From: Anseongella ginsenosidimutans | GTDB taxonomy: Bacteria > Bacteroidota > Bacteroidia > Sphingobacteriales > Sphingobacteriaceae | Length of the DNA stretch: 64,000 nucleotides | Direction: 5' to 3' | Assembly (NCBI RefSeq): GCF_008033235.1 | Contig: NZ_CP042432.1 | Location: 1,736,001-1,800,000 of the forward strand | Shown here: in pieces, positions 1-64,000 of the stretch | Layout: each line of letters begins with the position of its first letter | Numbering within the stretch: position 1 is the first letter of the stretch | Made by a program: the position numbers and the translations under genes | The notes under the pieces: generated by a model | Told to the model about the DNA's origin: nothing | What the model saw: only the letters and a program-made list of their open reading frames with translations | Databases searched by the model: none

Positions 1-1
1 T

Positions 2-1176
2 CTCTTATACGATTCAAAATCTATTTTTGAAGACCAGATTGCGGCGGTAAAGGCTAGCAGCGAACGTAAGGGGCTGGCGAACATAGACCTTTCCCTGCTT
101 ACCGACGGCCTGAAGGCCGAAAGAGAACAGGGTATTACCATTGATGTGGCTTACCGTTATTTCACTACACCCAAGCGTAAATTCATTATTGCCGATACGC
201 CCGGCCATATCCAGTACACCCGCAACATGGTTACCGGCGCTTCTACCGCCAACCTGGCGCTGATCCTGGTGGATGCCCGTAACGGCGTGGTGGAGCAAAC
301 CTGCCGGCATTCTTATATCGCTTCTCTCCTGGAGATCCCTCACCTGGTGGTATGTATCAATAAAATGGACCTGGTGGACTACTCCGAAGAGGTTTTTAAC
401 CGCATTTCAGAGCAGTTCAACGAGTTTGCCAGTAAGCTGGTCGTGAACGATATCCGCTATATTCCTATCAGCGCCCTGCACGGGGACAACGTGGTGGACC
501 GCTCGAAGAACATGGACTGGTACCAGGGCGGCACCTTGCTGAATACGCTGGAAACCATTCACATTGGCAGCGATGAGAACCATATTGACGCCCGTTTCCC
601 GGTACAAACCATTATCCGCCCCCATTCCGACGAACACCATGATTATCGCGGCTACGCCGGGCGTGTTGCCGGCGGGATCTTCCGTCCGGGAGATAAGGTG
701 GTGGTCCTGCCTTCAGGCCTGAGTTCCACCATTCGCAGCATTGATACATTTACCGGTTCCATCAACGAGGCTTTCCCGCCCATGTCCGTTTCCATGACGC
801 TGGAGGACGATATTGATATCAGCAGGGGGACATGATCGTAAAGGAAAATAACCAGCCCCAGATGGAGCAGGACATTGACATAATGATCTGCTGGCTTAAC
901 GCGCGCGGCCCGCAGCCGGGTGCAAAATATACGATCCGCCATACCAGCAGGGAAACCCGCGCAGTGATCAAGGACGTAGTGTATAAAATGGATATCAATA
1001 CCCTGCAGCGCGTGGAAAATGACGCCGAGCTGAAGATGAACGATATCGCCCGTGTCCGCCTTCGCACTATGCAGCGCCTTATTTTTGACAGCTACCGCCG
1101 CAACCGCAATACGGGCAGCCTGGTGCTTATTGATGAAAATACCAACGAAACGGTTGCCGCCGGTATGATCGTTTAA
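2..1176 (+). CDS. cysN: Sulfate adenylyltransferase subunit 1 (CysN), 5'-partial, one frameshift
   Basis: CysN is the GTPase subunit of ATP sulfurylase, which with CysD activates sulfate to adenosine 5'-phosphosulfate in the cytoplasm. The window opens inside the GTPase domain. Readable motifs are the switch region [11 protein letters not shown], the G3 box DTPGH and the G4 box NKMD, followed by EF-Tu-like barrel domains. The frame open from base 2 stops at 833-835 just after the residues [10 protein letters not shown]. The rest of the protein ([10 protein letters not shown]... to VAAGMIV) continues in another frame from 832 to 1176. One extra G in the five-G run at 825-829 would join the halves as RGDMIV, the usual CysN sequence. 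The break also creates an ATGA stop/start overlap. The N terminus, and probably cysD, lie upstream of the window. No CysC kinase domain is fused at the C terminus. Confidence 0.93.
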
Positions 1177-1185
1177 TATCAAAGA

Positions 1186-2274
1186 ATGAAAGTTACCATT
1201 GTAGCGGGCGCACGTCCCAATTTCATGAAAATCGCCCCGATCATTGCTGCCATCAAGGCCCGGCGGCAGGAAGGCCGCGATATTGATTACCGGCTGGTGC
1301 ATACCGGGCAGCATTATGATAAGAACATGAGCGGCAGCTTTTTCGAGCAGCTGGGCATTCCCGAGCCGGACGCGAACCTGGAATCGGGCGGCGGCAGCCA
1401 GGCCGAACAAACGGGAAATATCATGGTGCGCTTTGAAAAGGACCTGCAGGAACATCCCGCGGACGTGGTGCTGGTAGTGGGAGATGTTACTTCCACGCTG
1501 GCCTGTTCCATTGTGGCCAAAAAGCTGCACACCCGTGTGGCACATGTGGAGGCCGGCATTCGTTCCGGCGATATCCGTATGCCCGAGGAGATCAACCGCC
1601 TGGTGACCGATGCCATTACCGATTATTTTTTTACTACTTCGGAAATAGCCGGCGCTAACCTTTCGAAAGCGGGCGTCCCGGGGGAACGGATCTTTTTCGT
1701 GGGCAATACCATGATCGATACCCTGCTGAAACACCAGCCGAACTTTGTCCAGCCCGCCATCTGGCAGGAAACCGGCCTCAAAGCGCAGGAATATATTGTC
1801 ATGACCCTGCATCGGCCGGCGAACGTGGACCAGGAACAGCAGCTGAAGGCGCTGATGGACGCGATCGTAAGCGCTTCACGCGAACTTCCCCTGATTTTCC
1901 CGGTACATCCCCGGACGGGCAAAATGCTGAAAAATATTGGGATCTCCGCCCCGAACCTGCACATGATAGATCCCCTGAGCTACCTTGAGTTCAACTACCT
2001 GGTGCAGCACGCAAAAGCCGTGGTTACCGATTCCGGCGGCATCACCGAAGAAACTACGGTCATGGGGGTTCCCTGCATGACCCTTCGCGACAGTACTGAA
2101 CGCCCTGAAACCTGTACCATCGGCACCAACGAGCTGCTCGGCATCAACCCGGCTGCCATTGCTCCGGCTTTCGAAAAGCTGTTCAATAACGAATGGAAAC
2201 CCGGTGGGATCCCCGAACTTTGGGATGGTAAAGCTGCCGAACGCATCGCAGATCAGCTGCTGGCCCTGGGATAG
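1186..2274 (+). CDS. wecB: UDP-N-acetylglucosamine 2-epimerase (non-hydrolysing)
   Basis: This 362-residue protein has the length and motifs of the non-hydrolysing WecB family, which interconverts UDP-GlcNAc and UDP-ManNAc in the cytoplasm for surface polysaccharide synthesis. Visible landmarks are the N-terminal nucleotide-sugar loop GARPNFMKIAPI (residues 8-19), VVGDVTST with Asp100, HVEAGIRS with His120 and Glu122, VHPRTGK, and the UDP-binding DSGGITEE near residue 285. It starts 9 bases after the cysN stop on the same strand, so the two are probably co-transcribed, although the functions are unrelated. About 160 bases of C-rich direct repeats follow it. Confidence 0.93.
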   Translation: MKVTIVAGARPNFMKIAPIIAAIKARRQEGRDIDYRLVHTGQHYDKNMSGSFFEQLGIPEPDANLESGGGSQAEQTGNIMVRFEKDLQEHPADVVLVVGDVTSTLACSIVAKKLHTRVAHVEAGIRSGDIRMPEEINRLVTDAITDYFFTTSEIAGANLSKAGVPGERIFFVGNTMIDTLLKHQPNFVQPAIWQETGLKAQEYIVMTLHRPANVDQEQQLKALMDAIVSASRELPLIFPVHPRTGKMLKNIGISAPNLHMIDPLSYLEFNYLVQHAKAVVTDSGGITEETTVMGVPCMTLRDSTERPETCTIGTNELLGINPAAIAPAFEKLFNNEWKPGGIPELWDGKAAERIADQLLALG

Positions 2275-2314
2275 CCCGCCCTGCCTAAGCCCCTGGCTCT
2301 GCTTCAGCTTCCCC

Positions 2315-2403
2315 GCTTCAGCCGCGTCTCAGTTCCCGCCCCTGCCTCAGGTGCAGCCCGTGCCTCTGCTTCAGCCGCGCCTCAGTTCCCGCCCCTGCCT
2401 CAG
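2315..2403. repeat. Two 36-bp near-identical direct repeats after wecB
   Basis: Copies at 2315-2350 and 2368-2403 begin GCTTCAGCCGCG and end CCCCTGCCTCAG. They differ at one position, with a period of 53 bases. Further CCTCAG/CTTCAG fragments surround them, so the whole 2280-2420 stretch looks like a slippage-derived C-rich repeat. It lies between two convergent genes (wecB and the RES toxin) and I see no reading frame in it worth calling. Confidence 0.7.
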
Positions 2404-2438
2404 CCCTGCTTCTGCGGCGCCGGCAAACGTTAGTCCGT

Positions 2439-2894
2439 TTATTGTTTGATCCTGGTATCGAACTCCAGCGGCTCAATTCCTGCGATCTTTACCTGGTTGA
2501 AGTCCAGGTGCAGCGGGTTCAATATAAAGTTATGCTCCGCCGGAACAATGACACTTGGTATCCGGAAGGCCAGATGTTCCCTTTTTCGCAGCAAGTCAGA
2601 TCCGAAAGCAACTGTTTCGGTGGGAAAAGGCCTTTCCTGCCAATTCGCCGGAAGCTCTTGTAATGAAATGGTTCTCCAGCAGTTATCCGGGATTTCATAA
2701 GTTGTCATGGCCAGGCTCGCCGGGAGATATTCCAGTTTCACGTTGGCGGCATATTCAAGAATGCCGAGCGACCTGCTTGAAGCTGCGTATATACAAGGTA
2801 ATCCTGCTTCGTTCCACCGGCCTCCGTGTAATTCAGCGCCTTTTCCGGTCAGATCGCTTGCATACCGGCTATGTCCTATGTGGAATACAAACAT
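2439..2894 (-). CDS. RES-domain toxin
   Basis: Cytoplasmic toxin of a type II toxin-antitoxin pair. RES-domain proteins act on NAD+ (degradation or phosphorolysis) or ADP-ribosylate targets. The three residues that name the domain can be read: Arg in HSRYASDL, supported by GGRWN; Glu in SLGILEYAAN; and Ser in RIPSVIVPAEHNFILNP. The C-terminal block HNFILNPLHLDF is also typical. The start used here (MFVFHIGH) gives 151 residues and lies one base after the antitoxin stop. An upstream ATG at 2918 would add eight residues and overlap the antitoxin, and cannot be excluded. The antitoxin gene directly upstream on the same strand fixes the assignment. Confidence 0.87.
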   Translation of the reverse strand: MFVFHIGHSRYASDLTGKGAELHGGRWNEAGLPCIYAASSRSLGILEYAANVKLEYLPASLAMTTYEIPDNCWRTISLQELPANWQERPFPTETVAFGSDLLRKREHLAFRIPSVIVPAEHNFILNPLHLDFNQVKIAGIEPLEFDTRIKQ

Positions 2895-2895
2895 C

Positions 2896-3360
2896 TTATG
2901 AAAATATGCCGAAAGCAATTCTGCCTACAAGGTGCTTTACTTCCTGGATACCGATAATAGTGTCCGACAGTTCAATCGGAGCTATTTGTCCCAGTGCGGC
3001 ATTAGGTTCGTTCATCCAGGCATTGAATTTATCACCGTTTCCAAAAATGTCGAAGCCATAACTATACAAATCTGCCAGAGCCATTATTTTTTCGCTGACA
3101 TTTCTGTTGAATTTCTCCTCGCCCTTCTTGTTAATGAGTGTTACCCTTGCTACGGAAAGCAGTTCAGCCAGCATATCATAATCCAGGCTGGCTGCATCTT
3201 TTAGCGATGTAAGATCTTTCTTGGAAATCCCTGACTTGATTTTAGCGATCTTCTGCTGTGGGCTTAATTCATAGGGAGGCGCTTCAGTATCGCTGAGCAT
3301 AAGCGCCGGCTTTTCCGGCTCTTTTGCCGGGTAAACTGCCTTTTTTTTAGGTAATGCCAT
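2896..3360 (-). CDS. DUF2384 (MbcA/ParS/Xre-type) antitoxin
   Basis: This 154-residue protein is the partner of the RES toxin. The N-terminal third is charged and low in hydrophobics (residues 1-45). The middle (SGISKKDLTSLKDAASLDYDMLAELLSVARVTL) resembles the Xre-like DNA-binding part. The C-terminal third (VSEKIMALADLYSYGFDIFGNGDKFNAWMNEPNAALG) is the characteristic DUF2384 toxin-binding domain, with the usual pattern of Trp and Asn-Pro after FG. It precedes the toxin gene, as is normal for ParS-ParT or Xre-RES pairs. Such antitoxins usually repress their own promoter, which here would lie in the 187 bases upstream that carry a 15-bp tandem repeat. Confidence 0.85.
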   Translation of the reverse strand: MALPKKKAVYPAKEPEKPALMLSDTEAPPYELSPQQKIAKIKSGISKKDLTSLKDAASLDYDMLAELLSVARVTLINKKGEEKFNRNVSEKIMALADLYSYGFDIFGNGDKFNAWMNEPNAALGQIAPIELSDTIIGIQEVKHLVGRIAFGIFS

Positions 3361-3466
3361 GCCGGGTCTTTATTTGAATCGAAGTTAGTGTTTTTTTGTA
3401 CTTCCTCCAAAACTTCTTTACCCGGTCCAGGTTTACAATGTCGCTTCCACAGCTTATTTTGGCCTT

Positions 3467-3541
3467 GTCTGTACCCGGTCAGTCTGTACCCGATCAGTCT
3501 GTACCCGGTCAGTCTGTACCCGATCAGTCTGTACCCGGTCA
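3467..3541. repeat. Five tandem 15-bp repeats with alternating G/A
   Basis: Five exact-length units of GTCTGTACCCGRTCA stand head to tail at 3467, 3482, 3497, 3512 and 3527. The variable base alternates G, A, G, A, G, so the array may also be read as a 30-bp unit. It starts just after the stop of the M28 peptidase gene and lies upstream of the antitoxin gene, both on the minus strand. There are no spacers, so this is not a CRISPR array. Confidence 0.9.
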
Positions 3542-3547
3542 GAGGGT

Positions 3548-5170
3548 TTACCTGTCTGAAGGGAAAGCGTTTTCCACATCTACTTCCGGGCGCTGATCGC
3601 GGTTGGCCAGTTCCCAGGCTGTGTGAAATACCAGGCGGGTCCGCTGGCTGAGGGCATCGAAATTGATCTTCTCAATGTCATCAGTATGCTTGTGGTAATC
3701 CTCGTGTACGCCGTTAAAATAGAAGATGATGGGGATCCCGTGCTTGGCGAAATTATAATGGTCTGAGCGGTAGTAAAAACGGTTAGGATCGTCCGGATCA
3801 TTGTAGGTATAATCCAGCTCCAGCTTCGTATAGGTGGCGTTGGCCTTTTCATTAATGGCATGCAGCTGCGTGCTGAGTTTGTCGGAGCCGATAATGTACA
3901 CGTATTCCGGCTTGCCCGCATGAACAGAATCCACCCTGCCTATCATATCAATATTCAGATTGGTGATGGTATTTTCCAGCGGAAATACGGGATGATCGGA
4001 ATAATAGCGGGAGCCCAGGAGGCCTTTTTCTTCACCGGTAACGGTCATGAATAAAAGGCTGCGGCGAGGGCCTTTACCTGCTTTGGCTGCTTTGGCAAAG
4101 GCTTCGGCCATTTCCAGCACGGCGGTGGTGCCGGATCCGTCGTCATCGGCGCCGTTATATATTTTTCCATCGATGATGCCTTCATGATCATAATGGGCAG
4201 TAAGTACGATGAGTTCTTTTTTCAGTTCCGGATCGCTGCCCTCCAGGTAACCCAGGACATTGGCGGCATCAACCGGGGCTGAGCGGCGGTTGATCCGGAA
4301 GCGGAGCGACACTTTGACCGGGGCGCTGGCGGCTTTGCCGGTGGATGCGATCTTGCGCTGCAAGTCTTGCAGGGATAAGGAAGCGGGGGCTAACAGGCGG
4401 CCAGCGGCTTCGGGGCTTACGTACAGCAAGGCCGGTTTTTCTTCCTGGTTTTTCAGGTCGCTCGCTAATTTCATGGAGCTTCCGGCAAAATAATTCCGGT
4501 AATTTTTCGCGTAGGTGGCGACGCTCTTGGTAACCATAATGATGGCGGAGGCGCCTTTTTCCTTCAGCAGCTCCAGCTTTTTTTCCTGGTTGGCCGTCCA
4601 TTCGGAAAATTCGCGGCTGCCGGTTACATAAGAAGTGCTGTCGGGGCCGAAGGGTTCTCCCGGGAGGATCATCACTACTTTCCCGTTAACATCCACATCC
4701 TGGTAATCATTATATTTTTCATCCTCAATGCCATAACCGGCAAAGATCAGCCCGGAAGCGTCCAGTTCCAGCTTCTGCAGATCAGGGAAGAACAGGAAGT
4801 CCTCAAGAAACTGAAGGGAATCGCCGTTTACCGTGAAGGTTTTATCGTTAATATGCTGCTTTACCAGCGCTACCTGCTGGTAATAACTGCCGTCCACCGG
4901 GCCTTCCAGCCCCAGCTTCTTAAAGTAGGCGGCGATGTATTCGGCGGCCATATGCCCGCCCTTTTCCCCGGTATTGCGGCCTTCATATTCATCCGAGGCC
5001 AACACGGAAAGATGCGCTTTGGCGTCTTTAGGAGTAATAGTTGCTCCGAATTTAGCAGCCGCACGGTCCGGCGCCGGGGCGCGGTCCTTGTCGGAGGTGA
5101 CTGTTTCCTGGGCTTTTAACGAAGCAGCGGCACTCAGCAGCGCCAGTCCTAGAACAAAGATCTTCTTCAT
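3548..5170 (-). CDS. Secreted M28-family zinc aminopeptidase with PA domain
   Basis: This 540-residue exported metallopeptidase has a cleavable signal (MKKIFVLGLALLSAAASLKAQ). After an N-terminal helical segment, a protease-associated domain spans roughly residues 130-290, including GLIFAGYGIEDEKYNDY and ASAIIMV. The catalytic M28 domain fills the C-terminal half. The five zinc-ligand positions can be placed: His in TAHYDHEG, Asp in NGADDDGSGT, Glu-Glu in VTGEEKGLLGS, Asp in LNIDMIGR and His near DYHKHTDD. Substrate specificity cannot be read from sequence. It follows rpiB by 21 bases in the same minus-strand operon. Confidence 0.93.
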   Translation of the reverse strand: MKKIFVLGLALLSAAASLKAQETVTSDKDRAPAPDRAAAKFGATITPKDAKAHLSVLASDEYEGRNTGEKGGHMAAEYIAAYFKKLGLEGPVDGSYYQQVALVKQHINDKTFTVNGDSLQFLEDFLFFPDLQKLELDASGLIFAGYGIEDEKYNDYQDVDVNGKVVMILPGEPFGPDSTSYVTGSREFSEWTANQEKKLELLKEKGASAIIMVTKSVATYAKNYRNYFAGSSMKLASDLKNQEEKPALLYVSPEAAGRLLAPASLSLQDLQRKIASTGKAASAPVKVSLRFRINRRSAPVDAANVLGYLEGSDPELKKELIVLTAHYDHEGIIDGKIYNGADDDGSGTTAVLEMAEAFAKAAKAGKGPRRSLLFMTVTGEEKGLLGSRYYSDHPVFPLENTITNLNIDMIGRVDSVHAGKPEYVYIIGSDKLSTQLHAINEKANATYTKLELDYTYNDPDDPNRFYYRSDHYNFAKHGIPIIFYFNGVHEDYHKHTDDIEKINFDALSQRTRLVFHTAWELANRDQRPEVDVENAFPSDR

Positions 5171-5191
5171 ACAAAAGGTGTTGTGAATGGT

Positions 5192-5629
5192 TCAGCACCG
5201 GTCTATTTTATCTACCCGCCTGGCGTGCCTTCCGCCTTCAAATGCGGTACCCAGGAAGGTTTTCATGATCGTTGAAGCATCTTCAAGGGAAGTAAAGCGG
5301 GCCGGGATACAGCAGATATTAGCATTATTGTGAGAACGGCCAAGCTCCGCAAGTTCCGGCAGCCAGCAGACGGCCGCGCGAATGCCCTGGTGTTTGTTGG
5401 CGGTGATGGCAACCCCGTTGGCGCTTCCGCAGAGCAGGATGCCCAAGTCGTATTCGCCGGAGGCTACACCTTCGGCCACGGGATGCACAAAATCGGGATA
5501 GTCCACGGAATCACCGGAATACGGTCCGAAATCCTTTACCTGGTGGTCAAGCCCTTCCAGTTCACCGATCAGTACCTGTTTGTAATCAAACCCTGCATGA
5601 TCGCCGCCAACAGCTATTTTCATACTCAA
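5192..5629 (-). CDS. rpiB: Ribose 5-phosphate isomerase B
   Basis: Interconverts ribulose 5-phosphate and ribose 5-phosphate in the non-oxidative pentose phosphate pathway. The 145-residue length is normal for RpiB/LacAB proteins. Motifs seen: the N-terminal phosphate-binding region VGGDHAGFDYK, DYPDFVHPVAEGV, the active-site cysteine region LLCGSANGVAITANK, and GRSHNNANICCIPAR. The phosphate-binding His and Arg are in HARRVDKI at the C terminus. The start MSMKIAVGGDHAG is four bases downstream of the tatC stop, indicating co-transcription with tatC and the M28 peptidase gene. Confidence 0.94.
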   Translation of the reverse strand: MSMKIAVGGDHAGFDYKQVLIGELEGLDHQVKDFGPYSGDSVDYPDFVHPVAEGVASGEYDLGILLCGSANGVAITANKHQGIRAAVCWLPELAELGRSHNNANICCIPARFTSLEDASTIMKTFLGTAFEGGRHARRVDKIDRC

Positions 5630-5633
5630 ATAA

Positions 5634-6541
5634 TTAGTCTTCCAGTTCCCGGTAATTTCCCCTGGAATCTTCAGCCAGCTCTTCTTCTTCCTTCTCCTTG
5701 TTCTTACGCACTACGTAGCCTGATACAAATATACTTATTTCGTAAAGAATCAACAGGGGCGTGGCCACCACGACCTGCGTAAGCACGTCTGCGCTGGGGG
5801 TAATCACGGCGGAAACGATCAGGATGATCACAATGGCATAGCGCCGGTTCCGCTTCATGATAGATGGGGTGATAATTCCCACCTTGGAAAGAAAATAAAT
5901 GACAATAGGCAGCTCGAATATCAGGCCTGCGGCCAGGGTGAGCGTGGCTACGGTTGAAATATAGTTACTAAGCGTGTACTGGTTGGTGACGATATCGCTG
6001 ACGATATAGTTGCTAAGAAAGGAAATGCTCAGGGGAACGAAAATAAAATACCCGAACAGGACCCCCATACCAAAGAGCATGGACGAAAAAAACACGAATC
6101 CCGTGCTGTATTTTTTTTCATTACTGTAAAGCGCGGGCCGGATAAAGCGCCAAATTTCCCAGAGTATATAAGGAAAGGCCAGGATAAAGCCTACAACCAG
6201 CGAGCTGGTGATATGCAGGGTGAACTGGCCTACCATCTGCGTATTCATAAGGGTAAACGGTATCTCTTCAATGCAGATACCGCCGATGTTCAGCATATCC
6301 CCCAATTTGCACATTTGCCGGTACGTCCAGAAATCGACGCTTTTAGGGCCGAAAAGTATCTTGTCAAAGACAATTTCGCGGTTCAGGAAGGCGACAATGG
6401 TAAAGGCGAATAATACGGCCAGTGATCGGATAAAATGCCAGCGAAGTACTTCCAGGTGGTCGAAGAATGACATTTCATCTTCCAGCGTCTGGTCCTTTCG
6501 CCGTATCTTTTTATCAGTTTTTTTGAAAATGACTCTTCCAT
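5634..6541 (-). CDS. tatC: Sec-independent translocase TatC; N-terminal frame uncertain
   Basis: Six-helix inner-membrane core of the twin-arginine translocase, which binds RR signal peptides. MSFFDHLEVLRWHF is the conserved N-terminal cytoplasmic motif. Later membrane segments (HITSSLVVGFILAFPYILWEIWRFIRPALY and FELPIVIYFLSKVGIITPSIM) are typical TatC. In the main frame the only far-upstream start is a TTG at 6575, inside the preceding small gene; an ATG at 6473 would begin right at MSFFDHL. A better N terminus appears if an ATG at 6541, three bases past the small gene's stop, is joined across the A7 run at 6518-6524: MEESFSKK then TDKKIRRKDQ. That needs one more A or a -1 slip. At least seven proteins in this window carry Tat signals. 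Confidence 0.88.
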
Positions 6542-6543
6542 TC

Positions 6544-6681
6544 TTATCGCTTATAGGTGACCAGTAATAAGCCAACTACAATTCCCGCCAGGATCCCGAT
6601 GGCCATTTTTTTTATCAGCAACCCCACGGTAAGGCCGATAGCGATGGCAATCCAAGGTTTCAGCCGGGGGCTTATTTTCAT
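6544..6681 (-). CDS. 45-residue hydrophobic membrane protein between accC and tatC
   Basis: Small open frame starting [17 protein letters not shown] and ending LLLVTYKR. A short positively charged N terminus is followed by two hydrophobic stretches separated by KK ([13 protein letters not shown] and [16 protein letters not shown]), so it should be a small inner-membrane protein with one hairpin or one to two helices. Its ATG overlaps the accC stop in an ATGA arrangement (6681-6678), which supports translational coupling. It ends just before the putative tatC start. I do not recognise a named family. Its place beside tatC invites comparison with small TatA/E-like proteins, but it has no amphipathic helix, so that identity is not supported. 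Confidence 0.7.
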
Positions 6682-8030
6682 TCCTCTCCATTTTCAGACA
6701 GGTCGAAACTTTCCATGAACTTGGTGGTGAAATTACCGGCCCTGTAGTTTGGATCCCGCATCAGGCGCTGGTGGAAGGGGATCGTGGTCTTTATGCCTTC
6801 TATTACGAATTCGCTCAGCGCACGTTCCATGGTGCTGATGGCTTCATCACGGGTTTGTGCCACAGTGATGAGCTTGGCAATCATGGAATCGTAATTGGGG
6901 GGTATCTGGTATCCTGAATAAACGTGTGTATCCACCCGTACTCCGTGACCGCCGGGCGAATGGAAGTTGGTGATCCTCCCGGGGCTTGGCCTGAAATCAT
7001 TGAACGGGTCTTCGGCATTGATCCGGCATTCGATGGAATGCATGCCCGGGAAATAATTCTTGCCTGAAATAGGAATCCCGGAAGCAACTTTGATCTGTTC
7101 CTTAATAAGGTCATAATTGATCACTTCTTCGGTAACCGGGTGTTCCACCTGGATGCGGGTATTCATTTCCATAAAATAGAAATTCTGGTGCTTGTCCACC
7201 AGGAATTCGATGGTACCCGCTCCTTCATAGTTTACGGCCTTGGCTCCTGCGATAGCGGCTTTGCCCATTTTCTTGCGAAGCTCTTCTGTCATAAAGGGCG
7301 AAGGGGATTCCTCCACGAGCTTCTGGTGGCGGCGCTGGATGGAGCAGTCGCGTTCCGAAAGATGACTTACCTTGCCGTACTGGTCGCCGATGATCTGTAT
7401 TTCAATATGGCGGGGATCTTCCACGAATTTTTCAAGGTAGATCCCGTCATTGCCAAAGGCGGCTCCTGCTTCCTGGCGGGCTGAGTCCCAGGCTTTCTGG
7501 AATTCTTCGTCCTTCCAGATGATGCGCATGCCCCTGCCGCCGCCGCCGGCCGTGGCTTTTAAAATAATAGGGTACCCTATTTCCCTTGCCACATTAATGC
7601 CTTCCTCAACGTCCTTTATTAGTCCGGTTGAACCGGGAATGGTTGGTACGCCGGCCTTTTTCATGGTTTCCTTGGCCGAAGCCTTGTCGCCCATGGCATT
7701 GATCATTTCCGGTGAAGCGCCAATGAATTTGATCCCGTGATCCCGGCAGATCGCCGAAAACTTCGCGTTTTCGGAAAGAAAACCGTATCCCGGGTGAATG
7801 GCGTCCGAATTGGTGATCTCAACAGCCGAAATGATATTGGGAATGTTGAGATAAGAGTCTTTAGCGGGGGGCGGTCCTATGCATACCGCCTCATCTGCGA
7901 AGCGTACATGAAGGCTCTCCTGGTCGGCAGTGGAATAAACCGCTACCGTTCTTATGCCCATTTCCTTGCAGGTGCGGATGATCCGCAGGGCGATTTCCCC
8001 CCGGTTCGCTATCAGTATCTTTTTAAACAT
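6678..8030 (-). CDS. accC: Acetyl-CoA carboxylase biotin carboxylase subunit
   Basis: ATP-grasp enzyme that carboxylates biotin on AccB in the first half-reaction of malonyl-CoA synthesis. At 450 residues it has the standard AccC length. Motifs: N-terminal [34 protein letters not shown], the glycine-rich ATP loop GGGGRGMR (residues 162-169), [26 protein letters not shown], and the metal/catalytic stretch [16 protein letters not shown]. It follows accB directly (accC ATG two bases after the accB stop) in an operon running DUF177, rpmF, plsX, fabH, accB, accC. Confidence 0.97.
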
Positions 8031-8510
8031 TTATATAGGTTCTACGAGGAATAGCGGCTGATCATACTCTACAGGACTGGCGTCTTCGGCCAGTATTTTT
8101 ACGATCCGCCCGGATATTTCCGATTCAATCTCGTTAAACAGTTTCATGGCTTCGATAATACAAACAACCTGGCCCGGCTTTATCTCGTCTCCTGCATTTA
8201 CGAAAGCGGGCGTATCAGGGGATGAAGAACGGTAAAATGTTCCGATCATGGGAGATTTTACGGTGATCAGGTTCTGCTGCTGGGCGGCTTCGGGAGCTTT
8301 TTCGGCCTTTTCAGGGGCCGGCCGCTGGACTTCAGGAACTGGCTGGGCCTGCGGCAGCACAGCGCCCGCGGGAGGAAGCGTGGTATTGATCACGGTCTGC
8401 TCTTTGCCTGTTTTGATGGTGATCTTGAAATTTTCCTGCTCTATGGAAACTTCACTTACCCCCGATTTGGCTACGAATTTTATAAGATCCTGAATTTCTT
8501 TGATTTCCAT
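8031..8510 (-). CDS. accB: Acetyl-CoA carboxylase biotin carboxyl carrier protein
   Basis: Carries the biotin that shuttles CO2 between AccC and the carboxyltransferase. From the start chosen here ([12 protein letters not shown]) the protein has 159 residues: an N-terminal helical region, a Pro/Ala-rich linker (roughly residues 55-85) and a C-terminal biotinyl domain with the biotinylation motif EAMKLF (Lys about 123). An ATG at 8540 in the same frame would add ten residues and overlap the fabH stop. The internal ATG leaves a 17-base gap and gives the usual AccB N terminus, so I prefer it. The thumb region [19 protein letters not shown] is typical. Confidence 0.95.
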
Positions 8511-8527
8511 GTTCTTAGGTTTTTTGG

Positions 8528-9514
8528 TCAATAAGCCCATTTAAGGTATACCGCTCCCCAGGTGAAACCGCCTCCGAAAGCGGACAATATCAGGTTGTCG
8601 CCTTTTTTCAGCTTGTTCTCCCAGTCCCAAAGGCACAAGGGAATGGTCCCGGCCGTGGTATTGCCGTATTTTTCAATATTTACCATTACTTTTTCCGGGC
8701 CGATGCCCATGCGCTCGGCGGTGGCGTCAATAATACGCTTATTTGCCTGGTGAGGCACGAGCCAGGCAATATCTTCTGATACAAGGCGGTTTCGCTCCAT
8801 GATCTCCGCGGATACTTCAGCCATATTAACGACGGCAAATTTAAAAACAGCCTTTCCTTCCTGGAATACGTAATGCTCCCTGTTGGAAACTGTTTCAATG
8901 CTGGCAGGACAAGCTGAACCGCCGGCTTTTTGCCGGAGGAAATGCCGTCCGGATCCGTCACTGCGCAAAATAGAGTCCATTACTCCAAGGCCTTCCGGAT
9001 TGGGTTCCAGCAATACAGCGCCCGCTCCGTCCCCAAATATAATACAGGTGGTCCGGTCTTCATAATTTATAATAGAAGACATCATGTCGGCGCCCACGAT
9101 CACCACTTTCTTATGCATGCCGCTCTCAATAAACTGCGCGCCGGTTGAAAGTGCGTAAATAAAGCCGGAGCATGCCGCGTTTAAGTCGTAGCCCCAGGCA
9201 TTTTTAGCGCCGATCTTATCACAAATGATATTAGCCGTAGCGGGGAAGGGCATATCCGGGGTGACCGTTGCGCAGATAAGCAGATCAATTTCTTCCGGCT
9301 TGATCCCTTTTTTGTCGAGAAGGCCTTTCACCGCTTCTACCCCCATGTCGGAAGTGGCCCGGCCGCCCTTGAGAATTCTTCGTTCCTTGATGCCCGTTCG
9401 CGTGGTGATCCATTCATCACTGGTTTCTACCATGGTTTCCAGCTCCTGGTTGTTAAGTATGTATTCAGGAACATAGCCGTGAACGGCAGTGATGGCCGCG
9501 TAATTTTTAGTCAT
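8528..9514 (-). CDS. fabH: Beta-ketoacyl-ACP synthase III
   Basis: Condenses acetyl-CoA (or branched starters) with malonyl-ACP to begin fatty-acid elongation. The 328-residue length and all three catalytic residues fit FabH: Cys115 in DLNAACSGF, His in VPHQANKRI (about 253) and Asn in [11 protein letters not shown] (about 283). The N-terminal [17 protein letters not shown] is the family signature. It lies between plsX and accB on the minus strand, the usual fatty-acid and phospholipid gene order. Confidence 0.96.
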
Positions 9515-9528
9515 GGGCGCTAATATAA

Positions 9529-10467
9529 TTAATTAAAGATCCTTCTTATCTTTTCGGTGAGTTTCGTTGTTACCATGTCCTGGGAAAGGAGGATCATGTT
9601 CTTTATTGCTTCCGGCGAGGAGATGCCATGCCCGACCACTACGGGAGCGTTCACCCCAAGTATGGGCGATCCTCCGTATTGTTCATAATTAAATCGGTCA
9701 AAGAACACGTCATTGAAACCTTTTCTAACCGTTAAGGTGTAAAAGGTTTCAGCCAGCTTGAGAATCACATTTCCGGTAAAGCCGTCGCATACGATCACAT
9801 CGGCCATATCTGTGAACAGATCGCGGCCTTCTACATTACCGATGAAATTGAAACTGGGTTCCTCACGCATGAGGGCATAGGCAGCCTGGGTAAGAAGGTT
9901 ACCTTTTTCAGGCTCTTCCCCGATATTGATCAGGCCCACGCGGGGGTTTTTGACGCCGTAAATATTTTCCAGCAGGAGCTTTCCCAGTATCCCGAACTGC
10001 AGCAGGTTATCGGGGCGGCAGTCGGCATTGGCGCCCACGTCCAGTATCAGTCCCAGCCCGCCTTTCAGCTTTGGGACGATGGTGGGCATTGCCGGCCGGA
10101 TGACGCCGGGAATGGTTTTAATGGAGAACATGGACCCTACCAGCATAGCCCCGGTGTTGCCGGCGCTTGAAAAGGCGTCAATATGGCCTTCTTTCAGCAG
10201 CTGGAAACCCAGGGGGATACTTGCAGTAGCTTTTTGGGCAATGGCCTTTGTTGGATGGTCGGCCATGCCGATAAATTCGCTCGTGTGAACGAACTCAAAT
10301 GCATGCTCATCGGCATTCTCTTCCTTGAGGATGCGGCGGATTTGGTCCGTATTACCTATGAGTACGATCTGATTACCAACGGGTAATTCTTTTTGGGCTA
10401 AAACCGCTCCTTTCACCGTAGCTTCAGGAGCAAAATCGCCACCCATTGCATCTAAACCAATTCGCAT
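9529..10467 (-). CDS. plsX: Phosphate acyltransferase PlsX
   Basis: Converts acyl-ACP to acyl-phosphate, the donor for PlsY in phosphatidic acid synthesis. The protein has 312 residues with the family opening [21 protein letters not shown], the central [13 protein letters not shown] and [18 protein letters not shown], then [18 protein letters not shown]. The genes rpmF (upstream) and fabH (14 bases downstream) are its usual neighbours. Confidence 0.96.
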
Positions 10468-10481
10468 CGAATGCCGGATGA

Positions 10482-10670
10482 TTAAGCTTTTGTATTTTCA
10501 ACAATCAGCTTTCCGCGATAATACAGGTTACCGTCAACTGTGTATGCGCGGTGCGGCAGGTGAACAGCTCCGGTTTCCTTGCAAACTACCAACGGAGAAG
10601 CAGTCGCCTTGTAATGCGTTCTTCTCTTATCCCTTCTCGACTTCGAAATTTTGGATTTCGGATGTGCCAT
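10482..10670 (-). CDS. rpmF: 50S ribosomal protein L32
   Basis: This 62-residue basic ribosomal protein opens [22 protein letters not shown], the characteristic L32 start. Only one cysteine (VVCKETG) is present, so this is the zinc-free form of L32 rather than the four-cysteine zinc-ribbon form. It stands between the DUF177 gene and plsX, the most common bacterial order. Confidence 0.96.
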
Positions 10671-10692
10671 AACTTAAATTTATAATCTTTAC

Positions 10693-11229
10693 TTAATTGT
10701 TCCTTAGTTTTTTCAACGCTTCCCAGCGGGGATCTCCCTCCGGGGTTTGCTTATCTTCCCTGGTCCGCAGTTTCTCCAGCGCGGCAAGCGTTTCCGGGTT
10801 GCAGGCTGGTGTTCCGCCGGCATCGTCCGGGTGGATACTCACCATAGGCAGGGCCAGGTGAGTGAATTCATAAATAAAGGGAGTAACATCAATCTCATGT
10901 TCTTTTGTCCCGATATATACAACATCTTCCTGTTCGCCGCCTTCCACTTCATCACTGATTTTAACCAGTTGCTGCTGCCGGCTTTCCAATGGATAATCAA
11001 AAGGATCCAGGCAGCGGTCGCAAACCAGTTCCACCGTCCCGCTGATCGCAAAGTCCAGCGTCAGCAGGTGTTCCCGTTTATCTAACGAGAGGCGGACATC
11101 CAGGTTGCCTTTTTTGATGATGGAGTAGTCGAACTCTCCGAAGAATTTGTCGCCTACCTTAAAATCAAATTCATGACAGCCGTTTTTCAGCCCTGCAAAC
11201 TGTATGATGAATTCTTTTAGCGGATTCAA
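10693..11229 (-). CDS. DUF177 (YceD-like) protein
   Basis: 178-residue YceD/DUF177 family protein, almost always encoded immediately upstream of rpmF and linked to large-subunit ribosomal RNA metabolism. The family hallmark is the short Cys pair VCDRCLDPFDYPL near residues 75-90, followed by an acidic stretch (SDEVEGGEQEDVVYIG) and a C-terminal ALPMVSIHPDD...CNPETLAALEKL segment. It is the first gene of the L32-fatty acid operon. A promoter-like element lies 22 bases upstream. Confidence 0.9.
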   Translation of the reverse strand: MNPLKEFIIQFAGLKNGCHEFDFKVGDKFFGEFDYSIIKKGNLDVRLSLDKREHLLTLDFAISGTVELVCDRCLDPFDYPLESRQQQLVKISDEVEGGEQEDVVYIGTKEHEIDVTPFIYEFTHLALPMVSIHPDDAGGTPACNPETLAALEKLRTREDKQTPEGDPRWEALKKLRNN

Positions 11230-11250
11230 AGTACGTTCCAGTTAAGCCCG

Positions 11251-11258
11251 CAAATTTA
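11251..11258 (-). promoter_or_regulatory. Bacteroidota -7 element for the DUF177-rpmF-plsX-fab-acc operon
   Basis: On the minus strand the sequence reads TAAATTTG, an exact match to the TAnnTTTG element used by the Bacteroidota primary sigma factor. Transcription would begin about 15-18 bases before the DUF177 start codon. I see no clear TTTG -33 box at the ideal spacing. Confidence 0.5.
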
Positions 11259-11334
11259 GCACTTTATATTCAGATCGAAAATTAAAATTCCTAAGAAGAT
11301 GTTAAATTTTTGTTTACGCCGGTATCCGCAAAGC

Positions 11335-12387
11335 TTATTCATCGTCTTTTCTTGATACGGGAAGCGGGTTTACTGAAAGTTCGGCATGTTCCCTGCGACG
11401 GTTTACAATGTCAATCGCGCTGAACAGGGCTTTTCTGAAGGAAGACTCATCTGCCAGGCCCTTTCCCGCAATGTCGAATGCGGTCCCATGGTCAGGAGAG
11501 GTCCGCACTGCCGGAAGCCCTGCCGTAAAATTAACACCTTCGCCGGCGGCAATCGATTTGAACGGGATCAGTCCCTGGTCATGGTACATGGCGAGTACCC
11601 CGTCAAAGGTTTTGTATATTTCTTTTCCGAAGAAGGCATCGGCGGGATAAGGCCCGAAAGCCAGGATGTTTTCCGAGTAAGCCTGGTTGACGGCCGGAAT
11701 AATGATCTCTTTTTCTTCCCTGCCTAGCAGGCCCTGGTCTCCTGCATGCGGGTTGAGCCCCAGTACGGCTATGCGGGGCTTTTCTATCCAGAAGTCTTTT
11801 TTGAGACTTTCATTCATTAACCGGAGCTTGGAATGGATCTTTTCCTTACTGAGAGAGGCAGAAACGTCCTTGAGGGGAATATGACCGGTGACTACGCCTA
11901 TTTTCAGTTCGTCGGTGATCATAAACATAAGCACATCGCCGCTGCCAAAAGCCTGCTGCAGGTATTCGGTATGCCCCGGAAAATGAAATTCATCACTTTG
12001 AATATTGGTCTTATTGAACGGAGCGGTGACGAGCAGGTCGATCTTTCCTTCCTTTAGGTCCTTTACCGCTGCCTGAAGTGATTTAAGCGCATATTTTCCG
12101 CCGTTACCGGTATTTTCGCCAAGGTCCACTTTTACTTCTTCCTCCCAGCAATTCACCAGGTTAGCCCTTTTGGGATTGGCCGAAGCGGCGTCCTGGATGA
12201 TCTGGAAACTAAAGTCTTGTATGCCCAGCGCCTTCCGGTGAAAGGAGGCAATCTTAACCGACCCGTACACTACCGGCGTGCATAATTCATTGATCCGGTT
12301 ATCGAGCAAGGCTTTCATGATAACCTCCAGCCCGATCCCGTTTATATCTCCAAAAGTTATACCCGCTTTGAGTTTTATGTTGCTCAT
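11335..12387 (-). CDS. pdxA: 4-hydroxythreonine-4-phosphate dehydrogenase
   Basis: NAD-dependent oxidation of 4-phosphohydroxy-L-threonine in pyridoxal phosphate synthesis. This 350-residue protein has the family landmarks AGITFGDINGIGLEVIMKAL near the N terminus, the metal-ligand His in FPGHTEYLQ, GLNPHAGDQGLLGREE, MYHDQGLIPFKSIA and the C-terminal TSPDHGTAFDIAGKG. The start codon is 53 bases downstream of the rsmA stop on the same strand. About 105 bases separate its stop from the next operon. Confidence 0.95.
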   Translation of the reverse strand: MSNIKLKAGITFGDINGIGLEVIMKALLDNRINELCTPVVYGSVKIASFHRKALGIQDFSFQIIQDAASANPKRANLVNCWEEEVKVDLGENTGNGGKYALKSLQAAVKDLKEGKIDLLVTAPFNKTNIQSDEFHFPGHTEYLQQAFGSGDVLMFMITDELKIGVVTGHIPLKDVSASLSKEKIHSKLRLMNESLKKDFWIEKPRIAVLGLNPHAGDQGLLGREEKEIIIPAVNQAYSENILAFGPYPADAFFGKEIYKTFDGVLAMYHDQGLIPFKSIAAGEGVNFTAGLPAVRTSPDHGTAFDIAGKGLADESSFRKALFSAIDIVNRRREHAELSVNPLPVSRKDDE

Positions 12388-12440
12388 CCCTTAAATATCT
12401 TTTTCCGTGAATAGGATACAAAGGTAAGAATACGGCCGGA

Positions 12441-13214
12441 CTATGTAAGCAGCCGCCTGGTGATATCCGCAAAGTCCTTCACGCTCAGCCTTTCCGCTCT
12501 CAACTGCAGCGTGGCCTCCTCTATTTTCCCTGCCGGGCTATATCGCGACAAGGCATTCCGGAGCGTCTTCCGCCGTTGGTTAAATGCGGCCTTTACCACT
12601 TCAAAGAAGAGCTTTTCATCACAGTCAAGGCTGAAATCTTTCTTTCTTTCCAGGCGGATCACTCCCGACCGAACTTTGGGCGGCGGGTTAAATACCCCCG
12701 GATTCACGGTGAATAAGTATTCAATATCGTAAAAGGCCTGCAGCAGTACGCTCAGTATCCCATAGGTCTTACTGCCGGGGGCAGCGGCAACACGCTCTGC
12801 GACTTCTTTCTGGAACATGCCGGTAAGCTCGGGGACTTGCTCCCTGTGTTCCAGCACTTTAAAAAGTATCTGCGAAGAAATATTATACGGAAAATTTCCG
12901 ATGATCCCTACCTGCCCTTTGAAATACGCCCCTATATCGAAACGGAGAAAATCCGCATGAATGATCCTGTTCTCTAACCGAGGGAAATGCTGCTGCAGCC
13001 AGTTTACGGATTCCGCGTCAATGTCGATAACAGTCGTTTGGTATTGTTCGTTTTCAAGCAGCAGTTCTGTCAAAATGCCCATGCCGGGGCCTATCTCCAG
13101 CACCTGATCGTATTTGCCTTCGGGCCGAAGGCTGTTCACGATCTTCCTGGCAATATTCCTGTCCGTCAGGAAATGCTGCCCCAGGTGCTTTTTTGCTCTG
13201 ACTGGTATAGACAT
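12441..13214 (-). CDS. rsmA: 16S rRNA dimethyladenosine transferase RsmA/KsgA
   Basis: SAM-dependent enzyme that dimethylates two adjacent adenosines near the 3' end of 16S rRNA. The start MSIPVRAKKHLGQHFL is chosen because it gives the usual N terminus and 257 residues; the open frame continues upstream without family similarity. Motif I is LEIGPGMGILTELL, motif IV is NFPYNISSQI (Phe where Leu is commoner), and VNPGVFNPPPKVRSGVIRL is the family-specific C-terminal signature. It is transcribed divergently from the hydroxyacid dehydrogenase gene, 48 bases away. Confidence 0.96.
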   Translation of the reverse strand: MSIPVRAKKHLGQHFLTDRNIARKIVNSLRPEGKYDQVLEIGPGMGILTELLLENEQYQTTVIDIDAESVNWLQQHFPRLENRIIHADFLRFDIGAYFKGQVGIIGNFPYNISSQILFKVLEHREQVPELTGMFQKEVAERVAAAPGSKTYGILSVLLQAFYDIEYLFTVNPGVFNPPPKVRSGVIRLERKKDFSLDCDEKLFFEVVKAAFNQRRKTLRNALSRYSPAGKIEEATLQLRAERLSVKDFADITRRLLT

Positions 13215-13221
13215 TTGCGGA

Positions 13222-13229
13222 CAAATATA
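13222..13229 (-). promoter_or_regulatory. Possible -7 element of rsmA
   Basis: The minus strand reads TATATTTG, matching TAnnTTTG, and ends only seven bases before the rsmA ATG. If used, the transcript would be leaderless or nearly so. The short divergent intergenic space leaves little room for another promoter. Confidence 0.4.
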
Positions 13230-13262
13230 TATTATTATACTGCTTTTATTACTTTCGCAGAA

Positions 13263-14198
13263 ATGAAACGCCTTCTTATTGTTGATAACCTGCATCCAGT
13301 TTTTATGGAACTCGTGGGAGCAGCAGGATACCGGTGCGATTACCGGCCGGAAATCACTTATAACGAATGTCTGCACGTAATCGGGGACTATGAAGGGCTC
13401 CTGGTGCGCAGTAAGTTTTATGCAGGCCGCGAATTGCTGGACGCCGCCGGCAAGCTAGAGTTTATAGGGCGTGCAGGAGCCGGGATGGACGGAATTGACG
13501 TTGCCCTGGCCGGCGAAAGAAATATTGCCCTGCTAAATGCACCTGAAGGAAACCGCGATGCGGTAGGAGAGCATGCGCTGGGGATGCTTCTTAGCCTGCT
13601 GAATAACCTTTGCACCGGCAACGCCGGAATCCGCGGCGGAACCTGGGACCGGGAAGGGAACAGAGGCATCGAACTCAACGGAAAAACCGTAGGTATTGTC
13701 GGCTACGGCTATATGGGGCAATGTTTCGCGAAAAAGCTTTCCGGACTGGACGTGCGCGTCATTGCCTATGATAAATATAAAAGCGGGTTTTCTGATCCCT
13801 TCGCAGAAGAAGTTTCCATGGAACGCTTATTTGCCGAGACAGACATTTTAAGCCTCCACATTCCTCTTACATCCGAAACCCGTCAAATGGTGAACCGCGA
13901 TTATTGGAATTCCTTTGCAAAAAGTATCTTCTTTATCAATACCGCACGCGGTGAGGTAGTGGATACCGCGGCCTTGCTGGAAGCCATCGCGTCCGGAAAG
14001 GTACGCGGCGCCGGGCTGGATGTCCTGGAAGCGGAAAGATTTCCAGCCCTGCAGGAACAACCCTGGTTTAAAGACCTCGTAAATTGCGGTAAGATACTAC
14101 TTAGCCCGCATGTAGCCGGCTGGAGCCATGAATCCTTCCGCCGTATTTCCGAGGTGCTTGCTGCCAAAGTGCTGGCCCTTTCAGCGCCTCGTCCTTAA
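13263..14198 (+). CDS. D-isomer-specific 2-hydroxyacid dehydrogenase
   Basis: NAD-dependent oxidoreductase, 311 residues, of the phosphoglycerate dehydrogenase-like group. The Rossmann motif is TVGIVGYGYMGQ. The catalytic set is present: Arg in FINTARGEVVD, Glu in DVLEAERF and His in LSPHVAGWS. There is no ACT domain, so it is the short form. Phosphoglycerate dehydrogenase (SerA-like) is possible because AGAGMDGID and the N-terminal layout fit, but other 2-hydroxyacids cannot be excluded. The ATG at 13263 follows the divergent promoter region. Open sequence continues upstream in frame but overlaps rsmA and lacks similarity. Confidence 0.9.
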   Translation: MKRLLIVDNLHPVFMELVGAAGYRCDYRPEITYNECLHVIGDYEGLLVRSKFYAGRELLDAAGKLEFIGRAGAGMDGIDVALAGERNIALLNAPEGNRDAVGEHALGMLLSLLNNLCTGNAGIRGGTWDREGNRGIELNGKTVGIVGYGYMGQCFAKKLSGLDVRVIAYDKYKSGFSDPFAEEVSMERLFAETDILSLHIPLTSETRQMVNRDYWNSFAKSIFFINTARGEVVDTAALLEAIASGKVRGAGLDVLEAERFPALQEQPWFKDLVNCGKILLSPHVAGWSHESFRRISEVLAAKVLALSAPRP

Positions 14199-14209
14199 AA
14201 TTACGGATC

Positions 14210-14256
14210 GCTGCCCCTCACGGATGCTGCCCCTCACGGATGCTGCCCCTCACGGG
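14210..14256. repeat. Three tandem 16-bp repeats
   Basis: The unit GCTGCCCCTCACGGAT occurs at 14210 and 14226 and, cut short after GCTGCCCCTCACGG, at 14242. It lies just after the hydroxyacid dehydrogenase stop, in the space before the convergent nuclease remnant. Confidence 0.85.
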
Positions 14257-14301
14257 AAATTAATACGCTCGGTTAGTCAGCGGGATTACCACGTTCGGTT
14301 C

Positions 14302-14379
14302 GGGTTCGTTGAAAGAGTTTGTAAAAAGCAGCCCGCCCTACCGCTCCGCCCGAACCCTTCTTACAAAACTCTCTTCAAC
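14302..14379. repeat. Imperfect inverted repeat at the 3' end of the Rpn remnant
   Basis: The arm around 14308-14324 (GTTGAAAGAGTTTGTAA) is nearly complementary to 14361-14379 (TTACAAAACTCTCTTCAAC), with two one-base offsets. The right arm is the end of the Rpn-like coding region. It could act as a bidirectional terminator between two convergent genes, or be an inverted partial duplication of the gene end. Confidence 0.4.
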
Positions 14380-14901
14380 TCCCTCGATGGAAGCAATCTT
14401 TTGATCATTCAAGTCCGTTTGTTTGATCAGGGCCAGGACAGATGAATGTTTCTGCTGTTGAATACCTTCTCGCAGGCCTTCCTGCCGGCCTTCCCGTTTC
14501 GAGGCGCTTGCAATACTTCTAAGGTCGCGATCATAGTCAATTGTCATTTTTTGGTCCTCCTTTAGCTTATTGTAATCGGTTAATTGAAATAGTTTTTCAA
14601 ATAAGGGCCCCTGAAAGGACGAAGGTTGCTCCTGCAGATGAGGCAAGGCCTTCATGAGGTACAGCCATTTATCAAGATTGGTTTGCAGTTCGGCGATCGT
14701 CTTGGTGAACCTGGGAAGCTCCACCAGTATCAGTTCAAATGAAGCAGGGTAGGAATGATCCTTTCCGGAATTCGAATACTCCGATGAACGATAGCGCTTC
14801 TTTACCCGCAGTTCCCACGAGCTTTCCCGGCGATACTGCCAACCGGAATTGCTCCGGGGTGGCAAATTCCCGCATTCTCCTTTGGTTTTCAACTGGTACA
14901 T
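14338..14901 (-). pseudogene. Rpn-family (PD-(D/E)XK) nuclease/transposase-like remnant
   Basis: The C-terminal two thirds resemble the Rpn/PDDEXK_2 family: FELILVELPRFTKTIAELQTNLDKWLYLMKALPHL, then LFQLTDYNKLKEDQKMTIDYDRDLRS and a charged tail with REGRQEGLREGIQQQK. Family members are about 280-300 residues with the nuclease domain at the N terminus; here that domain is missing. Between about 14740 and 14800 the expected family sequence is in another frame (EALSFIGVFEFRK), reachable by one missing A and one extra G that compensate. The piece overlaps the end of the Uma2 gene by 13 bases. I read it as a decayed, N-terminally deleted copy. Confidence 0.65.
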
Positions 14902-15464
14902 GTATGTGGGGGTTTATTTTTGAATTCAAATTTTGCGCCTAATAAAACAGAACTCAATGCACCTTTGGCGGGCGGCAGGGCTTGAAAAGCTTTTTTTACG
15001 AGCTTATAGCCCTGCACCATGCAGCTGCCGGGGTTAACCAGCCAGTACTCCTTTACGGCGTTCCGTTCATACATGCGTTTTTTATCATGCCAGTCAAATT
15101 GCGAGGTGGCAGGGGAAATGATTTCCACGATCAGGTCCGGCGCGCCGTAAATTCCGTTCTTTTTAATAATAGACAGGCGTTCCCTGCTTATGTAAAGAAT
15201 GTCCGGCTGGAAAGCATTTTCGTCATCCAGGTAAACATTTATGGGCGCGTATAATAACTTCCCTAAACCCCGCTGTTTAACAAAATTATAGATAGCTACC
15301 GCTAGCTGGGCCGAGATATCCTGGTGAAGGAAGGCGGGAGCCGGTTCCATGACAATCATGTTTTCGATTAGCTGAGCCCTGGTTCCCTCCGGCAGGCCTT
15401 CAAAAATATCTTTGGCCGTTTGCGGAGCAGGGGGGTACGGATAAGCAGGAGTGTTCATTTTCAT
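14889..15464 (-). CDS. Uma2-family (DUF820) putative endonuclease
   Basis: 191-residue protein of the Uma2/DUF820 family, which has a restriction-endonuclease-like fold and unknown biological role. The catalytic-type residues are in FQPDILYISRERL and APDLIVEIISPATSQFDWHDKKRMYERNAVKEYWLVNPG, which is the family core. The tail (AKFEFKNKPPHTCTS) overlaps the Rpn remnant and differs from usual Uma2 ends, so the C terminus may have been altered by the rearrangement that damaged its neighbour. Uma2 genes are often strain-variable. Confidence 0.85.
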   Translation of the reverse strand: MKMNTPAYPYPPAPQTAKDIFEGLPEGTRAQLIENMIVMEPAPAFLHQDISAQLAVAIYNFVKQRGLGKLLYAPINVYLDDENAFQPDILYISRERLSIIKKNGIYGAPDLIVEIISPATSQFDWHDKKRMYERNAVKEYWLVNPGSCMVQGYKLVKKAFQALPPAKGALSSVLLGAKFEFKNKPPHTCTS

Positions 15465-15474
15465 AAGGTTTGTA

Positions 15475-15482
15475 CAAAAATA
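15475..15482 (-). promoter_or_regulatory. Possible -7 element of the Uma2 gene
   Basis: The minus strand reads TATTTTTG, matching TAnnTTTG, 10 bases before the ATG at 15464. Divergent from the greA leader promoter. Confidence 0.4.
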
Positions 15483-15552
15483 AGGGTTCAGGGGATAGCG
15501 TCCTACCCAAAAAGAATAGCTAAAAGTTTTAGACTATTGTACACCGGCGGTG

Positions 15553-15585
15553 TTTGCTTTTTAAGAAAATTATGTTTTAACTTTG
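15553..15585 (+). promoter_or_regulatory. Bacteroidota promoter upstream of the greA leader
   Basis: TTTG at 15553-15556 and TAACTTTG at 15578-15585 are separated by 21 bases, matching the -33/-7 arrangement of Bacteroidota housekeeping promoters. Transcription should begin near 15590, leaving a leader of about 185 bases before greA that folds into two hairpins. Confidence 0.6.
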
Positions 15586-15601
15586 TAATGAGTTATAAGA
15601 G

Positions 15602-15640
15602 CAAGACCTCGTCGTTTGCGCGGGGTCTTGTTTATTTATT
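15602..15640 (+). terminator. Terminator-like hairpin in the greA leader
   Basis: CAAGACCTCG (15602-15611) pairs with CGGGGTCTTG (15621-15630) over ten pairs with one G-T wobble and a nine-base loop. It is followed by the T-rich TTTATTTATT. It sits about 12 bases after the predicted transcription start, so it could end a short RNA or act as an attenuator for greA. Confidence 0.5.
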
Positions 15641-15647
15641 ACAAATT

Positions 15648-15759
15648 GGTGCTGTGTTAAGCGTGAACTTGCGGCGCCAAGCCTGGTATTTTGTCCCTGG
15701 CAGCTTGCAGGCACAAAAATACCGGCGAATATGCTATAGTTCACGCTTAATACGGCACT
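15648..15759 (+). ncRNA. Rod-shaped RNA in the greA leader, 6S-like shape
   Basis: A closing helix pairs 15649-15669 with 15738-15758 (21 pairs, two wobbles; core AAGCGTGAACT with AGTTCACGCTT). Next comes a large symmetric bubble of 13 and 12 bases (15670-15682 and 15726-15737). A second helix pairs 15683-15694 with 15713-15725, with one bulged A. The apex is a four-pair stem, 15696-15699 with 15708-15711. A long rod with a central bubble is the architecture of 6S RNA, and about 110 bases fits the short Bacteroidota type (6S-Flavo). Strand and identity are inferred from shape only. It could instead be a cis-acting greA leader structure. No T-run follows it. Confidence 0.45.
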
Positions 15760-15775
15760 TGCAAAAAGATTGGAA

Positions 15776-16249
15776 ATGGCTGAGATTACCTATTTTACAG
15801 AAGAAGGAATGAAAAAGCTCAGGGATGAGCTTGCACAGTTGAAAGGGGAAGGACGCACTGCAATTGCCAGGCAAATCGCGGAAGCGCGCGACAAGGGAGA
15901 TCTTTCCGAAAATGCAGAATATGATGCGGCCAAAGATGCCCAGGGTTTACACGAGCTCCGTATTGCAAAACTGGAGGAAACCCTTGCAAATGCCCGTATA
16001 GTTGACGAGTCCAAAATGGATGCATCAAAGGTGCTGGTGCTGTCTAATGTGAAGATCAAGAATATCCAGAACGGGAAGGTAATGTCCTACCAGCTGGTCT
16101 CAGAGAACGAAGCGGACCTGAAAGCAGGGAAAATTTCGGTGAAATCACCTATCGGGCAGGGACTCCTGGGTAAGACCGTGGGAGATGTGGCTGAAATTGA
16201 GGTGCCCACCGGCTTAATGAAATTTGAAGTACTGGGTATCAGCAGGTAA
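15776..16249 (+). CDS. greA: Transcription elongation factor GreA
   Basis: Rescues backtracked RNA polymerase by stimulating transcript cleavage through the secondary channel. 157 residues: an N-terminal antiparallel coiled coil with the acidic tip (GDLSENAEYDAAKDAQ, around residues 38-55), then the C-terminal FKBP-like domain ending IGQGLLGKTVGDVAEIEVP. The ATG at 15776 (MAEITYFTEEGMKKL) is the family start; the TTG two codons upstream is not needed. The HIT gene begins ten bases after its stop. Confidence 0.96.
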   Translation: MAEITYFTEEGMKKLRDELAQLKGEGRTAIARQIAEARDKGDLSENAEYDAAKDAQGLHELRIAKLEETLANARIVDESKMDASKVLVLSNVKIKNIQNGKVMSYQLVSENEADLKAGKISVKSPIGQGLLGKTVGDVAEIEVPTGLMKFEVLGISR

Positions 16250-16259
16250 CAAGGGAAAA

Positions 16260-16652
16260 ATGGCGAGTATCTTTTCAAAAATAATTACGGGAGAGATCCC
16301 GGCCTGGAAAGTGGCCGAAGATGAAAACTACCTGGCCTTCCTGGACATCTCACCCCTGGCCGCCGGGCACACCCTGGTGATTCCCAAAAAGGAGATTGAT
16401 TACCTTTTCGATATAGAAGATGACCTTTATACCGGCTTGCAGCTTTTTGCAAAGAAAGTAGCTAAAGCGGTTGGGAAGGCGGTTCCCTGCAAACGCGTGG
16501 GAGTAGCTGTCGTGGGGCTGGAAGTTCCCCATGCACATATTCATCTGATCCCGATCAACAAGGTGAGCGATATAGATTTTTCACGCCCGAAACTAAAACT
16601 GGGCGATGAGGAGATGAAGACGATCTGTGAAAAAATAAGGGCGGAGTTATAG
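16260..16652 (+). CDS. HIT-family hydrolase
   Basis: Small nucleotide-binding hydrolase of the histidine triad family (HinT/Fhit branch), 130 residues from MASIFSKIITGEIPAWKV. The catalytic triad motif is HAHIHLIPI. The N-terminal IFxKIIxGEIPAxKV and AFLDISPLAAGHTLVIPKKE are canonical. In the cell these proteins hydrolyse AMP or GMP phosphoramidates. The start is placed at 16260, ten bases after the greA stop, because sequence upstream of it has no family match. It ends only 32 bases before the GH89 gene, suggesting read-through from greA. Confidence 0.93.
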   Translation: MASIFSKIITGEIPAWKVAEDENYLAFLDISPLAAGHTLVIPKKEIDYLFDIEDDLYTGLQLFAKKVAKAVGKAVPCKRVGVAVVGLEVPHAHIHLIPINKVSDIDFSRPKLKLGDEEMKTICEKIRAEL

Positions 16653-16684
16653 CGCGTATCGATTTTAAACAAGCTGCTGAAGCT

Positions 16685-18814
16685 TTGCTTCGGCGTATTG
16701 TTCCCTCCGCGGCGGCCCGTTTCAGGGTCGGGATCATTGATGCGGAGAATGGTAAAGATGTTTTTGAGATAGCGAATGAAAAGGAATATATCCTTTTACG
16801 GGGGAATAACGCCGTTTCGGTTGCTTCGGCCCTGAACTGGTACCTGAAATATTACTGTCATTGCCAGGTTTCCTGGAACAGTGACAATCTCGATCTTCCC
16901 GCGGTGCTTCCTCCTGCGGAACCGGGGATCCGGAAGGTAAGCCCTTTTCGCTACCGCGCCTGCTTCAATTACTGCACCTTCAGCTATTCCATGCCCTGGT
17001 GGGATTGGGAACGCTGGGAGCGGGAGATTGACTGGATGGCATTGCACGGAGTGAACCTGCCTTTGGCGCTAACCGGACTGGAAGCGGTCTGGCAGGGTAC
17101 GCTGGAAAAGCTGGGCCTGTCCCCGGAAGAAATAAGCTCATTTCTTGCCGGTCCCGCTTTCCTGTCCTGGCAATGGCTGAGCAACCTCGAAGGCTGGGGC
17201 GGCCCGCTGCCCCAAACCTGGGTAAACAGCCACCTGGAATTAGGCCGGAAGATCCTTGAACGCGAACGGGAACTGGGAATGACGCCAATCAAGCAAGGCT
17301 TCAGCGGCTATGTCCCACTGGCCGTAGCAGATCATTACCCCGAGGCCAGGATCTATAAGCGGTCCTGGTTCAATATCGGCGCCGGCACAGCTCAGCTGGA
17401 TCCCCTGGACCCTCTTTTTGAAACGGCGGGACGGATTTTCCTCGAGGAACAGGACCGGCTGCTGGGAAGGGATCACTTTTATGCAGTAGACCCTTTTCAC
17501 GAAGGAGTGCTTCCTTCAAAAGACCCGGAATACCAGGAACGGGTAGGCCAGGGTATATTTAACGTGACCCGTTCCCTGGACCGTGATGCAATCATCGCGA
17601 TGCAAACCTGGTCGCTTCATACCGGCGTATTAAAAGGCATTCCGGTTGATCGGTCGCTGATGTTGGGGCTTACGGGAAGTAACTGGAAAAAGTACGAGGG
17701 TTTTGGGGGCCGGCCCTGGGTGGCCGGTATCCTGCATAATTATGGCGGACGGGTTTACATGGGGGGTAATCTTCCACATTATGCCGGTAATGCCCTTTCT
17801 TTGCTCGATAATCCCGGGGCCGGCAACCTGCAGGGAACCGGGATCTTCCCGGAAGGGATCGAACATAATCCCATCGTGTATGAACTCGCCACGGAAATAG
17901 CCTGGCACGACCATCCCCCGGACCTGGAACAGTGGGTGCAGGAATATGCGCGCGCACGCTACGGAAGCCTTCCCGTGGAGGCCGCCGCCGCCTGGAACCT
18001 GCTGCTGAAAACCGTATACGGGCAAAAAAAGGTGAAAATACCTTCTATGGAAAGCCCCGTCTGCGCCCGCCCGGCATTAACTATGCTGAGAGCGTCCATG
18101 AATGGGGAAATGGAGCGGGACTACCCGCTGCCGCATTTGTGGGAGGCCTGGGGCCTGCTGCTCCGCTGCCGGGAACTGCATGGAAAGGAAACCTACCAGT
18201 ATGACCTGGTGGATACAGGCCGGCAATGCCTGGCTGATCTTGCGCTGCCGCTGCACAAAAAGATCACAGCCGCCTATGAAGCCGCTGACGCTACGGCGCT
18301 GGCCGGGGCAGGAAAACAATTTATAGCTCTCCTTGACGACCTGGACCAGCTGCTGGGCACCCGTTCTGAGTTCCTGCTGGGCAGATGGATCGCTGACGCG
18401 AGAAGCTGGGGACTAAATGAAGAAGAAAGGGCGCTTTTCGAGGAAAACGCCCGCACCCTGCTCACCGTTTGGGGCCCTCCCCACCCCGGCGGCCTGTTTT
18501 TTGATTACGCCAACCGCCAATGGGCCGGCCTGGTGGGGGGATTTTACAAAATACGCTGGCAAAAATTCATTCACTTTCTGCTGCAGCAACCGGCTGAACC
18601 TAAATACCGGTACCGTGAAAAAAGAAGCCTCAAATCGTTCGGCCGCCCGGGCAATGATGAGAATGCCTTCTACAAAAGCTTATCCGCATGGGAACATGCC
18701 TGGTGCAGGCAAACCGGAAGTTATCCATCCAGCCCTACGGGCAATCCCGAAGAAATATCCGCAGCCTTATTTGAAAAGTGGATGCCGGTCGCTTCCGGCC
18801 TGCCCGGCCTTTGA
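16685..18814 (+). CDS. GH89 alpha-N-acetylglucosaminidase, N terminus missing
   Basis: Exo-acting glycosidase that removes terminal alpha-linked GlcNAc, as in heparan sulfate or mucin glycans. About 709 residues match the NAGLU family: an N-terminal alpha/beta domain, a TIM-barrel opening FRYRACFNYCTFSYSMPWWDWERWEREIDWMALHGVNLPLA, then YAVDPFHEG and GIFPEGIEHNPIVYEL, the regions I associate with the two catalytic glutamates, and a helical C-terminal domain. The listed start is a TTG. Family-like sequence (RIDFKQAAEALLRRIVPS) extends upstream to about 16655 without an ATG or GTG. There is no signal peptide and the HIT gene ends directly before it, so the 5' end appears lost or replaced. Confidence 0.87.
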   Translation: MLRRIVPSAAARFRVGIIDAENGKDVFEIANEKEYILLRGNNAVSVASALNWYLKYYCHCQVSWNSDNLDLPAVLPPAEPGIRKVSPFRYRACFNYCTFSYSMPWWDWERWEREIDWMALHGVNLPLALTGLEAVWQGTLEKLGLSPEEISSFLAGPAFLSWQWLSNLEGWGGPLPQTWVNSHLELGRKILERERELGMTPIKQGFSGYVPLAVADHYPEARIYKRSWFNIGAGTAQLDPLDPLFETAGRIFLEEQDRLLGRDHFYAVDPFHEGVLPSKDPEYQERVGQGIFNVTRSLDRDAIIAMQTWSLHTGVLKGIPVDRSLMLGLTGSNWKKYEGFGGRPWVAGILHNYGGRVYMGGNLPHYAGNALSLLDNPGAGNLQGTGIFPEGIEHNPIVYELATEIAWHDHPPDLEQWVQEYARARYGSLPVEAAAAWNLLLKTVYGQKKVKIPSMESPVCARPALTMLRASMNGEMERDYPLPHLWEAWGLLLRCRELHGKETYQYDLVDTGRQCLADLALPLHKKITAAYEAADATALAGAGKQFIALLDDLDQLLGTRSEFLLGRWIADARSWGLNEEERALFEENARTLLTVWGPPHPGGLFFDYANRQWAGLVGGFYKIRWQKFIHFLLQQPAEPKYRYREKRSLKSFGRPGNDENAFYKSLSAWEHAWCRQTGSYPSSPTGNPEEISAALFEKWMPVASGLPGL

Positions 18815-18945
18815 TAAAAAAAAATCAAATTTTTTTTCACAAATCGTCTATAAGTCGCGCTTTTTTTTCTCTAAGCTGTAAAGAGCGTCTTACGGCCGGG
18901 CTGCCGATGTCTTCGGGCGAAAGATCCGGACCATGAACCAGGTAT

Positions 18946-19965
18946 ATGCAAGGGGAACACAACGAGTTGTTTAATGACAGGACTGCCGGAGATATCCGGA
19001 AAGTGTTGAAAACTCCGGAGGCTGAGCGGCTTTCTCCGGGGGAGAAGGAACAACTATGGGAAAAGATTGACGGAAGTATTCCCCGGAAAAAAGGGTGGGT
19101 CCGGCGGCTCGGCTGGTTGAAAGTAGCGGCCGCGGTTATTTTTTCAGCAGGAATGGGCAGCTGGCTGCTGTTTAACACGGCAGCTACTTCGCCGCTGGAA
19201 CAAATGGTGGCTGCTGCCCGCCTGGCGGATACGCTGGCGGCTTCTGAGATCGAAGTGGTCACGATCAATACGAAGGAAAGCGCTGAGGAAGGGGACGAAC
19301 CTGTGTATAAAACGGTGGTGGTCCCTTACGGGAAGCGGACCATGCTTACCCTGCAGGACAGTACGCGAATATGGCTTAATTCCGGTTCAAAACTTGTTTA
19401 TCCGGAAGTTTTCGAGGACGGGCAGCGCCAGGTTTACCTGGAAGGCGAGGCCTATTTTGATGTGCAGCATAGCGAGAGCCGGCCTTTCTTTGTTCAGACG
19501 AAGGATATGGAAATAAAAGTGCTGGGCACGGAGTTTAACGTGAGCGCCTATTCTGACGACGAAAATTCCAATGTGGTGCTGGTAAAGGGAAGCATTGAGC
19601 TGACAACCAACCGGACCAGTTTTTCAGAGAAAGTTAAAACCCGGCTGGTCCCCCACGAGATTGCGGTTTATAACCCGGCGGAAAAAGACCTGGAAATAAG
19701 CAATACAGTCGTGGAGGAATACGTTTCATGGAGGACAGGCTCTATGGTCTTTAAGAACAGCCGCCTCAGCGAAATCCTTAAAAAGCTGCAGCGCTACTAC
19801 CGGATGCAAATTGAGCTGGAAGATCCCGGGCTGGGAACGGCAACCTTTACGGGGCCGCTCGACCTGAAAAAAAATATTGAGTCGGTAATGGATATTATTT
19901 GCCTTACCACTTCTTTGGTTTATGAAAAGGAGGAAGGGAAGATCGTACTTAAAGAAAATAAATAA
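18946..19965 (+). CDS. FecR-family anti-sigma factor
   Basis: Inner-membrane regulator that, with a TonB-dependent receptor, usually controls an ECF sigma factor. 339 residues: cytoplasmic N terminus (1-52), one membrane helix (LGWLKVAAAVIFSAGMGSWLLF, about 53-74), then the periplasmic FecR domain (YKTVVVPYGKRTMLTLQDSTRIWLNSGSKLVYPE...GEAYFDV) and the C-terminal DUF4974/STN-like domain (LSEILKKLQRYYRMQIELED). No ECF sigma gene precedes it, although that is the usual order; the GH89 gene occupies the place instead. The susC gene begins 83 bases downstream. Confidence 0.93.
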   Translation: MQGEHNELFNDRTAGDIRKVLKTPEAERLSPGEKEQLWEKIDGSIPRKKGWVRRLGWLKVAAAVIFSAGMGSWLLFNTAATSPLEQMVAAARLADTLAASEIEVVTINTKESAEEGDEPVYKTVVVPYGKRTMLTLQDSTRIWLNSGSKLVYPEVFEDGQRQVYLEGEAYFDVQHSESRPFFVQTKDMEIKVLGTEFNVSAYSDDENSNVVLVKGSIELTTNRTSFSEKVKTRLVPHEIAVYNPAEKDLEISNTVVEEYVSWRTGSMVFKNSRLSEILKKLQRYYRMQIELEDPGLGTATFTGPLDLKKNIESVMDIICLTTSLVYEKEEGKIVLKENK

Positions 19966-19970
19966 AAAAC

Positions 19971-20018
19971 GGAAGGCGTTGCAGCGCCTTCCGCCGGGAA
20001 CCGCTTGGGGGCGGTTCC
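19971..20018 (+). terminator. Two adjacent hairpins between fecR and susC
   Basis: GGAAGGCG/CGCCTTCC (19971-19978 with 19985-19992) is followed by GGAACCGC/GCGGTTCC (19997-20004 with 20011-20018), each with a six-base loop. The second is followed by TTAATTGTT. They could be a partial terminator or an attenuator separating expression of fecR from the susC operon. Confidence 0.5.
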
Positions 20019-20048
20019 TTAATTGTTAAACTAAAACTAAACAAATGT

Positions 20049-23000
20049 ATGAAAAAATGTGACCGGAGAGTGACGGATCTCCTGCGTATTATGAAGCTCA
20101 CCACTTTATTTCTCCTGCTTGGAATGATGACTGTTTCCGCTGAAGGCTATTCTCAAAAACGCCTTACCGTCCTGGTGAATAACGGGACGCTGAATGATCT
20201 TTTTAACCAGATCCAGCAGCAGAGTGACTATCTTATCTTCTACAGGGATGAAGTGCTGGCCGGAAACCGCCTGGAAAAGATCAACCTGGAACTTAAGAAT
20301 AAAAAGATCGGCGATATTTTAGACCGGGCGCTGAAAGGCACCCACCTTACCTACCGCATTTCCGGCCGCCAGATAGCTGTAATTGAAGATATTCCTGAAA
20401 ACAGGGAACTGATACAGCAGGAAGTGAGCGGGACCGTGCAGGATACCTCCGGCATGCCTTTGCCCGGCGTGTCCGTCCAGGTAAAAGGCACGACGACAGG
20501 AACTATGACGGATATAGAAGGCCGGTTTACCCTTCCTGCCGGACCTGAAGACGTGCTGGTGATTTCCCTGATGGGCTTTCTTTCAAAAGAAGTACCCGTT
20601 GGCGGGCAGGATGAACTCACAATCAACCTGCAGGAGGATGTAGCCAGGCTGGAGCAGGTGGTAGTGGTCGGCTACGGTACCCAGAAACGCTCCAGCATAA
20701 CCGGCGCGGTTACCGCAGTAGATGCGGCGGATCTTAATAATATGGCCGCCTCTAACCTGTCCAATACCCTCGCCGGCAGGGCGCCGGGAGTGAACGTGAC
20801 GAATACTTCAGGATTGTCCGGCGCCAGTTCCAGGATCCGGATCCGGGGAAGCTTCGGGGAACCGCTGTATGTGATTGACGGGATCGTTCGGGACAAAGCC
20901 GCTTTCGATGCGCTGGAAGCTTCCGAAGTTAACCAGATGAGCTTTCTGAAAGATGCCGCCACGGCTTCCATTTATGGTTCCCGGGCAGGGAATGGCGTTG
21001 TGCTGGTAACCACGAAAAAAGGAAAAGCACAGGAGGCGACTTTTAATTTCCAGTCCAATTACACGATGGGCCGGCCAACCATGACCCTCCTTTCAGACCT
21101 TACCACGGCCACGGACGAACTGATCTACCAAAACCGGGTCGCCGAATTTAACGGGAATGCCGCCCCCAACGGAACCGAGGAGTTCGAATATTTTGAGAAC
21201 CGGAGTTATAACGTGCATGATTTTATCTGGAGAAACCCCAGCTTTCACCGCCAGTCCTTGTCAGTAACGGGAGGCAATGAAAAGGTTACATATTATTCCC
21301 TTCTCAGCTACCGCGATGAACAAGGTTCCTATACTTCCGTAGACCACCAGAAGTATAATTTGAGAAGTAATATTTCGGCTAATATCACGGATGCCGTTAG
21401 CGTGGATCTTAATTTGTCGGCCAATCAGCAAAACCTGGACCGCTTTTACTGGCCGTTTACCGGAGACGATGATTATGACGTTTCCGACCTTTACCGTGTA
21501 ACGTTTAACTGGCCGAAGACTTATCCTTTTTACCTGGAAGAAGACGGGACGCCGGCCGACTATGTAACAGATTACCCTGTGCAAACTCCTATGGGCAGCT
21601 GGCAGGCCTGGAGCGTGATTGACCAGGTGATCGGCGACCGGTACATTCAAACCCGGCGGCGGCAGCTGAACTCTATACTCACACTCAATGTGAAACTGGA
21701 TGCACTGACCCCGGGCCTTTCCACCAAAGTAACGGGCAGTTACCTGGCCGAAGACTATATGCGGAAGAAATACCTGACCTACCAGACAAATTACGTGTTC
21801 AACCAGGCAGATCCCGGCGGCAACCGTTTTCTGCCCGCTCCGCCGGATCCGAACGACATCAATATATTTACCTTCAGCCAAAACCAGCCCTTTATGAGCT
21901 ATGATATGGCTACTTACTGGGGTTACCAGTTCAACTGGTTCCTGAATTATGATCGCACCTTTAATAAGCACACGGTGCAGGCGCTGGCAGTATTTGAACA
22001 GGCGGAAAGCGGGGGGCATGAGGTGCTGGCCCGCGCGGAAAATCCGATTACTTCGGATGACCAGATGTTCGTATACCCGACTGACAGGCAATTTCGCTAC
22101 GGAGACGGCCGCGATACCATCGGGGCGCGTCAATCCTACATCGGAAGGGTACATTACGCGTATGATGATAAGTATATTGCCGAATTCTCTTTCCGCTATG
22201 ACGGGAATACACTTTTCCCTGACGGTAAGCGCTGGGGCTTTTTCCCCTCTGTTTCAGCCGCGTGGCGGATCGCGGAGGAACCCTTTTTCCGTGAGCTGAC
22301 AGGCGCCTTTGACGAACTGAAGCTCAGGGCATCCTACGGCACCACGGGGAATGATCTGAATGTGAGTAATGAAGAGATCGCCGCTTTCGCCTATGCCGAG
22401 AACTATGTGAACTCGGGGAATTATATTTTCGGTGACCGCTTATACCAGCAAATTGCCCCCGGAGCTACTCCTAATCCATTCCTCACCTGGGCCACTTCCA
22501 CTACGTATAACCTGGGACTGGATGTGGCCGTGATGAACGGGAAACTGAGCGGTACATTAGATGCCTTTGTCCGGGAAGAAACCGATATCCTGGGCCCCCG
22601 CGGAGTAACGCTTCCTGTTGCTTACGGCCGGGCGCTGGCGCCGGAAAATTACGCGGCCCGTTCCTGGCGGGGAGGGGAGCTAACCGTGATGTGGCAGGAT
22701 GATATTGGAAATGGCCTTAATTATGCCGTAACAGGCAACCTGGGATACGCAAGGGACCGCTGGGATACTTACGATGAAAATCCGGCCTATGCCCCGGCGG
22801 CAACCAGCATTTTCAGTCACGCATCGGCCGGCCGGAGGATCGCATTATCGGCCTCCGGGCGCTTGGGATCATCCGCACGCAGGAACAGCTGGACGCGCTT
22901 CTTGAACAGGGATTCACGCAGTACGGCCGCGATCCTTACCTTGGCGGGCTGTACTTTGAAGACGTACGCGGCGACGGGTACTCGCCCGGGCCTGACGGTA

Positions 23001-23530
23001 AAATAGACGGGAACGACTTCCAGCTGCTTTCCGACGACGCCGCGCCCCGGATCAATTACGGCTTCGGATTCGATGTATATTATAAGCGCTTTGCACTGCA
23101 AGCCCATTTCCAGGGCGTGATGGCATACGACCGTATTATAAGTAACCAGGAAGGGGCCGGTATGCGCCAGCACGGCGGAGCGGTCCGGCCTTACTATCCT
23201 ATCTGGGCGTCGGACGTGTGGACACCTGATAATCCTGATGCGAAATATCCCCGTCCGATTGGCCAGAACTGGTACGAATCCGGCACAGGCTCTACCTCCT
23301 TCTGGATCCGGAACGGCGCTTACCTCCGGCTGAAGACCCTGAACTTGTCCTACAGCCTGCCGGAAGCCTGGTCTTCTACCTTGAAACTGAAGGATATCAC
23401 GGTGTATTTTAACGGGACCAACCTGTTCTTCATTTCGGAAATGGACGAATTCCATGATCCGGAGCAGCGGAACTATGATTCCTATCCCATCATGAAAACC
23501 TTCACTTTTGGACTGGATGTTAGATTTTAA
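20049..23530 (+). CDS. SusC-like TonB-dependent receptor with STN domain; one frameshift
   Basis: Outer-membrane receptor of about 1160 residues for energised uptake of an oligosaccharide, acting with the SusD protein encoded next. Order: signal sequence within the first 35 residues (LTTLFLLLGMMTVSAEGYSQ), STN domain (LNDLFNQIQQQSDYLIFYRDEVL) that signals to FecR, a carboxypeptidase-regulatory-like domain (GTVQDTSGMPLPGVSVQVKGT), the VVVVGYGTQKRSSITGAV TonB/plug segment, and a beta barrel. The first frame runs off at about 22795 and stops at 23006. The barrel resumes as GNQHFQSRIGRPEDRIIGLRALGI and ends FGLDVRF at 23530. One missing base near 22793-22796 (CCCCGG) restores the frame. Confidence 0.92.
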
Positions 23531-25311
23531 TGACACGCAACATGAAAAAGATCATATATAGTATATTATCGTGCCTGGCTGTTCTTACCGTTTCCTGTAA
23601 TGACGACGTCCTTGATATTGAGGACCTGGGCCATTACCAGGCAGAAGAAGTATGGAACGACCCGAATCTTGCCAATGCCTATATGGCCAATATTTATCCC
23701 ATGTTCGGCAACTGGGCTGCAGACGTTAGCGAACGAAGTGAACAATTGGTGGGGATCCATTTTTATCCCAACCGGATTACTATTTCGAACGGAGAATATA
23801 AATCCTGGGATTATAACCGCATCCGCCTTATCAACCAGGCCATACAGGATGTGAATGGGGGTACCCTGGACCAGGAGATTAAGGACAATATTATGGGGCA
23901 GGCGCTTTTCATGCGGGCTTACGCCTATTTTAATATGGTGATGTACCACGGAGGCGTGCCTTACCTGACTGAGCCGCTGGACCGCTATGAAGATGATTTG
24001 CTGGTATCACGGAATTCGACTGCGGAATGTTTTGATCTGATCATACAAGACCTGGACAATGCCATTGCCAACCTTCCGGAGCGCATTGAACCTTCTTCCG
24101 ACGAGTATGGTAAGATAGACGGAAGCTTTGCCCAGGCTTTCAAGGCAAAGGTGCTGCTGTACAAGGCTTCTCCTCAGTTCAACCCTTCGAACCCCTGGGA
24201 CAATGCTTATTGGGAAGAAGCTTACCAGGTGAATAAACAGGTTTATGACGGACTTAGCAGCCTCGGATTCGCCTTGCATCCAGATTATTCCACCATTGCG
24301 CTGGATGAACGCAACAATGAGATCATTTTCTCCGTCATCAACAGCTACCCTGATAAGGTAGCGGCCTGGGACCACGGTGTGCGGCCCGGATCGGAAAGCC
24401 GGGGACCTGCTTCAGCCTGTCCCAGCTGGGAGTTCGTAAAAGAATTTCCGATGAAGGACGGGAAGCTTTACAACGATCCTACTGGCGCGTACTATAAAAC
24501 AGACGAAGAATTTTTGCAGAGCTACTGGGAAAACCGCGATCCGCGGTTTGACAAATCAGTGGTATGGAATGGAAAAATTTACGAGGTATCCGGGAAAGCC
24601 GGAAAGCGGCAGTACACCGCCCTGGGAGTGGCGCATGAACTGGATGATTTTGGGGTAAACCCGGCGGCGGAAACCAATTCCACCAACCTGAACCGGTACA
24701 GTGGCTTCTTTATTCTGAAAAACAGCCTGCTGAACCTTAAGCAAGCCGAAGTTCAGCAATACGATGTGGATTACGTGGTGATGCGCTTCGCGGAAGTAAT
24801 GCTGAATTATGCCGAAACGGCCAACGAAACAGGGAGGACCGGCGAAGCCCTGGAAATCCTGAAGCAGATCCGCGAGCGGGCCGGTATTGAGCCCGGCGCC
24901 GGCGGCAATTATGGGATCACAGCCGACACCCGGGAAGAGGTGCGGGAAGCGATCCTGGCCGAACGGAATATCGAGTTCTGCTTTGAAGGCCACCGCTTCT
25001 GGGACCTGCGCCGCCTGCGCATGCTGGACCGCCTGGACGGCATTACCAAGCATGGAGTGGAAGCGATAGCCGTTACGCCTTCCGGAACGGATATGCCCCT
25101 TGACCAGGCCAGGGAACAGGCCGATGAGTACCAGCTGGTGGAGGAAGATTTCCGCTACAGCCTGCTGCAGGTGCCGTTTTCCGGCGTAAAAGTAATGTCG
25201 CTCCCGGAACAATATTATTTCTTCCCTATCCAGGAGGAGGTGATCAACCGGAATTCCAATATTGAACAGAACTCCAACTGGGGAGGAACCTTTAATCCTA
25301 CGCTGGAATAG
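23530..25311 (+). CDS. SusD/RagB-family outer-membrane lipoprotein
   Basis: Surface glycan-binding lipoprotein that caps the SusC barrel. 593 residues with a lipoprotein signal (MKKIIYSILSCLAVLTVSC). TPR-like helices include GQALFMRAYAYFNMVMYHGGVPYLTEPLD, and the C-terminal SusD signature reads ILAERNIEFCFEGHRFWDLRRL and NYFFPIQEEVINRN-like residues near the end. The ATG at 23530 overlaps the susC stop as TAATG; a second ATG at 23542 (MKKIIYS) also gives a good signal peptide and may be the real start. Ligand cannot be deduced. Confidence 0.95.
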   Translation: MTRNMKKIIYSILSCLAVLTVSCNDDVLDIEDLGHYQAEEVWNDPNLANAYMANIYPMFGNWAADVSERSEQLVGIHFYPNRITISNGEYKSWDYNRIRLINQAIQDVNGGTLDQEIKDNIMGQALFMRAYAYFNMVMYHGGVPYLTEPLDRYEDDLLVSRNSTAECFDLIIQDLDNAIANLPERIEPSSDEYGKIDGSFAQAFKAKVLLYKASPQFNPSNPWDNAYWEEAYQVNKQVYDGLSSLGFALHPDYSTIALDERNNEIIFSVINSYPDKVAAWDHGVRPGSESRGPASACPSWEFVKEFPMKDGKLYNDPTGAYYKTDEEFLQSYWENRDPRFDKSVVWNGKIYEVSGKAGKRQYTALGVAHELDDFGVNPAAETNSTNLNRYSGFFILKNSLLNLKQAEVQQYDVDYVVMRFAEVMLNYAETANETGRTGEALEILKQIRERAGIEPGAGGNYGITADTREEVREAILAERNIEFCFEGHRFWDLRRLRMLDRLDGITKHGVEAIAVTPSGTDMPLDQAREQADEYQLVEEDFRYSLLQVPFSGVKVMSLPEQYYFFPIQEEVINRNSNIEQNSNWGGTFNPTLE

Positions 25312-25452
25312 TGACGAGACTTTCAAAGAGTTAAGAACCCTTTCAAAGTTTTTCATAAATTGGGCCGCCATTTCTTTTGTCCGCCGGCGCAATGGCTCCG
25401 CTGTGACTGTCCGGGGGCGTGGCGATTGTTATCTGGATTAACTTAAACATTA

Positions 25453-26727
25453 ATGGAAAAACCGAAACAACCTTCGAGTTCCAGGAGGAATTTTTTGAAA
25501 GGCTCTGCCGCCGCGCTGGCTGCATTTACGATCGTTCCCAGGCATGTTCTGGGGCAGGGATTCCTTGCTCCGAGCGATCAGCTTACCAAAGCCGTGATCG
25601 GAGTAGGCGGCATGGGACGTAATCATTTTGGGTATGCCGGTACCCGCGTGGTAGCCATTTGCGACGTGGATAAAGGCCACCTGAAAAAGGCTTTGGGGAT
25701 GCTTGATAAAGGAGTTAAAACCTTTGCTGATTACCGGGAACTGATACGGCTTCCGGAAGTAGATATCGTACACGTGGCCACCCCGCCCCACTGGCATGGT
25801 ATTATCGCCGCCGACGCCGCACGGGAGGGGAAAGACATCTGGTGTGAAAAACCAATGACCCGTACCATTGGCGAAGGTAAGAGGCTGGTAGAAGCGGTGC
25901 AGCAGCACGGCCGGATTTTCCGGCTGAACACCTGGTTCCGTTTTGAAGATAATTTCTACGGGATGGGCACCACGGTGAAACCTATTAAGAAACTGGTTCA
26001 AAGCGGCCTGCTTGGCTGGCCCCTGAAAGTAACGATTGGCGGCGGGACAGGCTTTAACTGGAAATTTTTCTGGGTTGGAAAGGAACACCTGGACCCACAG
26101 CCTGTTCCCGCCGAACTGGATTATGAAATGTGGCTGGGCCCGGCGCCCTGGAAACCTTATAACCCGCACCGCGTACACCAGACTTTCCGCGGCTACTGGG
26201 ATTATGACGGCGGTGGCCTTGGCGATATGGGGCAGCACTATATTGACCCCGTTCAGTATTTCCTTGACAAAGACCATACAAGCCCTGTAAGCGTAGAAGT
26301 AGACGCTCCCCAGCAGCATCCTGATGCCGCCGGTGCATGGAGGCGGATTGAATTCACCTACGAGGACGGTTGCAAGATCATCCTTGACGGAGAGAACAAG
26401 GATGCGAATGTACCTTATATAGAAGGGCCGAAAGGGAAGCTGTATCCCGGTTTCCGTTCTGATATCCCTGACCTGCAAAAGAAGCTGGCTGCTTTCCCTG
26501 ACCCGGAACCGCAGGTGACCGATTTCGTAGAAGCGGTAAAGAAGCGTCAGAAGTTTGCGTTGAACGAAGAGAACGGCCATCGCTCCTGTACCCTGGTGAA
26601 CATGGGTAAGATTGCCGTACGCCTGAACCGTTCCCTGAAATTTGATCCGGTGGCCCAGCGCTTTATAGACGATGAAGGCGCTAACGAACTGGCTTACCAG
26701 GCAATGAGAGGCCCCTGGACAATATAG
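25453..26727 (+). CDS. Tat-exported Gfo/Idh/MocA-family oxidoreductase
   Basis: 424-residue NAD(P)-dependent sugar oxidoreductase with a twin-arginine signal (SSRRNFLKGSAAALAAFTIVP, RR at about residues 11-12), so it is predicted to act in the periplasm with cofactor bound before export. The Rossmann domain begins KAVIGVGGMGRNHF. The family catalytic motif EKP is in IWCEKPMTRTIGEG, and ATPPHWHGIIAADAA is typical of the Tat-secreted subgroup. The C-terminal half is the GFO_IDH_MocA_C beta-sheet domain. Adjacent to the HEAT-DUF1080 gene (11-base gap), a pairing known from 3-keto-glycoside pathways in Bacteroides. Confidence 0.92.
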   Translation: MEKPKQPSSSRRNFLKGSAAALAAFTIVPRHVLGQGFLAPSDQLTKAVIGVGGMGRNHFGYAGTRVVAICDVDKGHLKKALGMLDKGVKTFADYRELIRLPEVDIVHVATPPHWHGIIAADAAREGKDIWCEKPMTRTIGEGKRLVEAVQQHGRIFRLNTWFRFEDNFYGMGTTVKPIKKLVQSGLLGWPLKVTIGGGTGFNWKFFWVGKEHLDPQPVPAELDYEMWLGPAPWKPYNPHRVHQTFRGYWDYDGGGLGDMGQHYIDPVQYFLDKDHTSPVSVEVDAPQQHPDAAGAWRRIEFTYEDGCKIILDGENKDANVPYIEGPKGKLYPGFRSDIPDLQKKLAAFPDPEPQVTDFVEAVKKRQKFALNEENGHRSCTLVNMGKIAVRLNRSLKFDPVAQRFIDDEGANELAYQAMRGPWTI

Positions 26728-26738
26728 ATACTATTACA

Positions 26739-29700
26739 ATGTTGAAAAAAATACTATTATTATTTACGGCTGTGCTTGCCCTGAACGGGGCAGCCATGGC
26801 ACAGCTGGATGCAAACCGGACGGTTTCCACCCGGATCGCAGACCTGCTGGCGCAAATGCCGGCGGAAAACGGGGCGGAATTGAAGCAGCATGCGCAGGAA
26901 ATGGCGGAACTCGGGGAAGCCGGGATCGTACAGCTGGCGGATATGCTGGCAGCTCCCGGCAAAGGGGATAACTCCAGGCTGGAATATGCAATTGGCGGCT
27001 TTTCGTTTTACGTTACCCAGCCCGGGCAGGAAAAATGGAGAGCGCTGGCCCAGCGCGCTTATTGCCTGAGCCTGGAAAAAGAAGAGAACAAAGACGTAAA
27101 GGCTTTCCTGATCAGCCAGCTGCAGATCGTAGGGGGAGAAGATGCAGTTGCCGCCCTGCAATCCTACCTGGCAGATGAGCGTTTATGCGATCCGGCTGCA
27201 AGGGCGTTAGTACATATTGCTACACCTTCCGCGGGTAAAGCCCTGCTCCTGGCGCTGGAAGACGCCCCTGAAGGCTGCCGCCTTTCCCTGGTGGAAGCCC
27301 TTGGCGACCTTCGTTACACGGAAGCGGCGGAGGCAATAGCTCCGTTTGCCGAAAGCGACGATAAAGACCTGCGTAAAGTGGCGCTGTATGCGCTGGCGAA
27401 TATTGCCAGCCCTGCTTCCGCCAAAGTGCTTTCCGCATCCGCTGCCGAAAGCAATTATAATTTCGAAGAGACGAATGCAACTTCTTCTTACCTCCGTTAC
27501 CTGGATCGTTTAATTGAAGACGGCGAAGATAATACAGCGGCGAAATTAGCCAGGAAGCTTATGAAAAAAGCGAAAGGCAGCGAACTTGTGCATACCCGTA
27601 CGGCGGCGCTTGCGCTCCTGGCGGAGGCCCGCGGCCAGGAGGGATTGCCCTACCTGCTGAAAGCCATGAAGGATGATAGTCCGGAATACCGCCGGGCCGC
27701 GTTGAAATTTTCCGGCGATATCAGCGCGCCCGCGGCCGCAGCGGCATGGATAAAGCAGCTGCAGCGCTCAAAGGATGCAGAAGTGCAGTCAGAGATCATT
27801 GCCATGCTCGGCAATACGCAAACAAGCGCAGCCCTTCCCGTGGTAAGCGGCTTTTTAAAAGCCGGCGACCAGCAGGTCCGCCTGGCAGCCATAAAGGCCG
27901 TTCAGCAGATCGGCGGGGTGGAAGCGCTCGGCAGCCTGCTGGAAGTGATGAAGAACGGAGATGAAAAAGAAGTGCAGGCGGTTAAAGAAGCGTTGCTGGT
28001 AATGCAAGGCGATGGGCTTCCCGGCCAGGTGGCTGCGGCCCTGCCCGCCATGCCCGCCCCCGCAAAAGCTGCCCTCATTGATGTGCTGGCAGCACGGGCT
28101 GCGGATAAAAACCTGGACGTGGTCCTTGCGGAAGTGAAGAGTTCCGACAAAGCCGTACGGGCTTCGGCATTTGCTGCACTGGGTTCTATGGTTACTTCCA
28201 AAGACCTGCCCGCATTGTTTGCCCTCCTGAACCAGGTAGAAAATGATAAAGAAGTAAGCCAGGTGCAGGATGCGCTTGTGAATGCCCTGAGAGATACTGA
28301 AGGAGAGGAAGCGCAAACCAGCCTGGTGCTTGCACAAATGCAAAAGGCCGCTTCCGGGAAAAAACCGCGTTATTTAAGGCTTCTGGCAAGCATAGGCGGA
28401 GCTAAGGCGCTTCAGGCGGTCGCAGGAGCGTTTGACAGCGGAGACGCTGCAGAAAAGGAGGCAGCCTTGAACGCCCTTATTACCTGGACGGATGCAGGGG
28501 CTGCCGGTGAACTTTACAGGATCAGCCGGGAAGCAACCGGCGGCAGCGCCTCGAAAGCGCTCGAGGGTTATATAAACCTTATCAGCAAAACCGATGCTCC
28601 GCCTGCCCAAAAGCTGCTTCAGCTGCGCAAGGCTATGGAAATTGCTAAAAGCGCTGAACAGAAGAAACGCATTATCGCTGAAGTTCAAAAGACAGGGACC
28701 TTCCCCGCCCTTATATTTGCAGGCGGCTTCCTGAATGAGAGCGACGTGCAGCAGGCCGCCGCCCAGGCAGTTATGAATATTGCCCTGGATCATAAGGAAT
28801 ATTATGGCAGGGCGGTAAAAGAATTGCTGAATAAAACCATTGAAGTCCTGAAAGGCCAGGACAGCGACTACCAGAAGCAGGCGATCCGGAAACATCTTTC
28901 TGAAATGCCGGCTGATGACGGTTTTGTAAAGCTTTTCAACGGAAAAGACCTTAGCGGCTGGAAAGGCCTGGTGGCCAATCCCATAGAGCGGGCTAAAATG
29001 AGCGCCGCCACGCTGGCAAAAGAGCAGGAGAAAGCCGATGAGCGCATGCGCGAAGGCTGGTACGCCGAAGACGGCAACCTTATTTTTACCGGCCACGGCG
29101 ATAATATTTGTACCGTGGAAGAATACGGTGACTTTGAAATGTTCATTGACTGGCAGATTGAAGCAGACGGGGACGCAGGCATTTATCTCCGGGGAACCCC
29201 CAGGTACAAATCTGGGATACTTCCCGCGTGGATGTAGGCGCCCAGGTAGGCTCGGGAGGCTTGTACAATAACCAGAAGCATCCGAGCAAGCCCCTGGTTC
29301 TGGCTGATAATGCCATTGGAGACTGGAACACCTTCCATATTATCATGAAAGGCGAAAAAGTAACGGTTTACCTGAACGGAAAGCTGGTGGTGGACAACGT
29401 GGTACTGGAAAATTTCTGGGACCGCAGCCAGCCAATATTTCCCAAAGAACAACTGGAACTGCAGGCTCATGGCACCCGCGTGGCTTACCGCGACATCTAT
29501 GTTCGCCGTCTGTCCCGGGAAGGAGAAAAATTCACCCTGAGCAAAGAAGAAAAAGAAGAAGGTTTTGAAGTCCTTTTTGACGGTACCGGCCTGGAAAAAT
29601 GGACCGGTAATAAGGAAGGATATGTGATTGAAAACGGGAATATCGTAATCTATCCCGAAAAAGGAAACGGTAACCTTTTCACGAAAGAGGAATACGCCGA

Positions 29701-30136
29701 TTTTAATTTCCGTTTCGAATTCCAACTGACTCCCGGCGCCAATAACGGCCTGGGGATCCGCGCTCCGCTGGAAGGCGACGCTGCCTACCAGGGAATGGAA
29801 CTGCAGATCCTGGACAATACGGCTGATATTTACAAGGACCTGCAAATATACCAGTACCACGGTTCGGTGTACGGGGTGATCCCTGCCAAACGCGGATTCC
29901 TGAAACCTGTGGGCGAGTGGAATCAGCAGGAAGTGATCGTGAAAGGCAACAAAGTTAAGGTGATCCTGAACGGGGAAGTGATCCTGGACGGAGATCTTGC
30001 TGAAGCCAGCAAGAACGGTACTATTGATCACCGGGAACATCCCGGCCTGAAAAAGGAATCCGGGCATATCGGTTTCCTGGGCCACGGCTCCGTTGTCCGT
30101 TTCCGGAATATTCGCATAAAGGATCTTGGAAAATAG
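26739..30136 (+). CDS. HEAT-repeat protein with two DUF1080 domains; one frameshift
   Basis: Exported protein of about 1132 residues. After a signal peptide (MLKKILLLFTAVLALNGAAMAQ) come many HEAT-like helical repeats (roughly residues 60-700). Then there are two consecutive DUF1080 (3-keto-disaccharide hydrolase/LamG-like) domains, one opening FVKLFNGKDLSGWKGLVANP and the second FEVLFDGTGLEKWTGNKEGYVIENGNIVIYP. The frame breaks inside the first DUF1080: the N-terminal frame stops at 29237, and VGAQVGSGGLYNNQK continues in the other frame. The C5 run at 29197-29201 should be C6, giving GTPQVQIWDTSRVDVGAQ. DUF1080 proteins cleave 3-keto-glycosides, fitting the oxidoreductase next door. Strong terminator follows. 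Confidence 0.88.
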
Positions 30137-30163
30137 CCCCGGGCGTTAAAAAAATCTGTTTTG

Positions 30164-30196
30164 AAAAAGCCGGCCGGCACAGAGGCCGGCTTTTTT
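30164..30196 (+). terminator. Rho-independent terminator after the DUF1080 gene
   Basis: GCCGGCC (30169-30175) pairs with GGCCGGC (30184-30190). The stem is extended by AAAAA on the left pairing with the T6 tract at 30191-30196, with an eight-base loop. It separates the fecR-susCD-oxidoreductase-DUF1080 unit from the sulfatase unit. Confidence 0.85.
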
Positions 30197-30273
30197 CTTA
30201 TATTGGTGCTGCAAGTTCAGGCTTAACAGAACACTAATATTCCTGACAAAAGAAAATTTAAATCATTGAATAA

Positions 30274-31815
30274 ATGCAAGCGGTTCGTTCTCTTTTCTTT
30301 TCGCTGTTTTTAGCCTTGTCCTTTACCATTACGGCACGCGCGCAGGAGAAGCCTAATATTGTGGTGATCTTGTCGGATGATCATGCCTACCAGGCTATCA
30401 GCGCCTACAACAATGCGCTGATGCAAACGCCGAACATAGACCGGATTGCCCGCGACGGCGTACTTTTTAAGAAGGCTTATGTAACCAATTCCATTTGCGG
30501 CCCCAGCCGCGCGGTGCTGCTTACCGGGAAATACAGCCATAAAAACGGCTATAAGGACAATGCGAATTCGCATTTTGACGCCGGCCAGGACTCCTTTGCC
30601 AAAAAGCTGCAGGCAGCGGGATACCAGACCGCCTGGATTGGTAAATACCATCTTGGAAAGGAACTGCAGGGCTTTGACTATTGGCAGATCCTGCCCGGGC
30701 AGGGCCATTACTTTAACCCTGACTTCCTGTATATGGACGGCAGCCGCAAGCGAGTGGAAGGTTATGTTTCGGACGTTATTGAGGATGCCGCGGAAGACTG
30801 GCTCGACAGCCGGGACCAGGAAAAGCCCTTTTGCCTGGTCATCGGCCATAAAGCTACCCACCGTACCTGGATGCCGGATACAGCCGACCTCGGAAAATTC
30901 GATGAAGTAATAACCATACCTCCCCGTAATTTCTACGATTCCTACGATAACAGGGAAGCAGCCATGGTGCAGGACATGACCATTTCAAAGACCATGCGCC
31001 TGGATTACGATCTGAAAATGTATCCTGAAGATAGTAAAGACGGGAATATCGTTCGGATGAACCCGGCCCAGCGGGCCGCCTACAAGGCCTATTACCAGCC
31101 CATCCGGAAAGCCCTGGAGGAAGCCGGCCTGAGCGGGAGGGCCCTGACGAACTGGAAATACCAGCGTTATATGCGGGATTATTTAAGCACGGCGGTTTCT
31201 CTTGACCGCAACATTGGCCGCACGATCGACTACCTGGAGGAACACGGGCTTTGGGAAAATACCCTGGTTATTTATATGTCTGACCAGGGCTTTTTCCTTG
31301 GCGAACACGGTTGGTTTGACAAGCGCTTCATGTATGAAGAATCCTTCCGGACCCCTTTGCTGATGCACTACCCCGGCGTAATTGAACCAGGCAGCATATC
31401 TGAAGACTTTGTCATGAACCTGGACATTGCACCTACGCTACTGGATGCCGCCGGGCTGCCCGTGCCGGCTTCCATGCAGGGCCGTTCCCTGCTGCCTTTG
31501 CTGCAGGGCAAAGAAAAGGGCCGCGAAGCCATGTATTATCATTATTATGAGAACGGGGAACACGCGGTGTCTCCGCATTTCGGCATCCGGACAGAAAGGT
31601 ATAAGCTGATCCGTTTTTACAAGCGGGTGAATTCATGGGAGTTGTACGACCTGGAAAAGGACCCGCGGGAAATGGATAACCTTTACGGCCGGAAGGGTTA
31701 TGAAAAACGTACAGCCAGCCTCAAAAAGCAGCTGGCTTCCCTGATAAAGGAATATGAAGATAAGGAAGCATTGCTCATTTTTAACCGGCCCGTCCGGGAT
31801 CAACCAGGTAATTAA
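30274..31815 (+). CDS. S1-family sulfatase (GlcNAc-6-sulfatase-like)
   Basis: Periplasmic sulfate ester hydrolase, 513 residues, signal peptide ending TARAQ. The formylglycine motif is complete: Cys75 in SICGPSRAVLLTGKYSHKNG (CxPSR). Metal-binding residues are in VILSDDHAYQ and YMSDQGFFLGEHGWFDK, and HKATHRTWMPD contains substrate-site histidines. The overall sequence resembles the subgroup removing 6-sulfate from N-acetylglucosamine; that specificity is inferred by recall of family patterns. The enzyme needs conversion of Cys75 to formylglycine, and no maturase gene (anSME) is in this window. A second sulfatase begins one base after its stop. Confidence 0.93.
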   Translation: MQAVRSLFFSLFLALSFTITARAQEKPNIVVILSDDHAYQAISAYNNALMQTPNIDRIARDGVLFKKAYVTNSICGPSRAVLLTGKYSHKNGYKDNANSHFDAGQDSFAKKLQAAGYQTAWIGKYHLGKELQGFDYWQILPGQGHYFNPDFLYMDGSRKRVEGYVSDVIEDAAEDWLDSRDQEKPFCLVIGHKATHRTWMPDTADLGKFDEVITIPPRNFYDSYDNREAAMVQDMTISKTMRLDYDLKMYPEDSKDGNIVRMNPAQRAAYKAYYQPIRKALEEAGLSGRALTNWKYQRYMRDYLSTAVSLDRNIGRTIDYLEEHGLWENTLVIYMSDQGFFLGEHGWFDKRFMYEESFRTPLLMHYPGVIEPGSISEDFVMNLDIAPTLLDAAGLPVPASMQGRSLLPLLQGKEKGREAMYYHYYENGEHAVSPHFGIRTERYKLIRFYKRVNSWELYDLEKDPREMDNLYGRKGYEKRTASLKKQLASLIKEYEDKEALLIFNRPVRDQPGN

Positions 31816-31816
31816 T

Positions 31817-33301
31817 ATGAAACCGGCCATTTTTCTCTTTTTAGCATTCAGCCTTTTCCAACCTTCGCTGACAGCGCAGGAAAAAGTAAATATTATTTAT
31901 ATCTACGCCGATGACCTGGGCTACGGCGAACTTGGCTGTTACGGCCAGGAAAAGATCAGGACCCCGCACCTGGACAGAATGGCGCGTGAAGGGATGCGCT
32001 TTACGCAGCATTATACCAGTATCCCCGTTTGCGCGCCGGCCCGGGGCATGCTGCTGACGGGGATGCATGCCGGTCATGCCTATATCCGGGGTAATTATGA
32101 GTTAGGCGGTTTTGCGGACAGCCTGGAAGGCGGGCAAATGCCGCTGCACGAAGGAGCGTTCACGCTGCCCCGGATGCTGAAGCAGGTTGGCTATGCAACG
32201 GCGGCGATCGGGAAATGGGGGCTTGGCATGCACAATACGACAGGAGCGCCGCTGAAACAGGGATTTGACTATTTCTATGGTTACCTGGATCAGAAGCAGG
32301 CCCACAATTACTACCCCACGCATTTGTGGGCGAACGGCCGCTGGGACACGCTGAATAACCCACGGATCAATGTTCACCGGGCGCTGGACCCCGCTGCTGC
32401 CGGCGCGGATGATTTCGCCTATTTCAAAGGAAATGAATATTCCGGGGAGAAAATGACGGAAAAGGCCCTCGACTTTATCACGGCACATAAGGCCGGCCCC
32501 TTTTTCCTTTACCTACCCTATACCATTCCGCATGCCTCCCTGCAGGTACCGGAAAAATATACGAATGCCTACCTGGGTGAGTTTGAGGAGCAGCCTTATT
32601 ACGGGCAAAACGGGTATGCCGCCGCCGAACATCCTTACGCCACCTACGCTGGAATGATCACCTTCCTGGACGCGCAGGTAGGGATGATCCTTGACCGGCT
32701 CAGGGAACTTGGGCTGGACGAAAACACGCTGGTCATGTTCTCAAGCGATAACGGCACTACCTTTAACGGCGGCGTAAACGCTGAATTCTTTAATAGTACG
32801 GGAGGGCTGCGGGGCCTCAAGCAGGACCTTTTTGAAGGAGGCATCCGCATGCCTTTCATCGCCCGCTGGCCAGGAAAAATACCGGCGGGAACGGTAAGCG
32901 ACCATATTTCCGCGCAGTACGATATCATGGCCACGCTGGCCGAACTCACCGGACAGGAACTAAGGCATACCGACGGCATTAGCCTGCTGCCCACGCTGCT
33001 GGGAAAGAACGCCGCCCAGGAGAAACATGAATACCTGTATTTCGAATACCATGCAAGGGGCGGGCAGCTGGCCGTCCGCATGGGCGACTGGAAGGGGGTA
33101 AAGGTAAAACAGCAGCAGCATGCCGCTGAAAACCCCTGGATGATCTTCAACCTTCGTACCGACCCGGGGGAAACTACTAACCTGGCTGCCCGCCACCCGG
33201 AGCTGGCACGGAAATTCGATGCGATCGTGAAAGATGAACATCGCCCCGCCCATATCCGCGAATGGGAATTCCTGAACCCTAAATTCGCGCTAACAAACTA
33301 A
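31817..33301 (+). CDS. S1-family sulfatase (arylsulfatase-like)
   Basis: Second exported sulfatase, 494 residues from MKPAIFLFLAFSLFQPSLTAQ. The active-site motif reads CAPARGMLLTG (Cys72), with Ala in place of the usual Ser of CxPSR. The formylglycine cysteine and arginine are kept, but the variant motif may affect maturation. Metal ligands are in IYADDLGYGELGCYG and MFSSDNGTTFNGG. An in-frame ATG at 31754 lies inside the preceding sulfatase gene and would spoil the signal peptide, so I use 31817. The LacI regulator starts one base after its stop. Confidence 0.92.
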   Translation: MKPAIFLFLAFSLFQPSLTAQEKVNIIYIYADDLGYGELGCYGQEKIRTPHLDRMAREGMRFTQHYTSIPVCAPARGMLLTGMHAGHAYIRGNYELGGFADSLEGGQMPLHEGAFTLPRMLKQVGYATAAIGKWGLGMHNTTGAPLKQGFDYFYGYLDQKQAHNYYPTHLWANGRWDTLNNPRINVHRALDPAAAGADDFAYFKGNEYSGEKMTEKALDFITAHKAGPFFLYLPYTIPHASLQVPEKYTNAYLGEFEEQPYYGQNGYAAAEHPYATYAGMITFLDAQVGMILDRLRELGLDENTLVMFSSDNGTTFNGGVNAEFFNSTGGLRGLKQDLFEGGIRMPFIARWPGKIPAGTVSDHISAQYDIMATLAELTGQELRHTDGISLLPTLLGKNAAQEKHEYLYFEYHARGGQLAVRMGDWKGVKVKQQQHAAENPWMIFNLRTDPGETTNLAARHPELARKFDAIVKDEHRPAHIREWEFLNPKFALTN

Positions 33302-33302
33302 T

Positions 33303-34370
33303 ATGCCAGGTAAAAAGAAGACCGAATATTACGGGGTAAAGGAAATAGCCCGGAGGGCGAATGTATCTATAGCCACCGTGGACAGGGTGATCCATAACAG
33401 GACCGGGGTGGCGGCCAAAACCAGGGACCGGATCAATGAGATCATTAAGGAACTTGATTACGAACCCAATATACTCGCCAGCCGGCTGGCTTCCCGCCGG
33501 GTTTTCCATTTTGCGACCCTCATCCCGGAAGTATCCGAAGAAACCGATTTCTGGCAGGCCCCGCTAAACGGGATCCGGCAGGCCGAAAAGGAAATAAAAC
33601 AATACGGTGTAAACGTAGAGAAGTACTTTTTCGATCTTAACAATAAGGCATCCTTTGTGAAGGAGGCCGGCGCCATACTCAAAAGTAATGCGGACGGTGT
33701 GCTGGTGGCCCCTTCTTTCATCGAAGAGTCTGTTCAGTTCGCTGAAGCCTGCAAGCTCCGGGGAATTCCCTATGTATTCATCAACTCGGATATTCCCAAC
33801 CAGGACAGTCTTTGCTATATTGGCCCCGATCTTTTCCATAGCGGCTACCTCGGCGCCCGCCTGGTCAGCTATGGTGCGGGGAACGGAAAAGTACTGGTAG
33901 TGAATATTTCCCGGGAAATGGATAACCATCATCATTTACTTAGGAAGGAAGAGGGCTTCAGGGCCTGGTTCAGGGACCATGGGAAACTTAATACGATTTT
34001 AAAAAGCGATATCCGCCAAACGGATTACACTTCGGTGGAAAGAAACTTGTCAGCTCTTTTGAAGCAGCACCGGGATGTTAACGCCATTTTTGTAACTAAT
34101 TCCCGCGTGTCGGCGGTGGCTCAGTATTTTGAGCGGTCAGGCGCCAAAAACGATCTGTTATTGGTTGGCTATGACTTCCTGGAGAAAAACATCAGCTTCC
34201 TGGAAAAGAACCTCATCGACTTCCTGATCTGCCAGAAGCCGGAAGAGCAAGGCTACCGCGGCATCCGGGCGCTCTATCAAAGCCAGGTGCTGGCCAGCCC
34301 CGTGGAAAAGATACATTTCATGCCCATTGACATTATAACCAAAGAGAATTACAAAGTCTACAAAAATTAA
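33303..34370 (+). CDS. LacI-family transcriptional regulator
   Basis: 355-residue DNA-binding repressor or activator. The N-terminal helix-turn-helix reads YYGVKEIARRANVSIATVDRVIHNRTGVAAKTRDRINEIIKELDYEPNILASRLASRR, with the hinge helix at ILASRLA. The rest is a periplasmic-binding-protein-like effector domain (FHFATLIPEVSEETDFWQ...). TVDRVIHNRTGV in the recognition helix is typical of the Bacteroidota sugar-responsive subgroup. It is encoded last in the sulfatase operon and immediately before a region with two palindromes of LacI type, so it probably controls the second susC operon and perhaps its own. Confidence 0.94.
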   Translation: MPGKKKTEYYGVKEIARRANVSIATVDRVIHNRTGVAAKTRDRINEIIKELDYEPNILASRLASRRVFHFATLIPEVSEETDFWQAPLNGIRQAEKEIKQYGVNVEKYFFDLNNKASFVKEAGAILKSNADGVLVAPSFIEESVQFAEACKLRGIPYVFINSDIPNQDSLCYIGPDLFHSGYLGARLVSYGAGNGKVLVVNISREMDNHHHLLRKEEGFRAWFRDHGKLNTILKSDIRQTDYTSVERNLSALLKQHRDVNAIFVTNSRVSAVAQYFERSGAKNDLLLVGYDFLEKNISFLEKNLIDFLICQKPEEQGYRGIRALYQSQVLASPVEKIHFMPIDIITKENYKVYKN

Positions 34371-34409
34371 AATTTAAATTTCTTTTGGATTCGGATTTTA
34401 ATTTTTAAC

Positions 34410-34427
34410 TTCGGGTACGTACCCGAA
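34410..34427. promoter_or_regulatory. Perfect 18-bp palindromic operator
   Basis: TTCGGGTACGTACCCGAA is an exact palindrome centred on a CG step between 34418 and 34419, the symmetry expected of LacI-family operators. It lies 40 bases after the regulator stop and 138 bases before the next susC. Confidence 0.75.
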
Positions 34428-34512
34428 AAGATCCCGGTACTTCTGAACCAATATCGAGAGTTTATTTTTCAGACACGCGCAAATAACAACGCGTTTTATT
34501 TTTTTCAAATAA

Positions 34513-34526
34513 CGGGTACGTACACG
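34513..34526. promoter_or_regulatory. Second operator-like palindrome
   Basis: CGGGTACGTACACG repeats the core of the upstream palindrome with one mismatched pair. Its centre (34519/34520) is 101 bases from the first, close to ten helical turns, which would allow one regulator tetramer or two dimers on the same DNA face. It is about 40 bases upstream of the susC start codon. Confidence 0.65.
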
Positions 34527-34565
34527 GTGTTGAAAAGATCAAACATGTCAATTAAATAAACACAA

Positions 34566-37500
34566 ATGGAAACGGGAATTCACACAGGAATCTTTTGCCG
34601 GCCAGGACTTAAATTACTTATGATCCTTGCCGTTTTCTTAATTCCCTGCCGCGCCTGGACGCAAGCTTTGCCCTCGGTGGAAGGGCTGGTGACGGAACGG
34701 GCTACTCAGGCAGCATTGCCCGGCGCAGCGGTTACCCTAAAAGGCTCCGGCCGTGGCGTCACCACGGATGCGGAAGGCCGTTTTAAATTAAGCGACGTGC
34801 CCGCGAATGCGGTACTTGTGATCAGTTATGTGGGCTACCAGACGACAGAGGTACCGGTAGCGGGGCAGTCAAACCTGCAGATCCGCCTGGATGCGGTCGT
34901 GGAGGCATTGGATGAAATGGTCGTGGTGGGCTACGGCAGCGTTAAAAAAAGTTCGGTCACTTCGGCCATATCAAAAATTGAGAATACAATCCTGGATCAA
35001 ATGCCCGCGGGCAGGCCGGAATCAGCCCTGGTGGGAAGAATGGCTGGTGTTAATATTACGCAGGAAAGGAGTTCCCCCGGCGCAGCTCCTACGATCACGA
35101 TCCGCGGCCCCGGATCTATCTCGGCGAGCAATGATCCGCTCATTGTCATCGACGGCTTTCCCGGCGGCAGTTTCAATAATATCAATATGAACGATGTGGA
35201 ATCGATCGAGGTGCTGAAGGATGCCTCTTCGGCGGCCATTTATGGTTCCAGGGGCGCAGGAGGCGTTATTATTATTACCACGAAGAAGGGAAAGCAGGGG
35301 AAATCGAGGCTCAACTTTAACAGCTACGCAGGTATTGCCGTTCCCATGGTACACGGCCCGGAAAACTGGGCCGCCGGCGGCCAGGATTTTTATGATTATA
35401 CGGTCCGCTATATTAACAGGGATTTCGCCTGGACCGGCGGGGACCCCTCCCTGCCCTTGTGGGGGATGACAGGCGTCCGGCCCAGTACCGGGTGAACCCC
35501 GTGATTGCGGAGGGAAACCATAACTGGGAAGATATTTTGCTGAATCCGGAGCCTATTCAGAATTATAGCCTGTCCCTGTCAGGCGGCGGAAAGGAGTCTG
35601 ATTACTACATATCGGGCACCTTCAGAGATGAACGGGGGACCATTATGAATACCGGGTACCGGCAGTACGCGCTCCGGGCCAATGTGAACCTGGAGATCAG
35701 TCCGCGGTTCAGGGCGGGGTTCATGATCAGCCCCAATTATTCCGAGCGGCAGACCTATCCGGGAGGCTTGCAGAACCTGGTCAAAATGCCGCCTTTCCTT
35801 TCCCCGGAGAAGCAGGAAGACGGCAGTTATCTCCGGCCCCTGGATTACTGGGGGTCGACCGTTTCTTCCGGGGTAAATCCGCTTGCTACCCTTGAGGGCA
35901 CGCATAATCATACCAATGCTTTTAATAATGTAGGTGAAGTTTACGGGGAGCTGGACCTGGCGGATGGGCTGGCGATCAGGTCTTCTTTTGGATTTAATAT
36001 TTCCTATGCGACCACCGATAATTTCCAGGAATCCCGCGCTACCAATCTTAACCGCCCTACCGGCAATGCCGCTGATTCAAGGGTGTATAACCTGATCAAT
36101 GAAAATGTGCTGAGCTATAGCCGGGACTTTAATGAGGTGCATAACTTTACGGGGATACTGGGGGCGTCATACCAATACAATACTTCGCGGGCTTCAGCCC
36201 TGGCCGCTGAGCCGGGAAGCTTTGCCAATGAGATCATTCCCACGCTGAATAACGCGATCATTTCCCCGGGAGGAAGTTACACTTCCAAGTCGCAGTGGGG
36301 CCTGACTTCCTACTTCGCCAGGATCAATTACGGGTACAATGAAAAGTATCTTCTTTCCGCTTCTATCCGTACCGATGGAAGTTCCCGCTTCGGACCGGAA
36401 ACCCGCTGGGGCTATTTTCCTTCGGCCTCGGCTGCCTGGAGAATTTCACGGGAAGACTTCTTTAAGCCCGTCCGGTTCATCAACGAGCTGAAGCTTCGGG
36501 CCAGCTACGGCGTTGTCGGCAATTTCAATATCGGGGATTTTCAATACCTGGGCACTATAGGGGACGCCTTGTATTCTCCCGGCGGCCAGCTGATCCAGGG
36601 CCAGGCGCAGGCTTCCATTGGAAATCCGGCGCTGAAATGGGAAAGGACGCAAAGCTATGATATAGGCATGGAACTGGGCCTTTTTAATAACCGGGTGAGC
36701 CTGGTGGCGGATCATTATAATAAGCTTACCAAAGACCTGCTGTATAATGTGAGCATTCCGGCCATTTCCGGGTTTACCAATGCCATCGTCAATGTCGGGG
36801 ATATCAGGAACAAAGGTTTCGAACTGGAACTGACCACCAGGAACCTTATCCGCGATTTTAAATGGGGAACTTCGGTTAACTTTTCAATCAATAAGAACGA
36901 GGTAACTAACCTCGGGGGCGGCGTAGACCAGGTGATCAACACACACAGCCGCGGAATGGCCTGGATACTGAGGGAAGGGCAGCCGATGTTTTCCTATTAC
37001 GGCTACCGGCAGGCGGGAGTTATTCAGACCGAAGAGGAACTCGGGCGCGTTCCTGTCATGGCGGGGCAGTTTCCGGGAACGGTCCGGTACGACGATGTGA
37101 ACGGCGACGGTGCCATCACCCCCGAAGACAGGGTCATGCTTGGCAGTTTTATGCCCGATATCGTTATGGGAATGGTCAACGATCTTTCCTGGAAGAATTT
37201 TGACCTGAGCATTGCCATTCAGTCTTCGCTGGGTGCGAAAATGTACAACCTGGAGAACCTGTATTACCAGGGCCCTACAGTAAGCGCTTTTCTTCTGCCG
37301 GTGGTAGAAGGGCAGTGGTGGTCGGAACAGGAGCCGGGCGACGGACAGCACCCCGCTACCTCCCTGGCCGCACTGGAATACGTTGGCAACAGCGATTACT
37401 ACCTGGAAGATGCTTCCTTTCTTGCGGTGAGGAATATAAACCTGGGTTTCACCTTTCCTGTTCCCGTTGTGGAAAAATTACGGCTCAGTCATTTGCGGTT

Positions 37501-37672
37501 ATATCTTTCGGTAAGCAATGCCTTCCTGCTGAAAAGCAAGGGCTTCAATGGATATAACCCCGAAGGTTATACCGATAATGGCATTGACGGGATAAACAGT
37601 ATGCCCGGACTGAATAACGGGGCGGAGCCTGTTTCGAGGATCTTTGCACTTGGCCTTAATGCGAACTTCTAA
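34566..37672 (+). CDS. SusC-like TonB-dependent receptor; one frameshift
   Basis: Outer-membrane importer of about 1035 residues without an STN domain, so not of the FecR-signalling type. Signal sequence LMILAVFLIPCRAWTQA; carboxypeptidase-regulatory-like domain (VEGLVTERATQAALPGAAVTLKG); VVVGYGSVKKSSVTSAIS; plug with VIDGFPGG and AAIYGSRGAGGVIIITTKKG; barrel ending FALGLNANF. The first frame stops at 35493-35495 after LPLWG. The barrel continues as GDDRRPAQYRVNPVIAEGNHNWEDILL in another frame. The G5 run at 35461-35465 should be G6. The two LacI-type palindromes lie just upstream. Confidence 0.92.
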
Positions 37673-37683
37673 ATCCTGATGTC

Positions 37684-39150
37684 ATGAAAACAAGATATTC
37701 TTCACTCTACTTCGTGGTAATGCTTATGCTGGCCATTCCGGCCTGCGAGGTGGTAGATCTGGATCCTGTGTCCACGCTTACCGAAGCGAATTTCTACAAG
37801 ACAGCTGACGATATGGATAAGGCTGTGCTGGGCGTTTACAGCCGCTACCAGTCCAGGATGCCCCGCGACTGGACATTGCTGGAAATGCCTACGGACCATC
37901 TGTATATGTCCAGCTACCGGCATATAGGCGGCCTGGAAGCGATCAATAACCTGGATTTTCAGCCTCAGAACGATATTATCAGGAACTTCTGGCAAAGCAC
38001 TTATAACGGGATAGCAAGGGCCAATACAGTGCTTACCTACCTTGACGTGCCGGATGACTATATCGGTACCCGGAAAGAGCAGCTGGAAGCAGAGGCAAAA
38101 TTTATGCGGGCGCTCTTCTATTTCGACCTGGTCAGGGTGTTCGGCGGCGTGCCGAAGGTGACAGGCATCCTTTCTATCGACGAGTCGAGGGAAACTCCCA
38201 GGGCACCGGCAGAGGAAATATACGCGCTGATCATCGCCGATCTGACGGACGCTATTCAAAAGCTGCCCGGCCAGGAAGCGATGGCAAGAGGCAGGGCCAC
38301 TAAAGGGGCGGCCGTTGCTTTGCTGGGTAAGGTGTACATATACATGGAAGACTGGGAAAATGCCTACCGCTATCTTGAGCAGGCGGATGAATTTCACTAT
38401 CGCCTGCTTGATGATTTCGCTTCTCTCTGGAAGGTCGCAAATGAAGATAATGACGAGGTAATATTCGCCATGAAATACATCGAAAATGAGAACGGGCACC
38501 TGCTTTCCTCGGATTTCATACCTTATTTCGGCGTGGAAGGAGTGGCTTCAAGCGGCCTTGAAGTGGCGCTGCTTGCCTGGGGGCTTCATAAAGAATACGA
38601 TCCTGCCGACACCCGGAAAGCGGCCACCGTTGCCGAGTACTGGAAGGCGCCTGGCAGCGCCGGACCGGAGGAATGGAGGCCCTATGTGAAAAAGTTCGCA
38701 GTACCCCATTCGGGAAGGACTTCTTCCGGGCTGGATCTGCCTGTGCTTCGGTACGCGGATATCCTTCTTTTAAAAGCGGAAGCGCTTTACCATCTGAACC
38801 GGCCCGCGGAAGCCCTGGCGGAATTGAATAAGGTGCGTGCCAGGGCATTCGGGAATACATCGCATAACTATACGCTGGCTGATATTGCCTCACCGGAGGA
38901 CTTCCTGGACAAGCTGCTGCTGGAACGTCAGCTGGAGCTGGCATTTGAGAACCAGCGCTGGTTTGACCTGGTGCGGACCGGTCGCTTCATGGAAGAACTG
39001 GACCAGGTGGAATGGAGCTATAACAAGGCTACCGAAACGCCGCAGGTGGTTGACCTGGACCCCAGGCCCCATTTCAAGTATTTTCCTATTCCGCAGCATG
39101 AAATTGACCAGGCCAGCCCCGGCGTGCTGACACAAAACGAAGGATATTGA
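37684..39150 (+). CDS. SusD/RagB-family outer-membrane lipoprotein
   Basis: 488-residue partner of the second SusC. The signal ends in a lipobox (MLMLAIPAC, Cys about residue 21). Family features: LDPVSTLTEANFYKTADDMDKAVLGVYSRYQ, EAKFMRALFYFDLVRVFGGVPKVT, LRYADILLLKAEALYHLNRPAEALAELNKVRARA, and the C-terminal LLERQLELAFENQRWFDLVRTGRF with HFKYFPIPQHEIDQ. The stop overlaps the TTG start of the next gene (TTGA), consistent with one operon. Confidence 0.95.
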   Translation: MKTRYSSLYFVVMLMLAIPACEVVDLDPVSTLTEANFYKTADDMDKAVLGVYSRYQSRMPRDWTLLEMPTDHLYMSSYRHIGGLEAINNLDFQPQNDIIRNFWQSTYNGIARANTVLTYLDVPDDYIGTRKEQLEAEAKFMRALFYFDLVRVFGGVPKVTGILSIDESRETPRAPAEEIYALIIADLTDAIQKLPGQEAMARGRATKGAAVALLGKVYIYMEDWENAYRYLEQADEFHYRLLDDFASLWKVANEDNDEVIFAMKYIENENGHLLSSDFIPYFGVEGVASSGLEVALLAWGLHKEYDPADTRKAATVAEYWKAPGSAGPEEWRPYVKKFAVPHSGRTSSGLDLPVLRYADILLLKAEALYHLNRPAEALAELNKVRARAFGNTSHNYTLADIASPEDFLDKLLLERQLELAFENQRWFDLVRTGRFMEELDQVEWSYNKATETPQVVDLDPRPHFKYFPIPQHEIDQASPGVLTQNEGY

Positions 39151-40082
39151 ACACGAGCAGAAGAAAATTTTTCAGGAATGCCGCCGGCATAGCGGGCGGT
39201 TTAGCAGCCTCGGGAGCCCTGGCATCCGTGGGCGAACAAGTTCCGGTTTCTCCCGGCAGCCATGCCACCCGGCGCCGGGGTATTCCCCTGATGGAGCAGG
39301 TGATGAGTTACCGTAAAATTGATTCCCATGCGCATGTCTATTTTTCTCCGGAAAGCCCCGGCGTTCAGCTCGCTTTTGCCGACAGGCTGGGCATTGAAAA
39401 ACTGGTCATTTCCCGTCCTATGCGGCCCGGCAGTAAGGGTACGCCGGAGGAGTTCCGGGAGTGCAATGATCTGGTGCTGAGATGCGTCAGGGAATATCCT
39501 GACAGGTTCATCGGGCAAATGACCCTGAACCCGCAGTTCCGGCGGGAGTCAATGGAGGAAGTTGCCCGCTGCATAGACCAGGGAATGGCAGGGCTGAAAG
39601 TATACAATCACGTAAAGATCAACGATCCGTTGTTCTATCCCATCATTGAAAAATTTATTGATCTGAAGATGATCATCCTGATGCATGTAGGCATTGGCAA
39701 ATCGCGCATTACCTATGATGCCGGGGAACCGCCAAATGTTTCCATTCCGTCCGATTTTGTGGAGGCCGCCGCGCGGTATCCCGAGGCCATGTTCCAGTTT
39801 GCGCACCTGGCGGGCGGGGAAGACTGGGAAGATGCCTGCAAGGCGCTAAAAGGGTCGCCCAATGTGTATGTGGATATATCCGGCAGCAATAATGACGCGG
39901 AGATCGTGGATTTTGCCCTTGAATACCTTGGGGAGGACCGGATCTTTTTTGGCTGCGATAATAGCTTTTACCAGGGGGTGGGGCATGTGCTGGCCGCGCG
40001 TTTGAGCGAATCCCAGCGGAAGAAGGTGTTTTTCGAAAACTACAATAAGATCTTAGGTAAATGCGGAAGAAATGTTGATTGA
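39147..40082 (+). CDS. Tat-exported amidohydrolase-family TIM-barrel hydrolase
   Basis: 311-residue metal-dependent hydrolase of the amidohydrolase_2 group, with a twin-arginine signal at the very start (TSRRKFFRNAAGIAGGLAASGALA). The metal-binding set is complete: HAH in KIDSHAHVYFS, His in IILMHVGIGK, His in FQFAHLAGG and Asp in FFGCDNSFYQG. Relatives include decarboxylases and lactonases, so the substrate is open. The start codon is TTG, overlapping the susD stop. It overlaps the next, catalytically degenerate homologue by 11 bases, suggesting the two products form a pair. Confidence 0.88.
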   Translation: MNTSRRKFFRNAAGIAGGLAASGALASVGEQVPVSPGSHATRRRGIPLMEQVMSYRKIDSHAHVYFSPESPGVQLAFADRLGIEKLVISRPMRPGSKGTPEEFRECNDLVLRCVREYPDRFIGQMTLNPQFRRESMEEVARCIDQGMAGLKVYNHVKINDPLFYPIIEKFIDLKMIILMHVGIGKSRITYDAGEPPNVSIPSDFVEAAARYPEAMFQFAHLAGGEDWEDACKALKGSPNVYVDISGSNNDAEIVDFALEYLGEDRIFFGCDNSFYQGVGHVLAARLSESQRKKVFFENYNKILGKCGRNVD

Positions 40083-40863
40083 CGGAAACGCATATATAGG
40101 CCACTGGCCGTTTCGCCGCCGGAAATACGGTACCTGCGAAGCGCTGCTGGGAAGAATGAACGAATTTGGCGTGGAACTGTCCGTAATCAGCGCCCTGGAA
40201 GGTGTTTTTTACAAGAACCCCCAGACGACTAACCGGGAATTGTATGAGCAGCTGCAGGCTCAGCGCAAATTCCGGGAGCGCCTGATCCCCTTTGCGGTTA
40301 TAAACCCTATCTATGGAGGATGGAAAGACGATATAGAGGTATGCACCACGCGGTTCCGGATGAAAGGGATCCGCTTGTACCCCAAATACCACGGCTACCG
40401 GATAGATCATCCTCATTGCATTGAAACGGTAAAGATAGCCCGGGATAAGGGCCTGCCTGTCGCCTTTTCGCTGCGTATGGTGGACAGCAGGCCCAGTTCC
40501 TGGCTGGACATCCGGGAGGAATGGGCGCTGAAAGACGTGCTTCCCATTATCAGGGCGGTTCCGGATGCGAAGTACCTGATCCTGAACCTGGCCGGCAGCC
40601 TGAAGCTGAGCGGGGAAGAAACGGAACTGCTCCGGGGAGCGGACCTGGTCATGGATACTTCCGGAAGGTCCCTGACGGAACTCGGGCGGTTAATAAAGGT
40701 ATTCGGGCCGGACAAGTTCGTGTTCGGAACGCATTCGCCCATCCTGGATTACTGCACGGGCTTGCTCAGGATCGAATCCCTGCACCCGGAAGAAGCGGGC
40801 GAAGAGGTAAAAGAAGGCCTGTACTCAGAAAATATCAGTCGGTTTTGTAACTTAAAGACATGA
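40072..40863 (+). CDS. Amidohydrolase-like protein lacking metal ligands
   Basis: 263-residue relative of the preceding enzyme without a signal peptide. The layout is the same (LIDGNAYIGHWPF... IRLYPKYHGY... LILNLAGS... FVFGTHSPI), but the metal ligands are gone. The HxH position reads NAY, the later His positions read Ser or Asn, and the final Asp is replaced in FGTHSP. It is therefore probably not a classical metallohydrolase: either a pseudoenzyme partner of the product of 39147-40082 or a differently acting enzyme. If it pairs with the Tat-exported neighbour, it might travel with it through the Tat pore as a passenger. Overlaps on both sides indicate strict co-expression. Confidence 0.8.
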   Translation: MLIDGNAYIGHWPFRRRKYGTCEALLGRMNEFGVELSVISALEGVFYKNPQTTNRELYEQLQAQRKFRERLIPFAVINPIYGGWKDDIEVCTTRFRMKGIRLYPKYHGYRIDHPHCIETVKIARDKGLPVAFSLRMVDSRPSSWLDIREEWALKDVLPIIRAVPDAKYLILNLAGSLKLSGEETELLRGADLVMDTSGRSLTELGRLIKVFGPDKFVFGTHSPILDYCTGLLRIESLHPEEAGEEVKEGLYSENISRFCNLKT

Positions 40864-42254
40864 AGAGACGCAATTTTTTAAAACAGGGCGCCCTTGCCGG
40901 CGCAGGCGCGGCGGTTACAATAAGCGGGGGTGCGCTCCTCTCAGCAGGGCTCGCTTCTCCCATGCCGGCATCTCCCCCGCCGGCCGGCATAGCAGGGGAG
41001 ATTGCTAAGCCCGCGATCCTTGGCGGCAGGCCCGTCCTGTCCGGCAACTGGCCAGGCTGGCCCATCTGGAATCCGGAAACGGATGAAAAAAGGATAATAG
41101 AAGTATTAAGGAGCGGGAGATGGTCCCGAAGCGAAGTGGTGAGCGAGTTCGAGGAAAAATGGGCGGCGGCAGTAGGTGCAAAGCGATGCCTGGCGGTAGT
41201 TAACGGAACGAATGCCCTGATCGCTTCGCTGGTGCAGCTGGGTATAGGCGGCGGGGATGAAGTGATCGTGCCTCCCTATACGTTCATTGCTACGGTCGCG
41301 GCGGTGCTGGCAACCGGGGCCATGCCTGTTTTTGCTGATACGGATCCCGAAACCTTCCAGATCGATACCCGGAAGATCGAAGCAAAGATCACTTCACGTA
41401 CCCGGGCTATCCTGCCGGTTCATATCCTGGGGCTGCCTGCGGATATGGGCAGGATCATGGAAATTGCCAGCAAGCATGATCTTGTGGTGGTTGAGGACGC
41501 CTGCCAGGCATGGCTCGCGGAGATCAACGGCAAGAAGGCAGGTACCTTTGGCCATGCAGGTTGTTTTAGTTTTCAGAATTCAAAGAACCTGCCAATCGGC
41601 GAAGGAGGGGCGATCGTAAGCGATGATGAGGAATTTATGGACCGCTGCTATTCCTATCATAATTACGGAATGCCTTATGGTACCCTTGTCGGCGCGGTAG
41701 GCGCCGGCAGTATTATGGCGGGAACAAAACTCCGGCTAACGGAATACCAGGCTGCCATAGGGCTGGCCCAGCTGGAACGGCTGGAAGGACAAACGGCCAG
41801 GCGGAACGAAAATGCCGGCTATTTAAAAAAACAGATACAGGATATTCCCGGCATCACCCCCTATAAGCTTTATGATAATGTGACAAGGGCGGCCTTCCAT
41901 CTTTTCGCTTTCAGGTACCGGAAGGAAGCGTTCAAAGGGCTTCCCAGGGCGGGGTTCCTGAAGGCGCTCCGGGCGGAAGGTGTTCCCTGTTCCAGCGGTT
42001 ATGCTACACTGAATAACCAGCCTTACCTGGCACAGGCCTTTCAGACGAAGAATTTCAGGAAGATGTACCCCGAAGAAATGCTGGATATTGACCTGTACCT
42101 GGAGCGTAATCAATGTCCTGAGAACGACCGCTTATGCAATGAAGAAGCGGTATGGATCCCGCAGAATGTCCTGCTGGGAACCGCGGCGGACATGGGCGAT
42201 ATAGCCCTTGCCATTGAAAAAATACATAAAAATGCGGACCGCATTCAAAAATAA
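40860..42254 (+). CDS. Tat-exported DegT/DnrJ/EryC1/StrS-family aminotransferase
   Basis: 464-residue PLP-dependent sugar aminotransferase with an unexpected twin-arginine signal (MKRRNFLKQGALAGAGAAVTISGGALLSAG). The catalytic domain is intact: NGTNALIA for phosphate binding, PPYTFIATVAAV, Asp213 in VVEDACQAW for the pyridine nitrogen, and the Schiff-base lysine Lys242 in CFSFQNSKNLPIGEGGAI. DegT enzymes normally act on nucleotide sugars in the cytoplasm. Export would place a folded, PLP-loaded aminotransferase in the periplasm, where the substrate could be a keto-sugar made by the Tat-exported Gfo/Idh enzymes encoded here. The ATGA overlap with the previous gene confirms the operon. Confidence 0.9.
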   Translation: MKRRNFLKQGALAGAGAAVTISGGALLSAGLASPMPASPPPAGIAGEIAKPAILGGRPVLSGNWPGWPIWNPETDEKRIIEVLRSGRWSRSEVVSEFEEKWAAAVGAKRCLAVVNGTNALIASLVQLGIGGGDEVIVPPYTFIATVAAVLATGAMPVFADTDPETFQIDTRKIEAKITSRTRAILPVHILGLPADMGRIMEIASKHDLVVVEDACQAWLAEINGKKAGTFGHAGCFSFQNSKNLPIGEGGAIVSDDEEFMDRCYSYHNYGMPYGTLVGAVGAGSIMAGTKLRLTEYQAAIGLAQLERLEGQTARRNENAGYLKKQIQDIPGITPYKLYDNVTRAAFHLFAFRYRKEAFKGLPRAGFLKALRAEGVPCSSGYATLNNQPYLAQAFQTKNFRKMYPEEMLDIDLYLERNQCPENDRLCNEEAVWIPQNVLLGTAADMGDIALAIEKIHKNADRIQK

Positions 42255-42258
42255 AAGA

Positions 42259-43236
42259 ATGACCACTGAAAACAACCCTTTTTCCCGCCGCCGGTTCCTG
42301 GCAGGAACGGGCCTGCTGCTGGCGGGTACCGTGCTAAAAGCTAAAGGCGCCGGCATACTTGAAAATGCTTCCCTTGCCGGAGGCCGGGAACGTATTATCG
42401 ACATCCACCAGCACACGGATTACACGGGCAGGCCCAATGAGCAATTGATCAGCCACCAGCGGACCATGGGCATTAGCACGACTATCCTTTTGCCCGCCGG
42501 CAGCCCCGTCGTTTCTGCTTCCACCCATCAGGGTGTGTCCAACGGCCTGCAGGCCGGCTGTACGGGGAACGAAGTCTGCTACCGCATAGCGCAGGAATAC
42601 CCGGATGAGTTTGTGTTCGGCTCCAACGAAGTGCCGGACCTGCCGGGCGCTGTGAAGGAGATTGAAAAATACCTGAAGCTTGGCGCGAAAGTGATCGGGG
42701 AACTGAAGTTCGGGGTTGACTGCGATTCGCCCGAAATGCAGCGGATCTATGAACTGGCGGGAAAGTACGAAGTTCCCGTACTCATGCACTGGCAGCACAA
42801 GATGTACAGCTATCACCTGGAACGCTTCCATAAAATGCTGGAAAAGTACCCCGAAGTGAATTTTATCGGGCATGCGCAAACATGGTGGGCGAATGTTGAT
42901 AAGAATCACGAAGATCAAAGTGTTCTGTACCCCGAGACAAAAGTAGCTGCGGGCGGCATCACAGACCGCCTGCTCAGCGATTATCCGAATATGTACGGCG
43001 ACCTTTCGGCGGGTTCCGGCCTGAATTCCCTTTTACGGGATGAGGCGCATGCCAGGGAATTCCTGGAGCGGCATCAGGATAAGCTTCTCTACGGAAGCGA
43101 CTGCAATGACTCAGCCGGGCAGGGAGAAAGATGTATAGGAGCAAAAGGTATCGATACGATCAGGAGGCTGTCCTCCCGGCGGCGGGTTGAGCGCAAAATT
43201 TTATATAAGAATGCAAAAAAACTATTCCGCATATAA
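42259..43236 (+). CDS. Tat-exported amidohydrolase-family hydrolase
   Basis: 325-residue metal-dependent TIM-barrel hydrolase with twin-arginine signal (FSRRRFLAGTGLLLAGTVLKAKGAG). Metal ligands are present: HQH in IIDIHQHTDY, His in VLMHWQHKMY, His in FIGHAQTWW and Asp in LLYGSDCNDSAG. The conserved KFGVDCDSPEMQRIYELAGKYEVPV resembles periplasmic amidohydrolase_2 proteins of sugar-acid lactone type, but function is not assigned. The start at 42259 gives a clean signal; in-frame ATGs at 42208 and 42232 lie within the aminotransferase gene. Confidence 0.88.
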   Translation: MTTENNPFSRRRFLAGTGLLLAGTVLKAKGAGILENASLAGGRERIIDIHQHTDYTGRPNEQLISHQRTMGISTTILLPAGSPVVSASTHQGVSNGLQAGCTGNEVCYRIAQEYPDEFVFGSNEVPDLPGAVKEIEKYLKLGAKVIGELKFGVDCDSPEMQRIYELAGKYEVPVLMHWQHKMYSYHLERFHKMLEKYPEVNFIGHAQTWWANVDKNHEDQSVLYPETKVAAGGITDRLLSDYPNMYGDLSAGSGLNSLLRDEAHAREFLERHQDKLLYGSDCNDSAGQGERCIGAKGIDTIRRLSSRRRVERKILYKNAKKLFRI

Positions 43237-43249
43237 GCACCCGTTTCGC

Positions 43250-45405
43250 ATGAACCAATACCTGGCGCCAGCCATTGCCTTACTGGCCATATCCGGTGTT
43301 TCCTGCGCGGAAAACCGGTACCCCGACGCGCTTGAACCTGAGGAGGCGCTCCGCAGCTTCCAGCTGGACAGCGCGTTTACCATTGAATTATTTGCTTCCG
43401 AGCCCATGATCATGGATCCTGTGGAAATGGTCTTTGACCGGCGCGGCAGGGCGTACGTGGTGGAAATGGAAGATTATCCTTTCAAACCGGAACCCGGGAA
43501 GGCAAAAGGCCGGATCCGCCTGCTGGAAGATACCGACGGGGACGGGAAGGCCGATAAGGCCACGCTTTTTGCGGACAGCCTGTCGGAAGCCACCAGCGTG
43601 CTTCCCTGGAAGGATGGGCTCATCGTGACTACGGCCCCTTATATTCTTCATTTAAAAGACACGACCGGCGACAACCGCGCCGATACGCGCGAGGTGCTTT
43701 TTTCCGGTTTCTTTCAGAATAATTCCGAAGCCCAGATCACCAATCTTCACTTTAACGTGGATAACTGGATCTATGCTTCCAATCACGGGCAGCCGGGTGA
43801 GGTGCAGTTTGCAAGAAAGCCGGACGCGCCTGCAGTTTCTGTTCAGGGCGCCGACTTCCGTTTTCGCCTTGACCGGGAGGCATTTGAGCCGGAAACCGGC
43901 GCTGCCCAGTTCGGGCAAGCGATCAATGACTGGGGGCATCGTTTCATGACGCAGAATACTATTCATATTCAACAGGCGGTAATTCCCTGGCGGTATCTCC
44001 ACCGGCATGCCTACCTGCCCTCTGACAGGGCTTCCACCGATATTTCGGATCACGGGCTTCGCATGTTCCAGCAAACGCCGGCTCCTTACTGGCGGGCGGA
44101 ACGTACCCGCCGCCGCCAGAAAGAATATAAGGAACGCGGGCTGGATCGCCAGGAATACGCCGAAGATCATTTTACAGGCGCTTCGGGCGGAACTATCTAC
44201 TCGGGCAATATCTTTCCCGACGCTTTTTACGGGAATATTTTTACCGGGGATGTAGCCGGAAACCTGGTACACCGGGATGTATTGACACCGCTTGAGGATA
44301 GCCCGGTGTACCAGGCAAGCCGAAGCGGGAAGGAAGGGGAAAGGGAGTTCCTAAGCTCCGCCGATCCCTGGTTTCGCCCCGTTAACTTCACGGTAGGCCC
44401 CGAAGGTGCGCTTTACATTATAGATATGTACCGGCAGCATATTGAAACGCCTCTTTCCATCCCGGAAGACCTGAAGAAGGATATGGATTTTATGAACGGC
44501 AGCGACCGCGGCCGCATTTACCGTATTGTTCCCAAAAGCGGGCCCGGACAGGAACAGCAGGCCTGGGGAGCGGAATGGCCTCCCCGCCCGGAAGGCCCGG
44601 GAACGGACGCGCTGGTAAAACTCCTGGCGCATCCCAACCGCTGGTGGAGATTGCAGGCACAGCAACTGCTGCTGGAGCTACAGGACAGATCAGCGGTTCC
44701 GGCGCTGCAGCAATTGTTCCATGAGCATACGGACCCCCGGGCGCGCCTGCATGCTTTGTACACACTGGAAGGGCTGTCGGCATTGGACGCGGAGATCGTA
44801 AAGGCGGCCCTGGCCGATTCCCATCCGGGGTTGCGCGAGCATGGGCTGATCCTTGCGGAGCGCTTTCCCGAATGCCTGCCCGGAATAAAGGAAAGGACGG
44901 CAGATCCTTCGCCAAGGGTTGCGCTGCAGGCTTGCCTGAGCCTTGGAGAATTCCCTGCGGCTGAAGCGGCGCCGGCTTTAAGCGCCGCGGCAGCCCGGTA
45001 CAGTGAAGACCGCTGGTTCAGAATGGCCATACTGAGTTCGGATGCCGGTTCCTCATCCGCCTTGCTTGGCCTTCTGGACAGGGACAAGGTGTTCTTTGCC
45101 GAAGCAAAGCCGGGCAAGATCCGCTTCCTGGAAGATCTTTCTTTTATCATGGCCGCGCGTGGCGGAGAGGGAGAAATAGGGCGTCTCCTGGACGTATTAT
45201 CCGGCCTTAATGCGGTAGAAGAATGGCAACTAGCCGGCTTAAGGGGCCTTGAAAAAGGCTTGAAAAAAATCAACACGCAGCAGCGTCGGTTGCCGGGGCG
45301 CAGAAACAGTTAACGGCCATGAAGGAAAATGCAAAGCCGGAGTCCGCCGAAATACTTGACCGCATCCTTAGCATGCCGGTAATGGCCGGACAGGAAACTA
45401 AATGA
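43250..45405 (+). CDS. PVC-type membrane-bound dehydrogenase-like beta-propeller with HEAT repeats; one frameshift
   Basis: About 718 residues with a short signal and possible lipid-attachment Cys (AISGVSC). The N-terminal two thirds match the putative membrane-bound dehydrogenase domain known from Planctomycetes and Bacteroidota: FASEPMIMDPVEMVFDRRGRAYVVEMEDYP, GDGKADKATLFADSL, DWGHRFMTQN, FTGDVAGNLVHRD and GALYIIDMYRQHIETP. HEAT-like repeats follow. No CxxCH haem motif is seen. The first frame stops at 45313. Reading one more A in the A7 run at 45263-45269 gives LKKNQHAAASVAGAQKQLTAMKEN and a stop at 45405, nine bases before the HiPIP gene. Electrons from its substrate may pass to that protein. 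Confidence 0.82.
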
Positions 45406-45414
45406 AGATTTACC

Positions 45415-45840
45415 ATGAAGAATGTTCCGTCAAGAAGAATATTTATCCGTTCGATGCTGGGAGGCGGAACGCTGCTTGCAGGAGGAACCTTCCTGGCAGG
45501 TGGAGCGCTGCTTTCGGCCGGATGCGGGCGCGGGGGCAGTTCAGGAACCCCTGAAAAAGGGGGAATAAATCCTGAAGAAGGGGTGAATCCCGGAGAAAAG
45601 GCGCAGGAAGAAACAGCAGCAGCCGATCCCTGCGAGGATTTCTCACAGCTGAGCAGCGAAGAACTGAAAGCGCGTGAAAAGCTGGGATATGAAGAAGAGT
45701 CGCCTATTCCTGACAGGCAATGCGCTAACTGTAATCTCTGGCTTCCTCCTAAAGACGGGGAAAAGTGCGGCGGATGTACCTTGTTCAAAGGGCCGGTATA
45801 TGCCGCCGCCTATTGTACTTACTGGGCGCCGCAGGTGTAA
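45415..45840 (+). CDS. High-potential iron-sulfur protein (HiPIP) with Tat signal
   Basis: 141-residue periplasmic electron carrier with a single [4Fe-4S]3+/2+ cluster. The twin-arginine signal is PSRRIFIRSMLGGG, followed by a Gly/Pro/Glu-rich linker. The cluster ligands follow the HiPIP spacing: Cys103, Cys106 (RQCANCNLW), Cys121 (CTLFKG) and Cys134 (YCTYWAP). Three further cysteines (37, 73, 118) are not part of that pattern, and Cys37 could anchor a lipid. HiPIPs are best known from phototrophs and Rhodothermus. Here it directly follows the PVC-type dehydrogenase gene, so it is the likely electron acceptor of that enzyme. Confidence 0.9.
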   Translation: MKNVPSRRIFIRSMLGGGTLLAGGTFLAGGALLSAGCGRGGSSGTPEKGGINPEEGVNPGEKAQEETAAADPCEDFSQLSSEELKAREKLGYEEESPIPDRQCANCNLWLPPKDGEKCGGCTLFKGPVYAAAYCTYWAPQV

Positions 45841-45866
45841 GCGCTAACAACAACTAATTAAAACCC

Positions 45867-47156
45867 ATGAACAAACCCCTGATCGCAGCCTCTTATTATT
45901 CCGGCTTTGAGCTGGCTCACGATACCTATAACGCTATTTCCGCGGCAAGCGACGGAAAGATTTATTATGTACTCTCTTCAGAATCCCCGGAAGAAGGGGG
46001 AAAGGTGTACGTGTATGACCCGCGCCTTGACGAAACCCGGTTGCTGGCTGATTTGACGGCTGTTTGCGGGGAAAAGGGCGCGAATGCCATCCCGCAGGGA
46101 AAAAGCCATGTCGATTTTTACGAAAGTAATGGCAAATTATACTTTAGCACCCATATCGGGTTCTACGAGATGATCGGGGGCATGGAACGGCTGCCAAAGA
46201 ATCCCCCGGGAGGGATGGGTTTGTACCCGGGCGGGCATTTCCTTTCTTATGATCTTGGCAGTGGGGAATTCCGCGACCTTGGGCTTGTTCCCCACGGCGA
46301 AGGTATCCTGACAATGATCATGGATGCGGCCCGTGGATACCTGTACGCGATCACCTGGCCAAGAGGATACTTTATCAGCTACTGCATCGAAACGGGTGAA
46401 CTCCTGGATCACGGCCTGGTCTCCTCCAACGGGGAGGCGGGTATGCCGGGAAAAGATTACCGCGTACTCTGCCGCTCCATGTTCATTGACCCGGAAGACG
46501 GAGCCGTGTATCTTTCTACTTCCGAAGGAGAGATCCTGTGCTATACTCCCCGTTCCGGGACGCTGAAGAAGATGGAGGAGCTGAATTTGCGGCTGGATTA
46601 TTTTGGAAGATATGAACCGGATAACCCGGGCAGCATGGGATACAACTGGCGGAAGATCCTCTGGTATGGTCCGGATAAAGCCGCTTACGGAGTACATGGC
46701 AATTCCGGCTACCTGTTCCGTTTCGACCCTCGTGAACATGCCATAGAAATAGTGGAGCGGATCACCTCGGAGCCTTCGAAAAAAAGCGGCATGTTCGATC
46801 AGTTCAGTTACGGTTACCTTGGCCTTCAGCTGGGCCCCGACGAACAAACCCTATATTACCTTACCGGAGGACCGGTATATATCAATGGTAAGCGGGTAAA
46901 TGGCGCCCCCCGGATAGCAAAGGGAGCAGCCCGGGGCCTGGAGAACTTGCATCTGGTCACTTATAACCTGCCTGAGAGGAGATATACCGATCACGGCCCG
47001 GTTTTTTACCCCGGCGGGGGAAGGCCCACTTACGTGAATTCCATTGCCCTGGGGCCGGACGGTTATGTTTATACTCTTGCCCGGTTTGAACACGAGGGAA
47101 AGATCATCCAGGACCTGATAAAGTTTCCGGACCCGCTGGCAAGGGCTAAGCGTTAA
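45867..47156 (+). CDS. Predicted beta-propeller protein, function unknown
   Basis: 429-residue protein without a recognisable signal peptide or membrane segment. Repeating blade-like units of about 50-60 residues can be seen: AASDGKIYYVLSSE..., SNGKLYFSTHIG..., DAARGYLYAITWPRGYFISYCIETGE, DPEDGAVYLSTSEGEILCYTPRSG, GPDKAAYGVHGNSGYLFRFDPRE, GPDEQTLYYLTGG and GPDGYVYTLARFEHEGK. Several Phe-Asp-Pro or Tyr-Asp-Pro loops recur. No catalytic motif stands out. The tight position between the HiPIP gene (26 bases) and the Nramp-like gene (9 bases) suggests a part in the same pathway, perhaps as a sugar lactonase-like or binding protein. Not a family I can name. Confidence 0.75.
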   Translation: MNKPLIAASYYSGFELAHDTYNAISAASDGKIYYVLSSESPEEGGKVYVYDPRLDETRLLADLTAVCGEKGANAIPQGKSHVDFYESNGKLYFSTHIGFYEMIGGMERLPKNPPGGMGLYPGGHFLSYDLGSGEFRDLGLVPHGEGILTMIMDAARGYLYAITWPRGYFISYCIETGELLDHGLVSSNGEAGMPGKDYRVLCRSMFIDPEDGAVYLSTSEGEILCYTPRSGTLKKMEELNLRLDYFGRYEPDNPGSMGYNWRKILWYGPDKAAYGVHGNSGYLFRFDPREHAIEIVERITSEPSKKSGMFDQFSYGYLGLQLGPDEQTLYYLTGGPVYINGKRVNGAPRIAKGAARGLENLHLVTYNLPERRYTDHGPVFYPGGGRPTYVNSIALGPDGYVYTLARFEHEGKIIQDLIKFPDPLARAKR

Positions 47157-47165
47157 GTTAAGACA

Positions 47166-48371
47166 ATGGAAAAGCCTCCCGGCATCATACGCATACTCCG
47201 CTCGCTCGGCCCCGGCATTATCACCGCGGCCCTGGTCTTCGGACCCGGCAGCCTTACGCTGGCTTCCCGCCTGGGATCGGACTATGCGTATCGTTTACTG
47301 TGGGTAATTGCGGCGGCCGTGCTGTTTATGATCATTTTTACAGCGATGAATGCAAGGATAGGCGTAGCTGCGCAGCAATCCCTATTAATGGTGATCCGGG
47401 AAAAATGGGGGAGGGCCGTTTCAATAGTGAGCGGTATAGGTATTTTCCTGGTGACTGCCTCTTTCCAGGCGGGAAATTCCGTAGGAGTAGGGATGGCCTT
47501 TTCCGAATTGTTTGATTCTTCCCCGGCGCCCTGGATGATTATTTTTACGCTTGTGGGAATAGGGCTTCTTTTTTCCAGGGCTTTTTACAGAATATTGGAA
47601 AAGATCATGATGGCGCTTACCGGCCTGATGATCGTCGCGTTCCTGCTTACCATGCTGTGGGTCCGGCCCAGTTTGCCCGGTATCCTCTCCGGTTTTGTTC
47701 CGGTTATTCCCGATGGGTCTGTAGCCCTTATTATTGCTACGGTCGCATCCAATTTCTCCATTGTCGGTGCTTTTTACCAGTCTTATCTGGTCCGGCAAAG
47801 GGGCTGGAAGGACCGGGATGTAAAGAAGGCATTAAATGACAGCCTGGCTGGCATCGTTATCCTGGGCCTGATAGGTTCCATGATACTTATCACGGCTGCT
47901 GCTGTGCTGCACGGCGGCCAGACGGAGGTAAGTACGGCTACGGATATGGCACGGGCGCTGCAGCCGCTCCTGGGGAAAAGCGCGGAAACTCTGTTCATGT
48001 GCGGCCTGTTCGGGGCCTCTTTTTCTTCCCTGATAGGGAATGCAACGATAGGAGGCGCGCTGCTTGGTGATGCGCTGGGCTTCGGCAGTAACCTGCATTC
48101 CCCTAAAGTGCGCTTGCTGATTGCCCTGGTGATGATCCTGGGCAGCGTGGTGGCGGTCACGTTCGGAGGGCTTCCCCTGGAACTGATTGTTTTCGCGCAA
48201 AGCCTGACCATATTTATCGTTCCCTTTATCGGCGCTGCCATTTATGCCGTGGCAAATGATGCTGCCGTGATGGGAAAGCTAAAGAATAGTGTTTTCAGCA
48301 ATATCCTGGGCGGAATAGGCTTGCTGATATTATTTGCACTGGCCTTTGCCAATGCAAGAAGCCTGTTCTGA
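47166..48371 (+). CDS. Nramp-family transporter lacking the metal-binding motifs
   Basis: 401-residue inner-membrane protein with about eleven helices and the Nramp/SLC11 layout. The opening LRSLGPGIITAALVFGPGSLTLA corresponds to transmembrane helix 1. However, the metal-binding DPGN is GPGS (residues 26-29). In helix 6 the MPHN motif aligns with SIVG, within NFSIVGAFYQSYLVRQRG. Without these ligands it is unlikely to carry Mn2+ or Fe2+. Its place among sugar-acid genes (epimerase, DHDPS-like aldolase) suggests an organic substrate or proton-coupled uptake of a pathway intermediate. That role is inferred from context only. Confidence 0.87.
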   Translation: MEKPPGIIRILRSLGPGIITAALVFGPGSLTLASRLGSDYAYRLLWVIAAAVLFMIIFTAMNARIGVAAQQSLLMVIREKWGRAVSIVSGIGIFLVTASFQAGNSVGVGMAFSELFDSSPAPWMIIFTLVGIGLLFSRAFYRILEKIMMALTGLMIVAFLLTMLWVRPSLPGILSGFVPVIPDGSVALIIATVASNFSIVGAFYQSYLVRQRGWKDRDVKKALNDSLAGIVILGLIGSMILITAAAVLHGGQTEVSTATDMARALQPLLGKSAETLFMCGLFGASFSSLIGNATIGGALLGDALGFGSNLHSPKVRLLIALVMILGSVVAVTFGGLPLELIVFAQSLTIFIVPFIGAAIYAVANDAAVMGKLKNSVFSNILGGIGLLILFALAFANARSLF

Positions 48372-48375
48372 ACAG

Positions 48376-49434
48376 ATGGAGATCAATTCATTCATGAATA
48401 CTGACAGAAAGATGAAGCTGGAAGAAGTAAACGAAAAAGTAGCAGCGGCGCTTGAGCCTTCCCGTTCGCTGATTGCCGGGCTGGAGGCCCTGGACGGAGA
48501 CATCCTTATCCTGGGAGCCGGAGGGAAAATAGGGCCCAGTATTGCCCGGCTGGCAAAGCAGGCCTTGCTGCGGGCGGGCAGCAGTAAAAGGGTAATCGCC
48601 GTATCAAGGTTCAGCGAGCCGGGCCTGAAGGAACAATTACAGCAGGAAGGTATTGAAACCCGGGCGGCAGACCTGCTGGACGAGCGTCAGCTGCAGGCCC
48701 TTCCGGAAGCGGAAAATATCCTTTACCTGGCTGGAAATAAATTCGGGACCACGGGGCAGGAAGCTTTTACCTGGGCCATGAACACCTACCTGCCGGGCAG
48801 AATAGCAGAAAAATACCGCAGCTCCCGGATCGTTGTTTATTCAACAGGAAATGTGTATCCATTTATGCCGTCAGGTTCCGGGGGAGCCGCTGAAGATCAG
48901 GCGCCGGAGCCCGTGGGTGAGTACGGGCAATCCTGCCTGGGCAGGGAACGGATCTTTCAATATTTTTCCTCACGTTATAATACGCCTTTGCTGATCTACC
49001 GCCTGAATTATGCCATTGACCTCCGGTATGGCGTATTAACTGAAATTGCAAGGGCGATCATGGAACAGCGGCCGGTAGACCTCGGCACGGGCCATGTCAA
49101 CGTGATCTGGCAGGGAGATGCCAATGAGATGGCGCTTCGGGCGCTGGGGCATTGTTCGGTCCCGCCCCGCATCCTGAATATTACAGGGCCTGAAACCATA
49201 CCGGTACGCTGGCTTGCGACGGAACTTGGGAAACTGCTGGGCCGGCAGCCGGAATTCGTTAACACGGAACAGCCTACCGCTCTTTTAAGCAATGCCGGCG
49301 CTGCCCATCGCCTTTTCGGCTACCCAAAGGTTACATTAACCGAAATGGTCGAATGGACGGCGGCGTGGGTCCGTGAAGGAGGGGAGCTGCTGAATAAACC
49401 TACTCATTTTCAGGAAAGGAAGGGGAGATTTTAA
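48376..49434 (+). CDS. NAD-dependent epimerase/dehydratase-like protein
   Basis: 352-residue extended short-chain dehydrogenase. The dinucleotide loop is ILGAGGKIGPSIA. The expected active-site YxxxK reads EYGQSCLGRE, so the Lys is Cys while the Tyr is kept; the upstream Ser/Thr region reads VVYSTGNVYPF. The C-terminal half has DVNE-like GDANEMALRALGH and LNITGPETIPVRWLA. Loss of the Lys suggests altered chemistry or a regulatory/binding role. ATG at 48376 is five bases past the transporter stop. A later ATG at 48394 is possible. The DHDPS-like gene begins one base after its stop. Confidence 0.85.
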   Translation: MEINSFMNTDRKMKLEEVNEKVAAALEPSRSLIAGLEALDGDILILGAGGKIGPSIARLAKQALLRAGSSKRVIAVSRFSEPGLKEQLQQEGIETRAADLLDERQLQALPEAENILYLAGNKFGTTGQEAFTWAMNTYLPGRIAEKYRSSRIVVYSTGNVYPFMPSGSGGAAEDQAPEPVGEYGQSCLGRERIFQYFSSRYNTPLLIYRLNYAIDLRYGVLTEIARAIMEQRPVDLGTGHVNVIWQGDANEMALRALGHCSVPPRILNITGPETIPVRWLATELGKLLGRQPEFVNTEQPTALLSNAGAAHRLFGYPKVTLTEMVEWTAAWVREGGELLNKPTHFQERKGRF

Positions 49435-49435
49435 T

Positions 49436-50464
49436 ATGCGTACACCTGTATTGAACCCCGGGATAAAAGAGCTGCTCCGGGAGGGAACAGTAATACCGGC
49501 ACATCCGCTTGCACTGAATGCGGACCGGCTGCTGGATGAGTCACGGCAACGCGCGCTTACCCGCTATTACCTGGATGCGGGGGCAGGGGGAGTCGCAGTA
49601 GGCGTACATACTACCCAGTTCGGGATAAGGAAACCTGTCCATTCCCTGTTGGAGCCTGTACTCCGGATGGCTGCGGAAGAGATAGACGGAACCCGGCCGG
49701 GCCGTCCTTTTATAAAGGTGGCCGGCATCTGCGGGCCGCCCGTCCAGGCATTGCAGGAAGCAGCCCTGGCGGTAAAATGTGGCTATGACCTGGGGCTCCT
49801 TAGTCTTGGCGGGCTCAATAATTACACCGAACCGGAGCTTATCCGGCATGCCCGGGCCGTATCCGGGATCATTCCTGTCTTTGGCTTTTACCTGCAGCCG
49901 GCCGTTGGAGGCCGCCCGCTCAGTTACGACTTCTGGAAGGCTTTTGCGGAAATACCCGGAGTACACGCTATTAAGGTGGCAGCCTTCAATCGTTACCAGA
50001 CCCTGGATGTAGTAAGGGCCGTCTGCTGTTCTTCCAGGAACGCGGATATTTCCCTGTACACAGGAAATGATGATAATATCGTGGCTGACCTGCTTACTCC
50101 GTTCCGGTTTTCTGTTGACGGAAAAGTCGTGGAAAAGCGCTTTGCGGGCGGGTTGCTGGGGCATTGGGCGGTATGGACCCGCCGGGCTGCGGAACTGTTG
50201 ACGGCGGTCCGGGAATGCAGGGATAATCACTATGAAGGTTCATTTGACCTGCTTCGGAAAGGCGCGGAAATAACCGATATGAATGCCGCCGTTTTTGATG
50301 CTCCAAATGCTTTCAGGGGATGCATTCCCGGTATTCACGAGGTGCTGCGCAGGCAGGGCTTGCTGGAAGGCCGGTGGTGCCTTGACCCGGAAGAAGAATT
50401 ATCGGCCGGCCAGATGGAAGAAATTGAACGGGTGATGGCCTGGTACCCTCATCTTACAGAATAG
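49436..50464 (+). CDS. Dihydrodipicolinate synthase (DapA/NanA)-family aldolase
   Basis: 342-residue class I aldolase-type TIM barrel. The Schiff-base lysine is probably in VHAIKVAAFNRYQT, and GGVAVGVHTTQFGI, VAGICGPPVQALQEAALAVKCGYDLGLLSLGGL and FGFYLQPAVGG cover the early strands. The usual pyruvate-binding GTTGE reads GVHTTQ, so it is not DapA itself but one of the sugar-acid aldolases or dehydratases that cleave 2-keto-3-deoxy compounds. Cytoplasmic. Co-encoded with the epimerase-like gene. Confidence 0.82.
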   Translation: MRTPVLNPGIKELLREGTVIPAHPLALNADRLLDESRQRALTRYYLDAGAGGVAVGVHTTQFGIRKPVHSLLEPVLRMAAEEIDGTRPGRPFIKVAGICGPPVQALQEAALAVKCGYDLGLLSLGGLNNYTEPELIRHARAVSGIIPVFGFYLQPAVGGRPLSYDFWKAFAEIPGVHAIKVAAFNRYQTLDVVRAVCCSSRNADISLYTGNDDNIVADLLTPFRFSVDGKVVEKRFAGGLLGHWAVWTRRAAELLTAVRECRDNHYEGSFDLLRKGAEITDMNAAVFDAPNAFRGCIPGIHEVLRRQGLLEGRWCLDPEEELSAGQMEEIERVMAWYPHLTE

Positions 50465-50494
50465 TGGAAAGCTTTTTAACTATATATTAGCAAT

Positions 50495-51526
50495 ATGAAA
50501 AGAACGAGCGAATCACGGCGAAAGTTTATCCGTACAACAACCATAGCCGGCCTGGGGCTGAGCATCACCGGGCCGGCGACGTCGCTGTACGGATCCGCCC
50601 GGGCAAGCCGGGAGGGAAAGCGCGTAGGCATCATTGGCCTGGATACTTCCCATAGCACCGCCTTCACGAAAGCCTTTAACGATCCTGCCGCAAAGGCCGA
50701 ACTCGGCGGGTACCGGGTAGCGGCGGCTTATCCGCAGGGGAGCCGCGATATCGAATCAAGCGTGAGTCGCATACCTGCTTATACCGAAGAGGTAAAGAAG
50801 CTGGGAGTGGAAATAACCGGCTCCATCGAAGAACTCCTGGACAAGGTAGATGTGGTGATGCTGGAAACCAATGACGGCCGCCTGCACCTTGAACAAGCGC
50901 TCCCTGTTTTTAAAGCGGGGAAGACCCTTTTTATAGATAAACCTGTAGCGGCATCGCTCTCGGACGCCCTTCGCATTTTTGAAGCCGCAGACGAATACAA
51001 GGTGCCGGTATTTTCCGCTTCCTCCCTGCGATACATGGGGAACGTACAGGAAGTACGGGAAGGAAAGATCGGGAAAGTGCTGGGTGCGGATACCTACAGC
51101 CCTGCGACGATCGAAAAAACACATCCGGACTTGTTCTGGTACGGCGTGCATGGGGTAGAGGCGCTTTTCACAGTGATGGGAACCGGTTGTAAAAGCGTTT
51201 CCCGCGTTCATACCGAAGGAACGGATATCGTGACAGGGATCTGGGAAGACGGGCGCGTAGGTACCTTCCGTGGAACCCGGACCGGCAAGCATGCATATGG
51301 CGGTACGGCTTACGGCGAAAAAGGCAATGCGGTGTTGGGTCCGTATAACGGTTACCTGCCCCTGCTGGTGGAGATTGTCCGCTTCTTTGAAACCGGCGAG
51401 CCGCCTGTGGAGGCCGCGGAAACGCTTGAAATATTTGCTTTTATGGAAGCTGCGGATGAAAGTAAGCGGAAAGACGGGGAAACGGTCATGCTGGAAAGCG
51501 TGATAAAAAAGGCGAAACGAAAATAA
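50495..51526 (+). CDS. Tat-exported Gfo/Idh/MocA-family oxidoreductase
   Basis: 343-residue oxidoreductase with a twin-arginine signal (SESRRKFIRTTTIAGLGLSITGP). The Rossmann loop is unusual: VGIIGLDTSHSTAF replaces the GxGxxG pattern, as in one secreted subgroup. The catalytic EKP motif is DKP in TLFIDKPVAASLSDALRI. The C-terminal domain has HPDLFWYGVHGVEALFTVMGTG with a probable active-site His. 18 bases upstream of the next oxidoreductase, a close functional partner by position. Confidence 0.88.
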   Translation: MKRTSESRRKFIRTTTIAGLGLSITGPATSLYGSARASREGKRVGIIGLDTSHSTAFTKAFNDPAAKAELGGYRVAAAYPQGSRDIESSVSRIPAYTEEVKKLGVEITGSIEELLDKVDVVMLETNDGRLHLEQALPVFKAGKTLFIDKPVAASLSDALRIFEAADEYKVPVFSASSLRYMGNVQEVREGKIGKVLGADTYSPATIEKTHPDLFWYGVHGVEALFTVMGTGCKSVSRVHTEGTDIVTGIWEDGRVGTFRGTRTGKHAYGGTAYGEKGNAVLGPYNGYLPLLVEIVRFFETGEPPVEAAETLEIFAFMEAADESKRKDGETVMLESVIKKAKRK

Positions 51527-51544
51527 AGAGCAAGGAATAAGTAT

Positions 51545-52897
51545 ATGAAAACAAGTAAAGATACCCGGAGGGAATTCATCAAAAGTTCAATGGCAGGGGC
51601 AACACTGCTTGGCTTAGGAGGCATTTTGCCAGGTTTCAGTGCAAAAAGCTATGGAGCTATTTTGGGTGCGAATGAACGTATCAAAGTAGGAATAATGGGC
51701 GTCAACAGCCGCGGAAATGCGCTGGCCGAGAATTTTGCCCTCCAGAAGAACTGCGAAGTGTTATACATTTCCGACGTCGATTCCCGGGCGGCGGATAAAT
51801 GCAGCGCCAACGTTGCCGGCATTCAGAAAAAGCAGCCAAAACTGGCCCCTGACTTCAGGAAGGCCCTTGAAGATAAGGACCTGGAAGCGCTGGTGGTGGC
51901 CGCTCCCGATCACTGGCATGCCCCGGCGGCTATTCTTGCCTGCCAGGCCGGTAAACATGTGTACCTTGAAAAGCCTTGCAGCCATAACCCTCATGAAGGG
52001 GAAATGGTCGTGAAGGCTGCGGAAAAGCACAAACGCGTCATTCAAATGGGAAATCAGCGCCGTTCCTGGCCGAATGTAGCGGCGGCTATCCGTGAAATAC
52101 ACGGGGGCATCATTGGCCGGCCGTATTTTGCTAAAGGATGGTACGCGAATAACCGGCCTTCCATTGGTACGGGGAAACAGGCGCCTGTTCCTGCCTGGCT
52201 GAACTATGAACTTTGGCAGGGGCCCGCTCCGCGGCGGCCCTACCAGGATAACCTGATCCATTACAACTGGCACTGGTTCTGGCATTGGGGAACCGGTGAG
52301 GCGCTCAACAATGGTACCCACATGGTAGATCTCATGCGCTGGGCGCTGGATGTCACTTATCCTGTGCGGGTAAACTCCGCAGGCGGCAGGTACCGTTACC
52401 AGGATGACTGGGAAACTCCTGATACGCAGGTGATCAGCTGGGAATTTGACAATAATACCAGCATGATGTGGGAGGGCCGCAGTTGTAATGGCCGCACGGT
52501 GGAAGATAGCAGCGTGGGTGTGGCTGTATACGGGGAAACAGGTACCGTCGTCATCGGAGGCGGCAATGCATACAAGGTGTACGACCTGAAAAACAACCTG
52601 GTAAAGGAAGTGAAAAACGATGTCAAGGTGGATGCGCAGAATTTATCCAGCCCTTCGCAGCTGCTGGACGCCTTCCACATACAAAACTTTTTTGACGGCA
52701 TCCGGAATGGCGCTCCTCAAAAATCGGATATCCTGGGCGGGCATCAAAGCACCTTGCTGGTACAGCTGGGGAATATTGCCCAGCGGGCCGGAAGCAGCCT
52801 GGATATCGATCCTTCTAATGGCCATATCAAAAATAACAAGGAAGCCTTGAAATTCTGGGAGCGCGAATACGAATCCGGCTGGGAGCCGGCCGTTTAG
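51545..52897 (+). CDS. Tat-exported Gfo/Idh/MocA-family oxidoreductase
   Basis: 450-residue secreted oxidoreductase. The twin-arginine signal is DTRREFIKSSMAGATLLGLGG. Dinucleotide binding: IKVGIMGVNSRGNALAENFA. The EKP motif is intact (VYLEKPCSHNPHEGEM), and AAPDHWHAPAAILACQAGKH is typical of the same subgroup as the protein encoded at 25453-26727. A large C-terminal domain (WHWFWHWGTGEALNNGTHMVDLMRWALD) carries the probable active-site His. Some secreted relatives are GH109 glycosidases that use NAD transiently, so either dehydrogenase or glycosidase activity is possible. Confidence 0.91.
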   Translation: MKTSKDTRREFIKSSMAGATLLGLGGILPGFSAKSYGAILGANERIKVGIMGVNSRGNALAENFALQKNCEVLYISDVDSRAADKCSANVAGIQKKQPKLAPDFRKALEDKDLEALVVAAPDHWHAPAAILACQAGKHVYLEKPCSHNPHEGEMVVKAAEKHKRVIQMGNQRRSWPNVAAAIREIHGGIIGRPYFAKGWYANNRPSIGTGKQAPVPAWLNYELWQGPAPRRPYQDNLIHYNWHWFWHWGTGEALNNGTHMVDLMRWALDVTYPVRVNSAGGRYRYQDDWETPDTQVISWEFDNNTSMMWEGRSCNGRTVEDSSVGVAVYGETGTVVIGGGNAYKVYDLKNNLVKEVKNDVKVDAQNLSSPSQLLDAFHIQNFFDGIRNGAPQKSDILGGHQSTLLVQLGNIAQRAGSSLDIDPSNGHIKNNKEALKFWEREYESGWEPAV

Positions 52898-52933
52898 TAG
52901 TCCAACCGGGATAAAAACCTTTAACCAATAAAG

Positions 52934-54298
52934 ATGAAACAAATTGAAGCAGTTGACGCAGGTTCATTAAACAAAAGGGATACGCTTATTTCCATTCTGA
53001 TCATCGGTTCGCTGTTCTTCCTGTTTGGTTTTTTAAGCTGGATCAACGCGATCCTGATCCCTTATTTCAAGATAGCGTTTGAGCTGAGTAATTTTGATTC
53101 CTACCTGGTAGCGCTTGCGTTTTATATTTCCTATTTTTTTATGTCGGTGCCTTCATCGTACCTGCTGAAGAAAATGGGCTTTAAGAAGGGGATGATGCTG
53201 GGATTCATCGCGATGGCCATTGGCGCTTATATGTTCGTGCCGGCAGCGATGAGCAGGACCTATGGCATTTTCCTGTTCGGCTTATTCCTGATTGGCATTG
53301 GCCTGGCCATCCTGCAGACGGCGGCTAACCCTTATATTACCATCCTGGAACCCCGGGAGCGGGCGGCGCAGCGTATCAGCATCATGGGTATCTGCAATAA
53401 GGGAGCGGGTATCCTGGCTCCTTTGCTGTTTGCCGCCGTGATCCTCCGGCCCACCGACGACGAAATGATCCGGCAGCTCTCCTCTATGACGGATATGCAG
53501 CGTGACGCCGCCCTGAACGAGCTGATCAGAAGGGTGATCATACCTTATTCCGTGGTGGGTACAGTTCTGCTGGGCTGGGGGCTGCTGGTCCGCTATTCTC
53601 CGCTGCCGGAGATCGATACGGAAAGAGAAAGCCCGGAAGTAGCCAGCGCGAACTTGGGCAAGAAAACTATTTTCCAGTTCCCGCACCTGATATTGGGAGC
53701 GCTGGCGATCTTCCTGCATGTGGGCACGCAGGTGATTGCGGTGGACACGATCATCCCTTATGCGGGCTCTATGGGAGTATCCCTGCTGGAGGCGAAAGTA
53801 TTTCCTTCCTATACCTTGTTTATCACCATATGCGGCTACCTTACCGGTATTGTGCTTATTCCAAAGTACATCAGCCAGGCGAATGCGCTCCGTGTATGTA
53901 CCGTGCTGGGGATGGTCTTTTCCCTGCTGATAATTTTTGCCAGGGGGCCGGTTTCGCTGCTTGGCCATTCCGTAGACATTTCTATCTGGTTTGTTGTTTT
54001 ACTCGGCCTGCCTAATTCCCTGGTATGGGCGGGTATCTGGCCCCTGGCCATGAACGGCCTTGGCCGCTTCACCAAACTTGGCGCTTCCATCCTCATCATG
54101 ATGCTTTGCGGGAATGCGCTCATGCCCTTATTGTATGGTTATTTCGCCGATATGTATAATGTTCGCAGCGCCTACTGGGTACTCTTCCCCTGTTACCTCT
54201 ACCTCATTTACTACGCTTTCCACGGCTACCGGGTCAGCAGCTGGAGTCTCATGCCGGGTCAAAAATCAGATTATGCAAGTACGGTCAAAAATAGTTAA
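52934..54298 (+). CDS. MFS sugar transporter (FucP/NagP-like)
   Basis: 454-residue inner-membrane sugar:proton symporter with twelve predicted helices. FLFGFLSWINAILIPYFKIAFELSNFDSYLVALAFYISYF is the FucP-type first half, and GLAILQTAANPYITILEPRERAAQRISIMGICNKGAGILAPLL is the signature of the fucose/glucose/GlcNAc branch. The nagA gene overlaps its end by 26 bases, and nagB-like follows, which favours N-acetylglucosamine (NagP) as substrate. Other hexoses remain possible. Confidence 0.9.
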   Translation: MKQIEAVDAGSLNKRDTLISILIIGSLFFLFGFLSWINAILIPYFKIAFELSNFDSYLVALAFYISYFFMSVPSSYLLKKMGFKKGMMLGFIAMAIGAYMFVPAAMSRTYGIFLFGLFLIGIGLAILQTAANPYITILEPRERAAQRISIMGICNKGAGILAPLLFAAVILRPTDDEMIRQLSSMTDMQRDAALNELIRRVIIPYSVVGTVLLGWGLLVRYSPLPEIDTERESPEVASANLGKKTIFQFPHLILGALAIFLHVGTQVIAVDTIIPYAGSMGVSLLEAKVFPSYTLFITICGYLTGIVLIPKYISQANALRVCTVLGMVFSLLIIFARGPVSLLGHSVDISIWFVVLLGLPNSLVWAGIWPLAMNGLGRFTKLGASILIMMLCGNALMPLLYGYFADMYNVRSAYWVLFPCYLYLIYYAFHGYRVSSWSLMPGQKSDYASTVKNS

Positions 54299-55474
54299 CG
54301 CGCGGATAATCACTCCGCACCGGATCATTCCGGAAGGCTCTTTACTGATAGAAGACGGCAGGATCGCGGAAGTGAGGGAAGGGCATATGCCGGGAAAAAA
54401 TGCAATTGAAATAGATGCCGGAGGAAATTATGTGGCGCCGGGTTTTATTGACATACACGTTCACGGAGGCGGGGGGCATGATTTTATGGATGGAAACGAA
54501 GATGCTTTCCTGAAAATAGCCGAAACGCATGCCCGCTTTGGTACTACTTCAATGGTGCCCACTACGCTCACCAGCGAAAAGGAAGAATTGCTGCATACCT
54601 TATCCCTTTATGAAAGGGCCAAAGCGAAGAATGTGTCCGGCGCGGAATTCCTGGGTATGCACCTGGAAGGGCCTTATTTTGCCATGAGCCAGCGGGGAGC
54701 CCAGGACCCGCGGTATATCCGTGAGCCGGATCCCGCGGAATACGAAGAAGTGATTGCCAGTTCCCCCATATTGTCCGCTGGAGCGCGGCTCCTGAACTAA
54801 AAGGCGCCATTCCCTTTGGAAGATACCTCCGCTCAAAGGGGATCCTTGCGGCCATTGCGCATACAGACGCGATCTATGAAGAAGTGCTTGAAGCAGTTGA
54901 GAACGGGTATTCGCTGGCTACGCATTTTTATTCCTGCATGTCCGGCGTTACCAGGCGAAATGCTTTCCGGTATGCCGGCGTGATCGAAAGCGCTTACCTG
55001 ATTGATGAAATGGATGTGGAACTCATCGCGGACGGGATCCACCTGCCTGCGCCGCTGCTGAAACTTGTTTACAAGATCAAGGGGCCGAACAGGATCGCGC
55101 TAATAACTGATGCCATGCGGGCCGCGGGAATGCCGCCTGGCGAGAGTATCCTGGGTTCGCTTCATGACGGAACCAGGGTGATCGTGGAAGACGGAGTGGC
55201 CAAGCTGCCCGACCGCAGCGCTTTCGCCGGCAGCGTAGCAACCGCCGACCGGCTGGTCCGTAACATGGTCCAGCTGGGGGAAATACCCCTGGCCAGCGCC
55301 GTACGGATGATCACGGCTACACCAGCCGGCATTATGGGGGTAGCCGCCAGGAAAGGTTCGCTGGTAAGGGGAAAGGATGCGGATATTGTCATTTTTGACG
55401 AAAATATTAACGTGCTGCGAACGATGGTCAGGGGCAAGACGGTTTATGAAAAGGAAAACAATGGAAACAAGTAA
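54273..55474 (+). CDS. nagA: N-acetylglucosamine-6-phosphate deacetylase; one frameshift
   Basis: Cytoplasmic amidohydrolase that removes acetate from GlcNAc-6-phosphate; 400 residues when the frame is repaired. Metal and substrate residues: HVHGGGGHDFMDG, Glu in MHLEGPYFAM, His in AIAHTDAI, His in ATHFYSCMSG, and catalytic Asp in LITDAMRAAG. The first frame ends at 54800 after SSPILS. One missing C in the CC at 54775-54776 gives LSRWSAAPELKGAIPFG, the expected family sequence, then continues to VYEKENNGNK. The start MQVRSKIVNARIITPHRI at 54273 is inside the end of the transporter gene. Overlaps the next gene by 14 bases. Confidence 0.92.
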
Positions 55475-56219
55475 AGTTGACAGGCTTCAGGTACAAATTT
55501 ACCATGACCGGAAACAGCTCGGTGCAGCGGCGGCCGGCGCCGTGGCCGGCAAAATACGCGGGCTTCTTGATCAGCAGGAACAGGTAAACCTGGTTTTTGC
55601 AGCGGCGCCTTCCCAGGAAGAATTCCTGGCGGATCTTTCAGTAAAAGACATTCCCTGGAATCGTATGAATGCCTTCCATATGGATGAATACCAGGGCCTG
55701 GACGGGGACGCTCCCCAGGGCTTCGGCAATTTCCTGAAGAAAAGGCTGTTTGATAAGGCTCCTTTTAATTCGGTACATTATATCAATGGCAACGCGGCCG
55801 ATGCAGCTGCGGAATGCAGCAGGTACGCTGCCTTGCTGGAAAGATATCCGGCGGACATTGTATGCATGGGCATCGGTGAAAACTGCCACATTGCCTTTAA
55901 TGACCCTCATGTAGCTGATTTCAACGACAGTAAATTGGTGAAAATCGTTGACCTGGACCGGGAGTGCCGGATGCAGCAGGTACACGACGGTTGTTTCCCG
56001 CGCCTGGAAGAAGTGCCGGCTTATGCCCTCACACTCACGGTACCCGCCCTGATGCGGGGGCGTTTCGTTTTCTGCATCGTGCCGGGGAAGAACAAGGCGC
56101 GGGCCGTACACCATACAAAACATCAGCCGGTTAGCGAGAAGTATCCCTCTACCGTGTTAAGAACGCACCCCCAGGCGATCCTTTTTATCGATGAAGCGAG
56201 CGGCGGTTTGCTAAAATAG
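55461..56219 (+). CDS. NagB-like glucosamine-6-phosphate deaminase/isomerase homologue
   Basis: 252-residue member of the NagB/6-phosphogluconolactonase fold, positioned to act after nagA. The substrate-binding MDEYQGL is intact (catalytic Asp of MDEYxGL). The second motif, normally GxGxDGHIAFNEP, reads GIGENCHIAFNDP: the catalytic Asp is Asn, the Gly is Cys and the Glu is Asp, while the His is kept. The bound-substrate lysine region near HTKHQPVSEKYPSTVLRTH is present. It may deaminate a different amino-sugar phosphate or isomerise without deamination. I withhold the symbol for that reason. Confidence 0.83.
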   Translation: METSKVDRLQVQIYHDRKQLGAAAAGAVAGKIRGLLDQQEQVNLVFAAAPSQEEFLADLSVKDIPWNRMNAFHMDEYQGLDGDAPQGFGNFLKKRLFDKAPFNSVHYINGNAADAAAECSRYAALLERYPADIVCMGIGENCHIAFNDPHVADFNDSKLVKIVDLDRECRMQQVHDGCFPRLEEVPAYALTLTVPALMRGRFVFCIVPGKNKARAVHHTKHQPVSEKYPSTVLRTHPQAILFIDEASGGLLK

Positions 56220-56318
56220 TACCAGTATTAGCCGCCATTTGCATAAATTTAATCAGGAAATTGCGCAATATTTGTGAAATAGATGCCTTTTTGGCAATTT
56301 ACCTGAAATTTAAACATC

Positions 56319-57893
56319 ATGCATAATGAAGCAGGCGGCCAGATAATCGGGTACAGCCTATCCAAAAAGGGTGACCGGACTTTCCGGGCATACGATCCTG
56401 TGAGGCAGGAACAGATCTCCGAAGTTTTTACAGACGCCACTACTGAGGAAGTGAATGCGGCCGCCGCCCTGGCTGCGGCAGCATTCAAAAAATATGGAAA
56501 CCTTCCCGGGCGGGAAAGAGCCGGATTCCTGCATGCCATTGCAGCTGGCCTTGAAGCCCTGGGCGATGAGCTGACGCAGGCCGCCGCCAGGGAAACCGGA
56601 CTTCCGGCCGGGCGGCTTAACGGCGAACGAAGCCGTACGGTAAACCAGCTTCGCCTCTTTGCCCGCCTGCTGGAAGAAGGTTCCTGGGTAAATGCACGGA
56701 TTGATACCGCGGATGCGGCAAAGCAATTGCCGGACCTTCGCCAGATGCAGGTGCCACTAGGCGTAACCAGTATTTTCGGGGCGAGTAATTTTCCGCTGGC
56801 CTTTTCGGTAGCCGGTGGGGATACAGCTTCCGCGCTGGCGGCGGGCTGCCCGGTACTCTTCAAAGCGCATCCTGCGCACCCCCGTACTTCTTTTCTCGTA
56901 GGGAACGCCATAAAGGAAGCAGCCCTGGTTTGTAATATGCCGGAAGGGGTTTTTTCCCTGCTGCAGGGAAGTTCGCATGAAGTGGGAATGGCCCTGGTGA
57001 ACCATCCGCTGGTATCGGCTATTGGTTTTACCGGTTCTTTCAGGGGAGGAAAAGCATTATTTGACGCGGCCTGCCGGCGGGAAAAACCTATTCCCGTATT
57101 TGCGGAAATGGGCAGTGTTAACCCGGTATTTTTGCTTCCCGGCGCGCTAAAGGAGAAGGGTGAAGCCCTGGCCGGCGGGCTCCTGGGCTCCGTGACGCTG
57201 GGAACGGGACAGTTTTGCACCAATCCCGGGCTTTTTGTTACCATGGACGCACCCGAGGCGGAAGCCTTCGCACTTGTTCTGAAGGAGAAGCTGAAAGACG
57301 CGGAAAGCGGCCCCATGCTTACGCGGGGAATACATTCAAGTTATACCGCCGGGATCAGGCGGCTGACGGAAGAATTCAATTTAAAGAATATAAGCGGTGG
57401 CGGGCCGGAAAAGGAAGGGATGGCTTGCGCTCAGTTCCTGGAGACGGATGTGGAAACCGTATTGAAGTTCCCGGCCGTCGCCGAAGAGGTCTTCGGGCCG
57501 GGCTCCGTTCATGTAAGAGCAAAGACTTTTGAAGAGCTATTGAAGCTGGCCGAAAACCTTGAAGGGCAGTTGACGGTTACTATTCATGGTACGGAAGAAG
57601 ACCTGGAGAATTACGGGGAATTGGTAGCTGTGCTGAGAGAAAAAGCCGGAAGGCTGATCTTCAACGGTTTTCCCACCGGGGTGGCGGTGAGTCCGGCGAT
57701 GGTCCATGGAGGGCCCTATCCCGCTACTACCTTCCCCTCGGGAACTTCGGTAGGGACAATGGCCATTTATCGCTTTACGCGCCCGGTTTGTTACCAGGAC
57801 TTCCCCCAGGCCAGCCTGCCGGAGGAATTGGCCGATGAAAATCCGCTGGGCATCTGGCGCTTAGTGAATGGAGAGTTTACGAAAAATCTTTAA
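56319..57893 (+). CDS. 2,5-dioxovalerate (2-oxoglutarate semialdehyde) dehydrogenase
   Basis: 524-residue NAD(P)-dependent aldehyde dehydrogenase. The catalytic Cys is in LGTGQFCTNPG and the general-base Glu in PVFAEMGSVNPVF. The N-terminal GASNFPLAFSVAGGDTASALAAGCPV is the hallmark of the KGSADH group that oxidises 2-oxoglutarate semialdehyde to 2-oxoglutarate. The two genes that follow encode the dehydratases that would make this semialdehyde from a sugar acid. A 99-base gap after the nagB-like gene may hold a separate promoter, but no clear TAnnTTTG is seen. Confidence 0.9.
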   Translation: MHNEAGGQIIGYSLSKKGDRTFRAYDPVRQEQISEVFTDATTEEVNAAAALAAAAFKKYGNLPGRERAGFLHAIAAGLEALGDELTQAAARETGLPAGRLNGERSRTVNQLRLFARLLEEGSWVNARIDTADAAKQLPDLRQMQVPLGVTSIFGASNFPLAFSVAGGDTASALAAGCPVLFKAHPAHPRTSFLVGNAIKEAALVCNMPEGVFSLLQGSSHEVGMALVNHPLVSAIGFTGSFRGGKALFDAACRREKPIPVFAEMGSVNPVFLLPGALKEKGEALAGGLLGSVTLGTGQFCTNPGLFVTMDAPEAEAFALVLKEKLKDAESGPMLTRGIHSSYTAGIRRLTEEFNLKNISGGGPEKEGMACAQFLETDVETVLKFPAVAEEVFGPGSVHVRAKTFEELLKLAENLEGQLTVTIHGTEEDLENYGELVAVLREKAGRLIFNGFPTGVAVSPAMVHGGPYPATTFPSGTSVGTMAIYRFTRPVCYQDFPQASLPEELADENPLGIWRLVNGEFTKNL

Positions 57894-57898
57894 AATTG

Positions 57899-59551
57899 AT
57901 GCGAAACGTATTGAGAGTGCATGCCAGTGATAATGTGCTGGTGGCCTTGAGCGACCTGGAAGCCGGTGCGATGGTCGGGACGGGGGAGGATAGCGTAGAA
58001 TTGAGGGGAGCCGTTCCTGCCAAGCATAAAATCGCGCTCTCAGCTATCCCACGGGGGGAATTGTTGTATATGTACGGGATTTGTGTGGGTGTTGCCACGG
58101 AAGATATTCCCGCCGGAAGTTTGATCACCACAGGAAACGTCAGGCACGCCACCGGCAGCTATTCGGTAAACGGAGCCGGAAATATGGCATGGGAGCAGCC
58201 TGACGTCAGCAAGTGGAGGGGCCGCACCTTTATGGGGTATCACCGGGCGGACGGGAGAGTGGGGACGGCCAATTACTGGATCGTCCTTCCACTGGTGTTT
58301 TGCGAGAACCGGAACGTGGATGCGATCCGCGACGCCTTTAATGACTTATTTAATCCGGGAGGAGGGCTATATTACAAACGCTTCCTCCATGAACTATCCA
58401 GGCAGCATCAGCAGGGAAAAAGCATGGAGGAGCTGCTGCGGTATGAATTGCCGGAAGGAGGTTACGAATATCCCGAATCCTCGCTTTTTCCGAATATAGA
58501 CGGCATTAAATTCCTGACGCATGCAATGGGCTGCGGCGGTACCCGGGACGATGCCCGCACGCTCTGCGGCCTTCTGGCCGGCTACATCACCCATCCGAAC
58601 GTGGCGGGGGCTACCGTGCTGAGCTTAGGCTGCCAGAATGCCCAGATCGCGCTGCTGAAAAATGAAATCGCAGCGCGTTTCCCGGAATACGACCGTCCGC
58701 TGCATTTCCTGGAGCAACAGCAAATGGGCTCGGAAAAGAAGATGTTGTCTGAAGCCCTGAAGTTGACGTATACGGGCCTTATTAAAGCGAATGAACAGGT
58801 CCGGCAGCCAGCCCCCATCAGTAAGTTATGCCTGGGTATGGAGTGCGGCGGCTCTGACGGGTTCTCCGGTATCTCAGCCAATCCCGCCGTTGGAAAAGTG
58901 GCGGATAAGCTGGTGGCTTCAGGCGGTTCGGTGATCCTTTCCGAATTTCCCGAACTTTGCGGCGTGGAACAGGAGCTTTCCGATCGTTGTGTGAGCCGGG
59001 AACTGGCGGCAAGATTCCTGGAACTGATGCAAAATTATAACCAGCGCGCCAAAGCGGTAGGTTCTGGCTTTGACGCCAATCCATCCCCGGGAAATATTCG
59101 CGACGGCCTGGTTACCGACGCGATTAAATCAGCGGGAGCTGCCCGGAAGGGCGGATCTTCTCCGGTAGTGGACGTGCTGGATTACCCCGAGCTGGTGCGA
59201 AAACCCGGCCTCAACCTGTTATGTACACCCGGAAATGATGTGGAATCCACCACGGCCGAGGTAGCTGCAGGAGCCAATATCGTATTGTTCACCACCGGCC
59301 TGGGAACGCCTACCGGAAATCCCATTGCCCCTGTAATTAAGATATCAAGCAATACTTCCCTGTTCCGCCGCATGCGCGATATCATTGATATCGATTCAGG
59401 TTCGATCATCGAAGGGAAGGAAAGCCTGGATGAGGTTTCCGACCGTATGCTGGAATATGTGCTGGAAGTTGCCAGCGGCAATCGTAAAACTAAGGCTCAG
59501 CAATTATCACAGGATGATTTTATTCCCTGGAAACGGGGCGTTTCACTTTAA
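57899..59551 (+). CDS. UxaA/GarD-family altronate or galactarate dehydratase
   Basis: 550-residue iron-dependent sugar-acid dehydratase. Both domains of the family are fused: an N-terminal SAF domain (VLVALSDLEAGAMV...VATEDIPAGSLITTGNV) and the catalytic domain (FMGYHRADGRVGTANYWIVLPLVFCENRNV... MGCGGTRDDARTL... LGCQNAQIALLKNEI... MECGGSDGFSGISANPAVGKVADKL). Cys residues in CGGT, GCQN and ECGGSD are the probable metal ligands. Substrate is a hexonate, pentonate or aldarate. ATG at 57899 is chosen over the TTG one codon upstream. Confidence 0.9.
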   Translation: MRNVLRVHASDNVLVALSDLEAGAMVGTGEDSVELRGAVPAKHKIALSAIPRGELLYMYGICVGVATEDIPAGSLITTGNVRHATGSYSVNGAGNMAWEQPDVSKWRGRTFMGYHRADGRVGTANYWIVLPLVFCENRNVDAIRDAFNDLFNPGGGLYYKRFLHELSRQHQQGKSMEELLRYELPEGGYEYPESSLFPNIDGIKFLTHAMGCGGTRDDARTLCGLLAGYITHPNVAGATVLSLGCQNAQIALLKNEIAARFPEYDRPLHFLEQQQMGSEKKMLSEALKLTYTGLIKANEQVRQPAPISKLCLGMECGGSDGFSGISANPAVGKVADKLVASGGSVILSEFPELCGVEQELSDRCVSRELAARFLELMQNYNQRAKAVGSGFDANPSPGNIRDGLVTDAIKSAGAARKGGSSPVVDVLDYPELVRKPGLNLLCTPGNDVESTTAEVAAGANIVLFTTGLGTPTGNPIAPVIKISSNTSLFRRMRDIIDIDSGSIIEGKESLDEVSDRMLEYVLEVASGNRKTKAQQLSQDDFIPWKRGVSL

Positions 59552-59593
59552 GCGCCGGTTGCCGGCCATCAGAGTCCGTTAAAATTTAAACAT

Positions 59594-60439
59594 ATGAGAG
59601 TATTCAAGACCGGTTCCGCTACTGTCTTTATCGAACATGAAGGCGAATTTTACCAGAAGGATATTCCTGCCTGGGATACTTTTATTAACCGAAAAGGGCT
59701 TTATTCCCTCCTTAAAGAGGAATTGAAGGATTTTGCTAAGGTGGCAGGCGAATTGCCGGAGGAGGCTGAGTTTGCCGCGCCGGTTGGCTCCCAGGAAATC
59801 TGGGCCGCGGGCGTAACCTATATGAGAAGCATGGAAGCGCGCATGGAGGAATCGAAAACCGCCGGGGGCGGCAGCTTTTATGACCGGGTTTATAATGCGG
59901 AACGCCCCGAGCTGTTTTTTAAAGCTACCGCCGCACGCACCGCAGGGCCGGGAGGAACCGTCAACATCCGGAAGGATTCCGCCTGGGATGTCCCCGAACC
60001 CGAACTGACACTCTTTATTTCCTCCGCCGGAACGATTGAGGGCTATACGGTAGGCAATGATATGAGTTCCCGCAGCATCGAGGGAGAAAATCCGCTTTAC
60101 CTGCCTCAGGCCAAGGTATATGATGCTTGCGCGGGGCTGGGCCCCTGCATTTATGTGACCGAAAAGCCCCTGCCTCCCGAAACGGAGATCTCCCTGGAGA
60201 TCCGGCGCGGCGGCCAACCGGTATTCACAGGCCGTACTTCCCTGAGCCGGATTAAACGCTCTTTCCCTGAACTGAAAGATTTTCTTTTCCGGGAATGTTC
60301 TTTTCCTAACGGCTGCTTCCTGATGACCGGCACCGGAATCATTCCACCGGACGATTTTACCCTTGCGCTGCATGACGAGATCCGCATCAGCATTCCCCCG
60401 ATAGGCGTACTCGTGAATTATGTCGGGAAGAACCTTTAA
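59594..60439 (+). CDS. FAH-family 2-keto-3-deoxy sugar-acid dehydratase
   Basis: 281-residue fumarylacetoacetate hydrolase-fold protein, cytoplasmic. Metal-binding residues: the Glu pair in PEPELTLFIS (ExE type), and GNDMSSRSIEGENPLYLPQAKVYDACAGLGP, which is the family core. Known relatives dehydrate 2-keto-3-deoxy-D-arabinonate to 2-oxoglutarate semialdehyde (KdaD), exactly the step that links the gene before it to the semialdehyde dehydrogenase. The start codon follows a short leader, 42 bases after the dehydratase stop. Confidence 0.88.
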   Translation: MRVFKTGSATVFIEHEGEFYQKDIPAWDTFINRKGLYSLLKEELKDFAKVAGELPEEAEFAAPVGSQEIWAAGVTYMRSMEARMEESKTAGGGSFYDRVYNAERPELFFKATAARTAGPGGTVNIRKDSAWDVPEPELTLFISSAGTIEGYTVGNDMSSRSIEGENPLYLPQAKVYDACAGLGPCIYVTEKPLPPETEISLEIRRGGQPVFTGRTSLSRIKRSFPELKDFLFRECSFPNGCFLMTGTGIIPPDDFTLALHDEIRISIPPIGVLVNYVGKNL

Positions 60440-60480
60440 CAACCCTTTTTGAAAACCAGGTTCCTACGCGCATGTATTTG

Positions 60481-60488
60481 TATCTTTG
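60481..60488 (+). promoter_or_regulatory. -7 element for a leaderless small gene
   Basis: TATCTTTG matches TAnnTTTG and ends four bases before the ATG at 60493, the spacing expected of a leaderless or near-leaderless Bacteroidota transcript. It lies inside an alternative upstream extension of the small gene, which argues that the extension is not translated. Confidence 0.55.
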
Positions 60489-60492
60489 CCGA

Positions 60493-60672
60493 ATGAAAAA
60501 GAAATCGCTGATCGTCGCCTCCATTACCAGCCTTGGATATTTTATCATCGCTTTTTTCGTGTACTACAGGGGCGAAAAAGATTTCCTAGTCGAAGTGCTT
60601 ATCCAAACACTGCTGTTTTTCATATCCGGCGGCCTGTTTTACTACTTCCTTAACAAAAAATTTTTAAGCTAA
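60493..60672 (+). CDS. Small two-helix membrane protein, function unknown
   Basis: 59 residues from MKKKSLIVASITSLGYF. Two hydrophobic segments (LIVASITSLGYFIIAFFVYY and VEVLIQTLLFFISGGLFYYFL) are separated by the charged RGEKDF loop, so both ends should face the cytoplasm. An upstream in-frame ATG at 60472 would add seven residues but covers the TATCTTTG promoter element, so the shorter form is preferred. I do not recognise a family. The gene is followed directly by the heptanucleotide repeat array. Confidence 0.7.
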   Translation: MKKKSLIVASITSLGYFIIAFFVYYRGEKDFLVEVLIQTLLFFISGGLFYYFLNKKFLS

Positions 60673-60677
60673 AAATT

Positions 60678-61169
60678 TTCTTAGTTTATAGTTCTTGGTT
60701 TTTGTTTATAGTTTTTAGCTTATGGTCTTTGGTTTATAGTTTTTAGTTTATGGTTTCTGGTTTATAATTTATAGTTTTTGGTTTATAGCTTTTATCTGCT
60801 GGTTTATAGGTTTTTGGCTTATAGTTTTTAGTTCTTAGCTTGTAGTTTGTAGTTTTTAGTTTGTAGTTTAAACGTCGAACCTTAAACCTTGAACTTGGAA
60901 CCTCGAACCTTGAACCTTGAACTTTAAACTTGAACCTGGAACTTTAAACATCGAGCCTTAAACCTTGAACCTGGAACCTCGAACCTTGAACTTTAAACTT
61001 GAACCTTGAACTTTAAACTTGAACCTGGAACCTCGAACCTTGAACTTTAAACTTTAAACTTGAACCTTGAACTTTAAACGTCGAACCTTAAACCTTGAAC
61101 TTTAAACGGCGACCCTAAACTGCAAACTAAAAACTTTGAACTTTAAACCTTGAACTTTAAACTACAAAC
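60678..61169. repeat. Degenerate 7-bp tandem repeat array of about 70 units
   Basis: The 519 bases between the small membrane gene and ruvC contain no gene but are almost entirely heptamers in register. From 60678 to about 60868 units are of the type TTTATAG, TTTTTAG, TTTTTGG and CTTATAG. From there to 61169 they are CTTGAAC, TTTAAAC, CTCGAAC, CTGGAAC and CTTAAAC. Occasional six- and eight-base units occur. The register continues across the change of consensus (TTTGTAG then TTTAAAC), so the two halves look like one diverged array. Position between convergent genes. Confidence 0.85.
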
Positions 61170-61191
61170 TGTATATTATAAAAGATTACAT

Positions 61192-61749
61192 TCATTTCTT
61201 CCGCCCAGGATTCGCTTTAACGAACGCTTCCCAACCCGAATACTGTTTCTGCGGAGCGCCGGTCGGGTTTCTCTGGAAGGCGTGGCATACAGCCACCGCA
61301 AGCCCGTCGGTAGCATCCAGGAATTCCGGGCTTTCGGAGAAGCTAAGCAATTGCTTGAGCATGCCGGCCACCTGTTCCTTCCCCGCATTGCCGTTCCCCG
61401 TTATGGATTGCTTTATTTTTTTTGGCGAATATTCAAATATGGGAATCCCGCGGTAAAGCCCGGCCGCCATTGCCACGCCCTGCGCTCTGCCGAGTTTTAG
61501 CATTACCTGAACATTCTTGCCATAAAACGGCGCCTCGAGGGCCAGGCTATCCGGCTTGTATTGATTAATTAGTGACAAGGTACGTTCAAAAATATTTTTC
61601 AGTTTCAGCGGATGATTATCAAAAGCCCCCAGCTGAACCACGCCCAAACTTATCAGCGAAAGCTTCTGCCCGCAACGGTTCACCAATCCATAACCCATCA
61701 CAGACGTACCCGGATCAATTCCCAAAATAATCTCGTCTTTTTCCATCAT
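61192..61749 (-). CDS. ruvC: Holliday junction resolvase RuvC
   Basis: Endonuclease that resolves four-way junctions with RuvAB. 185 residues with the RNase H-fold acidic residues: Asp in ILGIDPGTSVMGYGLV, Glu in LALEAPFYGKN, and Asp-x-x-Asp in LDATDGLAVAVCHA. VKQSITGNGNAGKEQVAGML is the conserved junction-binding segment. Two adjacent ATGs (61749 and 61746) are possible starts. Divergent from the flippase-like gene; its 3' end abuts the repeat array. Confidence 0.96.
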   Translation of the reverse strand: MMEKDEIILGIDPGTSVMGYGLVNRCGQKLSLISLGVVQLGAFDNHPLKLKNIFERTLSLINQYKPDSLALEAPFYGKNVQVMLKLGRAQGVAMAAGLYRGIPIFEYSPKKIKQSITGNGNAGKEQVAGMLKQLLSFSESPEFLDATDGLAVAVCHAFQRNPTGAPQKQYSGWEAFVKANPGRKK

Positions 61750-61813
61750 TCACCCCAAAAGTAACGAAAAATCCCCCGATTAAATTTTGTAAAATTGCGC
61801 CACAAACAACCGC

Positions 61814-62803
61814 ATGCGAATACGAAAGAGAACCATAGCCGTCTTGCTGAAGCTCATCATCCTGGCGCTTACCTGCTGGTTTATCTATAACAAGCTTTCC
61901 GAACCGCAATCGCTGGAAAAGATACGGGCATTTTTTAAGCAGCCCTTTTCTCCCCGCACGATCTGGCTACTTTCCTTCGCAGGTGGCCTGATGCTGGTTA
62001 ACTGGGGAGTGGAGGTGTTCAAGTGGAAGTACCTGGTCCGGAAAATTGAGAAGGTTTCACTCTGGAAATCTACCGAATCGCTGCTGGCGGGGCTAACGCT
62101 TGCTATTTTTACTCCTAACAGGGTGGGAGAATACGGGGGGCGTATCCTGTACCTGGAACGTGGTAACCGGGTAAAGGGCGCTTTTGCCATGTGGGTGGGC
62201 GCTTTCGGCCAGATGCTTGTGACGAATGTGGTTGGGGCGGTGGCTTTTTACTTTTTTGCACTTCGCTTTATTGACCTTAACCAGGCCCTGCAGATTGCCC
62301 TGGGGCTTGGCATTCTTATTTTCTGCCTGCTGTTTGTGCTTTTCTATTTTAATGTGCGCTGGCTGTATATGATCCTGTTGTCCTTTCGTTTCCTGAAAAA
62401 ATTCCGGCGTTATTTCAAGGTATTGCTGATGTACCGGAAGAAGGAACTCATGGTAAGCCTGCTATATAGCCTGTTGCGCTACGCGATCTTTACTACGCAG
62501 CATTTTTTGCTGATCCATTTATTCCTCCCTTCCATTGATTACGTTACTTCCATGATGCTGATCAGCGTGATCCTGATGGTGCAGTCCATTATTCCCACGA
62601 TGGCTATGCTTGATGATCTGGGGGTACGGGGCGCTACATCGGCTTATTTTTTCGGCTTCGTGGTCTCCCCGGCGGACGCTTCCTTTGTGCTGGCTTCCGC
62701 CTTTGGGGTGTGGATCGTAAATATTATCTTGCCGGCCATTGCCGGGCTGTTTTTTGTGTTCAAGGCAAATTTCTTCGGGGGAAATGGCGGAAACAATCAT
62801 TGA
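61814..62803 (+). CDS. Flippase-like integral membrane protein (LPG_synthase_TM family)
   Basis: 329-residue inner-membrane protein with about eight helices, matching the UPF0104/lysylphosphatidylglycerol synthase transmembrane family without its soluble transferase domain. LTLAIFTPNRVGEYGGRILYL is the family signature, and DLGVRGATSAYFFGF near the C terminus is also typical. Such proteins are thought to move lipids or act with glycosyltransferases. The next gene encodes one and overlaps this gene by 20 bases, so they probably work together on a membrane glycolipid. Confidence 0.85.
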   Translation: MRIRKRTIAVLLKLIILALTCWFIYNKLSEPQSLEKIRAFFKQPFSPRTIWLLSFAGGLMLVNWGVEVFKWKYLVRKIEKVSLWKSTESLLAGLTLAIFTPNRVGEYGGRILYLERGNRVKGAFAMWVGAFGQMLVTNVVGAVAFYFFALRFIDLNQALQIALGLGILIFCLLFVLFYFNVRWLYMILLSFRFLKKFRRYFKVLLMYRKKELMVSLLYSLLRYAIFTTQHFLLIHLFLPSIDYVTSMMLISVILMVQSIIPTMAMLDDLGVRGATSAYFFGFVVSPADASFVLASAFGVWIVNIILPAIAGLFFVFKANFFGGNGGNNH

Positions 62804-63929
62804 ATTTATTTCTATACTGCTGACGGTAGCCTACCTGGTGATCGTGATCAGCTTTATCCGGGGATGGAACCGCCTTGAAAGGCCGGCGCCGCCTAAAAAA
62901 GGATTTTCTACACGGGTAAGCGTGCTTATTGCTGCGCGTGATGAAGAAAAAGCAATCGGGCGGTGCCTGGAAGCCGTTATTGCACAGCATTATCCCCCGG
63001 AATTGCTGGAGGTCATCGTGATCGATGATCATTCTACCGACCGCACCGCGGAGATGGTTCGTTCCTTTCAGCAGCCGGGCCTGCAGCCGGAACTTCGGCT
63101 GATCACCATGAATGAACATAAACCCATTAATTCCTATAAAAAGAAGGCGATTGCGCAAGCCATCCAAGTGGCAAAGGGCGAGCTGATCGTCACGACGGAT
63201 GCTGATTGCTGGATGGGGCCGCAATGGCTGGCTGCTATTGTTTCCGCCTACGAGGAGCATGGGTATAAACTTATTTCCTCGCCCGTAGCGTTTTCGGAAG
63301 AGAATTCGCTTTTCGAACGGCTGCAAAGCCTGGAATTCATGTACCTGATCGGGTTGGGTGCTTCCGCCATCGGGAACGCGTTTCCGAGTACGTGCAACGG
63401 GGCTAACCTGGCCTATACCCGGGAGGTGTTTTTTCAGGTGGAGGGTTTTAAAGGCATTGATGACCTGGCTTCGGGGGATGATGAACTGCTGCTGCACAAG
63501 GTGGCGGCGCTGTATTATAATAAAATTGGTTTTGTAAAGTCGCGGCAGGCCATTGTATATACGCATGCCAAAGCGAACCTGAGGGAATTCCTGGATCAGC
63601 GGAAACGCTGGGCTTCCAAGAGTATCAAATACCGGAACAAGCTCGTGGTGGCGCTGGGGCTCTCGGTATATTTTTTTAATGTGTTCATTCTTTTGAATGC
63701 CTGTTTAACTTTGTTTAATTTTAACTTTGCCGTCCCGCTGCTGGGCATGCTGGGCCTGAAGATCCTGGTGGAAATCGTATTTCTTTATTTCCTGGCCGGG
63801 TTTTTCCGCAGGCTGCCGCTGCTGGTGTGGATGCCTTTGCTGAACCTGCTGCACGTCGTGTACATGTCATACATCGGGCTGGCGGGGCAGCGAAGATCCT
63901 ATCGCTGGAAGGGAAGGCAGGTGAAATAA
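62784..63929 (+). CDS. Family 2 glycosyltransferase, membrane-bound
   Basis: 381-residue processive-type glycosyltransferase. One N-terminal helix (IIEFISILLTVAYLVIVISFI) is followed by the GT-A domain: VSVLIAARDEEKAIGRCLEAV, nucleotide-binding DDHSTDRTAE, the metal-binding TDADCW, catalytic SGDDELLLHK, and QRKRW (QxxRW motif). Two or three C-terminal membrane helices complete the protein. The start at 62784 gives the full first helix and a 20-base overlap with the flippase-like gene. The acceptor is probably lipid-linked. Confidence 0.92.
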   Translation: MAETIIEFISILLTVAYLVIVISFIRGWNRLERPAPPKKGFSTRVSVLIAARDEEKAIGRCLEAVIAQHYPPELLEVIVIDDHSTDRTAEMVRSFQQPGLQPELRLITMNEHKPINSYKKKAIAQAIQVAKGELIVTTDADCWMGPQWLAAIVSAYEEHGYKLISSPVAFSEENSLFERLQSLEFMYLIGLGASAIGNAFPSTCNGANLAYTREVFFQVEGFKGIDDLASGDDELLLHKVAALYYNKIGFVKSRQAIVYTHAKANLREFLDQRKRWASKSIKYRNKLVVALGLSVYFFNVFILLNACLTLFNFNFAVPLLGMLGLKILVEIVFLYFLAGFFRRLPLLVWMPLLNLLHVVYMSYIGLAGQRRSYRWKGRQVK

Positions 63930-63931
63930 GC

Positions 63932-64000
63932 ATGAATAAACTCCTGGCATACTATAAAAAGGACGTCGTTGAAGCCGGCTGCGACGAGGCGGGACGCGGT
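63932..64000 (+). CDS. rnhB: Ribonuclease HII, 3'-truncated by the window end
   Basis: The first 23 codons read MNKLLAYYKKDVVEAGCDEAGRG. VEAGCDEAGRG is the first active-site motif of RNase HII, which removes ribonucleotides from DNA; the Asp and Glu of DEAGRG are catalytic. The start lies two bases after the glycosyltransferase stop. The remaining ~180 codons are beyond the window. Confidence 0.85.
   Translation, partial: MNKLLAYYKKDVVEAGCDEAGRG

Follow-up and report, generated by a model that had tools for sequence, protein, structure and literature searches.

The window, by which we mean the entire 64,000-nucleotide stretch of the Anseongella ginsenosidimutans genome analysed here, carries a gene for the transcription elongation factor GreA, whose leader contains a predicted promoter, a terminator-like hairpin directly behind it and, farther downstream, a long rod-shaped fold (Table 1). 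The two promoter motifs are separated by 21 nucleotides, and we take them to be -33- and -7-type elements in line with the Bacteroidota promoter consensus. The hairpin begins 14 nucleotides after the TAACTTTG box, i.e., at about +10 if transcription is assumed to start 5 nucleotides past the box. Its tail has 8 Ts in 10 nucleotides, as do the tails of 46 of 111 leaders from the family of the window; the longest run of Ts in it is 3, and the family consensus reads TTTnTTTTTT. The region from 15590 to 15776 folds with -83.1 kcal/mol (z-score -7.95), a value that was matched by 0 of 200 shuffles.

Table 1. Features of the greA locus, with positions counted from the first nucleotide of the window
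Feature	Position	Strand	Basis or remark
TTTG, -33-type promoter element (predicted)	15553-15556	+	read from sequence
TAACTTTG, -7-type promoter element (predicted)	15578-15585	+	read from sequence
Stretch matched by covariance model R1, 44 bits	15578-15644	+	window leader is one of the 51 training rows
Promoter-proximal intrinsic terminator hairpin (predicted greA leader attenuator)	15600-15632	+	fold, conservation, covariation, model R1
U-rich tail of the predicted terminator, TATTTATTAC	15633-15642	+	read directly 3' of the hairpin
Inserted MITE-like dispersed palindromic repeat copy, 110 bp (the rod)	15649-15758		TTG on both sides (15646-15648, 15759-15761)
greA, transcription elongation factor GreA	15776-16249	+	ORF; homologue in E. 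coli annotated greA; Bacteroidota relatives

The nearest sizeable ORF upstream of greA (14889-15464) runs in the opposite direction; since this ORF is divergent and the U-run of the hairpin lies on the plus strand, the hairpin is not its terminator. Two minus-strand ORFs in 14338-15464, one of which we presume to be of the Uma2 type, separate greA from a dehydrogenase-like ORF ending at 14198, and in the same-genus genome G001 greA is immediately preceded by what looks, by eye, like the end of a similar ORF.

A sequence-only reading of this DNA had recognised both the promoter, which is read at 15553-15585 with its box conserved in the family, and a terminator-like hairpin within 15 bases of the predicted start. 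The comparisons below confirm these predicted elements of the greA leader as real and conserved. The promoter with its hairpin on the one hand and the rod on the other are two unrelated things.

Early terminator hairpins in Bacteroidota greA leaders

We compared greA leaders from the family of the window, from named Bacteroidota loci and from a wider sample of the phylum. The family set comprises 116 leaders from 118 genomes with a greA match (G082, where the contig ends, and G092 were left out), the family being taken, by inference, as Sphingobacteriaceae because some of its contigs are the same as contigs of named Pedobacter and Mucilaginibacter (L184 is L004, and L230 is L010). The named set of 80 loci thus overlaps with it. 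For the wider sample 99 genomes were searched, 9 weak matches were left out, and 90 leaders including that of the own genome were read and 89 counted; 15 of these 89 are cut at the start of the match with no ATG near, and G013 and G016 are also in the family set. As a strict rule, we asked for a box of the form TA-NN-TT-[TCA]-G and, at most 30 nucleotides on, a hairpin that is followed by a T-run and has a folding energy of -8 kcal/mol or lower.

Under this rule box and hairpin occur together in 115 of the 116 family leaders, that of the window included (one of the 115, L254, passes by way of a box that looks mis-assigned by eye), and in 65 of the 80 named loci; the corresponding figures are 4 of 277 for other genes at these 80 loci and 1 of 240 for shuffled named leaders. 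With the box ignored and the limit of -8 kcal/mol kept, a terminator hairpin is found in 116/116 family and 76/80 named leaders, compared with 47/277 other genes (7/123 where the neighbour is divergent) and 30/240 shuffles. The other-gene and neighbour controls, for which genes were taken from a crude ORF caller (ATG, at least 110 codons, a gap of at least 80 nucleotides), cover the 80 named loci rather than the wider sample. In the wider sample the terminator hairpin is present in 87 of 89 greA leaders, and the strict box rule, which is modelled on the kind of promoter that the window has, picks out 39 of 89. Among the named loci missed by the strict rule, L005, L007, L014, L015, L017, L027, L031, L040 (far upstream), L054, L058 and L066 hold, within 260 nucleotides, a terminator hairpin that satisfies the -8 kcal/mol limit, L046 and L051 have one of -7.4 kcal/mol, and for L035 and L048 the hairpin finder gave none in the leader. 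An upstream neighbour of greA is visible in 77 named loci and runs divergently in 56 of them, 43 of which have box and hairpin by the strict rule; hence, the greA hairpin is not in general a terminator of the neighbouring gene.

The stems themselves differ among lineages: GCAAGACTATG is typical of the family of the window and AATCCCGTC of Flavobacterium greA leaders, AACGGTTTC is found in Aquiflexum, Cognataquiflexum and Mongoliibacter, and GTAAAGTCAGC in the group f35. Within the genus, G001 keeps promoter and hairpin with 93% identity over 81 nucleotides. Together, nearly all Bacteroidota greA leaders examined have a predicted terminator hairpin followed by a T-run, and in Bacteroidia-type genomes it stands directly behind the predicted promoter.

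As a separate observation, 38 of the 116 family leaders hold at least two separate terminators within 260 nucleotides, some of them possibly the own terminators of upstream genes; in L010, L011, L016, L208 and L240, among others, the first hairpin is succeeded by another one that also has a T-run.

We then aligned 51 of the 115 passing family leaders (52 non-redundant ones minus L254) and built from this alignment (A1) the covariance model R1; the window is one of the training rows, the same-genus leader L147 was dropped as redundant, and G001 was not in training. The box letters T1, A2, T5, T6 and G8 are invariant in all 51, such a box having already been required by the selection rule. Pairing in the stem amounts to 93.7% of cells (86.8% in shuffled alignments), two-sided changes to 60 cells (20.8 ± 5.8 shuffled), and the covariation score to 0.382 (0.241 shuffled), with 0 of 500 shuffles reaching the observed value in each case; stems slid along the alignment as controls are 36-52% paired. 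Two-sided changes are seen at 9 of the 15 pairs, and many of the paired changes pass through G-U. The lower stem, CAAGAC/GTCTTG, is near-invariant in the family (A27-U67 and G28-C66 are kept in 51/51), and the 5' end and the loop are the least conserved columns. RNAalifold independently recovers the same stem, and nothing besides this terminator stem, in the aligned region from box to tail. Thus, by these comparative measures, the predicted stem is kept by covariation in the family of the window, its lower half almost letter for letter.

Of 61 family genomes, model R1 matches 56, and by position, compared by eye, the match is always at greA. Among the five genomes that it misses, G009 and G071 had given no greA and G082 has a truncated one; the leaders of G010 and G032 (L254 and L255) carry a different terminator hairpin. 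Two extra matches lie on the other strand of the same site (G019) and behind the stop of a 275-aa ORF (G003). When run on 31 of the named loci, it gave 10 plus-strand matches at E 6e-7 or better, all of them in Sphingobacterium, Pedobacter and Mucilaginibacter, and nothing better than E 0.89 in the remainder. As the reach of R1 is limited to the family, it lends no support to a common descent of the hairpins between families.

Possible roles of the early hairpin

According to passages of a study of the E. coli greA leader (PMC6829880), about one third of the transcripts pass the terminator known as GraL, and GreA lowers its own expression via the leader, for which both catalytically active GreA and the leader sequence are needed; the authors take Nus factors and Hfq as excluded from this feedback, did not reproduce it in vitro, and leave unresolved how GreA feeds back via GraL. 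By analogy, the explanation that we consider probable for this leader as a whole is a GreA-responsive early terminator in the greA leader, together with a rod that was separately inserted as a repeat. Many greA transcripts would end at the hairpin as short RNAs of about 45-60 nucleotides, and greA mRNA would arise from read-through only; as in E. coli, read-through would drop as active GreA rises, and the level of GreA would be held constant. Such a terminator would account for the apparent oddity of a good-looking greA promoter that is followed at once by a stop signal. The second proposal of the sequence-only reading, a GraL-like cis-regulator of greA, is in this way borne out for promoter and hairpin by their conservation, covariation and specificity to greA.

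With transcription assumed to start 5 nucleotides after the box, the hairpins mostly begin between 0 and +7 (that of the window at +10) and end at a median of +27 (65 named leaders) or +44 (115 family leaders); from there to the ATG the median distance is 34 (named) or 37 (family) nucleotides. Since only about 0-10 nucleotides of RNA lie upstream of the hairpin, given that assumed start, the leader element would act on RNA polymerase itself rather than via an RNA switch.

The hairpin could also be an early terminator without regulation, doing no more than keeping greA output low, or the source of a trans-acting small RNA. Any terminator lowers output, and E. coli GraL is reported, in passages of PMC6829880, to act in trans too; however, the poor conservation of the unpaired parts of the family hairpin speaks against a conserved target seed, and a lower stem conserved nearly to the letter probably exceeds what a plain terminator needs. 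We therefore regard this account as rather unlikely. Lower still in probability is a classical riboswitch or attenuator with a competing antiterminator, of the kind that Naville and Gautheret (2010) describe, in parts of PMC2965389, for each greA/rnk leader cluster that they modelled. The position of the hairpins, so near to both the assumed start and the ATG, leaves little RNA for a competitor, and RNAalifold yields the terminator stem alone. A fold test for antiterminators gave a smallest penalty of 7.9 kcal/mol over 180 leaders; since it gave 20.6 kcal/mol for E. coli despite the antiterminator reported there, the test is non-discriminating, and a kinetically controlled switch is compatible with it. 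That a repressor binds the inverted repeat as its DNA operator, as the near-invariant CAAGAC...GTCTTG just past the family promoter might suggest, is highly improbable, given that the spacing of the half-sites ranges from 13 to 29 nucleotides over the 110 of 116 leaders with the motif (21-23 in 75 of the 110), that stems vary between families while the T-run is constant, and that so many paired changes go via G-U.

Returning to the GreA-responsive terminator, one may tentatively go further and envisage GreA homeostasis by a terminator immediately at the 5' end of the greA transcript as a near-universal circuit of Bacteroidota, independent of the enterobacterial one or far diverged from it. Its near-invariant lower stem would be read by RNA polymerase together with GreA, making it an unusually small autoregulatory element without an RNA switch; we see this as possible, though somewhat doubtful. 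As almost every leader examined in the phylum keeps a compact version, and a deep alignment is at hand, the question of GreA feedback becomes testable by comparison and with short reporter constructs.

The rod as a copy of a dispersed repeat

The rod folds as a single structure (15648-15759; on its own z-score -7.00, 0 of 200 shuffles as good). The sequence-only reading had its overall shape right, a single rod with an apical hairpin; the outer helix has 22 rather than 21 pairs, and in place of the supposed 13/12-base central bubble the minimum-energy fold shows an interrupted middle with some pairing.

A search of the own genome with the leader gave five further matches at four places, all within the rod. 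L089, a copy in better condition, was then used as the query and brought up one more full copy (L090, 90% identity) besides a number of half copies and fragments. A pattern for the end motif of the repeat (up to 3 mismatches) has 15 forward and 13 reverse matches, as against 2 and 1 for the same pattern written backwards; no two ends among these 28 matches in the own genome lie 0.5-5 kb apart. The two full copies have nested inverted modules in common and read TA-GTG...CAC-TA at their ends, and their outer arms change in step with each other. The copy in the window, flanked by TTG on both sides, lacks the innermost module. We thus have in this genome several related copies with shared inverted ends, and the rod is, as judged from these matches, one stray member of the dispersed palindromic repeat family found here.

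Outside this genome the rod is absent from the greA leader of G001, where 39 nucleotides separate hairpin and ATG, and was matched in 0 of 59 other genomes (at most 13 preliminary candidates per genome were scored). The rod arm (up to 2 mismatches) is found in 2 of 196 leaders, namely that of the window (0 mismatches) and L227 (2 mismatches, judged to be chance), and in 0 of the 89 leaders of the wider sample. Because greA leaders are without the rod, the in-step arm changes belong to the repeat family and not to them; the compensatory changes in related greA leaders whose absence the sequence-only reading had named as refuting are clearly present in the early terminator. In a separate event, a repeat copy would have landed between terminator and start codon, thereby lengthening the greA leader.

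Several further traces of the repeat were noted. L092, L096, L097 and L103 share the inner module and have other outer inverted ends, as if modules had been swapped; in L083 (1560-1680) a truncated copy precedes a further imperfect inverted repeat, TTAGCGTAGTGGGGGC ... GCCCCCATTACGCCAAA; and a single repeat end lies at 30203-30238 of the window, just behind a strong terminator-like hairpin.

In being short and non-coding, with inverted ends, several partial copies and TA at the ends of L089 and L090, the repeat resembles MITE-like and other palindromic repeats. It differs from REP elements in that no gene for their transposase, Y1_Tnp, was found in the genome, and a REP/RAYT origin was rejected on this ground, the control search having been positive in 5 of 14 genomes.

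The sequence-only reading had likened the rod to 6S RNA. No Rfam family, 6S included, matches the window at threshold, and 6S-Flavo (RF01685) has no match in the own genome; in the three Flavobacterium genomes that served as a positive control, searched in the same manner, this model stays slightly short of its cut-off of 85 bits, with scores of 78-81, and it has no match in one Mucilaginibacter genome. Near-matches to BSnc120 and rnk_pseudo in the window are far below their gathering scores. A 6S-like RNA that mimics an open promoter and binds RNA polymerase can practically be dismissed, for the likeness to 6S-Flavo extends to the rod-like fold only (a long rod with an interrupted middle and an apical hairpin), while the suggested covariance search gave no model hit and the rod belongs to a repeat family and is missing from the same-genus leader.

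Comparison with GraL and other known greA leaders

An early terminator of greA is known from E. coli; as far as our limited literature searches show, its Bacteroidota version is new, no report of such a leader in Bacteroidota having been found in the open-access literature, with subscription papers outside the scope of the search. In the part of PMC2965389 covered, its main text, the words 'Bacteroid', 'Porphyromonas' and 'Cytophaga' are absent, and Chlorobia are among its genomes, mentioned for another gene. The whole word greA is absent from a paper on P. gingivalis PG_RS02100 (PMC6231650), and passages of a B. thetaiotaomicron atlas (PMC10994844) hold no statement on the greA leader.

The Rfam model of GraL (RF01769) scores 127.5 bits on the E. 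coli leader and has no match up to E 1 in 8 Bacteroidota loci, that of the window included. The hairpin finder used here marks the GraL hairpin in E. coli, which does not pass the Bacteroidota box rule. In both systems a terminator hairpin with a T-run lies near the promoter in the 5' leader and is followed by greA, an intrinsic terminator thus being predicted in Bacteroidota between the predicted greA promoter and the gene. The Bacteroidota hairpin differs in being nearer to the assumed start (mostly 0 to +7, as against +19 to +48 for the GraL hairpin in the relevant passages of PMC6829880) and in having a predicted -7-type promoter. Without detectable sequence kinship to it, the predicted architecture of the Bacteroidota greA leader is that of E. 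coli GraL.
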